This document shows, piece after piece, positions 1 to 64,000 of a stretch of 64,000 nt of DNA. The stretch covers positions 25,018-89,017 of the forward strand of contig PLUM01000069.1 in assembly GCA_003165465.1 (NCBI GenBank), read 5' to 3'. A program made the position numbers and the translations under genes. Numbering within the stretch: the first letter of the stretch is position 1; every line of letters starts with the position of its first letter. The notes below the pieces were generated by a model. That model did not search any database. It was not told the origin of the DNA and saw nothing but the letters and a program-made list of their open reading frames with translations. The stretch comes from Acidobacteriota bacterium (GTDB lineage: Bacteria > Acidobacteriota > Terriglobia > Acidiferrales > UBA7541).

Positions 1-740
1 AACATTTTCATCTGCTCGCTGGTGGTGTTTTGCGCTTCGTCCAGAATGACGAACGAATCGTTCAGCGTGCGCCCGCGCATGAACGCCAGCGGCGCAACCT
101 CCACGATTCCCTTTTCCAGGAATCGCTCCAGTTTGTCGGCGTCCAGCATGTCGTAGAGCGCGTCGTACAGCGGCCGCATGTACGGATCGATTTTCTCCTG
201 AAGCGTGCCGGGAAGAAATCCGAGCCGCTCGCCCGCTTCGACCGCGGGGCGCGCCAGAATGATGCGGTCCACCTGTTTCGTGAGGAGCGCGGAGACCGCC
301 ATGGCCACGGCCAGATACGTTTTTCCCGTGCCGCCCGGACCAATGGCAAACGTCATATCGTGCTTCTCGACCGCTTCCATGTATTGCCGCTGGTTGGAGC
401 TCTTCGGCGTTACGGTTTTCTTGCCGAAAATTCTGGGTCGCGAAGGAGCGCCGGGATCGAGCACCTGGCGCAGCGTCGTCCTCGGATCCTCCGTCGCAAC
501 GCGGATCATGGCCTTCACATCTCCACTGCCCATATGGCGCCCCTCATGGATCAGTTGATTGTATTCCGTGACGATTCGGACGGCTCGGTCTACCTGGGAG
601 GCCTCGCCGTCGATGGCGAGGTGATGGTCATCCTGCAGTTCGATGGTGACGTGCAACGCGGATTCCAGCAGTTTGACGTTTTCGTCCAACGTGCCAAACA
701 GGGATTCCAGTCCGCCGGCAATTTGTACGGTGCGTCGCAT
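1..740 (-). CDS. phoH: PhoH family ATPase, C-terminus cut by left window edge
   Basis: Reverse-strand translation from ATG at 740 reads MRRTVQIAGGLESLFG...KHDMTFAIGPGGTGKTYLAVAMAVS...MRGRTLNDSFVILDEAQNTTSEQMKM with a P-loop and DEAQN typical of PhoH. It is absent from the ORF track because there is no stop inside the window. Confidence 0.92.
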   Translation of the reverse strand, partial: MRRTVQIAGGLESLFGTLDENVKLLESALHVTIELQDDHHLAIDGEASQVDRAVRIVTEYNQLIHEGRHMGSGDVKAMIRVATEDPRTTLRQVLDPGAPSRPRIFGKKTVTPKSSNQRQYMEAVEKHDMTFAIGPGGTGKTYLAVAMAVSALLTKQVDRIILARPAVEAGERLGFLPGTLQEKIDPYMRPLYDALYDMLDADKLERFLEKGIVEVAPLAFMRGRTLNDSFVILDEAQNTTSEQMKM

Positions 741-924
741 GGAAGATTCGGCCAGCCTAACACTCGGGTCTACGCAAGCCGAAGAGGTCTACACCTCCGC
801 CCTCGCATGAGGTCACCTGAAAGCGTACTTGAAAGAAGCGGAGGGGTCAAGAATATGCGTAACACATGCCCGAGTAATAAATCGGAAGACGCTTCGGCCA
901 TTCCCGGAAATTCCCGGAAATGGC

Positions 925-1989
925 TCAACGATCGCCGCCCGGAATCGTGAGCGCGTCCACCTCGCTGGTCGAAACTTCGACTCCCGATCCCGCCGATTGC
1001 ACATCTCCCCCGACGAGGATCAAGCGATTGCCGATGACTCCCGCGGCCAGCCCGTGCCTGCTGACGGGCATGGACGGCAGGATCGACCACGAATTGCTTG
1101 CCGGATCGTAAGCTTCCACCGAGCGGAACGTCGCCATCATGTGCGAGTCCTGAAACTCTCCCCCGGCAACGTAGATGCGTCCGTTGATCACGCCGGCTCC
1201 CAGCGCGCTGCGCGCCGTGGGCATGCGCGTGCGCGGGGCGCTCCATTTGTCGGTGGCTGGATCGTATTCCTCGACCACGGAAACATCCGTCGCAAGCGCG
1301 ATAAACGCCGCACCAACGCGCCCGCCAATCACGTAAATCTTTCCGTTCACCGCGCCGATGGCCGCATGATTTCGCGGAGTGGGCATCGGACTTCTCTCGC
1401 GCCACGTGTTTGTCGCCGGATCGTATTCCTCAACCGTTCCGACCGACGCCTGGGGCGTATTGAAACTCATGGCGATGTCGGTCGAGCCGGGGAGAAGGCT
1501 GACGCCGCCGATCACGTAAATTTTGTCGCCCGCCGCGACCGCCACGGGCGAGCCTCGCTTCGATGGCATGGGCGCGAGCGCCTTCCAGGTATCAGTGGAC
1601 GGATCGTACTCCCAGGCGTTATTGATTGGCGTCCACGCCGCCGGGCCGGACGTTGGATAGACAAATCCGCCGAACGCATAAATCTTTCCGTGAAATTCCG
1701 TGAACGCCACATGATGCGACGGAAGCGCCATCGGCTTTTTCTTCGTCCAATGATCGGTCGCCGGATCGTATTCGTAGACGAGTCCCTTCGGCTTCCAAAA
1801 AGGAATGAGGCCGGCGAAGACATACATCTTCCCGCCCGCCGCCGCGCCCAGGATTTCCTCGGCCGGCTCGGGAAATGGCGCGAGCTTTTCCCACTTGGCC
1901 TGCGCAAGCGCGGAAGGCGCCGCCGCGTTGAAGGAAAGCACCGCCACGGCCAACTGCATTCCCGCCATGAAAACTTTTTTGAAAATCAT
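925..1989 (-). CDS. secreted Kelch-repeat beta-propeller protein
   Basis: Repeated 'VEEYDPATNTWRERSPMPTPRNHAAIGAVNGKIYVIGG' blades; signal peptide MIFKKVFMAGMQLAVAVLSFNAAAPSALAQ; internal start preferred over 2028. Confidence 0.9.
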   Translation of the reverse strand: MIFKKVFMAGMQLAVAVLSFNAAAPSALAQAKWEKLAPFPEPAEEILGAAAGGKMYVFAGLIPFWKPKGLVYEYDPATDHWTKKKPMALPSHHVAFTEFHGKIYAFGGFVYPTSGPAAWTPINNAWEYDPSTDTWKALAPMPSKRGSPVAVAAGDKIYVIGGVSLLPGSTDIAMSFNTPQASVGTVEEYDPATNTWRERSPMPTPRNHAAIGAVNGKIYVIGGRVGAAFIALATDVSVVEEYDPATDKWSAPRTRMPTARSALGAGVINGRIYVAGGEFQDSHMMATFRSVEAYDPASNSWSILPSMPVSRHGLAAGVIGNRLILVGGDVQSAGSGVEVSTSEVDALTIPGGDR

Positions 1990-2098
1990 GATCGCCTCCC
2001 GAATCCTTGAACGAGCGGTACTATACAACGGACTGCGGCGCGCCGCATCTCCCTGTTTTTTTCGGTAGTAACTCAGTTTGAGGTTCGCGATTGTTTTG

Positions 2099-2172
2099 GT
2101 AGCGCCGGCATCTTGCCGGCGGTTTTGCGCCGCGACACGGACACGAAAACCGCCGGCAAGATGCCGGCGCTA
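2099..2172. repeat. Palindromic intergenic repeat (family B, GTAGCGCCGGC...GCCGGCGCTAC)
   Basis: tagcgccggcatcttgccggcggttttgcgccgcgacacggacacgaaaaccgccggcaagatgccggcgcta; related copy at 39721-39795. Confidence 0.85.
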
Positions 2173-2240
2173 CAAGAACCGAATCATCGGAATGACAAGG
2201 TATTTCTAAACACATCTCCAAACTAAGTCACTACCTTTTT

Positions 2241-3395
2241 TTAAGGCGTGGCCGGATCGTGGCTATGAACATTCGGCGTCATTTTCCGCACGACAAATTC
2301 CTGAAAAAGATTCATCACGGCGGTTACGCCAATTCCGATAGCCGCGTTCCCAAACGTCAATCCCACTCGATTATTTCCAGTCGTCGGATAATAAAGATTG
2401 GAGATCCCGCCCGCGGCAATGCTCCCGAGCACATTCGAGTAATTCGCCTGCCAGCGTCCGTTATCGCCCTTGCAGATAAAGGAATTGGCGAGCGCATACA
2501 GAAACCGCGATGGCCTGCTTCCCGTTCCCTTGTAGAAATAGCGCGGGTCCTGTTTCAGGAGAGACGGAAGGATGGCGCTTCCGATGAACGTGCCCGAGAC
2601 CATGTCCGCGTAGTCGGCGCCAAAGCGTTTTCCATAGCCCTGCGCGCCCTGCCCATATCCACTGAAACCATTGCTCGCCTGTTGCGCTCCCGCAATGCCC
2701 CCAGTCATTACGATGGTGACTGGATCCACCGCAGTCCTCCAGGCCAGCTCGAATTTTTGCTTGGAGTTGAGCGGAGCCGCGTTCGGAATGTAGCTGACGT
2801 AAAAATTGGGAACGACGCCGAGAACCCGCTGCTTCTCCTGCTCCTTGATCTGCTCTTCGGCCACTTCAACCTGCGAGGATACAACCTGCATGTTGGTGGT
2901 TTCAGCGGAGATCGCCAGCTCGAACACCGGAACAATGTAGTTCTCTTCAGGATGCAGAATTCCGGAGAATACCTGCGTCGCAAAGCCGTGCGCCACAATC
3001 GCGAGATGGAATGGCCCGGGAGCAATGCGCGCAAAGGAGAATTGCCCATCGTCGCTCGACAGCGCTTCCTCGCTTGTGGATGGAGCATCACGCGTGAGTT
3101 TCACGCGTGCTCCGCCGATGGCCGACCGGCTTGCATCTAAAATCGTTCCGCTGATGCTCCCGGCAACTTCTTGCGCGGGCAACTGCCGGGACTGGGCATG
3201 CAATGGAACGCCCGAGAGCGGAACACTCAGGATCAGCGCGGCGAGCATTCCCGTTCCAGGAATGAACCGCCAGGCATATCGGTCCAAGGACTCCTTGCGC
3301 GAATGTTGTTTCGCTGATCCCACGGCGACTATTTTATGCCGTACTCCCGTTCTGGCAGCATGGATTGTCCGGCCGTGTGACGTAATGTCGCGCAT
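2241..3395 (-). CDS. secreted carboxypeptidase-regulatory-like domain protein
   Basis: 384 aa; 'GSISGTILDASRSAIGGARVKLTRDAPSTSEEALSSDDGQFSFARIAPGPFHLAIVAHGF' resembles a CarboxypepD_reg domain; the true start may be further in (MLAALILSVPLSGVPLHAQS). Confidence 0.7.
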   Translation of the reverse strand: MRDITSHGRTIHAARTGVRHKIVAVGSAKQHSRKESLDRYAWRFIPGTGMLAALILSVPLSGVPLHAQSRQLPAQEVAGSISGTILDASRSAIGGARVKLTRDAPSTSEEALSSDDGQFSFARIAPGPFHLAIVAHGFATQVFSGILHPEENYIVPVFELAISAETTNMQVVSSQVEVAEEQIKEQEKQRVLGVVPNFYVSYIPNAAPLNSKQKFELAWRTAVDPVTIVMTGGIAGAQQASNGFSGYGQGAQGYGKRFGADYADMVSGTFIGSAILPSLLKQDPRYFYKGTGSRPSRFLYALANSFICKGDNGRWQANYSNVLGSIAAGGISNLYYPTTGNNRVGLTFGNAAIGIGVTAVMNLFQEFVVRKMTPNVHSHDPATP

Positions 3396-3657
3396 CGAAA
3401 ATTACAGGCAGGCCACGAGTCTTTCCTCGAATGATCCGAAAAAGTCTCGGCCGTTGCGTCGAAAACTGAAACAAAACGCGCTTGCAATAATTTACACGTC
3501 ACCATGAATTGCTTGACACTCGGCCTTCCCCGTTCTAATCTCCCGCACAAGTTCGGAGTGCAGGGGCGGCCATTGCAATTAAGTAAGAGATGCTTCTGCT
3601 GTCGGTCATCGCACGCGTTTTTTACAGATGCAAAAAATCAGGGGGGGGTGTGGGCTA

Positions 3658-6600
3658 ATGAATCTGAAAAAGACGATTAGGTTTGCTCTCGTGGTGTGTG
3701 TTTTAGGGTTATCTCTCATTCATGCGAGGCCGATAAACGCGCAGGTGGCCGGCGGAACGCTCTCCGGGACCATTACGGACCCGTCCGGCGCGGCTGTCCC
3801 TAACGCCCAGGTCGGGATCAAGAACTCGGCGACAGGTATTACCAGAAGCGTTACAACGAACGCGGACGGTTTTTATTCGGCGGCGAACCTTCTTCCCGGG
3901 GAGTATGAGATCGCGGTTTCCTCGACTGGATTCAACACCGGGGTGAAGAAAGGCATTACGATCAATGTGGGAGCGGAGCCGGTGTTTAACATGGCGCTGG
4001 AGATCGGCACGCTGGCAAATCGCGTCGAAGTGACCACCGAGGCCCCCACCGTACAACTCACCAGTTCCGATATCAGCGCCACGGTGAATGCGACCACCGT
4101 CCGGGAACTTCCCCTGAACGGCCGCAGTTGGACGGACCTGGCGGCCCTGCAGCCCGGCGTGGACACGATCCAGACGCAGCCCAGCTTTGCTACGGGCGCG
4201 GATCGCGGCAATCGGGGTTTTGGCCAGCAGTTGACCATCTCCGGCGCGCGCCCGCAGCAAAACAATTATCGTCTGGACGGCATCAGCCTGAACGATTACG
4301 CCAATGGCGCGCCCGGCAGCGTGCTGGGCGGAAACATGGGCGTGGACGCCATCCAGGAGTTCTCCGTCCTCACCAGCAATTATTCGGCGGAGTACGGCAA
4401 GACGTCCGGAGGCGTGGTCAACGCGATTACGCGCTCGGGAACGAACGCTTTCCATGGAAGCGCGTACGAGTTCTTGCGGAATAGCGCGCTCGACGCGAGG
4501 AATTTCTTTGAAGATCCCACGCAACCTAAGGCCGCTTTTAAGAGGAACCAGTTTGGCGGCACGTTCGGCGGGCCGATCGTGAAGAACCGGACGTTTTTCT
4601 TTGCGGACTATGAAGGTAACCGGCAGTCGAAGGGCATCGCCAACGTCGATACCGTTCCCTCGCCTGAAGCGCGCCTGGGGACTTTGCATTGCACGGCGAC
4701 CGACGTTACAAACTCTGTGCCAGGGTGTACGTCAGCAGGAATCATTCACACGGTGATCGTCAACTCGGCGGTTCTGCAGTATCTCCCGCTCTATCCCACA
4801 ACGCCGTCCTGCGGCGGCGCGGACACTTGCGCATCTGTCTTCTCCGGCCAGCAGGTCGTTAGCGAGAATTTCTTCACCACGCGTATCGATCATAAATTCT
4901 CGGACAAGGACAGTGTGTTCGGCACCTACCTGTTCGATAAGTCGCCCTACAATTCTCCCGACTCCTTCGGCAACGTCCTGCTCGAAACGCAATCGTCTCG
5001 CCAGATTGTCGCCGTAGAGGAAACTCACAGCTTCACGCCGAATTTCCTGAATGCCCTCCGCTTCGGCTACAACCACGAATTCGTCAACAACAATTCCAGC
5101 TTCAAGGCGCTGAACTCGGTGGCGGGCGATCCTTCCCTGGGCTCTTTCACGGGGCGGAATGCGTCCGTGGTGAACGTCAATGGGGCGCTTAGCCAAATGA
5201 CGGGAGGCGTAGGCGGGCTTCCGACGTATTTGTATGGTTGGAATTCATTGCAGGGATATGACGACGCTTTCTGGACCAAAGGCGCCCATTCCATTAAGTT
5301 TGGCGCAGCTTTTGAGCGCATGATGCTCCAGGCGACCGCGCTGACGGATGCGAATGGAATTTGGAACTTCCCGGATTTGGAGTCTTTTCTCACAAATAAT
5401 CCCAGCAAATTCGCGGGAGGAGTCGCCAGCTCCCTCACGCCTCGCAACCTTCGCCAGAGCATCTTCGGCGTCTATGTGCAGGATGATTGGCGTTTGCGTT
5501 CCAATTTGACGCTGAATCTGGGCCTGCGTTACGAGATGGCGACCGTGCCGACGGAAACCAACGGAAAAATGGTAAACCTTCGCAACCTCACCGACCCGCT
5601 GCCCGTGTGCGGCGTCATGGTGCCGGGGAGTTGCTCCGGCGTCGGTCCGCTCTTCTCGAACCCGACGCTTCATAACTTCGAGCCGCGCTTGGGATTTGCC
5701 TGGGATCCCCTGGGCAACGGAAAATTGGCCGTGCGCGGAGGAGCCGGATTATTCGATGTGCTGCCTCTGCCCTATCAGTTCATCCTTATGGAGACGCAGG
5801 CGGCGCCTTTCTTTGCATATACCTCGATTAACAATCCGGCGCAGGGTTCATTTTTCAGCGGGCTTCCTTCTCCTCTGCCGTCGGCGTCCTTGCGCTCTAC
5901 CTACGTGGAGTCCAATCCCAAACGCAACTACGTCACGCAATGGAACTTGAATGTGCAATACCAGCTTACGCAGAACTTGGCGGCCATGGTCGCTTACGTG
6001 GGGTCGCGCGGCGTGCACCAGCCGTTCCGTGTAGATGAAGCGAATCTCGCTATGCCGACATTGACCTCGGCAGGGTATCTCTGGCCGCAAGTTGACGTGA
6101 ACGGAAACCTCACTTCAGGGCCAAATGCGGGGACTCCCCTCTTGCCAATCAATCCAGCGTTTGGCTCCGTGCGCGGTATGTTTTATCAAGGCCGCTCTTA
6201 TTTCAACGCCCTTGAAACTCAGTTGTCCAAGCGCATGAGCCACGGCTTCCAAGCTCAGGGCACTTTCACGTGGGGCAAGAGCATGGACACCAGTTCGGCG
6301 ACGCTGGCGGGTGACGCGTTCGGCAATTCGATTTCCAGCCTCAACTGGTTCGATATGCGCTTGACCCGCGGCCTGTCCGATTACAACGTCGGGCGCACCG
6401 TGGTTCTCAACGGCACTTGGGACATCCCGACACCGAAATCCTTCTCCGGCCCCGGACGCTGGCTGGCGGATGGATGGGAACTCGGTGCCATTTTCACGGC
6501 GAGCGACGGCGTGCCATTCACTCCCACATGGGGGACAGGCAGCGACCCCGCGAATACGCTCAGCAGCGACGATTTCGCGTATCCGAACCGGCTTCCCGGA

Positions 6601-7077
6601 TGCAACTTGACAAATCCGGGCCATCCCGAGAACTATATCAATACGAATTGCTTTGCTGTCCCCACGGCGCCGAATGCTACCTTTTTCACAGCGAACTGTA
6701 ACCAGTTTCCAGCGTCGATCCAGCCGAGTTCGGGACCCGCAGTGCAAGTCGCATCCCCGCTATGTTTCAACCTTCGCGGAAATGCCGGCCGCAATATATT
6801 GAACGGGCCGGGCGTCACCAACCTGGACTTCTCGGTATTCAAGAACAACGAAGTCAAAAGAATCTCGGAGACCTTCAACGTTCAATTTCGCGCGGAGATG
6901 TTTAACATCCTGAATCACCCCAACTTTGCGCCGCCGGGACCGGGTGACGGCAATACCGACATCTTCGATGCCAGTGGAAACTCGCTTTCTCCCTCGTCGG
7001 GGGGGCTGGCGGGAGTGCTGTTGAGGACGACCATCCCGGAACGGCAAATTCAATTCGCGATCAAAATCAGTTTCTAA
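3658..7077 (+). CDS. Oar-like TonB-dependent receptor with carboxypeptidase-regulatory-like N-terminal domain
   Basis: Signal peptide MNLKKTIRFALVVCVLGLSLIHARPINAQ, 'GTLSGTITDPSGAAVPNAQVGIKNSATG', plug-like 'RELPLNGRSWTDLAALQPGV', C-terminal 'ERQIQFAIKISF' ending in an aromatic residue. Confidence 0.92.
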   Translation: MNLKKTIRFALVVCVLGLSLIHARPINAQVAGGTLSGTITDPSGAAVPNAQVGIKNSATGITRSVTTNADGFYSAANLLPGEYEIAVSSTGFNTGVKKGITINVGAEPVFNMALEIGTLANRVEVTTEAPTVQLTSSDISATVNATTVRELPLNGRSWTDLAALQPGVDTIQTQPSFATGADRGNRGFGQQLTISGARPQQNNYRLDGISLNDYANGAPGSVLGGNMGVDAIQEFSVLTSNYSAEYGKTSGGVVNAITRSGTNAFHGSAYEFLRNSALDARNFFEDPTQPKAAFKRNQFGGTFGGPIVKNRTFFFADYEGNRQSKGIANVDTVPSPEARLGTLHCTATDVTNSVPGCTSAGIIHTVIVNSAVLQYLPLYPTTPSCGGADTCASVFSGQQVVSENFFTTRIDHKFSDKDSVFGTYLFDKSPYNSPDSFGNVLLETQSSRQIVAVEETHSFTPNFLNALRFGYNHEFVNNNSSFKALNSVAGDPSLGSFTGRNASVVNVNGALSQMTGGVGGLPTYLYGWNSLQGYDDAFWTKGAHSIKFGAAFERMMLQATALTDANGIWNFPDLESFLTNNPSKFAGGVASSLTPRNLRQSIFGVYVQDDWRLRSNLTLNLGLRYEMATVPTETNGKMVNLRNLTDPLPVCGVMVPGSCSGVGPLFSNPTLHNFEPRLGFAWDPLGNGKLAVRGGAGLFDVLPLPYQFILMETQAAPFFAYTSINNPAQGSFFSGLPSPLPSASLRSTYVESNPKRNYVTQWNLNVQYQLTQNLAAMVAYVGSRGVHQPFRVDEANLAMPTLTSAGYLWPQVDVNGNLTSGPNAGTPLLPINPAFGSVRGMFYQGRSYFNALETQLSKRMSHGFQAQGTFTWGKSMDTSSATLAGDAFGNSISSLNWFDMRLTRGLSDYNVGRTVVLNGTWDIPTPKSFSGPGRWLADGWELGAIFTASDGVPFTPTWGTGSDPANTLSSDDFAYPNRLPGCNLTNPGHPENYINTNCFAVPTAPNATFFTANCNQFPASIQPSSGPAVQVASPLCFNLRGNAGRNILNGPGVTNLDFSVFKNNEVKRISETFNVQFRAEMFNILNHPNFAPPGPGDGNTDIFDASGNSLSPSSGGLAGVLLRTTIPERQIQFAIKISF

Positions 7078-7094
7078 AATATAATGCAGGCTGC

Positions 7095-7130
7095 ACCGCG
7101 TTCCCGACCGCCGCCGGTCGGGAACGCGGT
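7095..7130. terminator. perfect 16-bp hairpin downstream of the TonB receptor gene
   Basis: accgcgttcccgaccg-ccgc-cggtcgggaacgcggt; no U-tract follows, so the terminator role is tentative. Confidence 0.45.
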
Positions 7131-7208
7131 TCCCAAGCGCTTGTATCGCGAGCGTGCAAATGATGGCGGCGGAATTCAGATCGCAGATTCTTCCAAGGAG
7201 ATACTAGA

Positions 7209-8228
7209 GTGAGAAAATCGCTGGGCATATTCCTGCTTCTGTTTGTCGCGTTCGCGCCAACCGCGGGCGCGCAAGAAAAATCGCCGCTAAAATTGGTTGC
7301 CACCACTCCCCTGCCGAATTTCACGGGCGATTTCGACCATTTCGCGGTTGATCTTAAAGGGAAACGCCTGTTTCTTACGGCCGAGGATCACAAGACAGTC
7401 GAAGTCTTCGACCTGGACGGCAAGCGGATCCACAGCATCACCGGCTTTGGGCAGCCCCACGCCGCCCTCGTGTTGTCCGATTCCAACATCATCGTGAGCG
7501 ACGGTGATGACGACTTCGGAAGGGTCGAGCTGGTGGACGGAAAAACCTACAAAATCCTCGGCACCATTAAATTGCCCGATGGCGCGGACGGCGCTGTATT
7601 CAATCCCGTGAATCAGTATTACTACGTGGAGAGCGGCAGCGACGACCCCAAAGCAAAAACTCACGAAATCAGCATCATTGACACCAAGACCTTCAAACTC
7701 GTCGGCGCAATCACCCTGCCCGGCAGCCATTCCGAGGCCATGGCCATCGACCGCGCCGGCAAGACGATGTACATCAATCTTACGGGAGCGGATCAGGTCG
7801 GAGTCGTGAACCTGGAGACGCGCAAGCTGATCGCGCAATGGCCCATTCCCGATGCGCAAACCGCGGACGGGCTGGCTCTCGATGAGCTGAATCACCGCTT
7901 GTTTATCGCCACACGAAAACCGGCCAAATTTTTCGTGTACGACACCGCTACAGGGAAAATAGTGACCACGATGCCGACCGCCGAGATGCACGACGACTTG
8001 TGGTTCGACGTCGCGCGCAAACGAATCTACGTCACTGGCACCGAAACCACTTCCGTATTGGAGCAGCGCGACGCCGACCACTACGCGCATGTCGCGGACG
8101 TTCCGACGGGATACCGCGCCAAGACTTCCGTCTACGTTCCCGAACTGAATCGTCTGTACATCGCCGTTTCCGGCAAGGGCAAGCCGGACGCAAAATTGGC
8201 GTTGCAAGTCTATGACGTTCAGCCCTGA
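7209..8228 (+). CDS. secreted YncE-like beta-propeller protein
   Basis: 339 aa; signal peptide and repeats such as 'VVNLETRKLIAQWPIPDAQTADGLALDELNHRLFIATRKPAKFFVYDTATGKIV'. Confidence 0.8.
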   Translation: MRKSLGIFLLLFVAFAPTAGAQEKSPLKLVATTPLPNFTGDFDHFAVDLKGKRLFLTAEDHKTVEVFDLDGKRIHSITGFGQPHAALVLSDSNIIVSDGDDDFGRVELVDGKTYKILGTIKLPDGADGAVFNPVNQYYYVESGSDDPKAKTHEISIIDTKTFKLVGAITLPGSHSEAMAIDRAGKTMYINLTGADQVGVVNLETRKLIAQWPIPDAQTADGLALDELNHRLFIATRKPAKFFVYDTATGKIVTTMPTAEMHDDLWFDVARKRIYVTGTETTSVLEQRDADHYAHVADVPTGYRAKTSVYVPELNRLYIAVSGKGKPDAKLALQVYDVQP

Positions 8229-8490
8229 AATTCGCTGGGCTTGCCGGGATCTGCCGTGCCCTAAACCGGCACTCTCATCCCGGCAAGTCCACTTCTTAAA
8301 GCGTGATGGAACGTGCAGTTCGGCAAATCCCTTCAAACGTCGCCACAAAAACACATCCCCAACGGAATTGCCCTTGCTGAACAGGTGTACAATGGCCACC
8401 GTTCCCGGGCGCAAGACCGGCATTCCAGTTTGCAATCGAAAACCCGAAACGAAATCGCTCGTTTGAACCGTGGAAATTCGAGGAGGAACG

Positions 8491-9645
8491 ATGACGGACG
8501 AACAAAAATCTGCAGCGGATGGACTAACGCGGCGCGAAGTCATGATGCGCACCGCCTGGGCTGGACTGGGCGCGGCTTCGGCTCTGATGGCGGCCGGAGG
8601 CGTGGAAAAGCTTTTGGGGCAGATACAGCCGCGCGTGGACGAATCGTCGCCGCGCATCGGCTGGCCGTCGGTCGAGAAGCTTCCGCCGATTGACGATCGC
8701 TACCCGATCATGCCCAGCTGGAATACCGAACTGCGGCAATTGGCGCCCAACGTCTATGTCTACCAGCAGCAGGGCGGCACGGGGCACCTCAACGCGGGTA
8801 TCTCCAACGCCGGCCTCTTCGTCGGCGAAGGCTCGCTCTTGGCGTTCGACGCCCTGGGATTTCCGCTCCAAACCAAAGCCTTCATCGCCGCAGCCAAACA
8901 GGCCACCGGCGGCAAACCCATCACGCAACTGATCAACAGCCACCACCATGGCGATCACGTCGCGGGAAACCAATTCTTCCTACCGGCGCAAATTTTGAGC
9001 CATCCCTATTGCCGGCAGGAAGTGTTGAAGGCCGTGCCCAATACGCCGGCGTCATGGCCAAAGCAGGAGGGCCTCGCGGACGGCACAGAAGCGCGCAAGC
9101 TCGCGCCGCCGACTGTAACGTTTGAAGACAACCTGATCTACCACATTGGCGGCAATGACGTGGAGTTCCGCTTCGTCGGGCCGGCGCACACCTGGGGCGA
9201 CATGGTGGCCTATTTGCCCAAGCAAAAAATTCTATTCGCGGCGGACTTGGCCTTTTTCCATCTCGTGCCGTATTGCCACAATTCCTATGTGTCCAAGTGG
9301 ATGGAGTCCATCGACAAAGTCATGAAAATGGATGTGGACGTCATCGTTCCGGGCCACGGGCCGGTCGGAGGAAAGAAAGATCTGGCCGAGGCGGGGGAAT
9401 ACTTCCGCTTCCTGAAGGCCGAGGCCAAAAAACGCTATGACGCCAAGATGAGCGCCGGCGCGGCTGCAGCCGACATCAAGATGGGCAAGTACGATAACTG
9501 GATGGGCCCCGAGCGTATCCTGATGAACACCGTCCGCCTGTACGATGAATTCAAGGGCACGCTCACTCCGGACATCGACATGGAAGGCACCAAGCAGGCG
9601 ATTTTGGAATACAACGCGATCAAGGCCGGAAAAAAGTCTGCATAG
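8491..9645 (+). CDS. MBL-fold metallo-hydrolase with probable Tat leader
   Basis: Metal-binding 'NSHHHGDHVAGN', 'GPAHTWGDMV', 'VPGHGPVG'; N-terminus TRREVMMRTAWAGLGAASALMAAGG. Confidence 0.87.
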   Translation: MTDEQKSAADGLTRREVMMRTAWAGLGAASALMAAGGVEKLLGQIQPRVDESSPRIGWPSVEKLPPIDDRYPIMPSWNTELRQLAPNVYVYQQQGGTGHLNAGISNAGLFVGEGSLLAFDALGFPLQTKAFIAAAKQATGGKPITQLINSHHHGDHVAGNQFFLPAQILSHPYCRQEVLKAVPNTPASWPKQEGLADGTEARKLAPPTVTFEDNLIYHIGGNDVEFRFVGPAHTWGDMVAYLPKQKILFAADLAFFHLVPYCHNSYVSKWMESIDKVMKMDVDVIVPGHGPVGGKKDLAEAGEYFRFLKAEAKKRYDAKMSAGAAAADIKMGKYDNWMGPERILMNTVRLYDEFKGTLTPDIDMEGTKQAILEYNAIKAGKKSA

Positions 9646-9678
9646 ACCTATCGCGGCTTAACGGTTAAAAGGCAAATT

Positions 9679-9784
9679 CTCCGTGTCCTCGCTTTTCTCT
9701 GTGCCCTCTGTGTTAAGACTTTCGCTTTTGCCGGCGGAAAAACGTAACACAGAGGACACAGAGAAAAGCGAGGACCCGGAGAGT
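9679..9784. repeat. Family D inverted repeat (TCTGTGYCCTCTGTGTTAA / TTAACACAGAGGACACAGA)
   Basis: Inverted arms gcttttctctgtgccctctgtgtta ... taacacagaggacacagagaaaagc; related copies at 10688-10777, 50320-50460 and 56869-57010. Confidence 0.75.
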
Positions 9785-9815
9785 CCATCTTCCAGTCGCA
9801 CATTCGGCAGGGGAA

Positions 9816-10634
9816 TTACGTGCGCTTCACGGCGTGCAGGATCAGCGTGTTTCCGCCAAGCAGGACCGCGTCCGACGCCAATTCCGTTGTCCAGCGCTCG
9901 CGGCGTTTTCGTTCGGGCGTCAGCCACGCAAAGAAACGTATCGCCGCGACCAGCGGCCAATACAGCCAAATGTTGGGCTTGGGTTTGTCGCGGTAAGCGC
10001 CCGCAAGTTCAAAACCGTATTTTTCCAGGATGTAGCGCAATTCCGTGTAGGCGATGGGATTGATGTGCAGGACGACTTCTTCCTTTTCTCCCCACTGCTC
10101 GCGCCTCATGCGCAGGTGTTCTTCCGAGATTGGCTTAAAGTGCGACGTGTAGCCGTTGAGCAGCCATTTCACGCGCTCCTCGATGTTCAAAATGTTCGGC
10201 ACGCTGATCAACAATTGCCCGCCGGGAGCGAGCAAGCGCGCGAATTCGCGAATCGCCTGGTGCGGATTCTCAATGTGTTCGAGTCCTTCGAGGCAAGTGA
10301 TGTACTGAAACTCCGCGTCCTGGTACGGCAGGATGCCCGAGAGATCGCCGCCGCGCACCTCGATGCCCGGAACCCTGAACATTTCCGGATATAAGTCGCA
10401 GGCCCCCACCTGAAAACCCGCCGTGGAAAGCCGCGCGGACAGCGCCCCTTCTCCGGCCGGAACGTCCAGCAGTTTCCCGCGAGGAAATGGATCGAGAATC
10501 CGCGCCACGGTCTCGTGAATTTCCAGACGTGCAATCGGCACGGGCGCGCGGTCCGCGCTGGATGCCGCGGACTTCCCTTCCTCGTGCGCCGGATGTTTGG
10601 ATGGGCTTGCGTTCACGGTTCTGGACGATAACAC
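9816..10634 (-). CDS. class I SAM-dependent methyltransferase
   Basis: 272 aa; 'GKLLDVPAGEGALSARLSTAGFQVGACDLYPEMF...CLEGLEHIENPHQAIREFARLLAPGGQLLISVPN'. Confidence 0.88.
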   Translation of the reverse strand: MLSSRTVNASPSKHPAHEEGKSAASSADRAPVPIARLEIHETVARILDPFPRGKLLDVPAGEGALSARLSTAGFQVGACDLYPEMFRVPGIEVRGGDLSGILPYQDAEFQYITCLEGLEHIENPHQAIREFARLLAPGGQLLISVPNILNIEERVKWLLNGYTSHFKPISEEHLRMRREQWGEKEEVVLHINPIAYTELRYILEKYGFELAGAYRDKPKPNIWLYWPLVAAIRFFAWLTPERKRRERWTTELASDAVLLGGNTLILHAVKRT

Positions 10635-10687
10635 GATTACAGGACGCCGTGCGAATTCAAGAATTCACAAGGAATTCTCCGCGCCCT

Positions 10688-10777
10688 CGTTCTTCTCCGT
10701 GTCCCCTGTGTTAAGTTTTTTCGCCGGGAAAAACAAAAGTCTTAACACAGAAGACACAGAGAGTACGGAGAAAAACG
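10688..10777. repeat. Family D inverted repeat
   Basis: cttctccgtgtcccctgtgttaag ... cttaacacagaagacacagagagtacggag. Confidence 0.7.
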
Positions 10778-10848
10778 AAGTTCACCGCTGGCACCAGCGC
10801 CGGGACGGCTCGTGCGTCCCGGCGCGTGTTCGACCTGGCATGGCGAGA

Positions 10849-11184
10849 TTACGAGATGTGGCGCTGAACGGCTTTCTCGATCTGGTCGCGAGGGACCGCG
10901 CCGACGACTTGTTCGGCAACTTGGCCGCCCTTGAAGATCAGCAGGGTCGGAATACCACGGATGTTAAACTGGCCCGCGGAGTTCGAGTTTTCGTCGACAT
11001 TCAATTTCACGACTTTAATTTTTCCCGCGTAAGCGGTTGCAACCTCCGCGACCGTCGGAGCCAGCATCAGGCAAGGCCTGCACCACTCCGCCCAGAAATC
11101 GACCATCACGGGCTGAGTCTTGCTCGCCTCGATGACTTCCGCCTGAAACGTGCTATCCGTCACACTGTTAACATTTTCCGCCAT
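10849..11184 (-). CDS. trxA: thioredoxin with WCRPC active site
   Basis: 'PVMVDFWAEWCRPCLMLAPTVAEVA...KLNVDENSNSAGQFNIRGIPTLLIFKGGQ'. Confidence 0.93.
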   Translation of the reverse strand: MAENVNSVTDSTFQAEVIEASKTQPVMVDFWAEWCRPCLMLAPTVAEVATAYAGKIKVVKLNVDENSNSAGQFNIRGIPTLLIFKGGQVAEQVVGAVPRDQIEKAVQRHIS

Positions 11185-11269
11185 GAGATCCCTTTCCAAT
11201 GGGAAGTACCGGCGACATCTTAGCCGATTTTTCCCTGCTCCGATTAGATGAAGTTAAACCCATTCGGTT

Positions 11270-12709
11270 TCAGGTTTTCCACGCCAATTCGTACAGCCCT
11301 GCATATCGCTTCGCGGACACTTGCCAGGAGAAATCCCTGGCCATGCCGTTCCTCTGGAGGCCGCGCCACACCGCCGGTTCGTTCCGAAAGATAAAGAGTG
11401 CCTGGTGGATCGCCCCGATGAGGTCTGCGCTATTATACGCCTGAAACTTGAATCCGGTACCACCTCCCGTCGCGGGATCGAAAGCCTCAATCGTGTCGTC
11501 CAAGCCTCCCGTGGCCCGGACGACCGGCACCGTGCCGTACTTCAAGCTGTAGATCTGATTCAATCCGCACGGCTCGTACCGGGAAGGCATCAGGAAAATA
11601 TCCGCGCCCGCTTCGACCTTATGCGCGAGGATATTGTCGTACGCCACTTTCACGCTGAATTTCGCGGGATTTTTTTTCGCCAGCTTGCGGAACAGCTCTT
11701 CGTATTTCGCTTCGCCCGTCCCGAGAGCGACAATCGCCAGATCCTCGGCCAGCAACTCGGCCGCAATTTCCTCGATCAGATCGAAACCCTTTTGTCCGGC
11801 AAACCGCGAAACAATCCCAATCACCGGCTTGTTCACGGATCTCGCGGGCAGGCCGAACACTTTCAGCAAATCCTTTTTGCAGGCCACCTTGCCCGACAAA
11901 TCCTTCGCCGAATAGAGCGAGGCGATGATTTTGTCCCGCTCCGGGCTCCACGCCGCGTAGTCCACGCCGTTCAGAATTCCCGTGAGGCGGTCCGCGCGAT
12001 TCCGCACGACGCCGTCGAGACCGTGGCCGTACTCCTCGGTTTTAATTTCCTCGGCGTATTTCGGGCTAACCGTCGTCAGGTAGTCGGAAAAAATCAGCGC
12101 GCCTTTCAGAAAATTGACCTGCCCATAGAATTCCAACCCGTCGATACCAAACAAACTATTCGGCAATCCAATTTTCTTCATCGCCCCCGGAGGAAACGCG
12201 CCTTGATAGCCCATATTGTGAATGGTGAAGACCACGGGCAACTTCCGCACCGCGTCGTCCTTGGCGTAGCGTGTCCGCAACAGCGCGGGCACCAGTGCCG
12301 TTTGCCAGTCGTGGCAGTGAATCACATCAGGCATCCAAACGTGCTTGCAGAACTCGATGGCCGCACCCGAAAACTCCGCAAAGCGCTCGGCGTTATCCGG
12401 ATAATCCTTCCCTGCCTCGCCATACAACTGCTCGCGATCGAAGTATTCCGCATCATCCACGAAGTAATAGTGGACGCCGTGCAGCGTCCCGCCCGGGACG
12501 ATGGCCGGAAAACGCGAGCCGCCGCCCATCGGAACCGTAAGGCTCGCCACAGGACCGGCCGACGCCCGCGTGTTGCGGTAACGAGGCAGCAGCACCGCCA
12601 TTTCATGGCCGAGCGCAGCCAGCGATTTGGGCAGCGCCTCGATCACATCCGCCAAACCGCCCGTCTTCGAAAATGGAAGCCCTTCCGCCGCAACAAAAAG
12701 TATTTTCAT
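11270..12709 (-). CDS. glgA: glycogen synthase (GT5)
   Basis: MKILFVAAEGLPFSKTGGLADVIEALPKSLAALGHEMAVLLPRY...'GILNGVDYAAWSPERD'...'MPSRYEPCGLNQIYSLKYGTVPVVRATGGLDDTI'. Confidence 0.96.
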   Translation of the reverse strand: MKILFVAAEGLPFSKTGGLADVIEALPKSLAALGHEMAVLLPRYRNTRASAGPVASLTVPMGGGSRFPAIVPGGTLHGVHYYFVDDAEYFDREQLYGEAGKDYPDNAERFAEFSGAAIEFCKHVWMPDVIHCHDWQTALVPALLRTRYAKDDAVRKLPVVFTIHNMGYQGAFPPGAMKKIGLPNSLFGIDGLEFYGQVNFLKGALIFSDYLTTVSPKYAEEIKTEEYGHGLDGVVRNRADRLTGILNGVDYAAWSPERDKIIASLYSAKDLSGKVACKKDLLKVFGLPARSVNKPVIGIVSRFAGQKGFDLIEEIAAELLAEDLAIVALGTGEAKYEELFRKLAKKNPAKFSVKVAYDNILAHKVEAGADIFLMPSRYEPCGLNQIYSLKYGTVPVVRATGGLDDTIEAFDPATGGGTGFKFQAYNSADLIGAIHQALFIFRNEPAVWRGLQRNGMARDFSWQVSAKRYAGLYELAWKT

Positions 12710-12898
12710 AATGAGTTCAAGGCTTCCACCGTACTGAAAGGCGTTCAAGGCGTCAAGAACGGCGCGCAATCACACGGCCTAGGCTCGCAAATTGCCCCCC
12801 AATGAAGTGGTTCGGCCCAGTTCACAGACTACATGAGTTGCGCCCCGCGAGACTTACCGGGCGCGCAACCATGCCTCCTCTTGGTACACTTCCTAACC

Positions 12899-13675
12899 AT
12901 GTCACCCGAGAAACTGGGACAGCATTTTCTTGCCGACGAGAGTTGGCTGGATCGAATCGAGGACGAGGTTCGGATCGACGGCGGAACGTGGGTGGAAATC
13001 GGCGCCGGGCACGGAGAAATGACGACGCGCCTCGCGCGACGCGCAAGCAAAGTGCTCGCCATCGAACTCGACCCGAGCGTTGCCCGCAGGTTGCGCAATG
13101 TCACCGCGCTCTGCAAGAACGTCGAAGTGGTCGAAACCGACGTGCTGGCCGCCGATTTTGAGAAATTGACGGGCGGCGCGCGTTTTTCCGTCTATGGAAA
13201 TTTGCCGTACTACATTACTTCGCCCATCCTGCACCGCCTGTTCGAGCACGCCGAACGGATCGCGGCAATTCACATTGTGATTCAGTATGAGGTTGCGGCG
13301 AGAATTGTTGCGCCGCCGGGACGGCGCGATTACGGATATCTCTCCGTGGCTTCGCAGTGGTTCGGGAGGCCGGAAATTGCCCTCCGCATTCCCCCGGGCG
13401 CGTTTCAGCCGCCGCCGAAAGTCGAATCCGCACTCGTGAGTTTCCACATGCCGGGAGCGCGCGTGGAGCATTCGATCGAGGACGAACACGCGTTCCTCGA
13501 TTTCGTGAAGGAATGTTTTGCGCAGAAAAGAAAAACGCTGCGCAACAATCTCCGCGCGCGGCTCGGGACGCGTGCCGGAGAAGTTTTGCGGGAGGCGTGC
13601 CTCGCGCCGGACGCCCGCGCCGAACAGCTCACCATCGCGCAGTTTGCCGCGCTATTCCGCCTGGCGCGCGCATAG
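12899..13675 (+). CDS. rsmA: 16S rRNA (adenine(1518)-N6/adenine(1519)-N6)-dimethyltransferase
   Basis: MSPEKLGQHFLADESWLDRIEDEV...'WVEIGAGHGEMTTRLARRASKVLAIELDPS'...'VYGNLPYYITSPIL'. Confidence 0.95.
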   Translation: MSPEKLGQHFLADESWLDRIEDEVRIDGGTWVEIGAGHGEMTTRLARRASKVLAIELDPSVARRLRNVTALCKNVEVVETDVLAADFEKLTGGARFSVYGNLPYYITSPILHRLFEHAERIAAIHIVIQYEVAARIVAPPGRRDYGYLSVASQWFGRPEIALRIPPGAFQPPPKVESALVSFHMPGARVEHSIEDEHAFLDFVKECFAQKRKTLRNNLRARLGTRAGEVLREACLAPDARAEQLTIAQFAALFRLARA

Positions 13676-13832
13676 CAGCACGGAAGATAGTCGCTTCAGG
13701 TCGGAGATTTTCGAACGCCACAAAAAAGCCCCGGGTCTAAAGACCCGGGCTACAGCATTGCCGAGGGGCTTGCCGGATTACAGTAGACCGCCTCTTCAGA
13801 GGCGGGGGTTTTCCGCAAGGCCATCCACACGT

Positions 13833-14579
13833 CTACTGCTTTTCCTGCAAGATGCCGAGAAGCCGATCCGGATAGTCCGTAAGAATCCCGTCCACATCCG
13901 CTGCAATCATTTGCCGCATCTGCTCCGGCTCGTTAATTGTCCAGGCCGCCACTTGCAAACCAGCGCGGTGGGCCCTCTCGACGACGGCGGGCGTAATGAG
14001 ATCTCCGCGCGCGACAAGCTGACGCGCTCCGGCTCGCACCGTGCCCTCAACTAAATCATTCGATTCGCTCTCCCACAGCAAGCCGGTCATCATGGTGGAA
14101 TCGATCCGGTGAACCGTATTAAGCGTGGCCGCGTCAAACGACAGAATCACGATCTGCGCCGACGCGTTCCGGTCACGCAACCCTGCAACCACGGTATGCT
14201 CGATGCCCCACGCCGAACCGCTTTTAATTTCCAGATAACAAATAATGTCCTTCTCTATCACGAAATCGAGAATTTCCACGAGCGTGGGCACGCGTTCCCC
14301 GGCAAAGGACTTCCCTTCGCGCTCACCAAACCACGAGCCGGCATCCAGCATGCGAATTTGATTGAGCGGCAGCAAATGCACCTCGCCGTGGCCGCTCGTC
14401 GTGCGGTCCAGCGTCAAATCGTGCATGGCAATGACGTGCACATCCCGCGTGATTTGCAGATCGGTTTCAATGAAGCGCGCGCCCAATTCCACGGCGCGGC
14501 GAAACGCTGCCATCGTATTTTCAGGCGCGTATCCGGAAGCGCCCCGATGGGCGATAGTCCATATGGATTTCGCGCACAT
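13833..14579 (-). CDS. glycerophosphodiester phosphodiesterase
   Basis: 'TIAHRGASGYAPENTMAAFRRAVELGARFIETDLQITRDVHVIAMHD' GDPD signature. Confidence 0.93.
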   Translation of the reverse strand: MCAKSIWTIAHRGASGYAPENTMAAFRRAVELGARFIETDLQITRDVHVIAMHDLTLDRTTSGHGEVHLLPLNQIRMLDAGSWFGEREGKSFAGERVPTLVEILDFVIEKDIICYLEIKSGSAWGIEHTVVAGLRDRNASAQIVILSFDAATLNTVHRIDSTMMTGLLWESESNDLVEGTVRAGARQLVARGDLITPAVVERAHRAGLQVAAWTINEPEQMRQMIAADVDGILTDYPDRLLGILQEKQ

Positions 14580-14772
14580 TCAGACTTCATCCTTGGCGGC
14601 ATATAACATGTCCGACATAATCTTATCCCGCCATCCTACCAGACAGAGCCGCCGCGTCTGAGAGCGAACATCAATAAATGTGTCCTGAAATGTTCGAGGG
14701 CAAAACCCCGCACAGGGAAAATCTTATGATGGACTGAAAATTCCCCGGATAGAGTTTCCGTCCCGGAGGGAG

Positions 14773-15237
14773 CTACTTCTTGGATCGGTCCCTCAACAGG
14801 CCCTTTAGTTCGGACATGAATTCCTTCACATCCTTGAAATCCAAATAGACCGAGGCGAAGCGAACGTAGGCGACTTTGTCTAGTTTCTTGATGCGATTCA
14901 TCAAAAGTTCGCCGATTTCGCTGGTCTTGCGCTCGCGCTCGGGAGCTTCATGGACGAAACGCTCCACTTCATCCACCAGCGATTCGAGCTTGGCCATGGC
15001 AACGGGCCGCTTCTCGCACGATTTCAGCAGCCCTTGCAGAATTTTCTGACGGTCGAAACGCTCGCGGCGTCCGTCCTTCTTGATCAGCATGTACGGAATT
15101 TCATCGATGCGCTCGTAGGTTGTGTATCGCCGTCCGCACTTGAGGCATTCGCGGCGACGGCGAATCAGATCGCCGGCGCGCCCCTCGCGCGAATCGAGCA
15201 CCTTGTCTTCGATGGCCGAACAGAATGGACACTTCAC
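14773..15237 (-). CDS. nrdR: transcriptional repressor NrdR
   Basis: MKCPFCSAIEDKVLDSREGRAGDLIRRRRECLKCGRRYTTYERI zinc ribbon + ATP cone; 154 aa. Confidence 0.96.
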   Translation of the reverse strand: MKCPFCSAIEDKVLDSREGRAGDLIRRRRECLKCGRRYTTYERIDEIPYMLIKKDGRRERFDRQKILQGLLKSCEKRPVAMAKLESLVDEVERFVHEAPERERKTSEIGELLMNRIKKLDKVAYVRFASVYLDFKDVKEFMSELKGLLRDRSKK

Positions 15238-16394
15238 CGCGTCGAATCCCCCTGCAATTTTTCATTGCCAGCGCCCGAAGAATTCCCACCTTCGCCGCCA
15301 GGGACACCGATGTGTTTGCCTACTTCCTCGGCCTCGGCTTCGGCGCGCGCCAGTTGCCGCAAATCGCCCATGGACAGGCCTTCGTGAATCAGCAGCGGGA
15401 TGCCGGCCAGCGTGCATCCGGCAAACGTGACAATCCAGAGGACCACCGCGATGGCGGCCGCCGGCTCCGCTTCCACTCCGAAAAGTTTTGTCAACGCGAT
15501 AAAGCTGGCGATTTGCGCTCCGCCACCGACTCCGGGAAGCTGCAACACGGACCCAACCATGGTTACGGCCAGCAGCAGCATCGCTCCCGGAAAATTCATG
15601 CTGGTGTGGGGAAAAGCTTCCCCAAACGCGCGCGCCACCCAAAGGTAAATCAACACCACAAGGCCCCAATGCATCGAAGTATAGAAAATGGCCGCCAGCA
15701 AGTCGGATGTGGTTCGAATCGCCTGCAGCCCTTCGCTGATTCCGGTAATTGCCGAAGCGAAGCGCGACCGAAACCCTCCCGCCGAACGCCAGCGCTCCAG
15801 GCCGCGATCCAGAATCGCCGCTCCGTGCGAGCGGTAAACGGCCAGCATCAAAACCAGTCCCGACACTGCGACAAACAACAGCCAGGCGCCATTCCGCGCG
15901 CTATCGACCCAATTCATATCCACGCCGGCATCGGACAGGCGATTGGGAAATACCAGCAAGGTAAGGCAGGCAATGACCGCGGCAGCCACGAAATCGCAGA
16001 AGCGCTCCAAAAAGAAGATCCCGAACATACTGGCCGCGGGCAGCCGCTCTTTGCGCGCGAGCAGAAGAGGACGTATGGGCTCGCCGACGCGCCCGAGAAC
16101 GAAAATCGAGGCGAACCCAATCAAGGTTCCCGCATACGTACTCGCAAACTTCGTGGGACCAACGTACTTGCAGAATCGCTGCCACCGAACGGCGCGGATC
16201 GCAAAACACACGTAAATCGCAATCAGGCTAAGCAGAAGGAGGAAAAGGTTCGCCTGGCCGACGCTGTGGATGAATTTCCCCCACGTAAAGTCGGCCAAAT
16301 GAATCTTGTGCCGCGAATTATAGGCAAGCGCGACGAGGCCGGCCAAAACAATCAGTGCGATGAGTATTCTTCGAAGTCTTCCACGCATTCGCAC
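15234..16394 (-). CDS. lysylphosphatidylglycerol synthase-like (UPF0104) membrane protein
   Basis: 386 aa polytopic; 'GEPIRPLLLARKERLPAASMFGIFFLERFCD'; overlaps the nrdR start by 4 bp. Confidence 0.85.
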   Translation of the reverse strand: MRMRGRLRRILIALIVLAGLVALAYNSRHKIHLADFTWGKFIHSVGQANLFLLLLSLIAIYVCFAIRAVRWQRFCKYVGPTKFASTYAGTLIGFASIFVLGRVGEPIRPLLLARKERLPAASMFGIFFLERFCDFVAAAVIACLTLLVFPNRLSDAGVDMNWVDSARNGAWLLFVAVSGLVLMLAVYRSHGAAILDRGLERWRSAGGFRSRFASAITGISEGLQAIRTTSDLLAAIFYTSMHWGLVVLIYLWVARAFGEAFPHTSMNFPGAMLLLAVTMVGSVLQLPGVGGGAQIASFIALTKLFGVEAEPAAAIAVVLWIVTFAGCTLAGIPLLIHEGLSMGDLRQLARAEAEAEEVGKHIGVPGGEGGNSSGAGNEKLQGDSTR

Positions 16395-16528
16395 GTGAGG
16401 TTACCCGTTGCGGTGAGGCAGTGTCAAGAAATGACGTAAAGAGGCTTTTTAAATTGTGCGGTTTCACGAACTTGCATCTTTTGAAAGAATCTCACTAATG
16501 CGCGCGGCAGCGCAGGTTCTTGTTGTTC

Positions 16529-16606
16529 TAGTAGCACAGGCTTCAGCCTGTGTTCTTTTGACTTTCGCTTGCCACAAATCAAACCCCGCAGGCTGAAGCC
16601 TGTGCC
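16529..16606. repeat. Family A two-arm palindromic repeat
   Basis: gtagcacaggcttcagcctgtgttcttttgactttcgcttgccacaaatcaaaccccgcaggctgaagcctgtgccac. Confidence 0.9.
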
Positions 16607-16621
16607 ACTGAAAAATTCCAG

Positions 16622-17539
16622 CTATTCGTAGAACTGCGGCGATTTCTTGAGCTTCGCGTTGCCGGCGATATCGTGCTGAATCCAAAGCTGCGCGCCGGTT
16701 TTCTTCAGGAAGGCGGAGATCACCAATCGGCTCGCGCGCGTCTGCTCCTGATTGAACTCGAACGTCGGAACGCGATCGAGCGCCTGCTCCGCCGGATAGT
16801 GATAGAGATCGCCGGACAGCACGACCCCGCCGGTCTTTGCCAGCTTCACGTACAACACCTGGTGGCCCTGCGTGTGCCCGGGAGCGGATTTGACGATGAC
16901 CGTGCCGTCGCCGAACACGTCATCCTCGCCGTCCTTGAGATCGCTCTTGAGGATAATCGTTTTGCTCTTCTGCAAGTCCGAAAACGTCGAGGGCTGAAGC
17001 GAACCGGAAAATTTTCCGCCGAACATCGCGTCATGTTCGAGTTGCGGCACGATCCAGGTGGCCCCCGCGAATTCATTCGCGTTGGCCGTGTGATCGTAGT
17101 GATAGTGCGAAAGCGCAAGATACGTGATGTCGGCTGGCGAGTAACCGATTTCCGCGAGCTGTGCCTGGAGCGACTTGTCCACGTCCGCTTCTCGCGTCTG
17201 CCCGTCCGGGAGCGTGACGTGCTCGGTGACCATGTGGCCCGACGGCGTCCAGGATTTGTCCGGAATCGCGCCGGTGTCCCACACCAGCGTTCCCTTGGGA
17301 TGCGCAATCAGAAAACAGGCGATCGACATGTCCGTGGTCGCCACATCTTCCTTTTTCAAATTGAAGCGGCCCATGTCCGGGTTGTGCAGCACGCCGCAAT
17401 CGAACACGTACAGCCGCACCGAGCGCGGCGCTTGCGCCTTATGCGACGCGGAGGATTCGCTCTGCCCGCCGCCCCGTGCGTGAGCCGCGAACAGAAGCGC
17501 CAAGGTCGCCAGTACCAGCCCAATCGTGTTGCGTTTCAT
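16622..17539 (-). CDS. MBL-fold hydrolase, N-acyl homoserine lactonase-like, secreted
   Basis: 'LALSHYHYDHTANANEF', 'GHTQGHQVLYVKL', 'VLSGDLYHY'; architecture resembles AHL-lactonase family members; substrate not determinable. Confidence 0.78.
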   Translation of the reverse strand: MKRNTIGLVLATLALLFAAHARGGGQSESSASHKAQAPRSVRLYVFDCGVLHNPDMGRFNLKKEDVATTDMSIACFLIAHPKGTLVWDTGAIPDKSWTPSGHMVTEHVTLPDGQTREADVDKSLQAQLAEIGYSPADITYLALSHYHYDHTANANEFAGATWIVPQLEHDAMFGGKFSGSLQPSTFSDLQKSKTIILKSDLKDGEDDVFGDGTVIVKSAPGHTQGHQVLYVKLAKTGGVVLSGDLYHYPAEQALDRVPTFEFNQEQTRASRLVISAFLKKTGAQLWIQHDIAGNAKLKKSPQFYE

Positions 17540-17773
17540 CGTCGTATCCCCCTCGTTTTTCTTGTGGCGCAGGCTTCAGCCTGCGCCGTCCAGCAGAGCG
17601 CCAGCCCGCGCAGTGTAATATGCCCGCGGCGTTTTCGTGGCGTTCTTTTTGCTCCAATTCTTTTCCGGATTTGGATATCTGCGAAAAACTGGCCGCGGGC
17701 TTCGCCCTGCTTTACCGCGCAGGCTGAAGCCCGTGCCACTGCACATCCGTTTGCCTGGCTACAGTGACTTGAA

Positions 17774-18808
17774 TTAGTGAATGGAATTCAATATTTCGCG
17801 TGCTTTTGCCGCAATCCCCGTCGGCAAGAACGTATATCCCAGGCCACTCGCCATCTGCTGTCCATCCATCAGCGCCCAGTTCCAGAACTCCTTCAGCGCC
17901 TCGATGCGCGCCGGATTCATGCCCGATGCTACCGCATAGACCCTCGTAAAACTCACCACGGGATACGCCTCTTTCCCCTCCGCATTCGTCAGCGATACGC
18001 CGAGATCCGCGAGAATACTCTTTTCGTTCCCGGCACACGCGGCCGTAATGCTCGCCGGCGTCGCGCGAATGAACCGCCCCGCCGCGTTCTCCACGCTGCC
18101 GTATCCAATATCTTTTCGCCGCGCGTAATTCAGCTCCACATAACCAATCGCGCCCGGCGTCCCGCTCACCTTCGCCACCATATCCTCGCTGCGATTGGTC
18201 TCCACGCCCAGCGGCCAGGCGGGCGAAGGGGTCTTCCCGATCCTCGATTTCCATTCCGCACTGGTCTTGCTCAGGAAATCCGTCAGAATATAATTGGATC
18301 CCTTGCCCGCGCTTCGATGCACGATGACAATCGGCAAATCGGGCAGGCCCGCGCCAGGGTTCAGCTTTGCGATTCTTTCGTCCTTCCAGTTCTTGATCTT
18401 TCCCAGGAAAATATCCGCCAGCAATTCGCCGGAAAATCGCAGCTCATGCTCGCCCGGCAACTTGTAGATGGGGACGATGGCCACAAGCGCCGTCGGAAAC
18501 TGCACCAGAGGATTTTTCCCCTTGTGCATCTGAGCTTCGGTCAGCGGCACTTCGCCAGCCCCAAAATCGCCCACGCCTTGTTCTATCTCCTTTAGGCCTT
18601 CCGAATTGCCCATCGGCAGATACGTCACATGCACAGTCGGATTCAACTTCCCGTACTGTTCCATCCACGCGGCGTACAGAGGACTCGGAACGTTCGATCC
18701 CGATCCGACCAGCGCAATCGTCTGCTGCGCAGAGAGCGGCGCAGTCGCGATTCCAATCCACAACGCAACCAGGAGAAAAACACACACTCTTCGCTTAAAT
18801 GGCGCCAT
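17774..18808 (-). CDS. pstS: phosphate ABC transporter substrate-binding protein
   Basis: 'GSGSNVPSPLYAAWMEQYGKLNPTVHVTYLPMGNSEGLKEIEQGVGDFGAGEVPLTEAQM...VHRSAGKGSNYILTDFLS'; no pstCAB in window. Confidence 0.9.
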   Translation of the reverse strand: MAPFKRRVCVFLLVALWIGIATAPLSAQQTIALVGSGSNVPSPLYAAWMEQYGKLNPTVHVTYLPMGNSEGLKEIEQGVGDFGAGEVPLTEAQMHKGKNPLVQFPTALVAIVPIYKLPGEHELRFSGELLADIFLGKIKNWKDERIAKLNPGAGLPDLPIVIVHRSAGKGSNYILTDFLSKTSAEWKSRIGKTPSPAWPLGVETNRSEDMVAKVSGTPGAIGYVELNYARRKDIGYGSVENAAGRFIRATPASITAACAGNEKSILADLGVSLTNAEGKEAYPVVSFTRVYAVASGMNPARIEALKEFWNWALMDGQQMASGLGYTFLPTGIAAKAREILNSIH

Positions 18809-19104
18809 GTGATGTCCCTTTTCCCAGCCCTAACGGCTGTGCCTGCCTCGGTTTTTTGTTTTCTTGAGCTTCGACCGTGGAGCTATTTTATACATTTAAC
18901 TGTCGAAGTATCACGGCAGGTTGCGGCAATGTTCATGCGGAGCACTCCCCCAGTAGCGCAGGCTTCAGCCTGCGGGGTTTTGATTTGTGGCAAGCTAAAT
19001 TCAAAAGAGCGTAGGCTGCGGCGCGCGCTTCTGGCGTACCGGCGTTGCGCCGCATTTGGAGCAACGCCGGTACAAAACAATCATTGCGCGGAGGGGCCGC
19101 AGGG

Positions 19105-19491
19105 CTACTGCGCGGCGCCTTCCATGATGAACACGCGGCTCTTCGCCGAGCCATGCCGGATCGGCTTGATCGCATCATACGCAGGGGAATCCTCCCAGGC
19201 TTTCGCTTTATCGAAGCTTTCGAATTGAATGACCACGAAGCGCTTGGGCGCATCGCCTTCGATGGAAAGGTTCTTGCCACCGCGAATCACGTAGCGGACA
19301 TTGAAGGGAGCGAGCGTTCCCGGCGTCTTTTCCGCATACTCCTTAAATTTAGCCGCATCCGTCACATCGACTTCCGCGACCACGTAGCCGGGCAACGGAT
19401 TGACTGGCCGCGCATGGATCGCCCTGCCCCCCGCCACGCCGATCACGCTTCCAACGAGCACTCCCAACATTATTTTGTAATTCGTCTTCAT
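19105..19491 (-). CDS. DUF1330-like secreted protein
   Basis: 'YVVAEVDVTDAAKFKEYAEKTPGTLAPFNVRYVIRGGKNLSIEGDAPKRFVVIQFESFDKAKAWEDSPAYDAIKPIRHGSAKSRVFIMEG'. Confidence 0.88.
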   Translation of the reverse strand: MKTNYKIMLGVLVGSVIGVAGGRAIHARPVNPLPGYVVAEVDVTDAAKFKEYAEKTPGTLAPFNVRYVIRGGKNLSIEGDAPKRFVVIQFESFDKAKAWEDSPAYDAIKPIRHGSAKSRVFIMEGAAQ

Positions 19492-19590
19492 GAATTCCTT
19501 CCCTCCCTTTGCGTTTGCGTGAGCCCGCGCGAACAGCCGTGCCCATCGCGTGCCCACTCCATACACCCGCCTCATGCAACCGTCAAGATT

Positions 19591-19620
19591 TAGTAGCACA
19601 GGCAGAGTGCCTGTGCTACT
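19591..19620. repeat. short palindrome GTAGCACAGGCAGAGTGCCTGTGCTAC
   Basis: tagtagcacaggcagagtgcctgtgctact; a second partial copy at 33974-33997. Confidence 0.7.
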
Positions 19621-19624
19621 GGAA

Positions 19625-21322
19625 TCAATCCAGCGGCTCGATCTTCGCGATTTTTCCCTGATGCACTTCCGCGACCCACACGGCGACCGGAGAGCGCGAG
19701 TTGTCCACGTCGATGTGGCGGATATTGGCGTTCACCGTGGGCAGCAGGTACTCGGTGAAATTGCCCGTCCTGGGATCGAGGCGATCGACCATGTCGGCTC
19801 CCATTCCCGATGTCCAGGCATCGCCGTTCTTGTCGGTCTTCGCGGGATACGGGCCGAGCCAGGGCGTCGGCGCGGTCCACTCCTGGAACCTCTCCGTTTT
19901 CGGATCGAACATGCCGAGCTTGTTGGCGTAATACTCGCCAAACCAGACGCGATCCTCGGAATCGACCGACACGCGGCGCGGCCCGGAATTGAGCGTGGGC
20001 GTCTTGTATAACGTCACCTTGCCCGTCTTCCCGTCGATCTTTCCGATGTTGCCGCCGACGATGTCGCAAATGTACACGTTCGACTTCGAGTCCGCCGCCA
20101 GCCCGTAGGTGGAATGCCCGGTGGGCGTATCGCTGTAGCTGAACTGAATGATGCCGGAACTTTTTTCGTCCGGATGAAAATCCGGGTACATCGGATATGT
20201 GACGATGCGGCCCGTCAACGGATCAACCTTAAAGATCAAAAGATTTTCGCCGCCCGGAAACCACGCCGTTCCGTCCGGAGCGGCGGCGACTTGCGGCTGT
20301 ATGGCGTGCGAGGTGTTCCATTCCGGAGGAACGAGCCAGGTCTGAAATTTTTCCGTTCGCGGATCGAAGCGCGTGTATCCGCCCTGCCGGAATCGCGGGA
20401 TCCAGAGGAACCCGTCGCGATTGAACTCGATGGAAAGAGTGCCTTCCGGGAAACCCGGCTGCAAGGGCGGCATGCGCCATTCCTTGGTCTCTCCGGTGCG
20501 CGGATCGAGGCGGCCAATGAGCGGCTCGCGGAAATCGTTGTACCAGACCATGCCCTTGTCGTCGAGATCGGCGTCGTGCGGCAGGCGTCCGGAATCGGGC
20601 AGATCGTATTCGGTGACGATGACTCGCGTGGCTCGGCCCGTGGGACGCGGCAGCGTTTTCAATTCGTAGTTCCATTTGCTGGCCGCACTCAAATTGATCG
20701 TGGCCAGATATTTCGCGAATTCGGGATCAGGCTGAACAGCCACCTTGTAGGGCAGCAAGACCGGATGTTCGAGGACGGCCTGCTCCGAGTAGCTTCGCAT
20801 CCGCGCAAACGTCGTCAGCCATCCCTGCTCATCATACGTGCTCTGCACAATCGGCTGAAGCGAGTGGCACGCGGCGCAGCGAAAGAGCTGATTCTTCTGC
20901 CGCTCCGTGCCCGGAACGCTGAGCAACCATTCGGAACTGGTGAGCTGCGAAATAATGTCCTTGGTCTTCACCAGCTTCAGGTCGGCGCGGCGCGTGGCAC
21001 CCTTCGCGACTTCGACCGACACGGGTTTTTCCAGATCGTAGCCAACGGCGCGGATATCGATATTGAATTTGCCGGGCGCAAGCCGGTTTGCGGGAAATGA
21101 GTAGCGCCCCTCATGATCGGTGACGACGGCGACGGCAATCGTTTTGCCTACGCCCTTGGCGCGAACCACCACGCCTTCCATCGCCCCTCCCGCTTCCGAA
21201 CTCACGCGCCCCGCCAGCGCCACGCGCGCGGCCTTTTGCGCGGGAGCGGGAACCGGAGCGGGCGCAGCCAGCGCGCTCCCCGCACAGATCAGCAATGCCA
21301 ACAAAGCCAATTTCATCCGCAT
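19625..21322 (-). CDS. secreted carboxypeptidase-regulatory-like / CXXCH / Vgb-like propeller protein
   Basis: 565 aa; 'LAGRVSSEAGGAMEGVVVRAKGVGKTIAVAVVTDHEGRYSFPAN', one heme motif 'FRCAACHSLQ', then repeated 'IGRLDPRTGETKEWRMP' blades. Confidence 0.75.
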   Translation of the reverse strand: MRMKLALLALLICAGSALAAPAPVPAPAQKAARVALAGRVSSEAGGAMEGVVVRAKGVGKTIAVAVVTDHEGRYSFPANRLAPGKFNIDIRAVGYDLEKPVSVEVAKGATRRADLKLVKTKDIISQLTSSEWLLSVPGTERQKNQLFRCAACHSLQPIVQSTYDEQGWLTTFARMRSYSEQAVLEHPVLLPYKVAVQPDPEFAKYLATINLSAASKWNYELKTLPRPTGRATRVIVTEYDLPDSGRLPHDADLDDKGMVWYNDFREPLIGRLDPRTGETKEWRMPPLQPGFPEGTLSIEFNRDGFLWIPRFRQGGYTRFDPRTEKFQTWLVPPEWNTSHAIQPQVAAAPDGTAWFPGGENLLIFKVDPLTGRIVTYPMYPDFHPDEKSSGIIQFSYSDTPTGHSTYGLAADSKSNVYICDIVGGNIGKIDGKTGKVTLYKTPTLNSGPRRVSVDSEDRVWFGEYYANKLGMFDPKTERFQEWTAPTPWLGPYPAKTDKNGDAWTSGMGADMVDRLDPRTGNFTEYLLPTVNANIRHIDVDNSRSPVAVWVAEVHQGKIAKIEPLD

Positions 21323-21346
21323 CGTTCACCCTCGATCGGTGCCTTG

Positions 21347-21425
21347 GTAGCACAGGCTTCCGCCTGTGTTCTTTTGATTTTCGCGTGCCGCAACACAAAA
21401 CCACACAGGCTGAAGCCTGTGCTAC
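21347..21425. repeat. Family A palindromic repeat
   Basis: gtagcacaggcttccgcctgtgttcttttgattttcgcgtgccgcaacacaaaaccacacaggctgaagcctgtgctac. Confidence 0.9.
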
Positions 21426-21603
21426 AAGGATTGGACGCGGCATTATACTATCCTGAAACATCGCTATATATCTTTCTTGCCTGCCGCCCGGTCTTTGGTA
21501 TAGTCGATGCGTTGCTCGTGTACTTCCAGATGGGATCCGCGCGCCAGCGCCCGCGCACCCAGCCTGCGGCGAGCACCTTCCCCCTATTACAGAGGAGACT
21601 TTT

Positions 21604-23922
21604 GTGCGCGTGCTAACCCCAACGGAAAATAACCGCGTAAATGAATTGATTGGCTTTCTCGGCGTGACGCTCGCCATTCTGATTGCGCTGGCCCTGATTT
21701 CGTACAGCCCGCACGATCCGTCGTTTAACGTATCGACCGATGCTCCGGACCTGCATTCGGCGCGCAACTGGATCGGCCCGGTCGGCGCATACGGCGCGGA
21801 CCTGCTGTTTCAGGGCCTCGGCTACGCGGCGTTTCTCCTGCCCATCGGCATCTTCATCATGGGATCGCGATGGTTCCGCAGCGAGGCGCTGGAATCGGCC
21901 GCGGTCAAGATCGTGGGCTACACGCTGCTGATGCTGATGCTGCCCGCGATGCTCACGCTCTGGCATATCCCGGAGGTGCGCGGCGCCATTCCTCCCGGCG
22001 GCCTGCTGGGCCATTTGGTCTCGAACGGATTGCTGGCCGCATTCAACATGGTGGGCGCGAACCTGGTTTCGTTGGCCATCTTTTTTGTCGCGCTTTTCCT
22101 GACCACCAAATTTTCGTTTATCGAAACGCACGCCACGCTGCGCGGCCCGCTCGCCAAACTGAATTTCCTCAGCCCACTCCAGGAACGCTATTACACCTGG
22201 CGCGAGGAACGCGCGGAAAAGCGCGAACAGAAGCGCATGCAGGACCGCCTGGCGGAGATCAAGTCGCAGGGCCGTCCCGCGATCCCCATGCAATCCGTGG
22301 CCGAAGTCGATGGCAGCGCCGTCGCCGAAAATGACGAGATCGATGAATCGGACGCTGATGGACCCAGGCGCCCGCGCTCGATTATTTTCCACAAGGAAGA
22401 GAAGCCGCCCAAGCAGGGGTCGCCGAAAATTGCCAAGGGCGCGACAAACTTCCGCCTTCCCTCCCCCGATTTGCTTCGCCCCGCGCCACGCCACGAGAAA
22501 ATCGAGGAGGAGGAACTTACGGCCTGCGCGCGCGCGATCGAGCAGAAGTGCCAGGAGTTTGACATTGGCGGCCGCGTAACCCAGATCAATCCGGGTCCCG
22601 TGGTGACCACCTACGAATTCAAGCCCGACGCCGGCATCAAGTACAGCCGCATCACGGGCCTTGCGGACGACCTGTGCCTCGCGCTCAAGGCCGAATCCAT
22701 TCTGATCGACCGCATCCCCGGAAAATCGACGGTTGGCATCGAAGTCCCGAACGCGCACCGGCAGACCATCGCCCTGCGTGAGCAGATCGAGTCGGGCGAG
22801 TTCGTCAATTCGACTTCCAAATTGACGCTGACGCTCGGCAAGGATCTCGTCGGCCGCAACCGCGTCTCGGACCTCTCGCAAATGCCGCACCTGCTCATCG
22901 CCGGTTCGACCGGGACGGGCAAGAGCGTTTTTCTCAACTCCCTGATTCTCTCGATGCTTTACAAGGCCACGCCCGACGAACTGAAAATGGTAATGATCGA
23001 TCCGAAGCGGCTGGAGCTGGGCCTGTACGAAGACATCCCTCACCTCCTGGCTCCGGTCGTCACCGATCCAAAAGTGGCGTCCAATGTTTTGCGGAACGCC
23101 ACGCGCGAGATGGAAGCGCGCTTAAAACTCCTCGCCGGACGCGGCGTCCGCAACATCGATCAGTACAACCGCACATTCCAGAAGGGCCAGCCGCTCTCGC
23201 TCTTCGACGATGTCGATGCCGCCGAGCACAAGCCGCTGCCCTACATCGTCATCATCATCGACGAGCTGGCCGACCTGATGATGGTCGACACCAGCAACGT
23301 CGAGGAATCGATCACGCGTCTCGCGCAGATGGCGCGCGCCGTCGGCATTCACCTGATCCTCGCCACGCAGCGTCCGTCCGTGGACGTCATCACCGGCTTG
23401 ATCAAGGCCAACTTCCCCGCGCGCATTTCGTTCCGCGTGGCCAGCAAAGTGGACTCGCGCACGATTCTCGACGCCAATGGCGCCGAATCGCTCCTCGGCA
23501 AAGGCGACATGCTGTACTTGCCCGCAGGATCCTCGCGCCTGAACCGCATGCACGGCCCCTACGTCACCGAGGACGAAATTTCCGCCGTGTGCGATCACTG
23601 GCGCTCGCAGGCCAAGGCCATTTACAACGAACGCTTGCTCGAAGCCCCGAAGGACGAAACCGCCACGGGCCCCAATGGCGAGCCGGAAGGTGAGGCCGTC
23701 GACGACCTGCTCTACCAGGAAGCCGTGCGCGTCGTGTGCGAGGCGGGCCGCGCGTCCACGTCCACGCTGCAACGCCGCCTGCGCATCGGCTATGGCCGCG
23801 CCGCGCGTCTGATCGACATCATGGAAAAAGACGGCATCGTCGGCCCGCCCGATGGCACCAAGCCGCGCGAAGTCCTCAAGGGAAAAGACTGGATGCGCGA
23901 GGTCGATCACTCCTTGCGCTAA
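21604..23922 (+). CDS. ftsK: DNA translocase FtsK/SpoIIIE
   Basis: 772 aa; N-terminal TM helices, 'HLLIAGSTGTGKSVFLNSLILSMLYKATPDELKMVMIDPKRLEL', 'ILATQRPSVDVITGLIKANFPARISFRVASKVDSRTILD', C-terminal gamma wHTH. Confidence 0.97.
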   Translation: MRVLTPTENNRVNELIGFLGVTLAILIALALISYSPHDPSFNVSTDAPDLHSARNWIGPVGAYGADLLFQGLGYAAFLLPIGIFIMGSRWFRSEALESAAVKIVGYTLLMLMLPAMLTLWHIPEVRGAIPPGGLLGHLVSNGLLAAFNMVGANLVSLAIFFVALFLTTKFSFIETHATLRGPLAKLNFLSPLQERYYTWREERAEKREQKRMQDRLAEIKSQGRPAIPMQSVAEVDGSAVAENDEIDESDADGPRRPRSIIFHKEEKPPKQGSPKIAKGATNFRLPSPDLLRPAPRHEKIEEEELTACARAIEQKCQEFDIGGRVTQINPGPVVTTYEFKPDAGIKYSRITGLADDLCLALKAESILIDRIPGKSTVGIEVPNAHRQTIALREQIESGEFVNSTSKLTLTLGKDLVGRNRVSDLSQMPHLLIAGSTGTGKSVFLNSLILSMLYKATPDELKMVMIDPKRLELGLYEDIPHLLAPVVTDPKVASNVLRNATREMEARLKLLAGRGVRNIDQYNRTFQKGQPLSLFDDVDAAEHKPLPYIVIIIDELADLMMVDTSNVEESITRLAQMARAVGIHLILATQRPSVDVITGLIKANFPARISFRVASKVDSRTILDANGAESLLGKGDMLYLPAGSSRLNRMHGPYVTEDEISAVCDHWRSQAKAIYNERLLEAPKDETATGPNGEPEGEAVDDLLYQEAVRVVCEAGRASTSTLQRRLRIGYGRAARLIDIMEKDGIVGPPDGTKPREVLKGKDWMREVDHSLR

Positions 23923-23929
23923 CTTTTTT

Positions 23930-24009
23930 GTAGCACAGGCTTCAGTCTGTGTGGTTTTGACTTTCGCTTACCGCGAATGAAAACCACACAGGCTGAAGCG
24001 TGTGCCACT
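23930..24009. repeat. Family A palindromic repeat
   Basis: gtagcacaggcttcagtctgtgtggttttgactttcgcttaccgcgaatgaaaaccacacaggctgaagcgtgtgccact, beginning a few bp after the ftsK stop. Confidence 0.9.
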
Positions 24010-24117
24010 GACCCCGCGTTCCCTCGTGCAATTTTTTGCCGCGCACCAGCTTCTTCCTCTTGCTTCTATCCGCCCACACCCGTAGAATATTTTTTCTACC
24101 CGAATCTCTACCCAAGT

Positions 24118-24192
24118 GCCGGGGTAGCTCACCGGTAGAGCGCGGCCCTGAAAAGGCCGGCGTAGGGAGTTCAACTCTCCCCCCCGGCACCA
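24118..24192 (+). tRNA. tRNA-Phe (anticodon GAA)
   Basis: GCCGGGG/CCCCGGC acceptor, GCTC/GAGC D stem, CGGCC-CTGAAAA-GGCCG anticodon arm, GGGAG-TTCAACT-CTCCC T arm, encoded CCA. Confidence 0.97.
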
Positions 24193-24603
24193 TCCATACT
24201 GCCAATCCCAATCAGGTCCCACGTCGTCGTCTTGTAGTTTTTCTCTTCTGGAATCAGCACAATTCGCGGAACGTGCTTCGCGAGTTCCATGCGAACCGTT
24301 ACCGGGTCGGAATTGAGAAGCCCGCGCCATCATATATACGATTATCAAATGCCGATCCATTGCGGGAATGCCGAAATCCACGTAATTCTTGCCTATCTAT
24401 TCGCATGTTCAGATAAATTCTTCGGCGATCTCTTGTTCAAGACGAATAGCAACTCTTGCGCTGCCGGAGGCGGACTCGCTTTGCCCTCCAGCACGATTTC
24501 TTTCGCTGAAATCATGCGCTCGGAACATTCCGTGCGCTCGCGGGTATTTCACAGGGGCAGGCAATTCCATACGAACTCGCTGGACATTCAATACAATGAC
24601 AGT

Positions 24604-25644
24604 TTACTGCTTAGGCAGAGGCGTCGCATCTGTCCTGACTGGCAGGATCGGCAATTCAATTCTAGGTTGCTCGCCCGTAAGCGTTTGCAGGAAAGCGACG
24701 ATCGCGTCTTCCTCCTTTTCGGTAAGCTTCTGCCCGAGTTGGCTGGTGCCCATGATGGCCACCGCCTGCCTCAGACTCCAAACCTGCCCGGAATGAAAGT
24801 AAGGCGCCCTCAATGCCACGTTGCGCAGCGGGCCTGCGCGGAAGACATATTCGTCGCTGGCCGTCTTAGTTACCGCGAAGCGTCCCTTGTCGTTCGGCGG
24901 CAAGATATCCGCCCCGGGCTTTTCGACAACGCCAAATGGGAAATAAGCTTTGCCGCCCACGTTGATGCCGTTGTGGCAAGCTGAGCAGCCTTTGTCCATA
25001 AAGAGTTTCAGGCCTTCCTTTTCCTGTGCGTTCAAAGCATTGGCATCACCTTCGAGAAACTGATCGAAATGCGAACCAGGGGTAATCAGCGTCGCTTCAA
25101 AAGCCTCGAGCGCCTTAGCGACGTTGTCAAAGGATACGGGTGAAGCCTCCTGGGGAAAGGCTTTCTTGAACTGCTCGACATAGCCTGGCATTGATTTCAA
25201 AGTCGTCTCTACTAGCGCGGGTGTGGCGTTCATTTCGACGCCCGCCTGCATCGGCCCCTTGGCCTGCGCTTTCAGATCCTCGGCACTGCCATCCCAGAAC
25301 TGAGCGATGTTGAAAACGGCGTTGAAAACCGTCGGGGCACGGCGCGGTCCCTTTTGCCAGGCGTGACCAATCGATGTGGGCCCTGCATCCACGCCACCGG
25401 TGCCCAGGTTGTGGCACGAGTTGCAACTGATGATTTGGCTGGCCGACAGTCGCGGATCAAAGAACAACATTTTGCCAAGTTCAATTTTTTCATGAGTGAC
25501 AGCATTGTTCTTCACGGCTGGGACAGCGGACGGAATTGGTTTGAAAGTTTGTTGAGCCGATTGCATCAGATCATCTGCTCGCGCGGGCAGCATCACGCCA
25601 AGCAACACCACGAGACTGGCCGCACACTGTACGATTCTTTTCAT
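24604..25644 (-). CDS. di-heme cytochrome c peroxidase family protein
   Basis: Two CXXCH motifs (SCNSCHNLG, GCSACHNGI), 'LGKMLFFDPRLSASQIISCNSCHNLGTGGVD', 'FRAGPLRNVALRAPYFHSGQVWSLRQAV'. Confidence 0.93.
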   Translation of the reverse strand: MKRIVQCAASLVVLLGVMLPARADDLMQSAQQTFKPIPSAVPAVKNNAVTHEKIELGKMLFFDPRLSASQIISCNSCHNLGTGGVDAGPTSIGHAWQKGPRRAPTVFNAVFNIAQFWDGSAEDLKAQAKGPMQAGVEMNATPALVETTLKSMPGYVEQFKKAFPQEASPVSFDNVAKALEAFEATLITPGSHFDQFLEGDANALNAQEKEGLKLFMDKGCSACHNGINVGGKAYFPFGVVEKPGADILPPNDKGRFAVTKTASDEYVFRAGPLRNVALRAPYFHSGQVWSLRQAVAIMGTSQLGQKLTEKEEDAIVAFLQTLTGEQPRIELPILPVRTDATPLPKQ

Positions 25645-25832
25645 GGCAACCTCCTAATAATCCAACTTTTTCGGAATGTTTGATCTGGCTCAAGCGCATC
25701 GCACGCTTCTCCGACCTGCAATCATCATGGATTGTCCTTACGCCCGTCGTTCCAGCCCGCCTTTGCAAAAGGCTGCCCCTCGAACTGCGCGTGCAATCGT
25801 CATGGTCACTACAAGTGCCTTCCGAAAATGTT

Positions 25833-26471
25833 TCACGGCATGCTCGGCACCCTCGGTGAAACCGAGACTCTGTGCGCGCGAACCACGAATCGCTCCGGCG
25901 CCGCTCCGACGTAGTAAAAGGGGAAGCACGTAACCAACGTTAGCGCCGGTTCGCTCGTCGGCTGGAGCACCCGCACCGCAGTCGGAGGTACGACTGCAGT
26001 CCATTCCACCTGGTAGTGGAATTCACGATCAGGCGTTCTTAAGATGATGGAGTCGCCGGGTCGAGCATTGCGCAGCGGCCGGAAAATTCCATCTCGATGG
26101 CCTGCCAGGGCGATGTTTCCTGCTTCGCCCGGCAGCGCGGTTTCCGGGAGATGCCCGATTGCGCGCCGCAGCAGGTTTTCTGAATCGCCCTGAACGACAA
26201 TCGCTCTCAGCCCCAGGCGCGGCATTTCGATTTCGCCGATCACCCCGCCATCAGCGATGGATGCCGCCTTGACAGCGGGCGGCTCGGCAAGCACGGTTAC
26301 CGCCTCAAACTTTGACGTCTCGACTTTCTGATACCAATATTGGTCAAGCAACGCGTAACCCGCATAGGCGAGCGCGATGATCCCCGCCGCAAAAAGCACA
26401 TAGTGAGCCGCTCGCAATACTCGCGGTGTTAGCCCTTCCGCATCGTGCCCGATGGAAATGGTCACCCTCAT
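25833..26471 (-). CDS. class D-like sortase
   Basis: 212 aa; N-terminal TM, 'IGEIEMPRLGLRAIVVQGDSENLLRRAIGHLPETALPGEAGNIALAGHRDGIFRPLRN...LTLVTCFPFYYVGAAPERFVVRAHRV': catalytic His (AGHRDG), Cys (TLVTC) and Arg (ERFVVRA). Confidence 0.92.
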   Translation of the reverse strand: MRVTISIGHDAEGLTPRVLRAAHYVLFAAGIIALAYAGYALLDQYWYQKVETSKFEAVTVLAEPPAVKAASIADGGVIGEIEMPRLGLRAIVVQGDSENLLRRAIGHLPETALPGEAGNIALAGHRDGIFRPLRNARPGDSIILRTPDREFHYQVEWTAVVPPTAVRVLQPTSEPALTLVTCFPFYYVGAAPERFVVRAHRVSVSPRVPSMP

Positions 26472-27463
26472 GAGCGATCCTTCACGGCTCCGGCCGCAGT
26501 CCGATTCCGCGGCGAGGCAATATATCCGGAGCGCGTCCGTACCTGCAATTTACCCCGTCCGGGAGCCCTCACTTCCACACGAATCTTGCGGAACGATTCG
26601 TCGTTTCTCATCTCTGGATCATATCCAACCGTGTATTGGTCGCGGAGATCGCGCGCAATGCTTGCAGAGATGTCCGAAACGGATTGTCCCTCCGCGGGGA
26701 AAAAAGCCAATCCGCCCGTATCCTTGCATAGACGCCGGAGGACGCCTGGATTCTCTTCTTCTTCGTCCGAACCGACCAGTCCTATCGCATAAATCACTAC
26801 TTGCGACCGGCGTGCCATATCCAAAATGTCCGAGTACTTCCGCTTGCTCGCGTTGTCTCCACCATCGCTGACGATAATCAGAGCTTTCTTATCCGAGCGG
26901 CCGAGTTGCAGATGCTTCAGCCCTTCGGCCACGGCGTCGTAAAGCGCTGTCATCCCGCGCGCGGAGACCTCCGAGACGGCCTGCGCCAGTTCCCGTGGAT
27001 TATTGCTGAATGGTTTTCCGCCCGGCAGTTCCACGGACACGTTGTCGCTGAAATCCACCACGAACATTTCATCATTCGGATTGCTCGATTGCGCGAAGGC
27101 GGAAACGGCCGTAGCTACGCCCGGGAGCTTCGGACCCATGCTGCGGCTGTGATCCACTACCAGCCCTACTGTTACTGGCGTGTCTTCCTGGCTGAAAAGT
27201 GTAATTTGCTGCGGTCGCCCATTCTCGTACACGCGAAACTGTTCTTGTGTTAGTCCGATGACAAAATCTCCGTTCGCGCTGGTTACGCGAACAGGCAACA
27301 CCACCAGCGTCGTCTCCACGGAAATCGTGCCCTGATCGGTGGATGTCGACGGCGCCCGTTGTGGGGTGTGCGAGTATGCCGGCGCGGCGCACAAAAGAAC
27401 CCCTGCGGCGAGAATGGCGCAGGTGCAACGGATTCCATTACGGATTGACACAGTGAAATTCAT
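26468..27463 (-). CDS. secreted VWA-domain protein (VWFA-related, Acidobacteria-type)
   Basis: 'VRVTSANGDFVIGLTQEQFRVYENGRPQQITLFSQEDTPVTVGLVVDHSRSMGPKLPG' with MIDAS-like DxSxS; stop overlaps the sortase ATG by 4 bp. Confidence 0.88.
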   Translation of the reverse strand: MNFTVSIRNGIRCTCAILAAGVLLCAAPAYSHTPQRAPSTSTDQGTISVETTLVVLPVRVTSANGDFVIGLTQEQFRVYENGRPQQITLFSQEDTPVTVGLVVDHSRSMGPKLPGVATAVSAFAQSSNPNDEMFVVDFSDNVSVELPGGKPFSNNPRELAQAVSEVSARGMTALYDAVAEGLKHLQLGRSDKKALIIVSDGGDNASKRKYSDILDMARRSQVVIYAIGLVGSDEEEENPGVLRRLCKDTGGLAFFPAEGQSVSDISASIARDLRDQYTVGYDPEMRNDESFRKIRVEVRAPGRGKLQVRTRSGYIASPRNRTAAGAVKDRS

Positions 27464-27542
27464 GGAGAAACCTCCTTGCGCCGCAGGCCGTGACAACCGT
27501 TCTTGCCCGCGGCGCAATGGAGTTTCGATGTGTTCACGATGT

Positions 27543-28205
27543 TCAGCTCACGAATCGCTTCAGAATGAATGCGAAGCTAACCGAGATTACGCCGAACAAC
27601 GCGATCAGCGGGATCTGGCTTGCCGTCTTCGGCAAAGTTGGAGTTGATGCCACAGTTTCCGGGGCCGGGGCCGGAATCGCCTCGGCAATCGGGACTTCCT
27701 TTTGCTCGGGAGTTTCGGCCACGATCGTCTCGCTCTTGAATTCCTCGACGGTTGTGGGCTCGGTTTGAACCGCCGGGATGGTCTCGTGGGTCACCTCGGC
27801 GAGCTCAATTGCACGAGCCTTCGGGTAGACAAACTCCTGGCCGCCATTTTCGCCAGGATAGAACCAGGCCTTTAATGCCACCGGTTCATTACCGGGCCGC
27901 TCTGTGAACTTCATCACGTTGTCGTCGGTGGGCGTCAGTCGCTGGTTAGGAATCGCCAGCACGGTTGCGATCAGCTTAGACCTGTCGGCATTGTAAATGC
28001 GTACGATATGGCGATTCCCAAAGGTCTCATACAGTTCGATCGTATAAGTACCCGAGGGAAGCACTTGCCCGGGAATTTCCACGGGCTGGGTAAAAGTGAC
28101 CACGGTTCGCTTGCTAAACGCTGTATCGGCTCGCGCACCTGCAGCAAACGTGACCATGAGTAATGTAACTGTGAAGATCGTTAGGATAGTCCTCATTATT
28201 TTCAT
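27543..28205 (-). CDS. secreted protein with C-terminal LPXTA sorting signal (putative sortase substrate)
   Basis: Signal peptide MKIMRTILTIFTVTLLMVTFAAGARAD; C-terminus LPKTA-SQ-IPLIALFGVISVSFAFIL-KRFVS; adjacent to the sortase gene. Confidence 0.85.
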   Translation of the reverse strand: MKIMRTILTIFTVTLLMVTFAAGARADTAFSKRTVVTFTQPVEIPGQVLPSGTYTIELYETFGNRHIVRIYNADRSKLIATVLAIPNQRLTPTDDNVMKFTERPGNEPVALKAWFYPGENGGQEFVYPKARAIELAEVTHETIPAVQTEPTTVEEFKSETIVAETPEQKEVPIAEAIPAPAPETVASTPTLPKTASQIPLIALFGVISVSFAFILKRFVS

Positions 28206-28764
28206 TTTACTGCCTCCTCATTTCATGGACGGAAGCCAACTTCCACGTTCGGCGCAAAGTAACGCCTTCTTGTATTCCCCCGTCCATACCTAACTTTATA
28301 TTTACTCGTGCCGCGCTTTTGCGTATGTGACTGGGCACACACTTACAGGTGGTAGGCGTCACCAGACAGAATCGCCAATTCAAAACTGCGGCATCCCCAT
28401 TACGAAAATCAGGTTCACGGATGGAGATGCATCCCACTATGGGCTTGAGCTGTCATCCAATCGCCCTGCATAAAGTCTCACTGCTACCTGCCAACTCGCG
28501 AACTCATACCGCGAGGGGAATCACGACCTCAATCATTGGACAAGGCACCCGTGTGCTACCCACTCCCCCGGCACCACTTATTTTTCTTCGTTTCCCTGGC
28601 GGGCGTTTACAGTCCGTCATCTAGCAGACCCTGTACAAACCACCGATTGACATTGATTTCAGGCAGGCATAGGATTTCTTCGGGCTGGCATTTCTGGCTG
28701 TTGCACATCCAAATATCTGAAGATCACTCGACCCCGGCCCGGACGCCGAAGGAGATCAGCCGTT

Positions 28765-30942
28765 ATGAACAGTAAAATTTCGTATTTCACACTTGTGGCG
28801 ATCGCTTTGGCCACTCTGCTGGGCGTTGCGCGTACCGCCCGCACGGCGGGCAAACCTGCCGCGGAAATCAAGATTGTCGCCGACGACATCGGCGGCGTGG
28901 TCACCAGCTCGAAAGGTCCGGAAGCCGGCGTCTGGGTGATCGCTGAAACCAAGGATCTGCCCACCGGCTATCGCAAAATTGTCGTCACCGACGATCAGGG
29001 CCGCTACGTGATTCCCGAGCTTCCGAAGGCGACGTACGACGTCTGGGTGCGCGGCTACGGCCTCGTGGATTCGCCCAAGGTGAAAGCCGCGCCCGGAAAA
29101 ATGCTCAACCTGACGGCCGTGATCGCGCCCGACGCGCGTGCGGCTGCGGACTATTATCCCGCCGCCTACTGGTATTCCCTGCTGCACATTCCGCCGAAGA
29201 GCGATTTCCCCGGCACGGGTGAAAAAGGAAACGGCATCTCCGAGCGCATCAAGGACCAGGGCAACTGGGTGGAACTGGTGAAGACCGACGGCTGCGAAGC
29301 CTGCCATCAGCTAGGCGACAAAGCCACGCGCACCATTCCCTCCACGCTCGGCGCGTTCGATAATTCCTCCGCCGCATGGGACCGCCGCATTCAGTCCGCG
29401 CAGGTCGGCAGCATGATGAGCGCCGTCGCGACGCGCATGGGCCGCAAGCGCACACTGGCCGAATACGGCGACTGGACCGACCGCATCAAGGCCGGCGAAC
29501 TGCCGCCCGCTCCTCCGCGCCCGGAAGGCATGGAGCGCAACGTCGTCATCACCCAGTGGGACTGGGCCGGTCCAAAGGAATATTTCCACGACGAAATTTC
29601 CGTGGACCGCCGGAATCCGAGTTCCAACCCGAACGGCCTCGTTTACGGCGTTCACGAAGACAGCTCGGACTTCATGACCGTCTTGGATCCGACCAAGAAC
29701 TCGTTTACCCAGGTTGCGATCCCATACAAACCGGGCACTCCCATGTACGAGCCGGAAGAACTGCTGGAACCTTCGCCGTATTGGGGAACAGAGCAGGTTG
29801 CCGTCTCGCACGTCTCGGCGCACAGCCTGATGATGGATTCCAAGGGCCGCATCTGGACCGCAGGCGCCACGCGCGCCCCGGAAAATCCGGCCTACTGCCA
29901 AAAGGGATCGAGCCTCGAATCGGCGCTCGTGCTTCCGCTGAAGAACAGCTCGCGGCAGACGAACGTCTACGATCCCAAGACCGGGAAATGGGACTTCGTC
30001 GATCTGTGCACCAGCTCGCAGCACCTGATGTTTGCCGAGGACGCGAACAATACCCTCTGGTTCAGCAATCCCGGCGGCGATAACGTTGGCTGGCTGAATA
30101 CGAAAATGTGGGATGAAACGCACGACGCCGAAAAATCGCAGGGCTGGACGCCATTCGTCCTCGACACCAACGGCAACGGCAAGCGGGACGAATACACCGA
30201 GCCCGGCCAGCCGATGGACCCCAATAAGGACATGCGCATCAAGGTGGGTTTCTACGCCGTAAACCCAAGCCCGTTGGACGGCTCGCTCTGGGGTACGGTT
30301 CTGGGCTTCCCCGGCGCCATCGTTCGCCTGGTGCCTGGTTCGGACCCGGCGCGCACTGCGCTTGCGGAAATCTACGAAGTACCGTGGAACAACCCGAAAG
30401 CGCCCGTGCAGGGCTTTTCTCCGCGCGGCATGGACATCACCCGCGATGGCGTAATCTGGACCGTTCTCTCCAGCGGACACTTCGCCAGCTTTGACCGCCG
30501 CAAGTGCAAGGGCCCGCTCAACGGCCCTACGGCCACCGGCCAGCACTGCCCCGAAGGCTGGACGCTATACCGCACGCCCGGCCCGTCCTTCCAGGGCACC
30601 ACGGAATACGGCAGCGCCGACACCAACTACTACAACTGGGTCGACCAGTTCAATGTGTTCGGCCTGGGCAAGGACACTCCGATCGCCACCGCGAACGGCA
30701 CGGATGCGCTCGAAGCCCTCGACCCCAAGACCGGAAAGTTCCTCGTGATGCGCGTTCCCTACCCCATGGGCTTCTTCGCCAAGAGCATGGACGGACGCAT
30801 CGACGATCCCAAGGCCGGCTGGAAAGGCCGGGGAATCTGGTCCACATACGCCACGCGCACGCCCTGGCACCTCGAAGGCGGCAAGGGCACCACCAGCAAG
30901 GCCGTGAAGTTCCAGTTGCGGCCCGATCCGCTCGCGAACTAA
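28765..30942 (+). CDS. secreted carboxypeptidase-regulatory-like / CXXCH / propeller-like protein
   Basis: 725 aa; 'GGVVTSSKGPEAGVWVIAETKDLPTGYRKIVVTDDQGRYVIPELPKATYDVWVRGYGLVDS', single 'CEACHQLG', then long propeller-like region. Confidence 0.72.
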   Translation: MNSKISYFTLVAIALATLLGVARTARTAGKPAAEIKIVADDIGGVVTSSKGPEAGVWVIAETKDLPTGYRKIVVTDDQGRYVIPELPKATYDVWVRGYGLVDSPKVKAAPGKMLNLTAVIAPDARAAADYYPAAYWYSLLHIPPKSDFPGTGEKGNGISERIKDQGNWVELVKTDGCEACHQLGDKATRTIPSTLGAFDNSSAAWDRRIQSAQVGSMMSAVATRMGRKRTLAEYGDWTDRIKAGELPPAPPRPEGMERNVVITQWDWAGPKEYFHDEISVDRRNPSSNPNGLVYGVHEDSSDFMTVLDPTKNSFTQVAIPYKPGTPMYEPEELLEPSPYWGTEQVAVSHVSAHSLMMDSKGRIWTAGATRAPENPAYCQKGSSLESALVLPLKNSSRQTNVYDPKTGKWDFVDLCTSSQHLMFAEDANNTLWFSNPGGDNVGWLNTKMWDETHDAEKSQGWTPFVLDTNGNGKRDEYTEPGQPMDPNKDMRIKVGFYAVNPSPLDGSLWGTVLGFPGAIVRLVPGSDPARTALAEIYEVPWNNPKAPVQGFSPRGMDITRDGVIWTVLSSGHFASFDRRKCKGPLNGPTATGQHCPEGWTLYRTPGPSFQGTTEYGSADTNYYNWVDQFNVFGLGKDTPIATANGTDALEALDPKTGKFLVMRVPYPMGFFAKSMDGRIDDPKAGWKGRGIWSTYATRTPWHLEGGKGTTSKAVKFQLRPDPLAN

Positions 30943-30965
30943 ATTAAGTTAGTTTTCAAACAAAA

Positions 30966-31003
30966 CGCCCGGAGGCCGCAAGCCAGCCTCCGGGCGTTTT
31001 TTT
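30966..31003 (+). terminator. Rho-independent terminator
   Basis: cgcccggaggc-cgcaagcca-gcctccgggcg-ttttttt, 23 bp after the stop of the 725-aa CDS. Confidence 0.9.
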
Positions 31004-31125
31004 AATCTTGTGCCGTTGGGTATGACACCGGATATGACGTTGAGTTTGAAGTTGGGAGCCCCATACTTGCGCCTTTTGCAAGGGTGGGGGAATGACATCC
31101 AACTTTGGATGTATACTCAGACTTA

Positions 31126-31797
31126 ATGAACGTGAGTAGCTTATACCGACCTGCTTCGCCCCTTGCCCGTACACTGCGAATCCACGTGATTGTCCTGGAC
31201 CTCTGCATTTTTTTGTCGCTGAACGCTCTGGCTTTTGACTCCGAGCTTCAGCCGGAAGAAGTTCGCGAGGCGTACTCTCTGGGCCAAACGAGCAACCACG
31301 AAGAACTTAAGGAATTCCTGAGCAAATACAAATACGACTTGCCATATCCCGCTGACAATCCCGTGGTGGACGTGCAATCGGTGGAATTCCAAACGCCGTA
31401 CGAACAAATCGTTTTGCGATCCATGCGCAACAGCTACAGCAAATTCCAAGCCGATGAGGACTACCAGGCGAACCCCGGGCTGCTCATTGTGCGCGTCCAG
31501 ATTTCTCTCAAGCTAAACTATGTCGGCCCCATACCGCCCGCTGACGGCTTCAAGGTCTCCGTTTCTCAAGCGGAACCGATCGCTCCGCGAAAAACGGCCA
31601 GCACGTTGCTTTGCAATCCATCCCCTTATGGCGAACAAGCAATGGGTTCCGATTGCACAATCAACCTGATCTACCTGCGCGAGATTCTTCTGTCCTTCAA
31701 TGCCCGTCAGTTCGCGCCCGGCGTCGCAAGCGTCAAAGTCAAAACTCCCGATGGGCAAACGATACAAACGAAATTCAACCTCGACGAACTAAAATAA
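31126..31797 (+). CDS. hypothetical protein
   Basis: ORF from 31105 with alternative start at 31126; 'LQPEEVREAYSLGQTSNHEELKEFLSKYKYDLPYP...'; coding-like composition; no family recognised. Confidence 0.65.
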   Translation: MNVSSLYRPASPLARTLRIHVIVLDLCIFLSLNALAFDSELQPEEVREAYSLGQTSNHEELKEFLSKYKYDLPYPADNPVVDVQSVEFQTPYEQIVLRSMRNSYSKFQADEDYQANPGLLIVRVQISLKLNYVGPIPPADGFKVSVSQAEPIAPRKTASTLLCNPSPYGEQAMGSDCTINLIYLREILLSFNARQFAPGVASVKVKTPDGQTIQTKFNLDELK

Positions 31798-31870
31798 ACA
31801 TTGGGCAGGGAGGCGAGCCTCCAAGTGGCGTAGCCTTCACAGGCTGCGGGAAAAGTCCCCCAGACCTTCT

Positions 31871-31954
31871 GTCATTCCGAGCGAAGCGAGGAATCTCTCT
31901 TTCTTTTCTAGGGCCTAGAGCGAAGAGAGATTCCTCGCTTCGCTCGGAATGACA
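31871..31954. repeat. Family C inverted repeat (GTCATTCCGAGCGAAGCGAGGAATCTCTCTT)
   Basis: Long inverted arms gtcattccgagcgaagcgaggaatctctctt ... aagagagattcctcgcttcgctcggaatgac; second copy at 45785-45862. Confidence 0.9.
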
Positions 31955-32129
31955 GAATTAGGGAGTTTTTCCGCAGCCTGTTTGACGCTGGATGTGATCC
32001 TGGGTTGGAAGTGGGTGCCCCATCCCTGCGCCTTTTGCAAGGGTGGGAATTTTGACTTGTCTGTCCAGAAAAACGATAAAGATCGAACACCTTTAAACAC
32101 AACGACCAACTTCCGTTCCTCTACTTCCT

Positions 32130-32816
32130 TTACTTCTTCTCCACAAACAGCGATGGATAATGCTTGCGCAGGTTTTCGACCTTTGGATAGTCGTTGATCA
32201 CGATGTACATGTTTTCGGGATGGAGGTCCATGTAGCCCTGGTGATACTCCTCGGCGGGATGGAACGCTTCGAGCGGAACGATTTGCGTGACGATCGGCTG
32301 CCCAAAAACTTTTGCCGCGTCCAGTTGCCTGACGTAGGACTCGGCGATTCGCTTCTGGTTTTCGGACGTGTAAAAAATCGCGGAGCGGTACTGCGTGCCG
32401 TGGTCGGGCCCTTGCCGGTTAAGTTGCGTGGGATCGTGCGCGACGGAGAAAAATACTTTCAGGATTTGTCCGAACGAAATCCGCGATGGATCGAAAATAA
32501 TTTGCACGGCCTCGGCGTGTCCCGTGCGGCCCGAGCACACTTTTTCGTACGTCGCCGTGTTGGCCGCGCCTCCCGAATAGCCGGAAGTGGAGCGGACAAC
32601 GCCCTTCAATCGCTCAAACACCGCCTGAATTCCCCAGAAGCAGCCGCCCGCAACCACAGCCGTCTCCTCGCCCTTGGCCGCGGCCAGCGGACCGTCCGCC
32701 GCGGGATCGGGCAGCGCCACCACATCGCTCGACGAGTTGCAGCTCGCTCCCCCGCCAAAGGGCAGCAGCACGGACAGCACCCCAAGGCTCCGAACGATTG
32801 TGGTCAGCGTCAGCAT
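32130..32816 (-). CDS. msrA: peptide-methionine (S)-S-oxide reductase
   Basis: 'AVVAGGCFWGIQAVFERLKGVVRSTSGYSGGAANTATYEKVCSGRTGHAEAVQI'. Confidence 0.95.
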   Translation of the reverse strand: MLTLTTIVRSLGVLSVLLPFGGGASCNSSSDVVALPDPAADGPLAAAKGEETAVVAGGCFWGIQAVFERLKGVVRSTSGYSGGAANTATYEKVCSGRTGHAEAVQIIFDPSRISFGQILKVFFSVAHDPTQLNRQGPDHGTQYRSAIFYTSENQKRIAESYVRQLDAAKVFGQPIVTQIVPLEAFHPAEEYHQGYMDLHPENMYIVINDYPKVENLRKHYPSLFVEKK

Positions 32817-32841
32817 GGCGCAATTCCTCCGATGCATTATT

Positions 32842-32919
32842 TGGCACAGGCTTCAGCCTGTGTGGTTTTCATGCGCGGCAAGCGAAAGTCAAAAGAACAC
32901 AGGCTGAAGCCTGTGCTAC
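32842..32919. repeat. Family A palindromic repeat
   Basis: ggcacaggcttcagcctgtgtggttttcatgcgcggcaagcgaaagtcaaaagaacacaggctgaagcctgtgctac. Confidence 0.9.
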
Positions 32920-32933
32920 TAAAAACCAAACGA

Positions 32934-33821
32934 TTATTGCGCGATCGCGACTATCTTCTTCACGCCGGGCGTGCGCGCGGGTTTTCCCGCTGCGCCTCCG
33001 CCGGCGGCTTCCTTCACGATCTGGGCGGCAATCTTTCCGCTCACGGGACACTCGCTATCGTTCACACGACATTGCGAAACCGTCAAATTGCATCCGCAGG
33101 TGCAGCCTTCCGAGTTCATACGACGAAGCGCGCGCTTCTTCTGTTCAGCGGTCAGGCCCTTGAAGCTAACGCCGGGCAATTCCGTCGCGTTGGCGGCATT
33201 CTTCAGGAACACCTGCCCCACATCGTCGAACGTCTCGACGCGCGCATCCGTTGGCAGGCCCAGGAGCGCGCGAATCTCCCGGCGATACGATGCAATCGCG
33301 TACAGCCCGCTATGCTTCTGCACGACCCGTCCCTGCGTATCGATCAGAAACGATGTGGGCAGCGCGGGAACGCCGCCGTAGGACTCGATCAACTCCGGCG
33401 TGGACATCACGACCGGGTAGGTCATTCCCTTCCGCTGCGAGAACTTCAAAACTTTTTCCGGCGGGTCGTCGTCTTCCGAAATTCCGACGATCTCCAGCCT
33501 GTCGCCGAACTCTTTTTTCAGCTCGATGAGTTCCGGAATTTCCTCGCGGCAGGGCGGGCACCACGTGGCCCAGAAATTCACGAGCACTACTTTTCCAGGC
33601 CAGTTGTCCTTGGTCACGGGTTTCCCAGCGAGGTCCAGGGCTTGCATGGGCGGCGCCATTTCCGGATTTTTTACGAAGCGAATCACCGGAGCGCTGGCGT
33701 CCTCGTCGCGCGCGGCAGGCGTGGCAGCAAGCGTGCGCGGAGGCATCGCACGCGCGGCCGCCAAGAGGGCCAGAGCCGCTACAGCTACAAACGCGAGACC
33801 GCGTATATACATTTTGAACAT
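32934..33821 (-). CDS. TlpA-family thioredoxin-like protein with Cys-rich C-terminal extension
   Basis: 'VVLVNFWATWCPPCREEIPELIELKKEFGDRLEIVGISEDD'; C-terminal 'EGCTCGCNLTVSQCRVNDSECPVSG'. Start moved in from 33977 because the upstream extension is repeat-derived. Confidence 0.88.
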   Translation of the reverse strand: MFKMYIRGLAFVAVAALALLAAARAMPPRTLAATPAARDEDASAPVIRFVKNPEMAPPMQALDLAGKPVTKDNWPGKVVLVNFWATWCPPCREEIPELIELKKEFGDRLEIVGISEDDDPPEKVLKFSQRKGMTYPVVMSTPELIESYGGVPALPTSFLIDTQGRVVQKHSGLYAIASYRREIRALLGLPTDARVETFDDVGQVFLKNAANATELPGVSFKGLTAEQKKRALRRMNSEGCTCGCNLTVSQCRVNDSECPVSGKIAAQIVKEAAGGGAAGKPARTPGVKKIVAIAQ

Positions 33822-33886
33822 GGCGACTTCCGCCATTATGGCGTGGCGCCGCGCGCAAAACAAGCCTTGGCGGTGCTCTGCTTTGG

Positions 33887-33965
33887 GTGGCACAGGCTTC
33901 AGCCTGTGTGGTTTTGATTTGGGGCAGGCTAAAGTCAAAAGAACACAGACTGAAGTCTGTGCCAC
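33887..33965. repeat. Family A palindromic repeat
   Basis: gtggcacaggcttcagcctgtgtggttttgatttggggcaggctaaagtcaaaagaacacagactgaagtctgtgccac. Confidence 0.9.
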
Positions 33966-34012
33966 GTAAAACCGCACAGGCAGAGTCCCTGTGCTACTTT
34001 TCCAGACCGAAT

Positions 34013-35602
34013 TTATTTTGCGGACACGATATCTTTTGCGTGTCCCGTGAGCCGCATGATGTGCAATCCGCTGCCTGCGCGGTCCGCGCTGTAGATCAGG
34101 CCGCGATCGTCCACCTCAACGTTGTTCGTTTCAATGACTTTTTGGCACGCGGACGTAATCTTGGGATCGCCGGCCAGATGGCTCACTCCATCCTCAGGAC
34201 AGAAGGACATCGTGTAATTGTTCGGAGCGGGAATGAAGTAGGCGACTTCCTGCACGGCAAACGGATCGCGAATATCGAAAACGCGCGTGCCCGCATTGAA
34301 CCAGGAAAAAATCGCAATCTTCCCGTAATATGGGGGATAAAACGATTCGGCCACCGCATGGGTGCCGAACCGTCCGCCCCGGCCGCAATAATCTCCCGGA
34401 TTTTCCGGCACGCGAAACGTCGCGATCGGCCATGGGGTGACTTCGTTGGTGATGTCCACCAGAAACGCCAGGTGCGGCCCCGCGCGATCTCCACTGGGGC
34501 CCGGCGAGCAATGATCGCCTCGCGCCGCTTCCGACGGGACAATCAGCAAGTCCCGCTTCTTGAGCGCGGCATGGCCCTGAAATTCAGGGATCGGTTCGCC
34601 AAAGATGGGAAACGTCGTGTGCGCGCCCTGGTCGGGTGACATCGTAAGGAATCCCACCTGCGGCGCGAGCATCTCCTCCGTCGTCGGCTTCTTGGGATTC
34701 TCAAACGCGGTCAGGAGCTTCTTTCGATCCAGAATCTGAATCACGCCGTTCGCTCCCGTACCGTAGGCCGCATACACTCGATTCTTGGCCTCCCCGGCCG
34801 AAACCATCCCGTGAATGGCGATGCCTTCCACCACGCCTTCGTGGGACGTTGCGCCGGGTTGCTGGCCAAGCAATCCGAAGTCGCGAATGTAGACGGGCTT
34901 CGCCGGGTCGCTCAGGTCGTAAATTTTCATGTGCTGGCCCTTCCAGCCTTCGGCCGGCGCATTCGCAACCAGATAAGCGATCCCCGTATCGCACTCCCAC
35001 CAGCTCTTGTGCGTGTGATCGAGCTGATCCACGATGAGCGTGAGCCGCGCCGGGTGGGCCGGATCGGTGACGTCATAAATTTCCTGCGCCTTCGATCCAA
35101 GAGGCCGCAACAGATACCATTTGCCGCGCACTCCATGCGGCAAAACGCTCCCGCTGCACACGCGCACCATCTGCGCCCCGCCCGCCTCTTCGCCTGTCTC
35201 CGTTGAACCGGGTATATGCGCGAGGTACTTGGGTTTCGCGGGGTCGGTCACATCGACTATCGAAGTTCCGTTCGGCTCCACGGCGCCCGTGAGCGGATTC
35301 ATCGCGCTGCCCGTGTGGTGGCCGACATAAGCGATTTCACGGCCGCCCTCGTTGATGATGATCGGCTGATACGCCGAGCGGCCCTGCAGATCGCTGAAGC
35401 CTGCCAATTCCATGTTCCACTGAGATTGCTGATCGGAAGGGTTGGGAGACGGCTCCTGAGCGGCCGGCTCTCCGGTCAAAGCAATCGCCGGGATTGCCGT
35501 TCCGTCCGGCGGGTAGTTCTGCGCCATGGAGGCCAGAGGGACCGCCGCCAGCAAAAGCGGCAAAAATAGATGGAAAATCCTGCCATTGCTTTTGTGTCTC
35601 AC
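34013..35602 (-). CDS. secreted LVIVD-like beta-propeller protein
   Basis: 529 aa; 'TSIVDVTDPAKPKYLAHIPGSTETGEEAGGAQMVRVCSG', 'EIYDVTDPAHPARLTLI', 'KIYDLSDPAKPVYIRDFG'. Confidence 0.82.
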   Translation of the reverse strand: MRHKSNGRIFHLFLPLLLAAVPLASMAQNYPPDGTAIPAIALTGEPAAQEPSPNPSDQQSQWNMELAGFSDLQGRSAYQPIIINEGGREIAYVGHHTGSAMNPLTGAVEPNGTSIVDVTDPAKPKYLAHIPGSTETGEEAGGAQMVRVCSGSVLPHGVRGKWYLLRPLGSKAQEIYDVTDPAHPARLTLIVDQLDHTHKSWWECDTGIAYLVANAPAEGWKGQHMKIYDLSDPAKPVYIRDFGLLGQQPGATSHEGVVEGIAIHGMVSAGEAKNRVYAAYGTGANGVIQILDRKKLLTAFENPKKPTTEEMLAPQVGFLTMSPDQGAHTTFPIFGEPIPEFQGHAALKKRDLLIVPSEAARGDHCSPGPSGDRAGPHLAFLVDITNEVTPWPIATFRVPENPGDYCGRGGRFGTHAVAESFYPPYYGKIAIFSWFNAGTRVFDIRDPFAVQEVAYFIPAPNNYTMSFCPEDGVSHLAGDPKITSACQKVIETNNVEVDDRGLIYSADRAGSGLHIMRLTGHAKDIVSAK

Positions 35603-35682
35603 GATTTAATCTCCCTTAGTTATCCGTTTTCTATACTGCGCGGGTTGCGTTCGCCACGCACGGTTATCGCGATCAATTGTCG

Positions 35683-38600
35683 CTAGGTTAGCGACGGGCC
35701 CTTGAGGGATGCGGGAGTTGCCGGCGCTTCGCCGGGAATTGCGCGCGCGTGCTTGCGGCGGCGGAAGCGCTGTTGCAGGCGGTCCATGTACAGGTAGATC
35801 ACCGGGGTCGTGTACAGGGTGAGGGCCTGGCTGACCATCAATCCTCCGACGATGCTGATGCCGAGAGGCCGGCGCAATTCCGAACCCGTGCCGCTCGCCA
35901 GAGCCAGCGGCAGGCCGCCAAACAGCGCCGCCATCGTCGTCATCATGATAGGACGGAAACGCAAGAGGCACGCCTGATAGATGGATTCCTCGGGCGTTTT
36001 TCCGGAGCGCTCGGCATCCAGCGCAAAATCGATCATCATGATGGCGTTCTTCTTCACAATGCCGATCAACAGAACGATTCCGATGAGCGCGATCACCGTC
36101 AAATCGGCGTGAAACGCCATCAACGCCAGAAGCGCTCCGACGCCCGCCGAGGGCAGCGTCGAGAGAATTGTGACCGGATGAATGTAACTTTCGTACAGAA
36201 TTCCCAGTACGATGTAGACGGCGACGAGCGCGGCCAGAATCAGCCACGGCTGGCTCGACAGCGACGACTGGAAGGCCTGCGCGTTTCCCTGGAACGTCGG
36301 ATGAATATCCGATGGAAGTCCCATCTGCAAAACGGCCGATTCGATGTCGGTCACCGCGTCACCCAGAGCAACTCCCTCGGCCAGGTTGAATGAAATCGTG
36401 ACGGCGGGAAATTGTCCCTGGTGGTTTACGGCGAGCGCCGTATTCTTTGTCTCATAGTGCGTGAAAGCGCTCAAGGGCACCTGGGTTCCACTCGATGACC
36501 GCGCGTAGAGGCCCTGAATCGCATCCGTGCTATTCCGGAAGGCCGAATCGACTTCCATCACCACGTGATACTGATTCAACTGCGTGTAGATCGTGGACAC
36601 CTGTCGCTGGCCGAATGCGTCGTAAAGCGTGTTGTCGATGGTCGACGGAGAAATTCCCAGCCGCGACGCCGTGTCGCGGTCGATCACCAGCGTGGCTTGC
36701 AGGCCGCGCGTCTGCTGGTCGCTGGCAATGTCCCGCAAACGGGGCAACTGCCGCATCTTCGCCTCGATGCGCGGCGCCCATTGCTGCAGGTCGTTGAGAT
36801 TTTCGCTCGACAGCGTGTACTGGTATTGCGAACTGCTGATGCGCCCGCCCACCGTGATGTCCTGATACGCGCGCAGGAACATCGTGGCGCCGGGAACCAC
36901 CGCGAGCTTGCGCCTCATGCGCGCGATGACCTGATCCACGGTGACATCGCGCTGGCCAATGGGTTTCAGTTCCACCTGCATGCGGCCGGTATTTTCCGCA
37001 CCGCCGCCCGTGTTCGCCGCCATGGCCTTTACGGCTGGATCCTTCATGACGATGTCCATGTATTCCTTCAGCTTGTCCTGCATCACGGGAAAGGAAGTAT
37101 CCTGCGCCGCCAGGATATTTCCGGCCATCAGACCGGTATCCTGCTGCGGGAAGAAACCTTTTGGAATCACGATGTACAGGTAGACGCTGAGGCAGAGTGT
37201 CGCGCCCGTCAGGACCAGCATGAAGGGCTGGTGGCGCAGCACCCAGCGCAGGCCGCGCGCATAGGTGTCCACGCTCCATTGAAATACGCGCTCGCTCGCC
37301 AGATACAGTTTCCCGCGCTTCATGTCCTTTTCCGATTTCAGGAAATGGGCGCACATCATGGGCGTGGTGGTAAGCGACACGCACAGCGAAACGGCAATCG
37401 CCACGCTCAGCGTGATGGCGAATTCGCGGAACAGACGCCCGATGATTCCGCCCATCAGCAGCAGCGGAATGAACACGGCGATCAGCGAAACGCTCATGGA
37501 CAGGACCGTGAATCCGATTTCGCGAGATCCCTTCATCGCCGCGGCCATCGGCGTTTCGCCTTCCTCCAGATAGCGCGTGATGTTCTCGATCACGACAATG
37601 GCGTCGTCCACCACAAATCCCGTGCAGATCGCCAGCGCCATGAGCGAAAGATTGTCCAGGCTGTAATCGAGCAGGTACATCACACCAAACGTTCCGACGA
37701 TGGACAGCGGCACGGCAATGCTGGGAATGATCGTCGCCCAGAGATTGCGCAGAAACAGAAAAATAACCAGCACCACGAGCGCGACGGTCAACAACAGCGT
37801 CATTTCGATATCTTTTACCGACGCGCGAATCGTCGTGGTGCGGTCGAACGTGGGAATCAAGTTGACCGATGGAGGAATCGAGGCCTTCAGTTCCGGCATC
37901 AGCGCCGCGATACGGTCCACCGTCTCGATGATGTTCGCGCCGGGCTGCCGGCCAATCCCGATAACCACGGCGGGCTTGCCGTTGGCATATCCCGCATTTC
38001 GTATGTCTTCGATTCCCTCGGTGACTTTCGCGATGTCGCTGAGCCGCACCGGACCGCCGTTTCGGTACGCCACGATTAATGGCGCGTACTGCTCGGGCTT
38101 CAGAAGCTGGTCAGTGGTATACAGCGTCCAGCGGTTGGACGAATCTTCCAGATTCCCTTTTGGAGTGTTCGCGTTCGCCGACTGCAGAGCGCTTCGCACC
38201 GCCTCCAAACTAATTCCATAGTGCGCCAGTGCGTTGGGATTCACGTCCACGCGGACCGCCGGTTTGGCTCCCCCGTAGGTGTTGACTTGTCCCACGCCAT
38301 CGACCTGCGATATTTTTTGCGCCAGAATGGAATCGGATAAATCGTACAGGTGGCTTCGGGGAATCGTGTCCGAGGAGACGGCCAAATCCAGGATGTCGGT
38401 TTCCGCCGGATTAATTCTGCGATACCAGGGCAGGCTGGGAAGATTGGTGGGCAGTTGTCCGGCGGCTGCGTTAATCGCGGCCTGCACGTCGCGCGACGCC
38501 GCGTTAATGTCCCGGTCGAGGTCAAACTGGAGCGTGATACTCGTGCTGCCCAGCTGGCTCGTGGACGTCATCTGCGTGACGCCCGCAATGCGCCCAAACT

Positions 38601-38808
38601 GGCGCTCCAGCGGCGTGGCCACGGACGAGGCCATCGTCTCCGGGCTCGCTCCCGGCAATCCCGCGCGAACGAAGATCGTGGGGAAATCCACGTGAGGAAG
38701 CGCCGCCACGGGCAACAAATAAAACGCGACACCCCCGGCAAGTAAAATCGCCATGCTTAAAAGCGAAGTCGCCACGGGCCGTCGAATGAATGGTGCGGAG
38801 ATGTGCAT
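35683..38808 (-). CDS. RND multidrug efflux transporter, AcrB/MdtB-type
   Basis: 1041 aa; '[77 protein letters not shown]'. Confidence 0.96.
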   Translation of the reverse strand: [1041 protein letters not shown]

Positions 38809-38992
38809 GTTCTATCCGGAAAATTCCGGTTTTCGCTCTCTCATATTCCGCCGAATCGATTCCCTCATCCGGCGCTGCATCCACATTCTTAGAGGGGATC
38901 AAGCCGCCCTTTGGTTTCAAAAATTCTCAGGGTGCGCGCAGGACCGGCATTTCCCTCAAGAACTTCACAAACACCGCATGGCCGATTTTTAG

Positions 38993-39073
38993 TGGCGCAG
39001 GCTTCAAGCCTGTGTTCTTTTGACTTTGGCTCGCCGCAAATCAAAACCACACAGGCTGAAGCCTGTGCCACTT
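38993..39073. repeat. Family A palindromic repeat
   Basis: gtggcgcaggcttcaagcctgtgttcttttgactttggctcgccgcaaatcaaaaccacacaggctgaagcctgtgccact. Confidence 0.9.
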
Positions 39074-39086
39074 CAACCCATTCCAT

Positions 39087-39488
39087 CTAATTCACCGCAG
39101 GATGTCCCTGCGGGAGCTGACCGCCGCCCGCATTCGTGCCGCTGGCCGGAGCCTTCTCCATGCCGGGGTGGACGCTGTCCATCCCCATCGGCTGCCCCTT
39201 CAGGACGGTCCACTCCTTACCCTGGCGCTCAAGCGCGTACTCGATCTCCATACCCGCGTCGCCACCCTTAACGCGAAATTCCACCTGCGCGCTTGCGTGA
39301 TCGCCATTGATCGTGACCTGCTTCACTTCGCGGTCCATCGCCGAGAGATTCAGGTCCGCGCGCCCGCTCAAGTGCTTCTCGATGCTCGCGCGAATCGCGT
39401 CCTGATCGTTCACCTTCGTGCCGCATCCGGCGGCAAGGGCGCAGAATAGCGCCAGAACGGAAATTTTATGCCCTCGCTTCATTCTCAT
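39087..39488 (-). CDS. putative lipoprotein, hypothetical
   Basis: MRMKRGHKISVLALFCALAAGCGTKVNDQDAIRASIEKHL; lipobox LAAGC. Confidence 0.7.
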   Translation of the reverse strand: MRMKRGHKISVLALFCALAAGCGTKVNDQDAIRASIEKHLSGRADLNLSAMDREVKQVTINGDHASAQVEFRVKGGDAGMEIEYALERQGKEWTVLKGQPMGMDSVHPGMEKAPASGTNAGGGQLPQGHPAVN

Positions 39489-39720
39489 GGATTCCCTTTC
39501 CCACTTCGCAATCTTTCCCGATTCGTCCGCGATATTGTCCCACGGTTTCGGCCCGTTCACTCGCGCAATCTGGCCGCTCGCGAATACCGGAAAACAAGCT
39601 GCGGAAAAACTATCCACTTCATCATTCCGATCGAAGTGAGAAATCTTTTCTCGATCTAACCCTGACATCGCACACGCTTCGAGTAATTGGAACGGCGACC
39701 AATTGTTAGTGTGGTTTTTG

Positions 39721-39795
39721 GTAGCGCCGGCGTCTCGCTGGCAGTTTTGCGCCGCGATACGAGCACGAAAATTGCCGGCGAGACGCCGGCGCTAC
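39721..39795. repeat. Family B palindromic repeat
   Basis: gtagcgccggcgtctcgctggcagttttgcgccgcgatacgagcacgaaaattgccggcgagacgccggcgctac. Confidence 0.85.
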
Positions 39796-39825
39796 CAAAA
39801 CCGTAGGGCGGATACTTTTCCGCAA

Positions 39826-39894
39826 CCTGTTCAGCCTGTGTGGTTTTAATTTGCGGCAGGCTAAACCAAAAGAACAGGCTGAAGCCTGTGCAAC
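39826..39894. repeat. Family A palindromic repeat (5'-truncated arm)
   Basis: cctgttcagcctgtgtggttttaatttgcggcaggctaaaccaaaagaacaggctgaagcctgtgcaac. Confidence 0.8.
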
Positions 39895-40010
39895 TCAAAC
39901 CCTTCACCTGTGATGAATCCGCAGTCGCAGTTTGACGTGCGGGTTCGCGCCCTGATAGCTTTGTACCTTATGCCGGGACGCTGGAACTCCGCAATACCGA
40001 CCCATGGACG

Positions 40011-40853
40011 GTGGAAATGAACGTTCCGCCATCCTCGCGCATCGCCTTTCAGGGCGAGCGCGGCGCATTCAGCGAAGAGGCCGCCGTCAAACTGCTGGGC
40101 GAAGACATCCAGCTGGTGCCGAGGCCCACGTTCGAGGCTCTCTTCACGAGCATCAAGGACGGCGCTGCGGATTACATTCTCGCGCCGATTGAAAACAGCC
40201 TCGCCGGGTCGGTCCACCGTTCGTACGACCTGCTGATTTCCAGCGGCCTGCACATCCAGGCCGAAGTCGTGATCCCGATTGTGCACAACCTGATCGGCGT
40301 GCCGGGTGCCGTGTTCGAGCGCATCACGCAGGTTTCTTCCCATCCCGTCGCGCTCGCGCAGTGCGAGAGGTTCTTCGCGAGCCATCCGGCGATCAAGCGC
40401 GTCGCGACCGACGACACGGCGGGAAGTGTTCGCGAAGTGATGGGCGCGGGCGACCCGACCAAGGCCGGGATTGCGAGCAAACGCGCGGCGAAAGTGTACG
40501 GTGGCCTGATTCTGCGCGAGCATCTTGAGGATCACCCGGAAAATTACACGCGTTTTCTGCTGCTGGCCACTTCCGCCGAGGTCGCGGAAACGGCCGACAA
40601 GCTCTCGCTCGTGCTATATCTCGCGCACAAGCCCGGATCGCTGTGCTCCGCGCTGAACGCCTTTGCGCAGCGCAACCTGAATTTGCTGAAAATTGAAAGT
40701 CGCCCCATTCCCGGCACGCCGTGGAGTTACTGCTTCTATCTCGATCTCCAGGCATCGCTCAAGAATCCGGAGACGCGCGCGGCGCTCGAAGAGCTGAAGG
40801 AATTTGCCGATTCGGTAAAAATTCTTGGATGCTACCCGCAGGCAAGGGTTTAA
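40011..40853 (+). CDS. pheA: prephenate dehydratase with ACT domain
   Basis: 'RIAFQGERGAFSEEAAVKLLGEDIQLVPRPTFEALFTSIKDGAADYILAPIENSLAGSVHRSYDLL...ESRPIPGTPWSYCFYLDLQ'. Confidence 0.95.
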   Translation: MEMNVPPSSRIAFQGERGAFSEEAAVKLLGEDIQLVPRPTFEALFTSIKDGAADYILAPIENSLAGSVHRSYDLLISSGLHIQAEVVIPIVHNLIGVPGAVFERITQVSSHPVALAQCERFFASHPAIKRVATDDTAGSVREVMGAGDPTKAGIASKRAAKVYGGLILREHLEDHPENYTRFLLLATSAEVAETADKLSLVLYLAHKPGSLCSALNAFAQRNLNLLKIESRPIPGTPWSYCFYLDLQASLKNPETRAALEELKEFADSVKILGCYPQARV

Positions 40854-40905
40854 ACTATTTGTCGTGGACGATTTTCAGTAGCACAAAAACAGTTTCAGCG
40901 AATGA

Positions 40906-41952
<1,047 letters not shown>

Positions 41953-42047
41953 AGGCCCGGCTGCAAGCGGTAATTTGTCCTGCAACGATTACGTAAGGCT
42001 GCCGCGCACTGTTCATGTTGCCGCACACCGTTAACGGTGCGCGCACT

Positions 42048-42124
42048 GTAGCCCGCCTCTTCAGAGGCGGGTATTTTTGCCCGCGCGGGCGGAAAACCCC
42101 CGCCTCTGAAGAGGCGGGCTACAG
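42048..42124. repeat. Family E inverted repeat (GTAGCCCGCCTCTTCAGAGGCGGG)
   Basis: gtagcccgcctcttcagaggcgggtatttttgcccgcgcgggcggaaaacccccgcctctgaagaggcgggctac; partial copy near 13782-13813. Confidence 0.85.
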
Positions 42125-42250
42125 CAGCGCGGCAAGCCAATCATTCGCCACAAACGCTTTTTACGAATCACAAGTCACGAATCACGATTTACGCATCACG
42201 GGTCACTAGTCACCAGTCACTAGTTACCAGTCACTTCCCCCGGAGGCCCC

Positions 42251-43933
42251 ATGGACCCGCGTCTCAGAGAACACAGCAGCCACATCGTCGACGGCCCGTC
42301 GAGAGCGCCCGCGCGCTCCTACTTTTATGCGATCGGGCTGACGGACGAAGACCTGGCCAAGCCGCTCGTCGGCGTTGCCAACACCTGGATCGAGGCGATG
42401 CCCTGCAATTCGCACCTGCGCAAGCTGGCGGAAAAAGTGAAGGATGGAATCCGCGCCGCTGGCGGCACGCCGCTCGAATTCAACACCATCGCCATCAGCG
42501 ACGGCGAAACGATGGGCACCGAGGGAATGCGCGCTTCGCTCGTAAGCCGCGAAGTGATCGCCGACTCGATCGAACTCACCGGCCGGGGCTACATGTTCGA
42601 CGCCATGGTCGCGCTTGCCGGATGCGACAAGACAATTCCCGCCACCGCCATGGGCCTGACGCGCCTCAATCTGCCGAGCCTCGTTCTCTACGGCGGCTCG
42701 ATTCAGCCCGGCCGCTTTCGCGGGCATGACGTGACGATTCAGGATGTGTTTGAAGCCGTTGGCGCGCATTCCGCCGGAAAAATGTCGGACGCAGACCTGA
42801 AGGAAATCGAGCACGCGGCCTGCCCCGGAGCGGGCGCCTGCGGCGGAATGTTCACGGCCAACACGATGGCGACGGCTTTGGAATTCATCGGCATCGCGCC
42901 CATCGGACTCGGCAACGTGCCCGCCACCGATCCGCGCAAGAACGACGCCGCCTTCCGCGCCGGAACGCTGGTGATGGACTTGCTCCGCGCGGGCATCACG
43001 CCACGAAAAATTCTGACGCGCAAGGCGTTTGAAAACGCAATTCTCGCCGTCGTCGCCACGGGCGGCTCGACCAATGCCGTGCTCCATTTGCTGGCCATGG
43101 CGAGAGAAGCGGAGGTCGATCTCCGCCTCGACGATTTCGGCGACATCAGCGCGAAGACTCCTCTGCTCGCGGACATGAAGCCCTGGGGAAAATACACCGC
43201 CGTCGATTTGTACAACGCCGGCGGGCCCGCGCTGCTCGCCAAGCGCCTCCTGGACGCGGGCCTGCTCCATCGCGGGCAAATGACGGCCACCCTGAAAACG
43301 CTGGACGAGGAAGCTCTCCTTGCAAAGGAACTCCCCGGACAGGACGTGATTCACGCGCTTTCCAACCCGATTAAAACCACGGGCGGGCTGATGATTTTGC
43401 GAGGCAATCTGGTTCCGGAAGGATGCGTCGTAAAAACCTCCGGCCACGAAAAATCGTTTCATCGCGGCCCGGCGCGCGTTTTCGATCGCGAGGAAGACGC
43501 GATGGATGCGGCCGTGAAGGGACAAATTAAAAAGGGCGACGTGGTCATCGTGCGTTACGAAGGGCCGCGTGGCGGACCGGGCATGAGGGAAATGCTGGGG
43601 CTAACCGCGGCGCTCGTGGGCCTGGGCCTGGGCGAGGACGTGGCGCTCCTGACCGACGGCCGCTTCAGCGGCGCGACGCGCGGCCTGATGGCCGGCCACG
43701 CGGCGCCCGAAGCCGCGCGCGGCGGACCCATCGCAATCGTCGCCGTGGGCGATCAAATCGTTTTCGATCTCGCGACCAAAAGCCTGCGCGTCGAATTGAG
43801 CGACGACGAAATCAAAGCGCGCCTTGCGAAATGGAAAGCGCCCGAGCCGCGCTACAAGACCGGCGTGTTCGCCAAGTACGCGAAGCTCGTGAGCTCCGCG
43901 TCCCTGGGAGCGATTACCAGCTCCGACTTGTAG
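42251..43933 (+). CDS. ilvD: dihydroxy-acid dehydratase
   Basis: 560 aa; '[69 protein letters not shown]...[11 protein letters not shown]'. Confidence 0.98.
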
Positions 43934-43951
43934 GCCGAAACCGAATTCCCA

Positions 43952-44031
43952 GTGGCACAGGCTTCAGCCTGTGTTCTTTTGACTTTCGCTGGTCACAAAT
44001 TAAAACCACACAGGCTGAAGCCTGTGCCACT
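43952..44031. repeat. Family A palindromic repeat
   Basis: gtggcacaggcttcagcctgtgttcttttgactttcgctggtcacaaattaaaaccacacaggctgaagcctgtgccac, just after the ilvD stop. Confidence 0.9.
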
Positions 44032-44083
44032 GGAAATCGTCCGCGGAGCGATGTGAATGACCTTCGGGACATAGGAGAGCGTC

Positions 44084-45205
44084 ATGCGAAATTCCAGGCC
44101 ATTTTCAAAGCCACCGCGCCGCACCGTTTTCTTCGCGGCGCTTGCGGCGCTCACGCTTGCCGCCGCAGGCGCGGCCATGGCCGATTCCCTGCTCATCAAG
44201 GAGCAAGGCAGCTTCTTCGTCGGCGGCCGCACCGTGTTCACCGACGCGCTCACCGGATCGACCACTGGATTTTTGGGCACCGGCGTCAACTCCGGAAACA
44301 TCACGGTCGACCAGATGTACGTCCAGTATCAGATTCCCGAAACCGCCGATTCGCATTTTCCCGTCGTCATGATCCACGGCTGCTGCCTCAGCTCGAAGAG
44401 CTACGAAACCACACCCGACGGCCGCATGGGCTGGAACGAATATTTTCTGCGGAAACGCCGCGCGGTTTATCTTCCCGACCAGGTTTCACGCGCGCGTTCC
44501 GGCTTCGACTCAACGATCTACAACGAAATCAAGCTAGGCAAGCGCTCCGCGAGCGACATGCCTGAACTCCGCATCGCCGACCACGAACTCGCCTGGCTGA
44601 TCTTCCGATTCGGGCCAACGATGGGGAAAGCGTTCTCGAATGAGCAATTCCCGGTGGAGGCGTTCGAGGAATTTGGCAAGCAAGTGATTCCGGACCTCAA
44701 CGCGCAATTGCCCGCAGTCAATCCCACATGGACGAACCTTTCCCTTTTGGCCATCAAATTGAAAGGCGCAATATTGATGGGGCACTCGGAGTCTGGCTTC
44801 TTTCCCGAGCAGGCGGCGCTCATCAATCCAACAGATATCAAGGGTTTGATTACGATTGAAACAGGCTGTCCCGCGCTGAACTCGGAACAGAGTTCCAATC
44901 TGACTTCGGAACAAATTTCAAAGCTGTCGAAAATTCCGACCCTCGTCGTCTTCGGTGACCACCTCGAAGACGTTCCCTCCTACCCAAAGCTGTGGAAGGG
45001 ACGATTCGACTCGTGCACGAAATTCGTTCAGCAGATCAACGCCGCGGGTGGCGACGCGACCATGATGCACCTGCCCGAGTATGGGCAATTCGGCAACAGC
45101 CACATGCTCATGCAGGACAAAAACAGCAACCAGGTCGCCGACCTCATCCTGAAATGGATTGACGAGCACGTGGAAAACAAGAAGGCGTCCGTCGGGCGCA
45201 ACTAG
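44084..45205 (+). CDS. secreted alpha/beta hydrolase
   Basis: 373 aa; 'FPVVMIHGCCLSSKSYETTPDGRMGWNEYFL', 'GAILMGHSESGFFPEQAALI', 'IPTLVVFGDHLED'. Confidence 0.82.
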   Translation: MRNSRPFSKPPRRTVFFAALAALTLAAAGAAMADSLLIKEQGSFFVGGRTVFTDALTGSTTGFLGTGVNSGNITVDQMYVQYQIPETADSHFPVVMIHGCCLSSKSYETTPDGRMGWNEYFLRKRRAVYLPDQVSRARSGFDSTIYNEIKLGKRSASDMPELRIADHELAWLIFRFGPTMGKAFSNEQFPVEAFEEFGKQVIPDLNAQLPAVNPTWTNLSLLAIKLKGAILMGHSESGFFPEQAALINPTDIKGLITIETGCPALNSEQSSNLTSEQISKLSKIPTLVVFGDHLEDVPSYPKLWKGRFDSCTKFVQQINAAGGDATMMHLPEYGQFGNSHMLMQDKNSNQVADLILKWIDEHVENKKASVGRN

Positions 45206-45236
45206 ACGCGCGCCGAATTCGCGCCTATTTTGCACA

Positions 45237-45497
45237 ATGAACCGCGCAGCCCAACTCGCCGCAGAACTGCAAACCCTCCGCGCGCTGTGCGATGAGACCA
45301 CGCCGCGCGAGGAGCGCCGGAGACTCGTCGAAGATCTCAGCTCGCACATGTTCGTCGAGCCGGAACATCAAGTCGTCTTCGAATCGATTTGCGCCCTGTT
45401 TTCGCGAGGCCCCCTTTCCGCGGCTCGTTTAACAGTCCACCTCAACAATCGAGGTTTCCCCGACACCGACGCCGCAAAATATTTTCCCGGCGCGTAA
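45237..45497 (+). CDS. small hypothetical protein
   Basis: 86 aa MNRAAQLAAELQTLRALCDETTPREERRRLVEDLSSHMFVEPEHQVVFESICALFSRGPLSAARLTVHLNNRGFPDTDAAKYFPGA; coding-like. Confidence 0.6.
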   Translation: MNRAAQLAAELQTLRALCDETTPREERRRLVEDLSSHMFVEPEHQVVFESICALFSRGPLSAARLTVHLNNRGFPDTDAAKYFPGA

Positions 45498-45784
45498 CCT
45501 CGCAACCATCCATGGATGAAGCCATTGCTTCCTAGCCTCGCCGTTGACTCACAGCCTCGAAGTTGGCTCACAGGCTCGACGTAGGGACACGGCATTGCCG
45601 TGCCCCTACACTTGCGGCAGATTCACACTGGCATTTCGATCCGGGTGCCCGATCCTTCGCGCCTTTTGCGAAGGGTGGGTCCTTGACCGATGATCGACGC
45701 AGGAAACGGCGAGTAAAGAGCAAGACCCCACCCTTCGCAGAAACCGCGGAGGATGGGGCGCCCGCGGGAAAAACTCGACACTTT

Positions 45785-45862
45785 GTCATTCCGAGCGAAG
45801 CGAGGAATCTCTCTTAGACTTACGCCCAGGAAAGAGAGATTCCTCGCTTCGCTCGGAATGAC
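45785..45862. repeat. Family C inverted repeat
   Basis: gtcattccgagcgaagcgaggaatctctctta ... aagagagattcctcgcttcgctcggaatgac. Confidence 0.9.
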
Positions 45863-46074
45863 AGAATCAGCCCAGGCGTCTCACCGCGCTTCGAGTAATT
45901 TACGTTGGAGATCAAACGTTACGTTGTACAAAGTGTTTTTTGTGGAGCTGGCGTCTCGACGGCATGTTCTTTGCTTGTGCCGCGCCTCAAAAACCGCGCC
46001 ACTCGTCTTCGTTCATCTTGATGTCACCAAACTTTAACATTGTGCGCGTATAATGGCCGCTGGGAGGCACGGTT

Positions 46075-46845
46075 GTGACTTCACGTGTTCAGTTAGCGGA
46101 TGAGCAGTCTCCGGCCAAACCGGCGAAAAACTCCGAAGATACTTCCCTGCGTCTCGATCCGTCGCGCAAATATCCCGGCGCCCTGATCGTCGTGGAAGGC
46201 ATCGACGGCTCCGGAAAAAGCACGCAACTATATTTATTGAAACGCTGGCTGGAAATTGGCGGGTACCGCCTTCATTTTACGGAATGGAACTCCTCGCCGC
46301 TCGTGAAGTCCGCCACGCGCCGCGGAAAGCAGCGCAGGCTACTGACGCCCACCACCTTTTCCCTGCTCCACGCAGCGGATTTCGCAGACCGCTGCGAACG
46401 GCAAATCCTGCCGCTGCTGCATAGCGGCTATCTCGTGCTCGCGGACCGCTACATCTACACGGCCTTTGCGCGCGACGTGGCGCGAAACTGCTCCTCGCGC
46501 TGGCTGCGCAATCTCTACCATTTCGCTCCGGTTCCGGACATCACGTTTTACTTTCGCGCTCCGCTCGACGTGGCCGTCAACCGCATCATGAGCGGCCGCC
46601 CCAAACTGAAATATTACGAAGCGGGCATGGACCTGAATCTCTCCCTCGACCGCGCGGAAAGTTTTCGGATTTTTCAGGGGCGCATCCTGGCGCAGTACGA
46701 CGAAATGATCGAGCTGGACAAATTCGTGGTGATGGACGGCACGCTGCCGGTGAATTCCCTGCAAAAACAGATGCGCCAGATGGTGAAAGAGCGCATTGAC
46801 CTCGCGCGTTTCGCACCCAAGAAATCCACGCGGAGGGCCCTGTGA
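46075..46845 (+). CDS. thymidylate kinase-like protein (copy 1)
   Basis: 'GALIVVEGIDGSGKSTQLYLLKRWLEIGGYRLHFTEWNS', 'LADRYIYTAFARD'; GTG start. Confidence 0.82.
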   Translation: MTSRVQLADEQSPAKPAKNSEDTSLRLDPSRKYPGALIVVEGIDGSGKSTQLYLLKRWLEIGGYRLHFTEWNSSPLVKSATRRGKQRRLLTPTTFSLLHAADFADRCERQILPLLHSGYLVLADRYIYTAFARDVARNCSSRWLRNLYHFAPVPDITFYFRAPLDVAVNRIMSGRPKLKYYEAGMDLNLSLDRAESFRIFQGRILAQYDEMIELDKFVVMDGTLPVNSLQKQMRQMVKERIDLARFAPKKSTRRAL

Positions 46846-47639
46846 AATCCGCGAAAACCAGCCGGAAAAATGGACGCTCGAAAAAAGGATTCTCTCCCTC
46901 CGGCGCATCGCCGCGCAATTACGGTTTGCCTCTGCCGGGCGTGAACGACGAGGAATTAGGCGGCTCGCTCATCGTCATCGAAGGCATGGACGGATCGGGC
47001 CGCTCGACGCAGATTGCCCTGCTGACGGAATGGCTCGAATCCGAGGGCTTCGCGGTCGAAACGATGGGTCTGCGCCGCTCGGGCCTGGTGGCGAAGGACA
47101 TCGACACGTTGCTGGCCGAAAACACCATCACCCGCATGACGCTGAGCCTGATGTACGCCACCGATTTCTACGACCAGCTCGAACACCGCATCATTCCCGC
47201 GCTGCGTTCGGATTTTGTTGTGCTCGCCGACCGGTACTTTTATACTTTGATCGCCCGCGCGGCGGCCCGCGGCATCGAACGCGGCTATCTGCACGGCCTA
47301 TACGAAATGGCCCTTCGTCCCGATCTCACGTTCTGGCTCAATGTGCGCCCGGAAGTGGCGTTCGAGCGCGAGTTTCGCAAATCGCACACCATCAGCTACT
47401 GGGAATCCGGGCGCGACCTTTCGCTCTCGGACGACTTGTTTCAATCCTTCATCCTGTATCAGGCCAAGATCAAGAAGGAATTCGACTCGCTCTCCGAGCG
47501 CCACGGTTTTCTCGCTCTGGATGGCGAAGCGAACGTCGCTGCCGTCAACACCGATTTGCGGAAGCGCATCGCCGCACATCTTGGCATTCAACGCACACAC
47601 TACCGGCCTTCCGCTGCGCTGGCTCACCTGTGGCGCTAA
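46842..47639 (+). CDS. thymidylate kinase-like protein (copy 2), Walker A Lys to Arg
   Basis: 'GGSLIVIEGMDGSGRSTQIALLTEWLESEGFAVETMGLRRSG', 'LADRYFYTLIARAAARG'; 4-bp overlap with copy 1. Confidence 0.82.
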   Translation: MKSAKTSRKNGRSKKGFSPSGASPRNYGLPLPGVNDEELGGSLIVIEGMDGSGRSTQIALLTEWLESEGFAVETMGLRRSGLVAKDIDTLLAENTITRMTLSLMYATDFYDQLEHRIIPALRSDFVVLADRYFYTLIARAAARGIERGYLHGLYEMALRPDLTFWLNVRPEVAFEREFRKSHTISYWESGRDLSLSDDLFQSFILYQAKIKKEFDSLSERHGFLALDGEANVAAVNTDLRKRIAAHLGIQRTHYRPSAALAHLWR

Positions 47640-49207
47640 AACTACGCAAGCCCATCCATCTCGCGGCGATCGACGCCGGCTCGAACGCCTTCCGCCTGAT
47701 GGTCGCACGCATCCGCTCGACCGACGATTGGGAAATTGTCGAATCCGTGCGCGCGCCGGTGCGGCTCGGCCATTCCGTGTTCACCTCCGGGCAATTCGAC
47801 CGGAAAACGCTGCGCGACGCCACCGCCGCGTTCCGCCAGTTCCGGCGCATCATGGACAAGCACGGGGTCTCCGCCTATCGCGCGGTGGCCACGAGCGCCG
47901 CGCGCGAGGCGCGCAACAGCCGCCTTTTGCTCGCGCGCATCCGCCATCAGGCGAAAATCGATTTGGAAATTATTTCCGGTGACGAGGAAGCGCGGCTCGT
48001 GCGCGTCGCCGTCCTTCGCGCCCTTCGCAATTTCGTTCCGCCGCGATTCATTCTCGATCTCGGCGGAGGCAGCCTCGAAGTAAATGAATTGCGCGGCGGC
48101 CTGCTGCGCGAAAGCATCGGCCTGCCGCTGGGAACAGTCCGGCTGATGGAGGCGTTTCACGCGCAGGGCGCGATTCACGAGCACACGGCAAACGACATTC
48201 GCCTGCACGTGCTGTCCATCCTGCAAAGCGCGCTTCCCCACCGCCCCGGCCATTCCGGGGCGTACACCGTGGTCTGCGGCGGCAACGCGGAAACTCTCGC
48301 CGCGCTGGCTTCGGGCCCAAGAGCCGGAGACATGACCACGCTGAATCCGCGATTGCTGCGCGAACGGCTCTGGCACATTCTGCGCCTGAATCCTGAAGAG
48401 CGCATGAAGGCGTTTTCCGTGCGACGCGATCGCGCCGAGGTGATGGGCGTCGCGGCCATCGTCCTCGTGACGGTGGCGTCATGGCTGCGCCTGCGGCAAA
48501 TGATCGCGCCGCGCGTCGGCGTGCGCGAAGGCCTGCTCTACGAACTCGCCGTCCGGCAGATGCGCCCGCCCGAGATGACCGACGAGCAGCGCAAACATTC
48601 GCAGCTCATGCTCGCGGGCGCGGAGTCCTTCGCTCAGCGCGTGCGCTGCGATCTGAAACACGCGGAACAAGTCCAGACGCTCGCGCTGCAACTCTTCGAC
48701 CAGCTCTGGGCGTATCACCGGCTTGATTTTGAAATGAGGACGATTCTTGCGGCGGCCGCCATGCTTCACGATGCCGGCCTGCTCATCAACCGCAAGGCGC
48801 ATCACCGCCACGGCGAATACCTCATCCACAATGCGAAAGTCGCGGGACTGCGCGGCTGGGCGAAAAACATGACGGCGTGCCTCGTGCGCTATCACAATCG
48901 AAAATCGGAACCCAGCGCGGCGCACTCCGCTTTCGCGTCGCTCAACCGCGAGCAGCGAAAAAAAACGCGGCTCCTGGCCGGAATGCTGCGCCTTGCCGAG
49001 CGCCTTGAAAGCGATCACCACCAGGCCATCTCGAAACTCACGATCGAGGGCGGGCCGCGCGACGTCCGCATCCATGTGGAACTGCGGGACGCTTCGCGGC
49101 TGAATCTTGCGGGCATTGAACGAACAGCGCGGCTGCTCGAACGCGAGTTGAAGCTGCGCCTGACGTTTCAGCGCGTTCTGATGGTGGAAAAAGAAAGGGT
49201 CGCTTAA
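47630..49207 (+). CDS. Ppx/GppA phosphatase family protein with C-terminal HD-type domain
   Basis: GTG at 47630; 'IHLAAIDAGSNAFRLMVARI', 'FILDLGGGSLEVNELRGG', 'AAAMLHDAGLLINRKAHHRHGEYLIHNA'. Confidence 0.9.
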   Translation: MALKLRKPIHLAAIDAGSNAFRLMVARIRSTDDWEIVESVRAPVRLGHSVFTSGQFDRKTLRDATAAFRQFRRIMDKHGVSAYRAVATSAAREARNSRLLLARIRHQAKIDLEIISGDEEARLVRVAVLRALRNFVPPRFILDLGGGSLEVNELRGGLLRESIGLPLGTVRLMEAFHAQGAIHEHTANDIRLHVLSILQSALPHRPGHSGAYTVVCGGNAETLAALASGPRAGDMTTLNPRLLRERLWHILRLNPEERMKAFSVRRDRAEVMGVAAIVLVTVASWLRLRQMIAPRVGVREGLLYELAVRQMRPPEMTDEQRKHSQLMLAGAESFAQRVRCDLKHAEQVQTLALQLFDQLWAYHRLDFEMRTILAAAAMLHDAGLLINRKAHHRHGEYLIHNAKVAGLRGWAKNMTACLVRYHNRKSEPSAAHSAFASLNREQRKKTRLLAGMLRLAERLESDHHQAISKLTIEGGPRDVRIHVELRDASRLNLAGIERTARLLERELKLRLTFQRVLMVEKERVA

Positions 49208-49209
49208 CC

Positions 49210-49707
49210 ATGCTGCTGTATCTGATTCGCCACGGCATCGCCGTGGACCGCGAAGATCCCAATTGCCCGCCCGAGACCGAGCGCCCGCTCACTCCCAAGG
49301 GAATGAAGCGCACGCGCGCCGCGGCGCTCGGCCTGCATGCCCTCGGCGCGAAGCCGGACACCGTGCTCACCAGCCCGTGGCTGCGCGCCGCGCAAACCGC
49401 CGAAATCTTTTGCGAAGTCTTCGGCATCGCGCCCAAAACAATCGTGCAGACGGACGCGCTGAAAGGGACGAGCACGCCCGCCGAACTGCTTCGCGAACTT
49501 TCCCGGCTGAAATCGAACGAAGTGTTTTGCTTCGGCCACGAACCGCAGCTGCACATGGTCATCGGCCAGGTGCTCCACACTGGCACGCGAATCACGGAAT
49601 TAAAAAAAGCGGGCGTCGCTTTGCTGCAACTGGAACGCTTTTCTCCGCCACACGGACAATTGCTCGCGCTCTATCCGCCCACCGCCCTGCGCCTGCTGGG
49701 GAAATAG
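49210..49707 (+). CDS. sixA: SixA-like histidine phosphatase
   Basis: 'MLLYLIRHGIAVDREDPNCPPETERPLTPKGMKRTRAAALGLHALGAKPDTVLTSPWLRAAQTAEI'. Confidence 0.92.
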   Translation: MLLYLIRHGIAVDREDPNCPPETERPLTPKGMKRTRAAALGLHALGAKPDTVLTSPWLRAAQTAEIFCEVFGIAPKTIVQTDALKGTSTPAELLRELSRLKSNEVFCFGHEPQLHMVIGQVLHTGTRITELKKAGVALLQLERFSPPHGQLLALYPPTALRLLGK

Positions 49708-49728
49708 CGCCAGGCGGAATGCTTTTTA

Positions 49729-49808
49729 GTGGCGCAGGCTTCAGCCTGTGTGGGTTTGAATTTTGCGCGAGCCAAAATCAAAAGGAATCAGGCTGAAACC
49801 TGTGCCAC
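49729..49808. repeat. Family A palindromic repeat
   Basis: gtggcgcaggcttcagcctgtgtgggtttgaattttgcgcgagccaaaatcaaaaggaatcaggctgaaacctgtgccac. Confidence 0.85.
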
Positions 49809-49935
49809 TAAAACCCTTCATCCTCAGAATCTCAATTCTTCACAACAAACTGTCCATCAAAATAAAATAATTCCATTACTTGTAAAAAATGCGGGCTAGC
49901 GGAGGACGGGCGGTTTCGATTGGCGGATTTTCGAT

Positions 49936-50265
49936 TTACAGATGCGGTTCGAGAAGGATTTTCAGCTCGTCGATGAAACAATTGAGTTCCGAAAGAAGCT
50001 CCGGCGTCGCTTCCAGGCGCTGCTTCTTCCACACAAACCACAGCTTTTCTTTTTCCGTGATGCGAACGGTCAGGTTGCCGTCCAGCAGCACGCACGGCTC
50101 GCCGAAAAAACGGAAGCCGCCGCCCGGGACCGGATCCAACAGCGCCGCGCAGGTTCCCTTCCGCACGCCGACGGCGTTCGCGTAAAGCGGAAACGCGACC
50201 AGCGTGAAGCCCCGCGAATCCAAGCATTGCAGCACGCCAATCTGTTGGGTGGAAAATTCATTCAT
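49936..50265 (-). CDS. hypothetical protein
   Basis: 109 aa MNEFSTQQIGVLQCLDSRGFTLVAFPLYANAVGVRKGTCAALLDPVPGGGFRFFGEPCVLLDGNLTVRITEKEKLWFVWKKQRLEATPELLSELNCFIDELKILLEPHL; coding-like. Confidence 0.7.
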   Translation of the reverse strand: MNEFSTQQIGVLQCLDSRGFTLVAFPLYANAVGVRKGTCAALLDPVPGGGFRFFGEPCVLLDGNLTVRITEKEKLWFVWKKQRLEATPELLSELNCFIDELKILLEPHL

Positions 50266-50481
50266 GGAGTTTTGATTTTACGGGATTGCGCGCCGCGTGG
50301 CGCGGGAAGAACAAAAGCTTCAACACAGAGAACCCGGAGAACAGCGCACAGAGAACCCGGAGAGCAATTGGAGACGTTGAACCCTTGGAATTGGAAATAA
50401 TCTTTTCTCCGTGGCCCTCTGTGCTCCGATCTCTGTGCCCTCTGTGTTAAATCCGTTCTTTTCCCGACGGTCCGCCGCGCT

Positions 50482-51321
50482 TCAGGCTACGGCTGGTTTG
50501 TGCGTGGCCTGGCCGGAGGCCGACTTCTCATCCTGCTCGAGCATCTGGATGAGGTTGCGCAGCGAATCGATCAGTTCCGTGCGCGAGACATTGCTCTTGC
50601 GGAACTGGATGCGCAGGCGGAACGCCTCGTTCTCCGGGCGAAAATTGAAGATGAAAGGCTGCGGGCGCGGACCCGTATTTTTCTCGTCCTGGCGTTCGCG
50701 GCGCGCTTCGTCGCGCGTCAAGCCGGCCTGCGCGATGCGCTGCACGGCTTCGATCATTTTCTTTTCGCTCGGCTGGCGCGCAATCTGCAGGAGTAGCGAC
50801 TTGGACACGATTCCATGCTCGATGCACAGCTTGCGCAATGCCTCGGGAATCACGCGCAGGGACATCGTTTCGGTGACCGAGGAACGCGCCTTGGCGATTT
50901 TCTTGGCGATATCGTCGTGCGTGTAGTCGAAATGCTCGGCCAGCCTTTGCAGGCCGTCGGCTTCCTCGAACGGAGTGAGGTCCTTGCGCTGCAAATTTTC
51001 GATGAGCGCGAGTTCCAGGGTCTCGGCGTCGTCCGCGATTTTCTCGATGCAGGGAACTTCCCGCAGTCCCGCGGCGCGCGAGGCGTGGTAGCGCCGCTCT
51101 CCGGAAATAATGTGATAGCAATCGTCGCGCGGCACGAAACGCACCAGGAGCGGCTCGAGAACGCCCTTTTCCTTTATGGATTCGGTGAGTTCGCGCAGGT
51201 CGCCGAACAGTTTGCGGGGCTGGTCGGGGTTGGGCCTGATCTTATCGACCGGAACCATGCGCCCGATGGCCGCGCCGCTGAAACTGGCGAGTTGTTCCAC
51301 GTAGTGCGCGTCATGCCGCAT
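50482..51321 (-). CDS. parB: ParB/Spo0J/RepB family partition protein
   Basis: 'VPVDKIRPNPDQPRKLFGDLRELTESIKEKGVLEPLLVRFVPRDDCYHIISGERRYHASRAAGLREVPC'. Confidence 0.93.
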   Translation of the reverse strand: MRHDAHYVEQLASFSGAAIGRMVPVDKIRPNPDQPRKLFGDLRELTESIKEKGVLEPLLVRFVPRDDCYHIISGERRYHASRAAGLREVPCIEKIADDAETLELALIENLQRKDLTPFEEADGLQRLAEHFDYTHDDIAKKIAKARSSVTETMSLRVIPEALRKLCIEHGIVSKSLLLQIARQPSEKKMIEAVQRIAQAGLTRDEARRERQDEKNTGPRPQPFIFNFRPENEAFRLRIQFRKSNVSRTELIDSLRNLIQMLEQDEKSASGQATHKPAVA

Positions 51322-52111
51322 CTTCAGCGTGACGGGCAACCCGATCCTCTTCGACACGATGGATAACCTCCAAAGCAAGCTTGCCGTAATCCTTCGCGCC
51401 AGGCGATTTAGGCGCGTAGGTCATGATCGTTTCCTTATAGGCCGGACTTTCTTCCAGGCGCACATTTTTCCCGATGCGCGTTTTGAACAGCACCGATCCG
51501 AACACGGAGCGAATCTGTTCGTGCACGTCGCGCGAGATGTTCGTGCGCCGATCAAAGAGGGTGATGACCACACCGAGCACTTTGAGCTGGGGATTGGGGC
51601 GCGCGCGAATCCGCTCGTAGGTTTCCAACAGGTCGTCGGTGCCCTCGATCGCGAAGTAAGCCGCCTGAATCGGGACCAGCAGGTGCGTCGACGCCACCAT
51701 GGCATTCACCGTCAGGATTCCCAGCGCCGGCGGCGTATCGATCACGATGTAATCGTAGTCCTTGAGGACGGGCGTAAGCGCATCCTTCAGTTTGAAGGGC
51801 GCGTCAAACTGCCCCGCCAGTTGCTGCTCGATCTTCGCCAGCGCCAGCCGCGCGGGCGCGACCGACAGCAACGGGTTGGTCGTCACCTTAATGGCGCTCG
51901 CCATGTCGGCGCGATGATCGCCCAGCACATCGAACATCGAAACATGAATGTCCGCCGGATTGAAAAACGTGATGGTGCTGTTGGCCTGCGGATCGAGGTC
52001 GATTAAAAGAGTTTTCTTTCCACGAATCGCGATGGCCGCAGCAAGATTGATGGCCGTGGTGGTCTTCCCCACGCCGCCCTTCTGGTTTGCGATGGTCAGG
52101 ATGGCGGTCAT
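51311..52111 (-). CDS. parA: ParA/Soj family ATPase
   Basis: 'MTAILTIANQKGGVGKTTTAINLAAAIAIRGKKTLLIDLDPQANSTITFF'; overlaps parB. Confidence 0.95.
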   Translation of the reverse strand: MTAILTIANQKGGVGKTTTAINLAAAIAIRGKKTLLIDLDPQANSTITFFNPADIHVSMFDVLGDHRADMASAIKVTTNPLLSVAPARLALAKIEQQLAGQFDAPFKLKDALTPVLKDYDYIVIDTPPALGILTVNAMVASTHLLVPIQAAYFAIEGTDDLLETYERIRARPNPQLKVLGVVITLFDRRTNISRDVHEQIRSVFGSVLFKTRIGKNVRLEESPAYKETIMTYAPKSPGAKDYGKLALEVIHRVEEDRVARHAEDAA

Positions 52112-52321
52112 ATACTGCGCGAATGAAGTCGGGGCGCAAATCCTCCCTGGGCGTTTCTCCATTTCAAGGATCGCATAGAACTTTCCGCCCTGCTCCCCGC
52201 GTACGCCAATCTACTCGCCCCTGCCTATGAGTGCAAGCAAAAAAGCTCTTTCCACGATGAAACAGGCCGCTTTTGCACAGGCATGGTGGCGTACATCAAT
52301 CAGCGGAACAGACGCTTTTTA

Positions 52322-52400
52322 GTGGCACACGCTTCAGCCTGTGCGGTTTTGATTTGTGGCAAGCGAAAGTCAAAAGAACACAGGCTGAAGCCTATGCTAC
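52322..52400. repeat. Family A palindromic repeat
   Basis: gtggcacacgcttcagcctgtgcggttttgatttgtggcaagcgaaagtcaaaagaacacaggctgaagcctatgctac. Confidence 0.88.
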
Positions 52401-52474
52401 TGGTGCTATAAAAAAAAACGGCGGCATCCGAGTGGGATGCCGCCGCATTGAATTTGCAGCTTATGGCTGAAGCG

Positions 52475-55400
52475 TCAGAACGAAAGGCTCAGCGACATCT
52501 GAACCTGCCGCGCGCTGCCGATCGTTTTGGTGACCTGGCCGAGGCCGCCGGGTGCGTTGAAGAACGTGCTGGTGGCACTCGAACCGCACGGCGACGATGG
52601 AGCCGGGCATGTGCCGGCCAGGGGAAACGCGCTGAACGCCAGGTTTTGCGTGACGCTGTCGATGGGTATGTCGAAGCTGGGCGTATTGGTCAGGTTGAAA
52701 ACATCGAAGCTGTACTTCAACCCATACCGCTCCGTCAGCTTGGTCATCTTCAAGAGAGAGACGTCCGCGCGACGCTGCCACGACTGGCGGAAAATGTTGC
52801 GCTGGCCCGAAGTGAAGTTGCTTTCAAACGTATCGCCTGCGGGGATCGCGCCGTTCAAAGCACCGGGATTGAGCAGCGGCAACGTGAAGCAGGCCGCATT
52901 CAACGCCGGTAAGCCGGGAGTGGCTCCGATCGCTCCGGTCATCGCACTTTGTGCCGTGCAACCCGAGGCGAGCGGATCGATGGGGTTCGTGATTCCGTCG
53001 TAGATGCTGTAGAACGCGCTGCCGACGGCTCCCGAGTAGTCGATGACGCTATAGGGTTGCCCACTCTGGATGGTCACAACTCCCTGAATGGCCCAACCGT
53101 CGGCCACTTTGCCTTCCCAGGAATTGGCCATGAAGAACTTCGGGAGTTCGTAGTGATAGTCGATGTTGATGACGTGCGTCCGGTCAAAGTCCGACGGGCC
53201 GTACGCATCGTGCAGATTTTGCGGGTTGTTGCCGTTGTAGAAGAGGCCCAGGGCGCTCTGCTCGTCATACGCGTGCGAGTAGGTGTAGGAAACGCCGAGT
53301 TGCAGGCCGTGGCTGAGCCGCTTCTCGATGTGCGCCTGCAAGGCGTTGTAGGACGATACGCCCGCCGCCGTGTACAGTTCGGACTCCGCCGCATACCCGA
53401 TATACGGAACGCGCAAGTTCACGTTGCCGCCCTCGGGATTGGTCAAATAAGGCGTCCCATCAGGCAAATTAAGAGGGCAGAAGTTCGCGTACGTGACGCA
53501 ACCTGATGCCTGTACGGTCATTCCATATGTGTAGGACTGGGCTAATGGCGAGCCACTCGGGTTCGCGCAAACTGCAGCAGGCCCGCACAGCGGGTTCGTA
53601 GGAGACGCAATCCTCGCCTGGTTGAACGGTACGGGAATGATCTCATGCCGGCCGAGAGCGTTCACATATCCGATGTCAATCGCCAAGTCGTTGCGCGGCT
53701 GCCACTGGACGTCCACCGTGCTGTTCATCGTGTACGGCAGCTTGTTGTCTCGCGCGTAGGCTCCCAAATAAAATGGCGTCGGGTTGCTGGTGTTTTGAGT
53801 ACAAGATGGGAACGAGAGTGGAGCTCCGGGGTTAGTCGGGTTGAAGTTCGCCATCGTGCACGCATTCGGCAGAACGACAGCGCCCGGATTCCCCGCAGGT
53901 GGTACGAGCGTCGTGCCCCATGGGTTCTCGAGAGTGGGCGAGCAAGCGGCGGTAACTGTGCAGGTCTGGGTGGCAACAAACGGCTGCTGTTGGTTCACGC
54001 CGAACGGCCCGCCACCCGTGATGTTCTGGGTGAGGCCGGGCGACAAGTACGAGTAGAGTTCCCCGCGGTCGTAATACATGCCCCAGCCGGCGCGAACCAC
54101 GATCTTGCTGTTGAACATCTTGGGGCTCCAGGCCACGCCGAGGCGGGGAGCAAATCCCCATTGGCGGCCTGTCAGCGTTGTCTTGCTCACACCGGGTGTT
54201 CCGGCGGTCTTATTATTTCCGGCCACGATCAGGCCGTTGGAACCCAGCGTGTCCGTCGTCGGATCGTAGGAGTACTTCGACGGATCGAAATTGAACAGAT
54301 TGCCGTTTTTCTCCGTCAAGCCGCCGTCCCAGTCAAACCGAATTCCGGCGGTAATCGCCACGTTGCTCTTCCACTGGAATTTGTCCTGTAGATACTCGCC
54401 GGTTTCGTTGGTGCGCCAGTAGCGGTTGGGGTTCCCGACGAGCATGGAGGTGATGTTATAAACGTAGTTTGGCGTAAGGTTTCCAACCATCAAGTTGGTG
54501 AAATCCGGCGATGCCATCATGCCAATCTGATTTCTTTCATCCCTCGTATTGAGCTGCGTGTACGCAAAGCTGCCGCCGAAGGTCACAGTGTGCCGGCCGA
54601 ACGTCCAGATGGCGTTGGCCGAGGGATTGAAGCGGTTCTGAAACACTCCGGTAAACGCTCCTTGAGAGGCCGCTCCGGCCCCCACGTTCATCGAGTACGG
54701 ATAAGGCGTGGCCGTTGTCCCGGTGAAGACGGTGCTGAGACCGGGGAAAACGCTGGAGCCAAACGTATTGATCGTGCAATCCGTGGCGGAAGCGCCCGTC
54801 ATGGTCTCGCAAGCCGTGGCGAATTGCGACGGCGTAAAGGGCTGGTCCTCCGTGCTGTACGCCTTCATGCGGATAAAGCCGAAGGTTTCGGTCACGCTCA
54901 GGTTGGACTTCACGACCTGCGTGTGGCTGAGAGAGATCACCTGGCTGCCCGCGTCCAGGTGCTGAGCGAAACCCGCAACCATCGAATAGGCGAAGGGAGC
55001 GATGGTCGGATCATGCTGATAATAATACTTGGCGGAAAAGGAGTGCGTTGAATTGGGGTTCCAATCCAGATTGGCGACCGCCTGGTCCGCGCGGAAAATC
55101 GCGGTCCCCGGAACCTCGGCATCCTCGGGAAACGCGGTAATCATGGCGCTATTCGCGCTGGTCTTCAGGATCGAGTTCGGATTCGCGGTCGGGATCAAAT
55201 ATTGGCCGTTCGGCAGCTTGTAATTGAACATGGTGTACGCGATCGGGTTGATTCCGCAGGTATCGTAGGAGCCGGAGCCGCAGGGAATGGTGCTGAAATT
55301 GGGCGTCACCAGCGCATTGCCAGTGAATGTGGAATTGAGCGGCGAGATGAACGTGGTATCCATGTTGGCGACCGCCGCCAAGCCCGCGAGAGATCGGTCA

Positions 55401-56527
55401 TTGGTCAGGTCCGGCGGCACAAACGCCCGCGAGATGCCGATTTCATCGTCCGAAGCGCGCGTGTGCTGGTAGCTGCCGTAAAAGAACAGCTTGTCCTTCT
55501 TGATTGGCACGCCAATCGCGCCGCCCGCCGTATACCGGTGCAGTCCGGGATTCTTTTCGTTCGCGGGAATATTCGGATCGGCGTTATAGAAAAACGGATC
55601 GGCGTTCAGCGAGTTGTTTCCGAAATGGCCGTAGAGGGTTCCGTGAATATTGTTGGTGCCGGAAGCGGTGCTCATGTCGATGTGCGCGCCGCTCGTCGAG
55701 CCTTGCTGCGCGTCGTACATCGACGTGTTCACGCGAACTTCCTGAATGGTTTCCGGAGCGGGCGAAGGAATCGATTCGCCGATGGCGAGGTAGACCGACG
55801 CGCTGCTCTGGATGGGAATCGCGCTCAAGCTGGAAGCGCCGCTGACGCCGGTGTTATTCACGACGCGCGCGGACGATACCTGGCTGGTGCTCTTGCCGTT
55901 AAACAGGCTGCGCGCGTCGACGCCGTTCAGCAGGAACGTGTTGCTCGTGTCGCGCTGCCCGTTGGCCCACACCGGCGCGTTGCCCAAGCCCGCGTTGGCT
56001 CCGGTCCCGGCCGAAAGTTCCGCGTTCACGCCGGGCGAAAGCAGCGCCAGCCCGGTGAAGGAACCGGTCGGCAGGGGAACCGACTCGATCTCCAGCTTGT
56101 CCATCACGTAGCCGTTGGTCGTATCGACCATGTTCAAGAGCGGCGTCTCTTCGACTGTGATGGATACGCCGATATTGCCGATTTTCAGTTCCGCGTTCAC
56201 GGTCGCGGTGCGGTTCGCCTGCACGATGATGGAAGGAACGTTCTCCGACTGGAAACCCTGCTGCGTGAAAGAGAGCGAGTAGGTTCCGATCGGCAGGTTA
56301 ACAAATAGGTAGGCTCCCGTGGAGCTGGAGGTCTGCGTGCGGCTGAGTTTCGTTTCATTGCCGACCAGCGTGATCGTCGCGCCCGAAATTACGGCGCCGG
56401 TTGGATCCGTGATCGTGCCAGTGATCCCTCCGAGCGTTTGCTGGGCCTGCGCGTTCGGCATCCACAGAACCGCCATCGCCAGGAACATCGCCCCAAGGAA
56501 CACACTACGAACCATACGAATCTTCAT
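52475..56527 (-). CDS. Oar-like TonB-dependent receptor with carboxypeptidase-regulatory-like N-terminal domain
   Basis: 'QTLGGITGTITDPTGAVISGATITLVGNETKLSRTQTSSSTGAYLFVNLPIGTYSLSFTQQGFQS' ... 'GSARQVQMSLSLSF'. Confidence 0.92.
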   Translation of the reverse strand: MKIRMVRSVFLGAMFLAMAVLWMPNAQAQQTLGGITGTITDPTGAVISGATITLVGNETKLSRTQTSSSTGAYLFVNLPIGTYSLSFTQQGFQSENVPSIIVQANRTATVNAELKIGNIGVSITVEETPLLNMVDTTNGYVMDKLEIESVPLPTGSFTGLALLSPGVNAELSAGTGANAGLGNAPVWANGQRDTSNTFLLNGVDARSLFNGKSTSQVSSARVVNNTGVSGASSLSAIPIQSSASVYLAIGESIPSPAPETIQEVRVNTSMYDAQQGSTSGAHIDMSTASGTNNIHGTLYGHFGNNSLNADPFFYNADPNIPANEKNPGLHRYTAGGAIGVPIKKDKLFFYGSYQHTRASDDEIGISRAFVPPDLTNDRSLAGLAAVANMDTTFISPLNSTFTGNALVTPNFSTIPCGSGSYDTCGINPIAYTMFNYKLPNGQYLIPTANPNSILKTSANSAMITAFPEDAEVPGTAIFRADQAVANLDWNPNSTHSFSAKYYYQHDPTIAPFAYSMVAGFAQHLDAGSQVISLSHTQVVKSNLSVTETFGFIRMKAYSTEDQPFTPSQFATACETMTGASATDCTINTFGSSVFPGLSTVFTGTTATPYPYSMNVGAGAASQGAFTGVFQNRFNPSANAIWTFGRHTVTFGGSFAYTQLNTRDERNQIGMMASPDFTNLMVGNLTPNYVYNITSMLVGNPNRYWRTNETGEYLQDKFQWKSNVAITAGIRFDWDGGLTEKNGNLFNFDPSKYSYDPTTDTLGSNGLIVAGNNKTAGTPGVSKTTLTGRQWGFAPRLGVAWSPKMFNSKIVVRAGWGMYYDRGELYSYLSPGLTQNITGGGPFGVNQQQPFVATQTCTVTAACSPTLENPWGTTLVPPAGNPGAVVLPNACTMANFNPTNPGAPLSFPSCTQNTSNPTPFYLGAYARDNKLPYTMNSTVDVQWQPRNDLAIDIGYVNALGRHEIIPVPFNQARIASPTNPLCGPAAVCANPSGSPLAQSYTYGMTVQASGCVTYANFCPLNLPDGTPYLTNPEGGNVNLRVPYIGYAAESELYTAAGVSSYNALQAHIEKRLSHGLQLGVSYTYSHAYDEQSALGLFYNGNNPQNLHDAYGPSDFDRTHVINIDYHYELPKFFMANSWEGKVADGWAIQGVVTIQSGQPYSVIDYSGAVGSAFYSIYDGITNPIDPLASGCTAQSAMTGAIGATPGLPALNAACFTLPLLNPGALNGAIPAGDTFESNFTSGQRNIFRQSWQRRADVSLLKMTKLTERYGLKYSFDVFNLTNTPSFDIPIDSVTQNLAFSAFPLAGTCPAPSSPCGSSATSTFFNAPGGLGQVTKTIGSARQVQMSLSLSF

Positions 56528-57215
56528 TGGATCCCCTCTCCACACAATCTAAGGTTGAGAACTTCACAATCGCATTTCAAGAATTTCTGGATGATTCCCC
56601 TATTTCCAACGCCACTACCGGACACCGGTAAATGCGAAAAACATACGCCAAACCCGCTGCGATGAAAAGCACAATCTTTTAATCTCAGCCATTGGATATT
56701 TCGATTTGCTTCCCCTTGATTTGACCTGTTGGCGCAGGTTTCATGGACTGTGTGGCAACCGGTTCAACCTGCATTTTTTTGCCTTTGGTTTTGCCCTGGG
56801 TGCCCCATCCTTCGCGCCTTTTGCGAAGGATGGGTCCGTGAAGACCCGGAACTGAAGCTAATGTTTTCTGCGTGGCCCTCTGTGCTCCGATCTCTGTGTC
56901 CTCTGTGTTAAATCCGTTCTTTTCCTGTTTTTCCGCCGCGCTTCAGGCGACGTCCGGCAAAAGCTTTAACACAGAGGGCACAGAGGACGGAGCACAGAGA
57001 ACACGAAGGATAACGAAAGACTCTGGATTGTGGTGACTCGTGGGTCGTGATTCGTGAATCGTGAAAAATCTTCCACGATCCACAAATCACGACCCACAAC
57101 TCACGATTCACGAATCACTAATCACTAATCACTGCATTCCCGCGAATGCATATCCCATCCGCGCGTTCCCCGTTGACGCGGCGGCCCGCTCCGGCCTATA
57201 GTTGCGCGCTTCTCG

Positions 57216-58523
57216 GTGAGGCGCGCCTTGCTCGATCGTATTTTTCATCTCCAGGAAAATAAGACCACGGTTCGCCAGGAACTGCTGGGCGGCCTGACCA
57301 CCTTCATGGCCATGGCCTACGTGGTGGTCGTGAACCCGCGCATCCTGGGCGAAGCGGGCATGCCCGTCGAGGGCGTGCTCTTCGCGACGTGCATTTCGGC
57401 GGCGTTCGCCACGCTCGTCATGGGCCTGTGGGCGAATTATCCGATTGCCCTCGCTCCGGGCATGTCGCTGAACGCGTACTTCACCTACTCGATCGTTCTG
57501 GGGCGCGGCGTGCCATGGCAAACCGCCCTCGGCGTTGTCTTCCTGTCCGGCGCGCTCTTCCTGATTCTGACGCTCACCAACATCCGCGAGCACATCGTCA
57601 ACGACATTCCCGATTGCCTGAAGCACGGCACCGCCGCCGGCATCGGCTTCTTCATCGCCTTTGTCGGATTGCGCAACGCCAAAATTATTGTGGCCAGCAC
57701 GGCCACGTTCGTCACGCTCGGAAAATCGTCCGACCCGCAGGTGCGGCTGGCCGCGCTGGGCCTCGTTCTGATCGCCATCCTGATGTCGCGCAAGATTGGC
57801 GGCGCGATCCTGATCGGCATCGTGGCCATCGCGCTGCTCGGCATCCCTCTGGGCCTCACCGTTCTGCCCTCGCACATCTTTTCCATGCCCCATCCGGGCG
57901 GCACGTTCCTGAAACTCGATTTCCGCTCGGCCTTCAAAATCGGCCTCGGCGATCTGATCTTCGTCTTCTTTTTTGTGGACCTCTTCGACAACGTGGGAAC
58001 CCTCGTCGGCGTTTGCGAACAGGGCGGATTCCTGCGCAACGGAAAATTCCCGCGCGCCAGCCGCGCACTCCTCGCCGACGCCTTCGGCACCATGGTCGGC
58101 GCGCTGACCGGCACGTCCACGGTCACGAGTTACATCGAGAGCGCCGCCGGCGTCGCGGCGGGAGCCCGAACGGGCCTCGGCAACGTGCTCATCGCCTTCC
58201 TCTTTCTGATTGCGATTTTCTGCGCGCCCATCGTCGCCGCCGTTCCCGCCTATGCCACCGCGCCCGCCCTCATCCTGGTCGGCGCGCTGATGTGCGCCTC
58301 GCTCGCCAAAGTCCGTTGGGACGATTTCACCGAGGCGTTTCCCGCATTCATCACGCTTGTCGCCACGCCGCTCACCTTCAGCATCGCCACGGGATTGAGC
58401 CTGGGCCTGCTTTCGTTCACCTTCATCAAAATCGGCACCGGCAAAATGCGCGAAATCAGCCCGCTCATCTGGGTCCTCTCTGCCCTGTTTATGCTGCGCT
58501 TCGCCTTCCTCGGCGCGGAATAG
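57216..58523 (+). CDS. AzgA-like purine (guanine/hypoxanthine) permease
   Basis: 'RQELLGGLTTFMAMAYVVVVNPRILGEAGMPVEGVLFATCISAAFATLVMGLWANYPIALAPGMSLNAYFTYSIV'. Confidence 0.92.
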   Translation: MRRALLDRIFHLQENKTTVRQELLGGLTTFMAMAYVVVVNPRILGEAGMPVEGVLFATCISAAFATLVMGLWANYPIALAPGMSLNAYFTYSIVLGRGVPWQTALGVVFLSGALFLILTLTNIREHIVNDIPDCLKHGTAAGIGFFIAFVGLRNAKIIVASTATFVTLGKSSDPQVRLAALGLVLIAILMSRKIGGAILIGIVAIALLGIPLGLTVLPSHIFSMPHPGGTFLKLDFRSAFKIGLGDLIFVFFFVDLFDNVGTLVGVCEQGGFLRNGKFPRASRALLADAFGTMVGALTGTSTVTSYIESAAGVAAGARTGLGNVLIAFLFLIAIFCAPIVAAVPAYATAPALILVGALMCASLAKVRWDDFTEAFPAFITLVATPLTFSIATGLSLGLLSFTFIKIGTGKMREISPLIWVLSALFMLRFAFLGAE

Positions 58524-58538
58524 AAATTTTGCCTTTCA

Positions 58539-58617
58539 GTAGCACAGGCTTCAGCCTGTGTGATTTTGATCGGCGGCAAGGGAAAGTCAAAAGAACACAG
58601 GCTGAAGCCTGTGCTAC
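58539..58617. repeat. Family A palindromic repeat
   Basis: gtagcacaggcttcagcctgtgtgattttgatcggcggcaagggaaagtcaaaagaacacaggctgaagcctgtgctac. Confidence 0.9.
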
Positions 58618-58801
58618 TCAAACCCCGCGCGGCCGTTTCTATATGGCAATCCCGCAAGGCCCTCGTGCCCGCCCGGAATCCTCCCCCCAACAAAATGCAC
58701 CGAAACTGCGAAGCGAAAAAAACAATAAAAACAGGCCTCGCGAATTGACGGACGCCCGGAAGTCGCGTAATCTAAAAAGCGCGAAGGGCTAACAGATGAA
58801 G

Positions 58802-58877
58802 GGGCGGTTAGCTCAGCGGTTAGAGCGTCCGGTTTACACCCGGAAGGTCGCGTGTTCAAATCACGCACTGCCCACCA
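58802..58877 (+). tRNA. tRNA-Val (anticodon TAC)
   Basis: GGGCGGT/ACTGCCC acceptor; TCCGG-TTTACAC-CCGGA; GCGTG-TTCAAAT-CACGC; encoded CCA. Confidence 0.96.
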
Positions 58878-58895
58878 ATCAAGCGTCCATACAAC

Positions 58896-58972
58896 GGGGC
58901 CGTAGTTCAGTCGGTTAGAACGCCTGCCTGTCACGCAGGAGGTCGCGAGTTCGAGTCTCGTCGGCCCCGCCA
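58896..58972 (+). tRNA. tRNA-Asp (anticodon GTC)
   Basis: GGGGCCG/CGGCCCC acceptor; CCTGC-CTGTCAC-GCAGG; GCGAG-TTCGAGT-CTCGT; encoded CCA. Confidence 0.97.
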
Positions 58973-58997
58973 TTCTAATCCGCACAAAGTCTTGCAG

Positions 58998-60326
58998 TTA
59001 CGCTGCAATTGGTTCTGCTTCTTTTTTCCGAATTCTAGGTACCATAGGTCTCATCACCGTAGGAACCGTAAAACCCGTTCCGATCTTCCCTGCTTCTTCG
59101 AGCCGATAATTCAGGTCGTCCGATACTTTGCTGTACTGATCGGTCACCGATTGCTTCTTCGAGTGTCACAGCCAGTATTTAATGAGGTCTTCCGGCGCCC
59201 GTTGTTTTCTCAGCCACGTTGTCCTGAATCGACGCATAGCATGGAAGCCCGTCTTCTCAACTCCAAGTCCTTCAAGAATCGGATGAAGTGAACGCCGGAC
59301 TACGTTTGTCTGAGACAGCGGCCTACCAGTACCGTTAGCGAAAATGAGACCCAATTTTCGGTCTCCAATGAATTCTTTGATTAGTTTAGCTAGCTTGGGA
59401 CAGACATCAATCTGCCTGTATGCGGATTTTGTCTTTGGCGTCTGGATGCTCTTTTGCCAGCAGGACTGCTCGACGGTAATAGTGCGACAGTCTGTGGAAA
59501 GATGTCTTACTTCCAGCCCAAAGGCTTCACCAATTCTGAGCCCCGTTCCGGCCAGCAGTGCGTACAAAATCTGATCCTGACCGGATGCTTTTTCAACGAT
59601 GGCACTCATAGTTTCTGCGGTGAAGGTTGGTTGTTTTTGATTCTCGATGACAGGCAGGTCTATAAACTCATTGTTCCACTTGCGTGGAAACAACTGTTCC
59701 CCGTTGTCATCGATGGCTGAACCTACGACAAATTTCACAAAGTTGACGTAGGTGGTTATCGTCTGTGCAGAAAGGTTTGCTTCGTGCATCTTGGCGACGA
59801 GTACCTTTAGTGTGCGGTTGTTGATGCTCGCAAGCGGCAAATCCCCAATGTTCGGATTGAGCCACTTATTGAGGCAAGACCGCCAGTTGGAAACAGTGGC
59901 AGGCTTCGCCGGACGACGCTTCCTTTTGACGACATGACTCAAAAATCACTCTGCCTGTTTGCGAAACGTAGTGCCCACGTTGGTCTCGACAAATTGCTTA
60001 ACATCGTTCACCCCGCTGGCATCAACGATTTCGGTTGTCCTACGTCGCCGTTCACCGCTAGTTAGATATCCGAGTGCCTTTCGATCTACCGGACAGATTC
60101 GTTCACTTGCATGAACTCTTTCTTGCCCCGGCGGATATTTCCAGAAGCGAACGACATACCATTTACCGCTAACTTCTATTTTCCCCACCTGACCACGGCG
60201 AGCCATAGATGGCCCTTTCCGCTTGTCTAGTGTCGCTGGTGAAAGATTATCCCTGCCGATGTCATTTGGCAACGGAAGTACGTAATTTTCAGGGGGCACG
60301 ACAGAACAGAAATTCATAAAGACCAA
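58998..60326 (-). pseudogene. site-specific tyrosine integrase interrupted by two in-frame TGA codons
   Basis: ORFs 59946-60326 and 59166-59942 and the downstream stretch to TAA at 58998 are in one frame: ...TTFRKQAE*FLSHVVKRKRRPAKPATVSNW...TGLRIGEAFGL...HAMRRFRTTWLRKQRAPEDLIKYWL*HSKKQSVTDQYSKVSDD... Confidence 0.88.
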
Positions 60327-60526
60327 ACTTTCGACACTTATAGCGTCGTTAGTTCGGAAGTCTTCTTAACTTGAGCCTTGTGGATTTCTTGCCGTGGTTT
60401 ACGGCAATACTTGACTCACCTTTATGAACCCACCAGCGAAGGCCGATTTCCTTCCGCTGATGTTGTGCACTTCGCAGGTCCCGGCACGGTACTAACGGTT
60501 GGCTCGGGAGAGCCTGACCTGCATAG

Positions 60527-60988
60527 TCAACAACTTCCTTTCAATATTGCGTCCAGACGCCGACCGTCACTACCCAACACGTCGTACCGCCCATGGCAAA
60601 CATATTCTCCCGCAATTTTCGCTTTTATTTCCTGAATAAATTCAGGTGTTGAATACTGCTCATTCTTCTTCGACCATTCCGCAACCGCGTGAAGGAACTT
60701 GCGATTGAGGTCCACGAACGTGGCTGAACCCAATAAATGCGGGAAACGGTGAACGTGCTGTATCGCCTGGCTTGCGGCTGAGTCCGGAAACCAGCCGCCG
60801 ACGAGCATCCCAGATGGATTCTGGACGATTTGAGTGATGTTGTTCTCCAGACTAAACAACACGGATGCGACTGCATCAACGATGTATTCATCTTGGTACG
60901 AGAGCTTCTCCACGCCCAGCTCTGCTGCGACTGTGTTCATAATCGCTTCACAGTGTTGACTCAACTCCTGCTTTTGCGATTCCGGCAT
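60527..60988 (-). CDS. hypothetical protein, start abuts IS3 element
   Basis: 153 aa MPESQKQELSQHCEAIMNTVAAELGVEKLSYQDEYIV...; coding-like; possibly the truncated 3' part of an interrupted gene. Confidence 0.55.
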   Translation of the reverse strand: MPESQKQELSQHCEAIMNTVAAELGVEKLSYQDEYIVDAVASVLFSLENNITQIVQNPSGMLVGGWFPDSAASQAIQHVHRFPHLLGSATFVDLNRKFLHAVAEWSKKNEQYSTPEFIQEIKAKIAGEYVCHGRYDVLGSDGRRLDAILKGSC

Positions 60989-61034
60989 AGCGTATGACCA
61001 GCCCGAGTTTTTGTACCACGGCGAGTGAGAGAGT

Positions 61035-61877
61035 CTACATCACAGCCAACGGCTGTGAAATTAGATTCGTTGGGACCCTTGGGCTACAGGCCGCCGGCGC
61101 CGGCGGCCTGTAGCCCAGCGACGAGTGCGGTCGCCGCGTATTGTACTCCACCCGCCACTGTTCGATCACGACCTGTGCCTCCTTCAACGAGTAGAAGATC
61201 TCCCCATTCAAGCACTCGTCGCGCAACTTTCCGTTGAAGCTCTCGCAGTACCCGTTCTCCCATGGACTTCCCGGTTCGATGTACAGCGTTCCTGTTCCCA
61301 CATTCGCCAGCCACTTCCGTAGTTCCTTCGCTACGAATTCTGGGCCGTTATCGGAGCGAATATGTTCCGGGATTCCTCGCCACAGCATCACGTCGGCCAG
61401 TGTCTCGATCACCTCATAGCTTCTCAGTCTTCGAGCGACTCGAATCGCCAGGCACTCCCGCGTGTATTCGTCGATCAGCACCAACATCCGCAGCGTTCTT
61501 CCGTTGTGTGTCATGGCGCTCACGAAGTCGTAGCTCCACACGTGATTCGCCCGCTCCGGTCTGAGCCGCACGCACGAACCATCGTTCAGCCACAGCCGTC
61601 TCCGCACCCTTTGTTTTTGCGGGACTTTCAGTCCCTCGCGACGCCAGATGCGCTGCACCCGATCCTTGCCCACCTGCCACCCAGCCATCCGCAACAGCGC
61701 CGTGATTCTCCGGTAGCCGTAGCGGCCATACTCACTGGCCAGGGTAATGATCGTTCGGGTCAGCGCATCTTCCTCCGTCCGCTGGTTCGGCTGGTAGCGC
61801 TGCGTTCCGCGCCACTGCTTCACCAGCCGGCAGGCATGCCGCTCCGAGAGTTCGTACTTCTCCCGCGCATGCTCCAC
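61035..61877 (-). CDS. IS3-family transposase OrfB (DDE integrase core)
   Basis: 'RANHVWSYDFVSAMTHNGRTLRMLVLIDEYTRECLAIRVARRL...RSDNGPEFVAKELRKWL...GSPWENGYCESFNGKLRDECLNGE'. Confidence 0.96.
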   Translation of the reverse strand: MEHAREKYELSERHACRLVKQWRGTQRYQPNQRTEEDALTRTIITLASEYGRYGYRRITALLRMAGWQVGKDRVQRIWRREGLKVPQKQRVRRRLWLNDGSCVRLRPERANHVWSYDFVSAMTHNGRTLRMLVLIDEYTRECLAIRVARRLRSYEVIETLADVMLWRGIPEHIRSDNGPEFVAKELRKWLANVGTGTLYIEPGSPWENGYCESFNGKLRDECLNGEIFYSLKEAQVVIEQWRVEYNTRRPHSSLGYRPPAPAACSPRVPTNLISQPLAVM

Positions 61878-61900
61878 CGCCGTCCGACGCCGCTCAGGGC

Positions 61901-62179
61901 TTAGAAGTTTCCCTCCGCTACATCCTTGAGAACTTGCTTCTCCAGCGACAACTCCGCCACCAGTCGCTTCAGTTTCGCGTTCTCCCTCTCCAGCTCTTTC
62001 AACCGCTTCGCTTGATCCAGCTTCATCCCGCCGTATTCCTTCCGCCAGCGGTAATACGTCTGGATCGTGATCTCAGCTTCCTTGCAGGCTTGCGGTGTGT
62101 TCTTCCCGTTTGCGATCTCCACTTCGATCTGCCGCAGCACTGTCACGATCTGCTCCGGTTTGTATCTCTTGATTGGCAT
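61901..62179 (-). CDS. IS3-family transposase OrfA (HTH)
   Basis: MPIKRYKPEQIVTVLRQIEVEIANGKNTPQACKEAEITIQTYYRWRKEYGGMKLDQAKRLKELERENAKLKRLVAELSLEKQVLKDVAEGNF. Confidence 0.95.
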   Translation of the reverse strand: MPIKRYKPEQIVTVLRQIEVEIANGKNTPQACKEAEITIQTYYRWRKEYGGMKLDQAKRLKELERENAKLKRLVAELSLEKQVLKDVAEGNF

Positions 62180-62243
62180 GACCGGTCTTCCTCCTCAGGT
62201 GAATTCTCTCTCATTTCACCTGGTACAAAAATCCCCGGTCAGG

Positions 62244-63371
62244 TCAAGAGACCATCTGATGCTCGGTAATGTCCTCTGCCTGGTATCCGATCAAATCCTC
62301 GACAGGATCAGGCGTATCTTCATCCGGCGATCCGGTCGGGCGTTCAAATCTATGTGGGTCGGCGCCCCCATAATCTCCGTCACGGATGACATGGTTCGTA
62401 GTGCGCACTCTTCGACCATTGTTGCTTATAAATTGCTTGCTGCCCATACCGAGGAAGTATCGTTTTTGCTTTTCTTCCTGGCTCAGGTCGGAGCCGCCTT
62501 TGTCAGCGGGGCCAAACAGGTCTTCGAAGTCTTCGGCACCCATGAACACGGCGGGATTGACCATAGAGTTTCCGCGCACCGCTTCCACGATTTTGTTAGC
62601 GTTCGGTCTGTAAACAATCTCTCCAGTGCCAGCAGACGCATCCTTCATCATCGTTCCGACGTTAACGTCCAGCCGATGGAAACCGAGAACATTGTTCCAC
62701 CAGTACATCACAAGATTCGTAAACTGTCTGTGAAACCAGTGTTGCTGCTGATCGATCAACATGCGTGAACATTTCTCAAATCTCACCGTGTCCGTGAACA
62801 ATGAATCCAGTTCCGCATCAACCTGGAGCGCCTGAAACACATCCTGGGCGATAACACCCTTTGCAAACATCTTGCGGAGAAGATTTTTCGCTTTGTCCCG
62901 GATCGTGATCTTAATCGCTTCATGTTTTTCATCGCGGTCCAATCTTTTCGACTTCCACTCGGATGGTCTAGCAAACAGTCTTTCACCATCGATCACCACG
63001 GAACGCATGACAATTGCTCGGCGATAGATTGAAGTTCCTGACTTCGCACGACCGTTTTTGACAATCAGCCAGTCCGCTAACCCATCCTTGACATACCGTT
63101 CGGCCTCACGGCGAGTTACGCGCTCTGCCCGCTCTTCGCAAAAGCAATGTTCTTTCTTAATTTCGCCCGTCTGTTGATCGAAGCAGTAGTGGAGCAGGGC
63201 CATGTCCCGCATCTGCGTTACTTTAGGAGGACCCACTTGGGCAAACTTCGGCGAACCCACCGCAGAGGCAGGTTCGTTGACACGAGACAACGGTGAACCA
63301 GCCATGCCGGAGAAGCGCCGTACTGCTGGCGGCTTCCTCGGGCTAGACTTTGTAATGGGCGAAGTGTTCAT
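62244..63371 (-). CDS. hypothetical protein of the integrative element, 3' end at the IS3 boundary
   Basis: 375 aa coding-like ORF; stop codon TGA lies in the IS end (tgacctgacc); no family recognised. Confidence 0.65.
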   Translation of the reverse strand: MNTSPITKSSPRKPPAVRRFSGMAGSPLSRVNEPASAVGSPKFAQVGPPKVTQMRDMALLHYCFDQQTGEIKKEHCFCEERAERVTRREAERYVKDGLADWLIVKNGRAKSGTSIYRRAIVMRSVVIDGERLFARPSEWKSKRLDRDEKHEAIKITIRDKAKNLLRKMFAKGVIAQDVFQALQVDAELDSLFTDTVRFEKCSRMLIDQQQHWFHRQFTNLVMYWWNNVLGFHRLDVNVGTMMKDASAGTGEIVYRPNANKIVEAVRGNSMVNPAVFMGAEDFEDLFGPADKGGSDLSQEEKQKRYFLGMGSKQFISNNGRRVRTTNHVIRDGDYGGADPHRFERPTGSPDEDTPDPVEDLIGYQAEDITEHQMVS

Positions 63372-63495
63372 AAAATTGTGCCGCTAATTTCCGCCAGCGG
63401 TGAGCGGCCTTTACGCTGCTAGGTCAAAGTCTCGTGGTTCAAAGAGTGCAGGCGATCGCGGGCCGCTGCAGTCGGCCCGTCGCCTACATACTTTT

Positions 63496-64000
63496 TCACG
63501 CTGCTTCTTTTTGAATAAACGGCTCCTTTACAGATAGATCGTGCGGCTTGGGGAACAACCTCGGATGTGAAAGCGCTACCCGAGCCACCTTTGCTCCTAT
63601 ATCGGATACCGCTCGCCAGAATCCCTCGAAGAGATGGTCATTACGCTGAACGGCGTGGTGCGCCAGTTCATGGATGAACAGGTCGTAGTTGCGTTCCCAA
63701 TCTTCGACATCATGCTTCGCGACGTTCACCGTGAAGATGTAGTCTTTTGGCGACCACTGCGTGCATCCTAGGAGCTTCGCCTTCGGGTCGTTCGCGAACT
63801 GAACTTTCTTCAGTTTTCGGCCGAGCACGAGTGGCGCAACCTTCTCGACGAATTCTTTGTAGCGTAGTTGTGGCTTCGTTAAGTCTTTCTCGGGGATGAT
63901 TCCAATGGGTGCGTCGACACTGGTTGAGAATTCCGCTGATGCCTTCTTGACGCCAGCGCGAACCAGGTTCTTTCGCATCTCCGGGGTCAATGCACCTCGC
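63496..64000 (-). CDS. putative zinc metallopeptidase-like protein (HELAHH), N-terminus may extend past the right edge
   Basis: 'WERNYDLFIHELAHHAVQRNDHLFEGFWRAVSDIGAKVARVAL'; frame stays open to the edge, TTG at 63990 is the ORF-track start. Confidence 0.7.
   Translation of the reverse strand, partial: RGALTPEMRKNLVRAGVKKASAEFSTSVDAPIGIIPEKDLTKPQLRYKEFVEKVAPLVLGRKLKKVQFANDPKAKLLGCTQWSPKDYIFTVNVAKHDVEDWERNYDLFIHELAHHAVQRNDHLFEGFWRAVSDIGAKVARVALSHPRLFPKPHDLSVKEPFIQKEAA

Follow-up and report, generated by a model that had tools for sequence, protein, structure and literature searches.

A small sortase operon, conserved in Acidobacteriota, that probably anchors a periplasmic protein in a diderm host

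The stretch of DNA analysed here (64,000 nucleotides, "the window") carries three closely packed open reading frames, all on the minus strand, which in transcription order encode a secreted sortase substrate, a secreted VWA protein and a sortase (Table 1). A sequence-only reading of this DNA had placed three packed genes at these positions, and an ORF check of the window returned them there. A gap of 79 bp separates the substrate and VWA genes. The VWA and sortase genes overlap, as that reading had also proposed: the sortase ATG (from 26471) and the VWA TGA (ending at 26468) share the letters ATGA, which suggests that translation of the two proteins may be coupled. The longest possible VWA reading frame begins at a TTG at 27517; the ATG at 27463 is the likelier start because an AAGGAGG-like ribosome-binding site lies just before it. 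About 190 bp past the sortase, on the same strand, lies a MauG/di-haem cytochrome c peroxidase gene (24604-25644, minus strand). Two genes that flank the trio (19625-21322, minus strand, and 28765-30942, plus strand) each encode a carboxypeptidase-regulatory-like domain together with Vgb-lyase/propeller-like repeats; in the profile search, the second of these reached no curated cut-off.

Table 1. Features of the three-gene locus; coordinates are positions in the window.
Feature	Coordinates	Strand	Content or basis
Sortase substrate, 220 aa	27543..28205	-	Signal peptide, beta-rich domain, proline/alanine-rich linker, LPKTA sorting signal
Sec signal peptide of substrate, residues 1-26, end ...GARA	28128..28205	-	Hydrophobic N-terminus; A26 nearly invariant; predicted cleavage site
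Substrate N-domain "subN", residues 34-136	27798..28106	-	Family alignment; ends in conserved WFYPG...G.EFVYPK..A..LA
LPKTA motif, residues 191-195	27621..27635	-	Sequence; predicted cut between T194 and A195
C-terminal hydrophobic helix and KR tail of sorting signal	27546..27620	-	AlphaFold2 helix 198-219, sequence
VWA protein, 331 aa, TIGR03436 family	26468..27463	-	Signal peptide, MIDAS, without sorting signal
Sortase, 212 aa	25833..26471	-	N-terminal TM (about residues 24-42), His125, Cys182, Arg194
ATGA overlap, VWA stop / sortase start	26468..26471	-	Sequence

The last gene product is a member of the sortase superfamily with an intact active site and a predicted transpeptidase activity. 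It scores 107.2 bits against Pfam PF04203 (E=6.1e-31; cut-off 26.6) and 73.3 bits against TIGR01076 (cut-off 39.35), and H125, C182 and R194 are invariant in an alignment of homologues (175/175). The proposal of a sortase that keeps its N-terminal TM and its His/Cys/Arg residues thus passed the HMM check, and loss of the catalytic residues in close homologues, which would have told against it, was not seen. The class assignment is less clear-cut. By score, class D ranks first (NCBIfam models NF033746 and NF058671), followed by classes E (89 bits) and GN, and none of these scores passes the cut-off of its own class: the SrtD model gives 136 bits (cut-off 140), the class D model 120.3 bits (cut-off 165) and the GN model TIGR03784 83.1 bits (cut-off 158.25). 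The 17 trio sortases put to the same test all hit the class models that the window sortase hits. Among solved structures, 4d70 and 2ln7 come closest; we take them to be, respectively, SrtD of Clostridium perfringens and SrtC, a class D enzyme, of Bacillus anthracis. The earlier description of the enzyme as class D-like therefore stands insofar as class D is its nearest class; formal membership, at scores below the curated cut-offs, does not. Its specificity looks class D-like, since LPxT(A/G)S here compares with LPNTA(S) and LPQTGS, the motifs of the two class D enzymes that have been studied. Membership of class GN is ruled out by score, by the type of target and by the sortase tree.

The substrate ends in LPKTA-SQIPLIALFGVISVSFAFILKRFVS, a C-terminus that a sorting-signal profile recognises at E=3e-14. 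Among the signals of 71 named loci (see below) the consensus is L-P-x-T-(A/G)-S-x-L-P-L-I, in which the residue after LPxT is Ala in 59 and Gly in 10, and the next is Ser in all but one (70/71). In the AlphaFold2 model of the protein (mean pLDDT 87), a linker separates the domain from the anchor. No Pfam family scored over its cut-off for the substrate, and the full-length model found no fold in the PDB with E<=0.001 (best E=0.2, with low TM-scores). DUF2911 was considered for the substrate domain and rejected as sub-threshold (E=0.057 for the window protein; up to E=0.1 for 4 of 15 relatives). The subN domain is also found in short proteins that lack a sorting signal, so that the signal behaves as a suffix on a domain able to exist alone.

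The VWA protein is a clear member of the acidobacterial family TIGR03436 (195.6 bits; cut-off 81.25) and also scores over the Pfam VWA cut-off (E=9e-14, 53 bits). Its AlphaFold2 model (pLDDT 86) has a VWA fold by Foldseek (E=4.5e-12), and its MIDAS is intact (D104-x-S106-x-S108/T172/D200), with these residues kept in nearly all trio VWA proteins. As the sequence-only reading had noted, it has no sorting signal of its own. Genome-wide, 14 TIGR03436 proteins score over the cut-off, and only the two trio members lie near a sortase; members of the family are in part paired or clustered (contigs C20 and C103). Because the VWA gene is coupled to the sortase gene, yet absent from most sortase loci, its product would be an accessory rather than the anchored product.

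The draft genome of this soil bacterium (4.6 Mb, 89% complete, 6.9% contamination (6.86%)) has Terriglobia MAGs of Acidobacteriota as its nearest named relatives. By profile search it holds exactly two sortases, two substrate-domain proteins and two sorting signals, all of them in two complete trios; the signal profile matches only these two proteins (E=3e-14 and 6e-12), with the next match at E=0.7. The dedicated set of sortase, target and VWA protein that had been proposed is thus borne out, and it occurs twice. The second trio, on the 4.8-kb contig C46, has the same gene order and also the 4-bp VWA-sortase overlap. Contamination is an unlikely source of it, as another genome of the genus (G475) carries a trio much like it (L245). 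With LpxC and Omp85 encoded in the genome, the host is an LPS diderm, in agreement with the diderm host first suggested. Its MurE carries DNPR, the motif of DAP-adding MurE and so of DAP-type peptidoglycan.

Conservation was assessed in two sets of loci. A search with a profile of trio-type sortases found 80 named loci, a set biased towards trios because the query profile is itself trio-type. A VWA gene lies directly upstream of the sortase at 59 of these, 41 of which share the 4-bp overlap, and 55 of the 80 are full trios. A signal-bearing gene lies upstream of the sortase at 71 of the 80, as against signal-like C-termini in 9 of 1601 background ORFs (0.6%), and chance adjacency is rejected on this comparison. 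The synteny check that the earlier reading had called for, with absence of conserved adjacency as grounds for dropping the idea, therefore left it in place. Three records with the titles Betaproteobacteria, Planctomycetota and Cyanobacteria (L141, L164 and L195) have trios or VWA-sortase pairs placed among those of Acidobacteriota, and look like mislabelled MAGs.

The second set, 100 sortase loci examined from 396 genomes drawn evenly over Acidobacteriota, gives a broader picture. A sortase homologue occurs in 82 of the 396 genomes (about a fifth of species). A signal-bearing gene adjoins the sortase at 75 of the 100 loci (38 of these with the same substrate domain), and a VWA gene is present at 17. 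On these counts—75 loci with a signal neighbour, only 17 with a VWA gene—the core module is substrate plus sortase; the trio is one form of it, with the VWA gene as an accessory in one broad section of the tree. VWA labels cluster on the sortase tree far beyond shuffles. A single origin of the VWA insertion did not emerge from this quick tree, which needs 19 changes, with only 2 forced by starred branches. In a comparison of 151 class genomes, signal and sortase occur together in 53, signal only in 1, sortase only in 8 and neither in 89 (Fisher p=7e-31, a value that overstates the association because the genomes are related). Two of these counts weigh against an anchoring function, namely the 25 of 100 phylum-sampled loci at which no signal-bearing neighbour was detected and the 8 of 61 sortase-bearing class genomes without a signal at the threshold used.

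The pairing of signal and sortase is not always one to one, e.g., two same-genus genomes (G478 and G496) have three signals and one sortase each. The extra signals include a second signal-bearing substrate encoded divergently, immediately next to the trio, in two same-genus genomes (L246:6251-7438 and L248:6776-7501, both plus strand), and a substrate-VWA pair with a sorting signal that lacks an adjacent sortase (L247 and L249), the trio being elsewhere in the genome. Several Bryobacterales-labelled loci have a gene of about 580 codons inside the sortase operon, between the substrate gene and the VWA or sortase gene, whose product (e.g., L153:2271-4007 and L174:3172-4941) has by eye, with no profile, the look of an NAD-dependent malic enzyme.

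We consider the trio to be, on balance, probably a self-contained protein-anchoring operon, in which a sortase of the inner membrane joins the substrate to periplasmic meso-DAP peptidoglycan, with the VWA protein in an accessory role. The substrate would leave the cytoplasm through Sec and stay lodged in the inner membrane by means of its C-terminal helix; there the sortase would cut LPKT↓A between T194 and A195 and keep the substrate as a thioester on Cys182. The substrate would then pass to an amino group. The likeliest is the side-chain amine of meso-diaminopimelate, in either lipid II or peptidoglycan, which would leave the beta-domain covalently bound to the wall in the periplasm. The VWA protein would be soluble and periplasmic, made in coupling with the sortase, itself unanchored and not needed for sortase action as such; its MIDAS may bind the anchored protein or another envelope partner. 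We infer the cleavage site, the acceptor, the periplasmic location and the VWA role, with DAP as acceptor modelled on the class D enzyme of B. anthracis (PMC3297441), a model that may not carry over given that the present sortase scores below the curated class D cut-offs.

The acceptor is also where an unlikely alternative departs from this scheme, namely that the sortase makes a polymer or conjugate, joining substrates pilus-like through the EFVYPK lysine or to a lysine of the VWA protein. A protein acceptor could be used, since EFVYPK is strongly kept among signal-bearing proteins (lysine in 108 of 130) and looks like VYPK, the lysine motif found in Gram-positive pilins, and Lys112 of the VWA protein is Lys in 41 of 46. 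The substrate lysine is, however, Arg in 15 of the 130 and E/A/Q/H in 7, and with 22 of 130 replaced, pilus-type assembly through EFVYPK finds no support as a general rule. In the pilin motif a Trp stands 9 residues ahead of the lysine; the invariant Trp of the substrate stands 15 ahead. The class C score of the sortase (66.5 bits; cut-off 160) and the absence of a DP(W/F) lid from its sequence point the same way. A peptidoglycan acceptor is favoured over a fixed protein lysine because the homologue alignments of both substrate and VWA protein contain no invariant lysine. It is about equally improbable that the sortase serves maturation only, hydrolysing the signal for the most part and so freeing the beta-domain into the periplasm to work with the VWA protein. 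Sortases do hydrolyse their thioesters when an amine is absent, and the stand-alone, signal-free subN proteins suggest that the domain can work unanchored; yet those same relatives make a soluble protein without any signal, against which keeping signal, helix and basic tail at 71 of 80 sortase-adjacent loci would be a costly route to the same end.

True surface display, the function for which the sequence-only reading had named the locus, is less likely again. It would have the anchored protein or the VWA protein cross the outer membrane and act as an adhesin, a role for which VWA domains with an intact MIDAS, which often bind ligands, and the linker between substrate domain and anchor would be suited. 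The trio nevertheless has neither a lipobox nor a secretion gene, and nothing in it marks a protein for export through the outer membrane; the only export signal of the VWA protein is that for Sec, and the sortase sits in the inner membrane with a probably periplasmic acceptor. Display was not borne out, and periplasmic anchoring to peptidoglycan is the simpler account. Starting from that preferred reading of wall anchoring, one doubtful extension makes the trio a sortase-built envelope tether, in which the C-terminus of the substrate sits on peptidoglycan while the beta-domain and the metal-dependent VWA protein hold the outer membrane or build a periplasmic polymer. If true, this would be a Gram-negative use of a sortase in a role comparable to that of Braun's lipoprotein.

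Teaching usually presents sortases as a hallmark of bacteria with a single membrane, and in one review of how the cell envelope evolved they count as unknown among strictly Gram-negative phyla (PMC7203096). Against that view stand the sortases of 82 of 396 Acidobacteriota, with an intact active site and with a signal gene at 75 of 100 loci. Because the operons are small and self-contained, the attachment target of a Gram-negative sortase becomes directly testable, and the trios give one branch of a large, unexplained acidobacterial VWA family a concrete setting. Six sortases have been counted, without follow-up, in the Candidatus Solibacter genome (PMC3174227); the literature searched, in which subscription journals are thinly covered, held no description of the trio or of its substrate domain.

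The closest parallels come from class D. The B. anthracis class D enzyme cuts LPNT↓A with m-Dpm as nucleophile (PMC3297441), and SrtD of C. perfringens prefers LPQTGS and has a target gene with LPQTGS in its operon (PMC4498605). The trio resembles these systems (B. anthracis SrtC/SrtD with BasI/BasH; C. perfringens SrtD) in catalytic triad, N-terminal TM, best-scoring class, LPxT(A/G)S-type signal and target gene adjoining the sortase, and differs from them in its sub-cut-off scores, its LPS-diderm host, another substrate domain and a VWA gene in the operon. A second parallel is the "marine" class GN sortase TIGR03784 with its target TIGR03788, a VIT/VWA protein ending in LPXTG (Haft 2011, PMC3237569), which likewise sets a dedicated sortase beside one target in Gram-negatives and involves a VWA domain. 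There, VWA domain and signal are united in one protein of 600-900 aa, whereas the trio divides them between two products, a small beta-domain protein that bears the signal and a VWA protein that is not anchored; in a profile search, TIGR03788 matched no trio protein. Genuine GN pairs do exist in Acidobacteriota, with VIT-VWA targets at L125, L126 and L132 (and L123 slightly below the cut-off), and the acidobacterial GN sortases, a class named for marine proteobacteria, form a clade separate from the window-type sortases. The trio belongs with a known kind of system, the dedicated sortase-target cassette.
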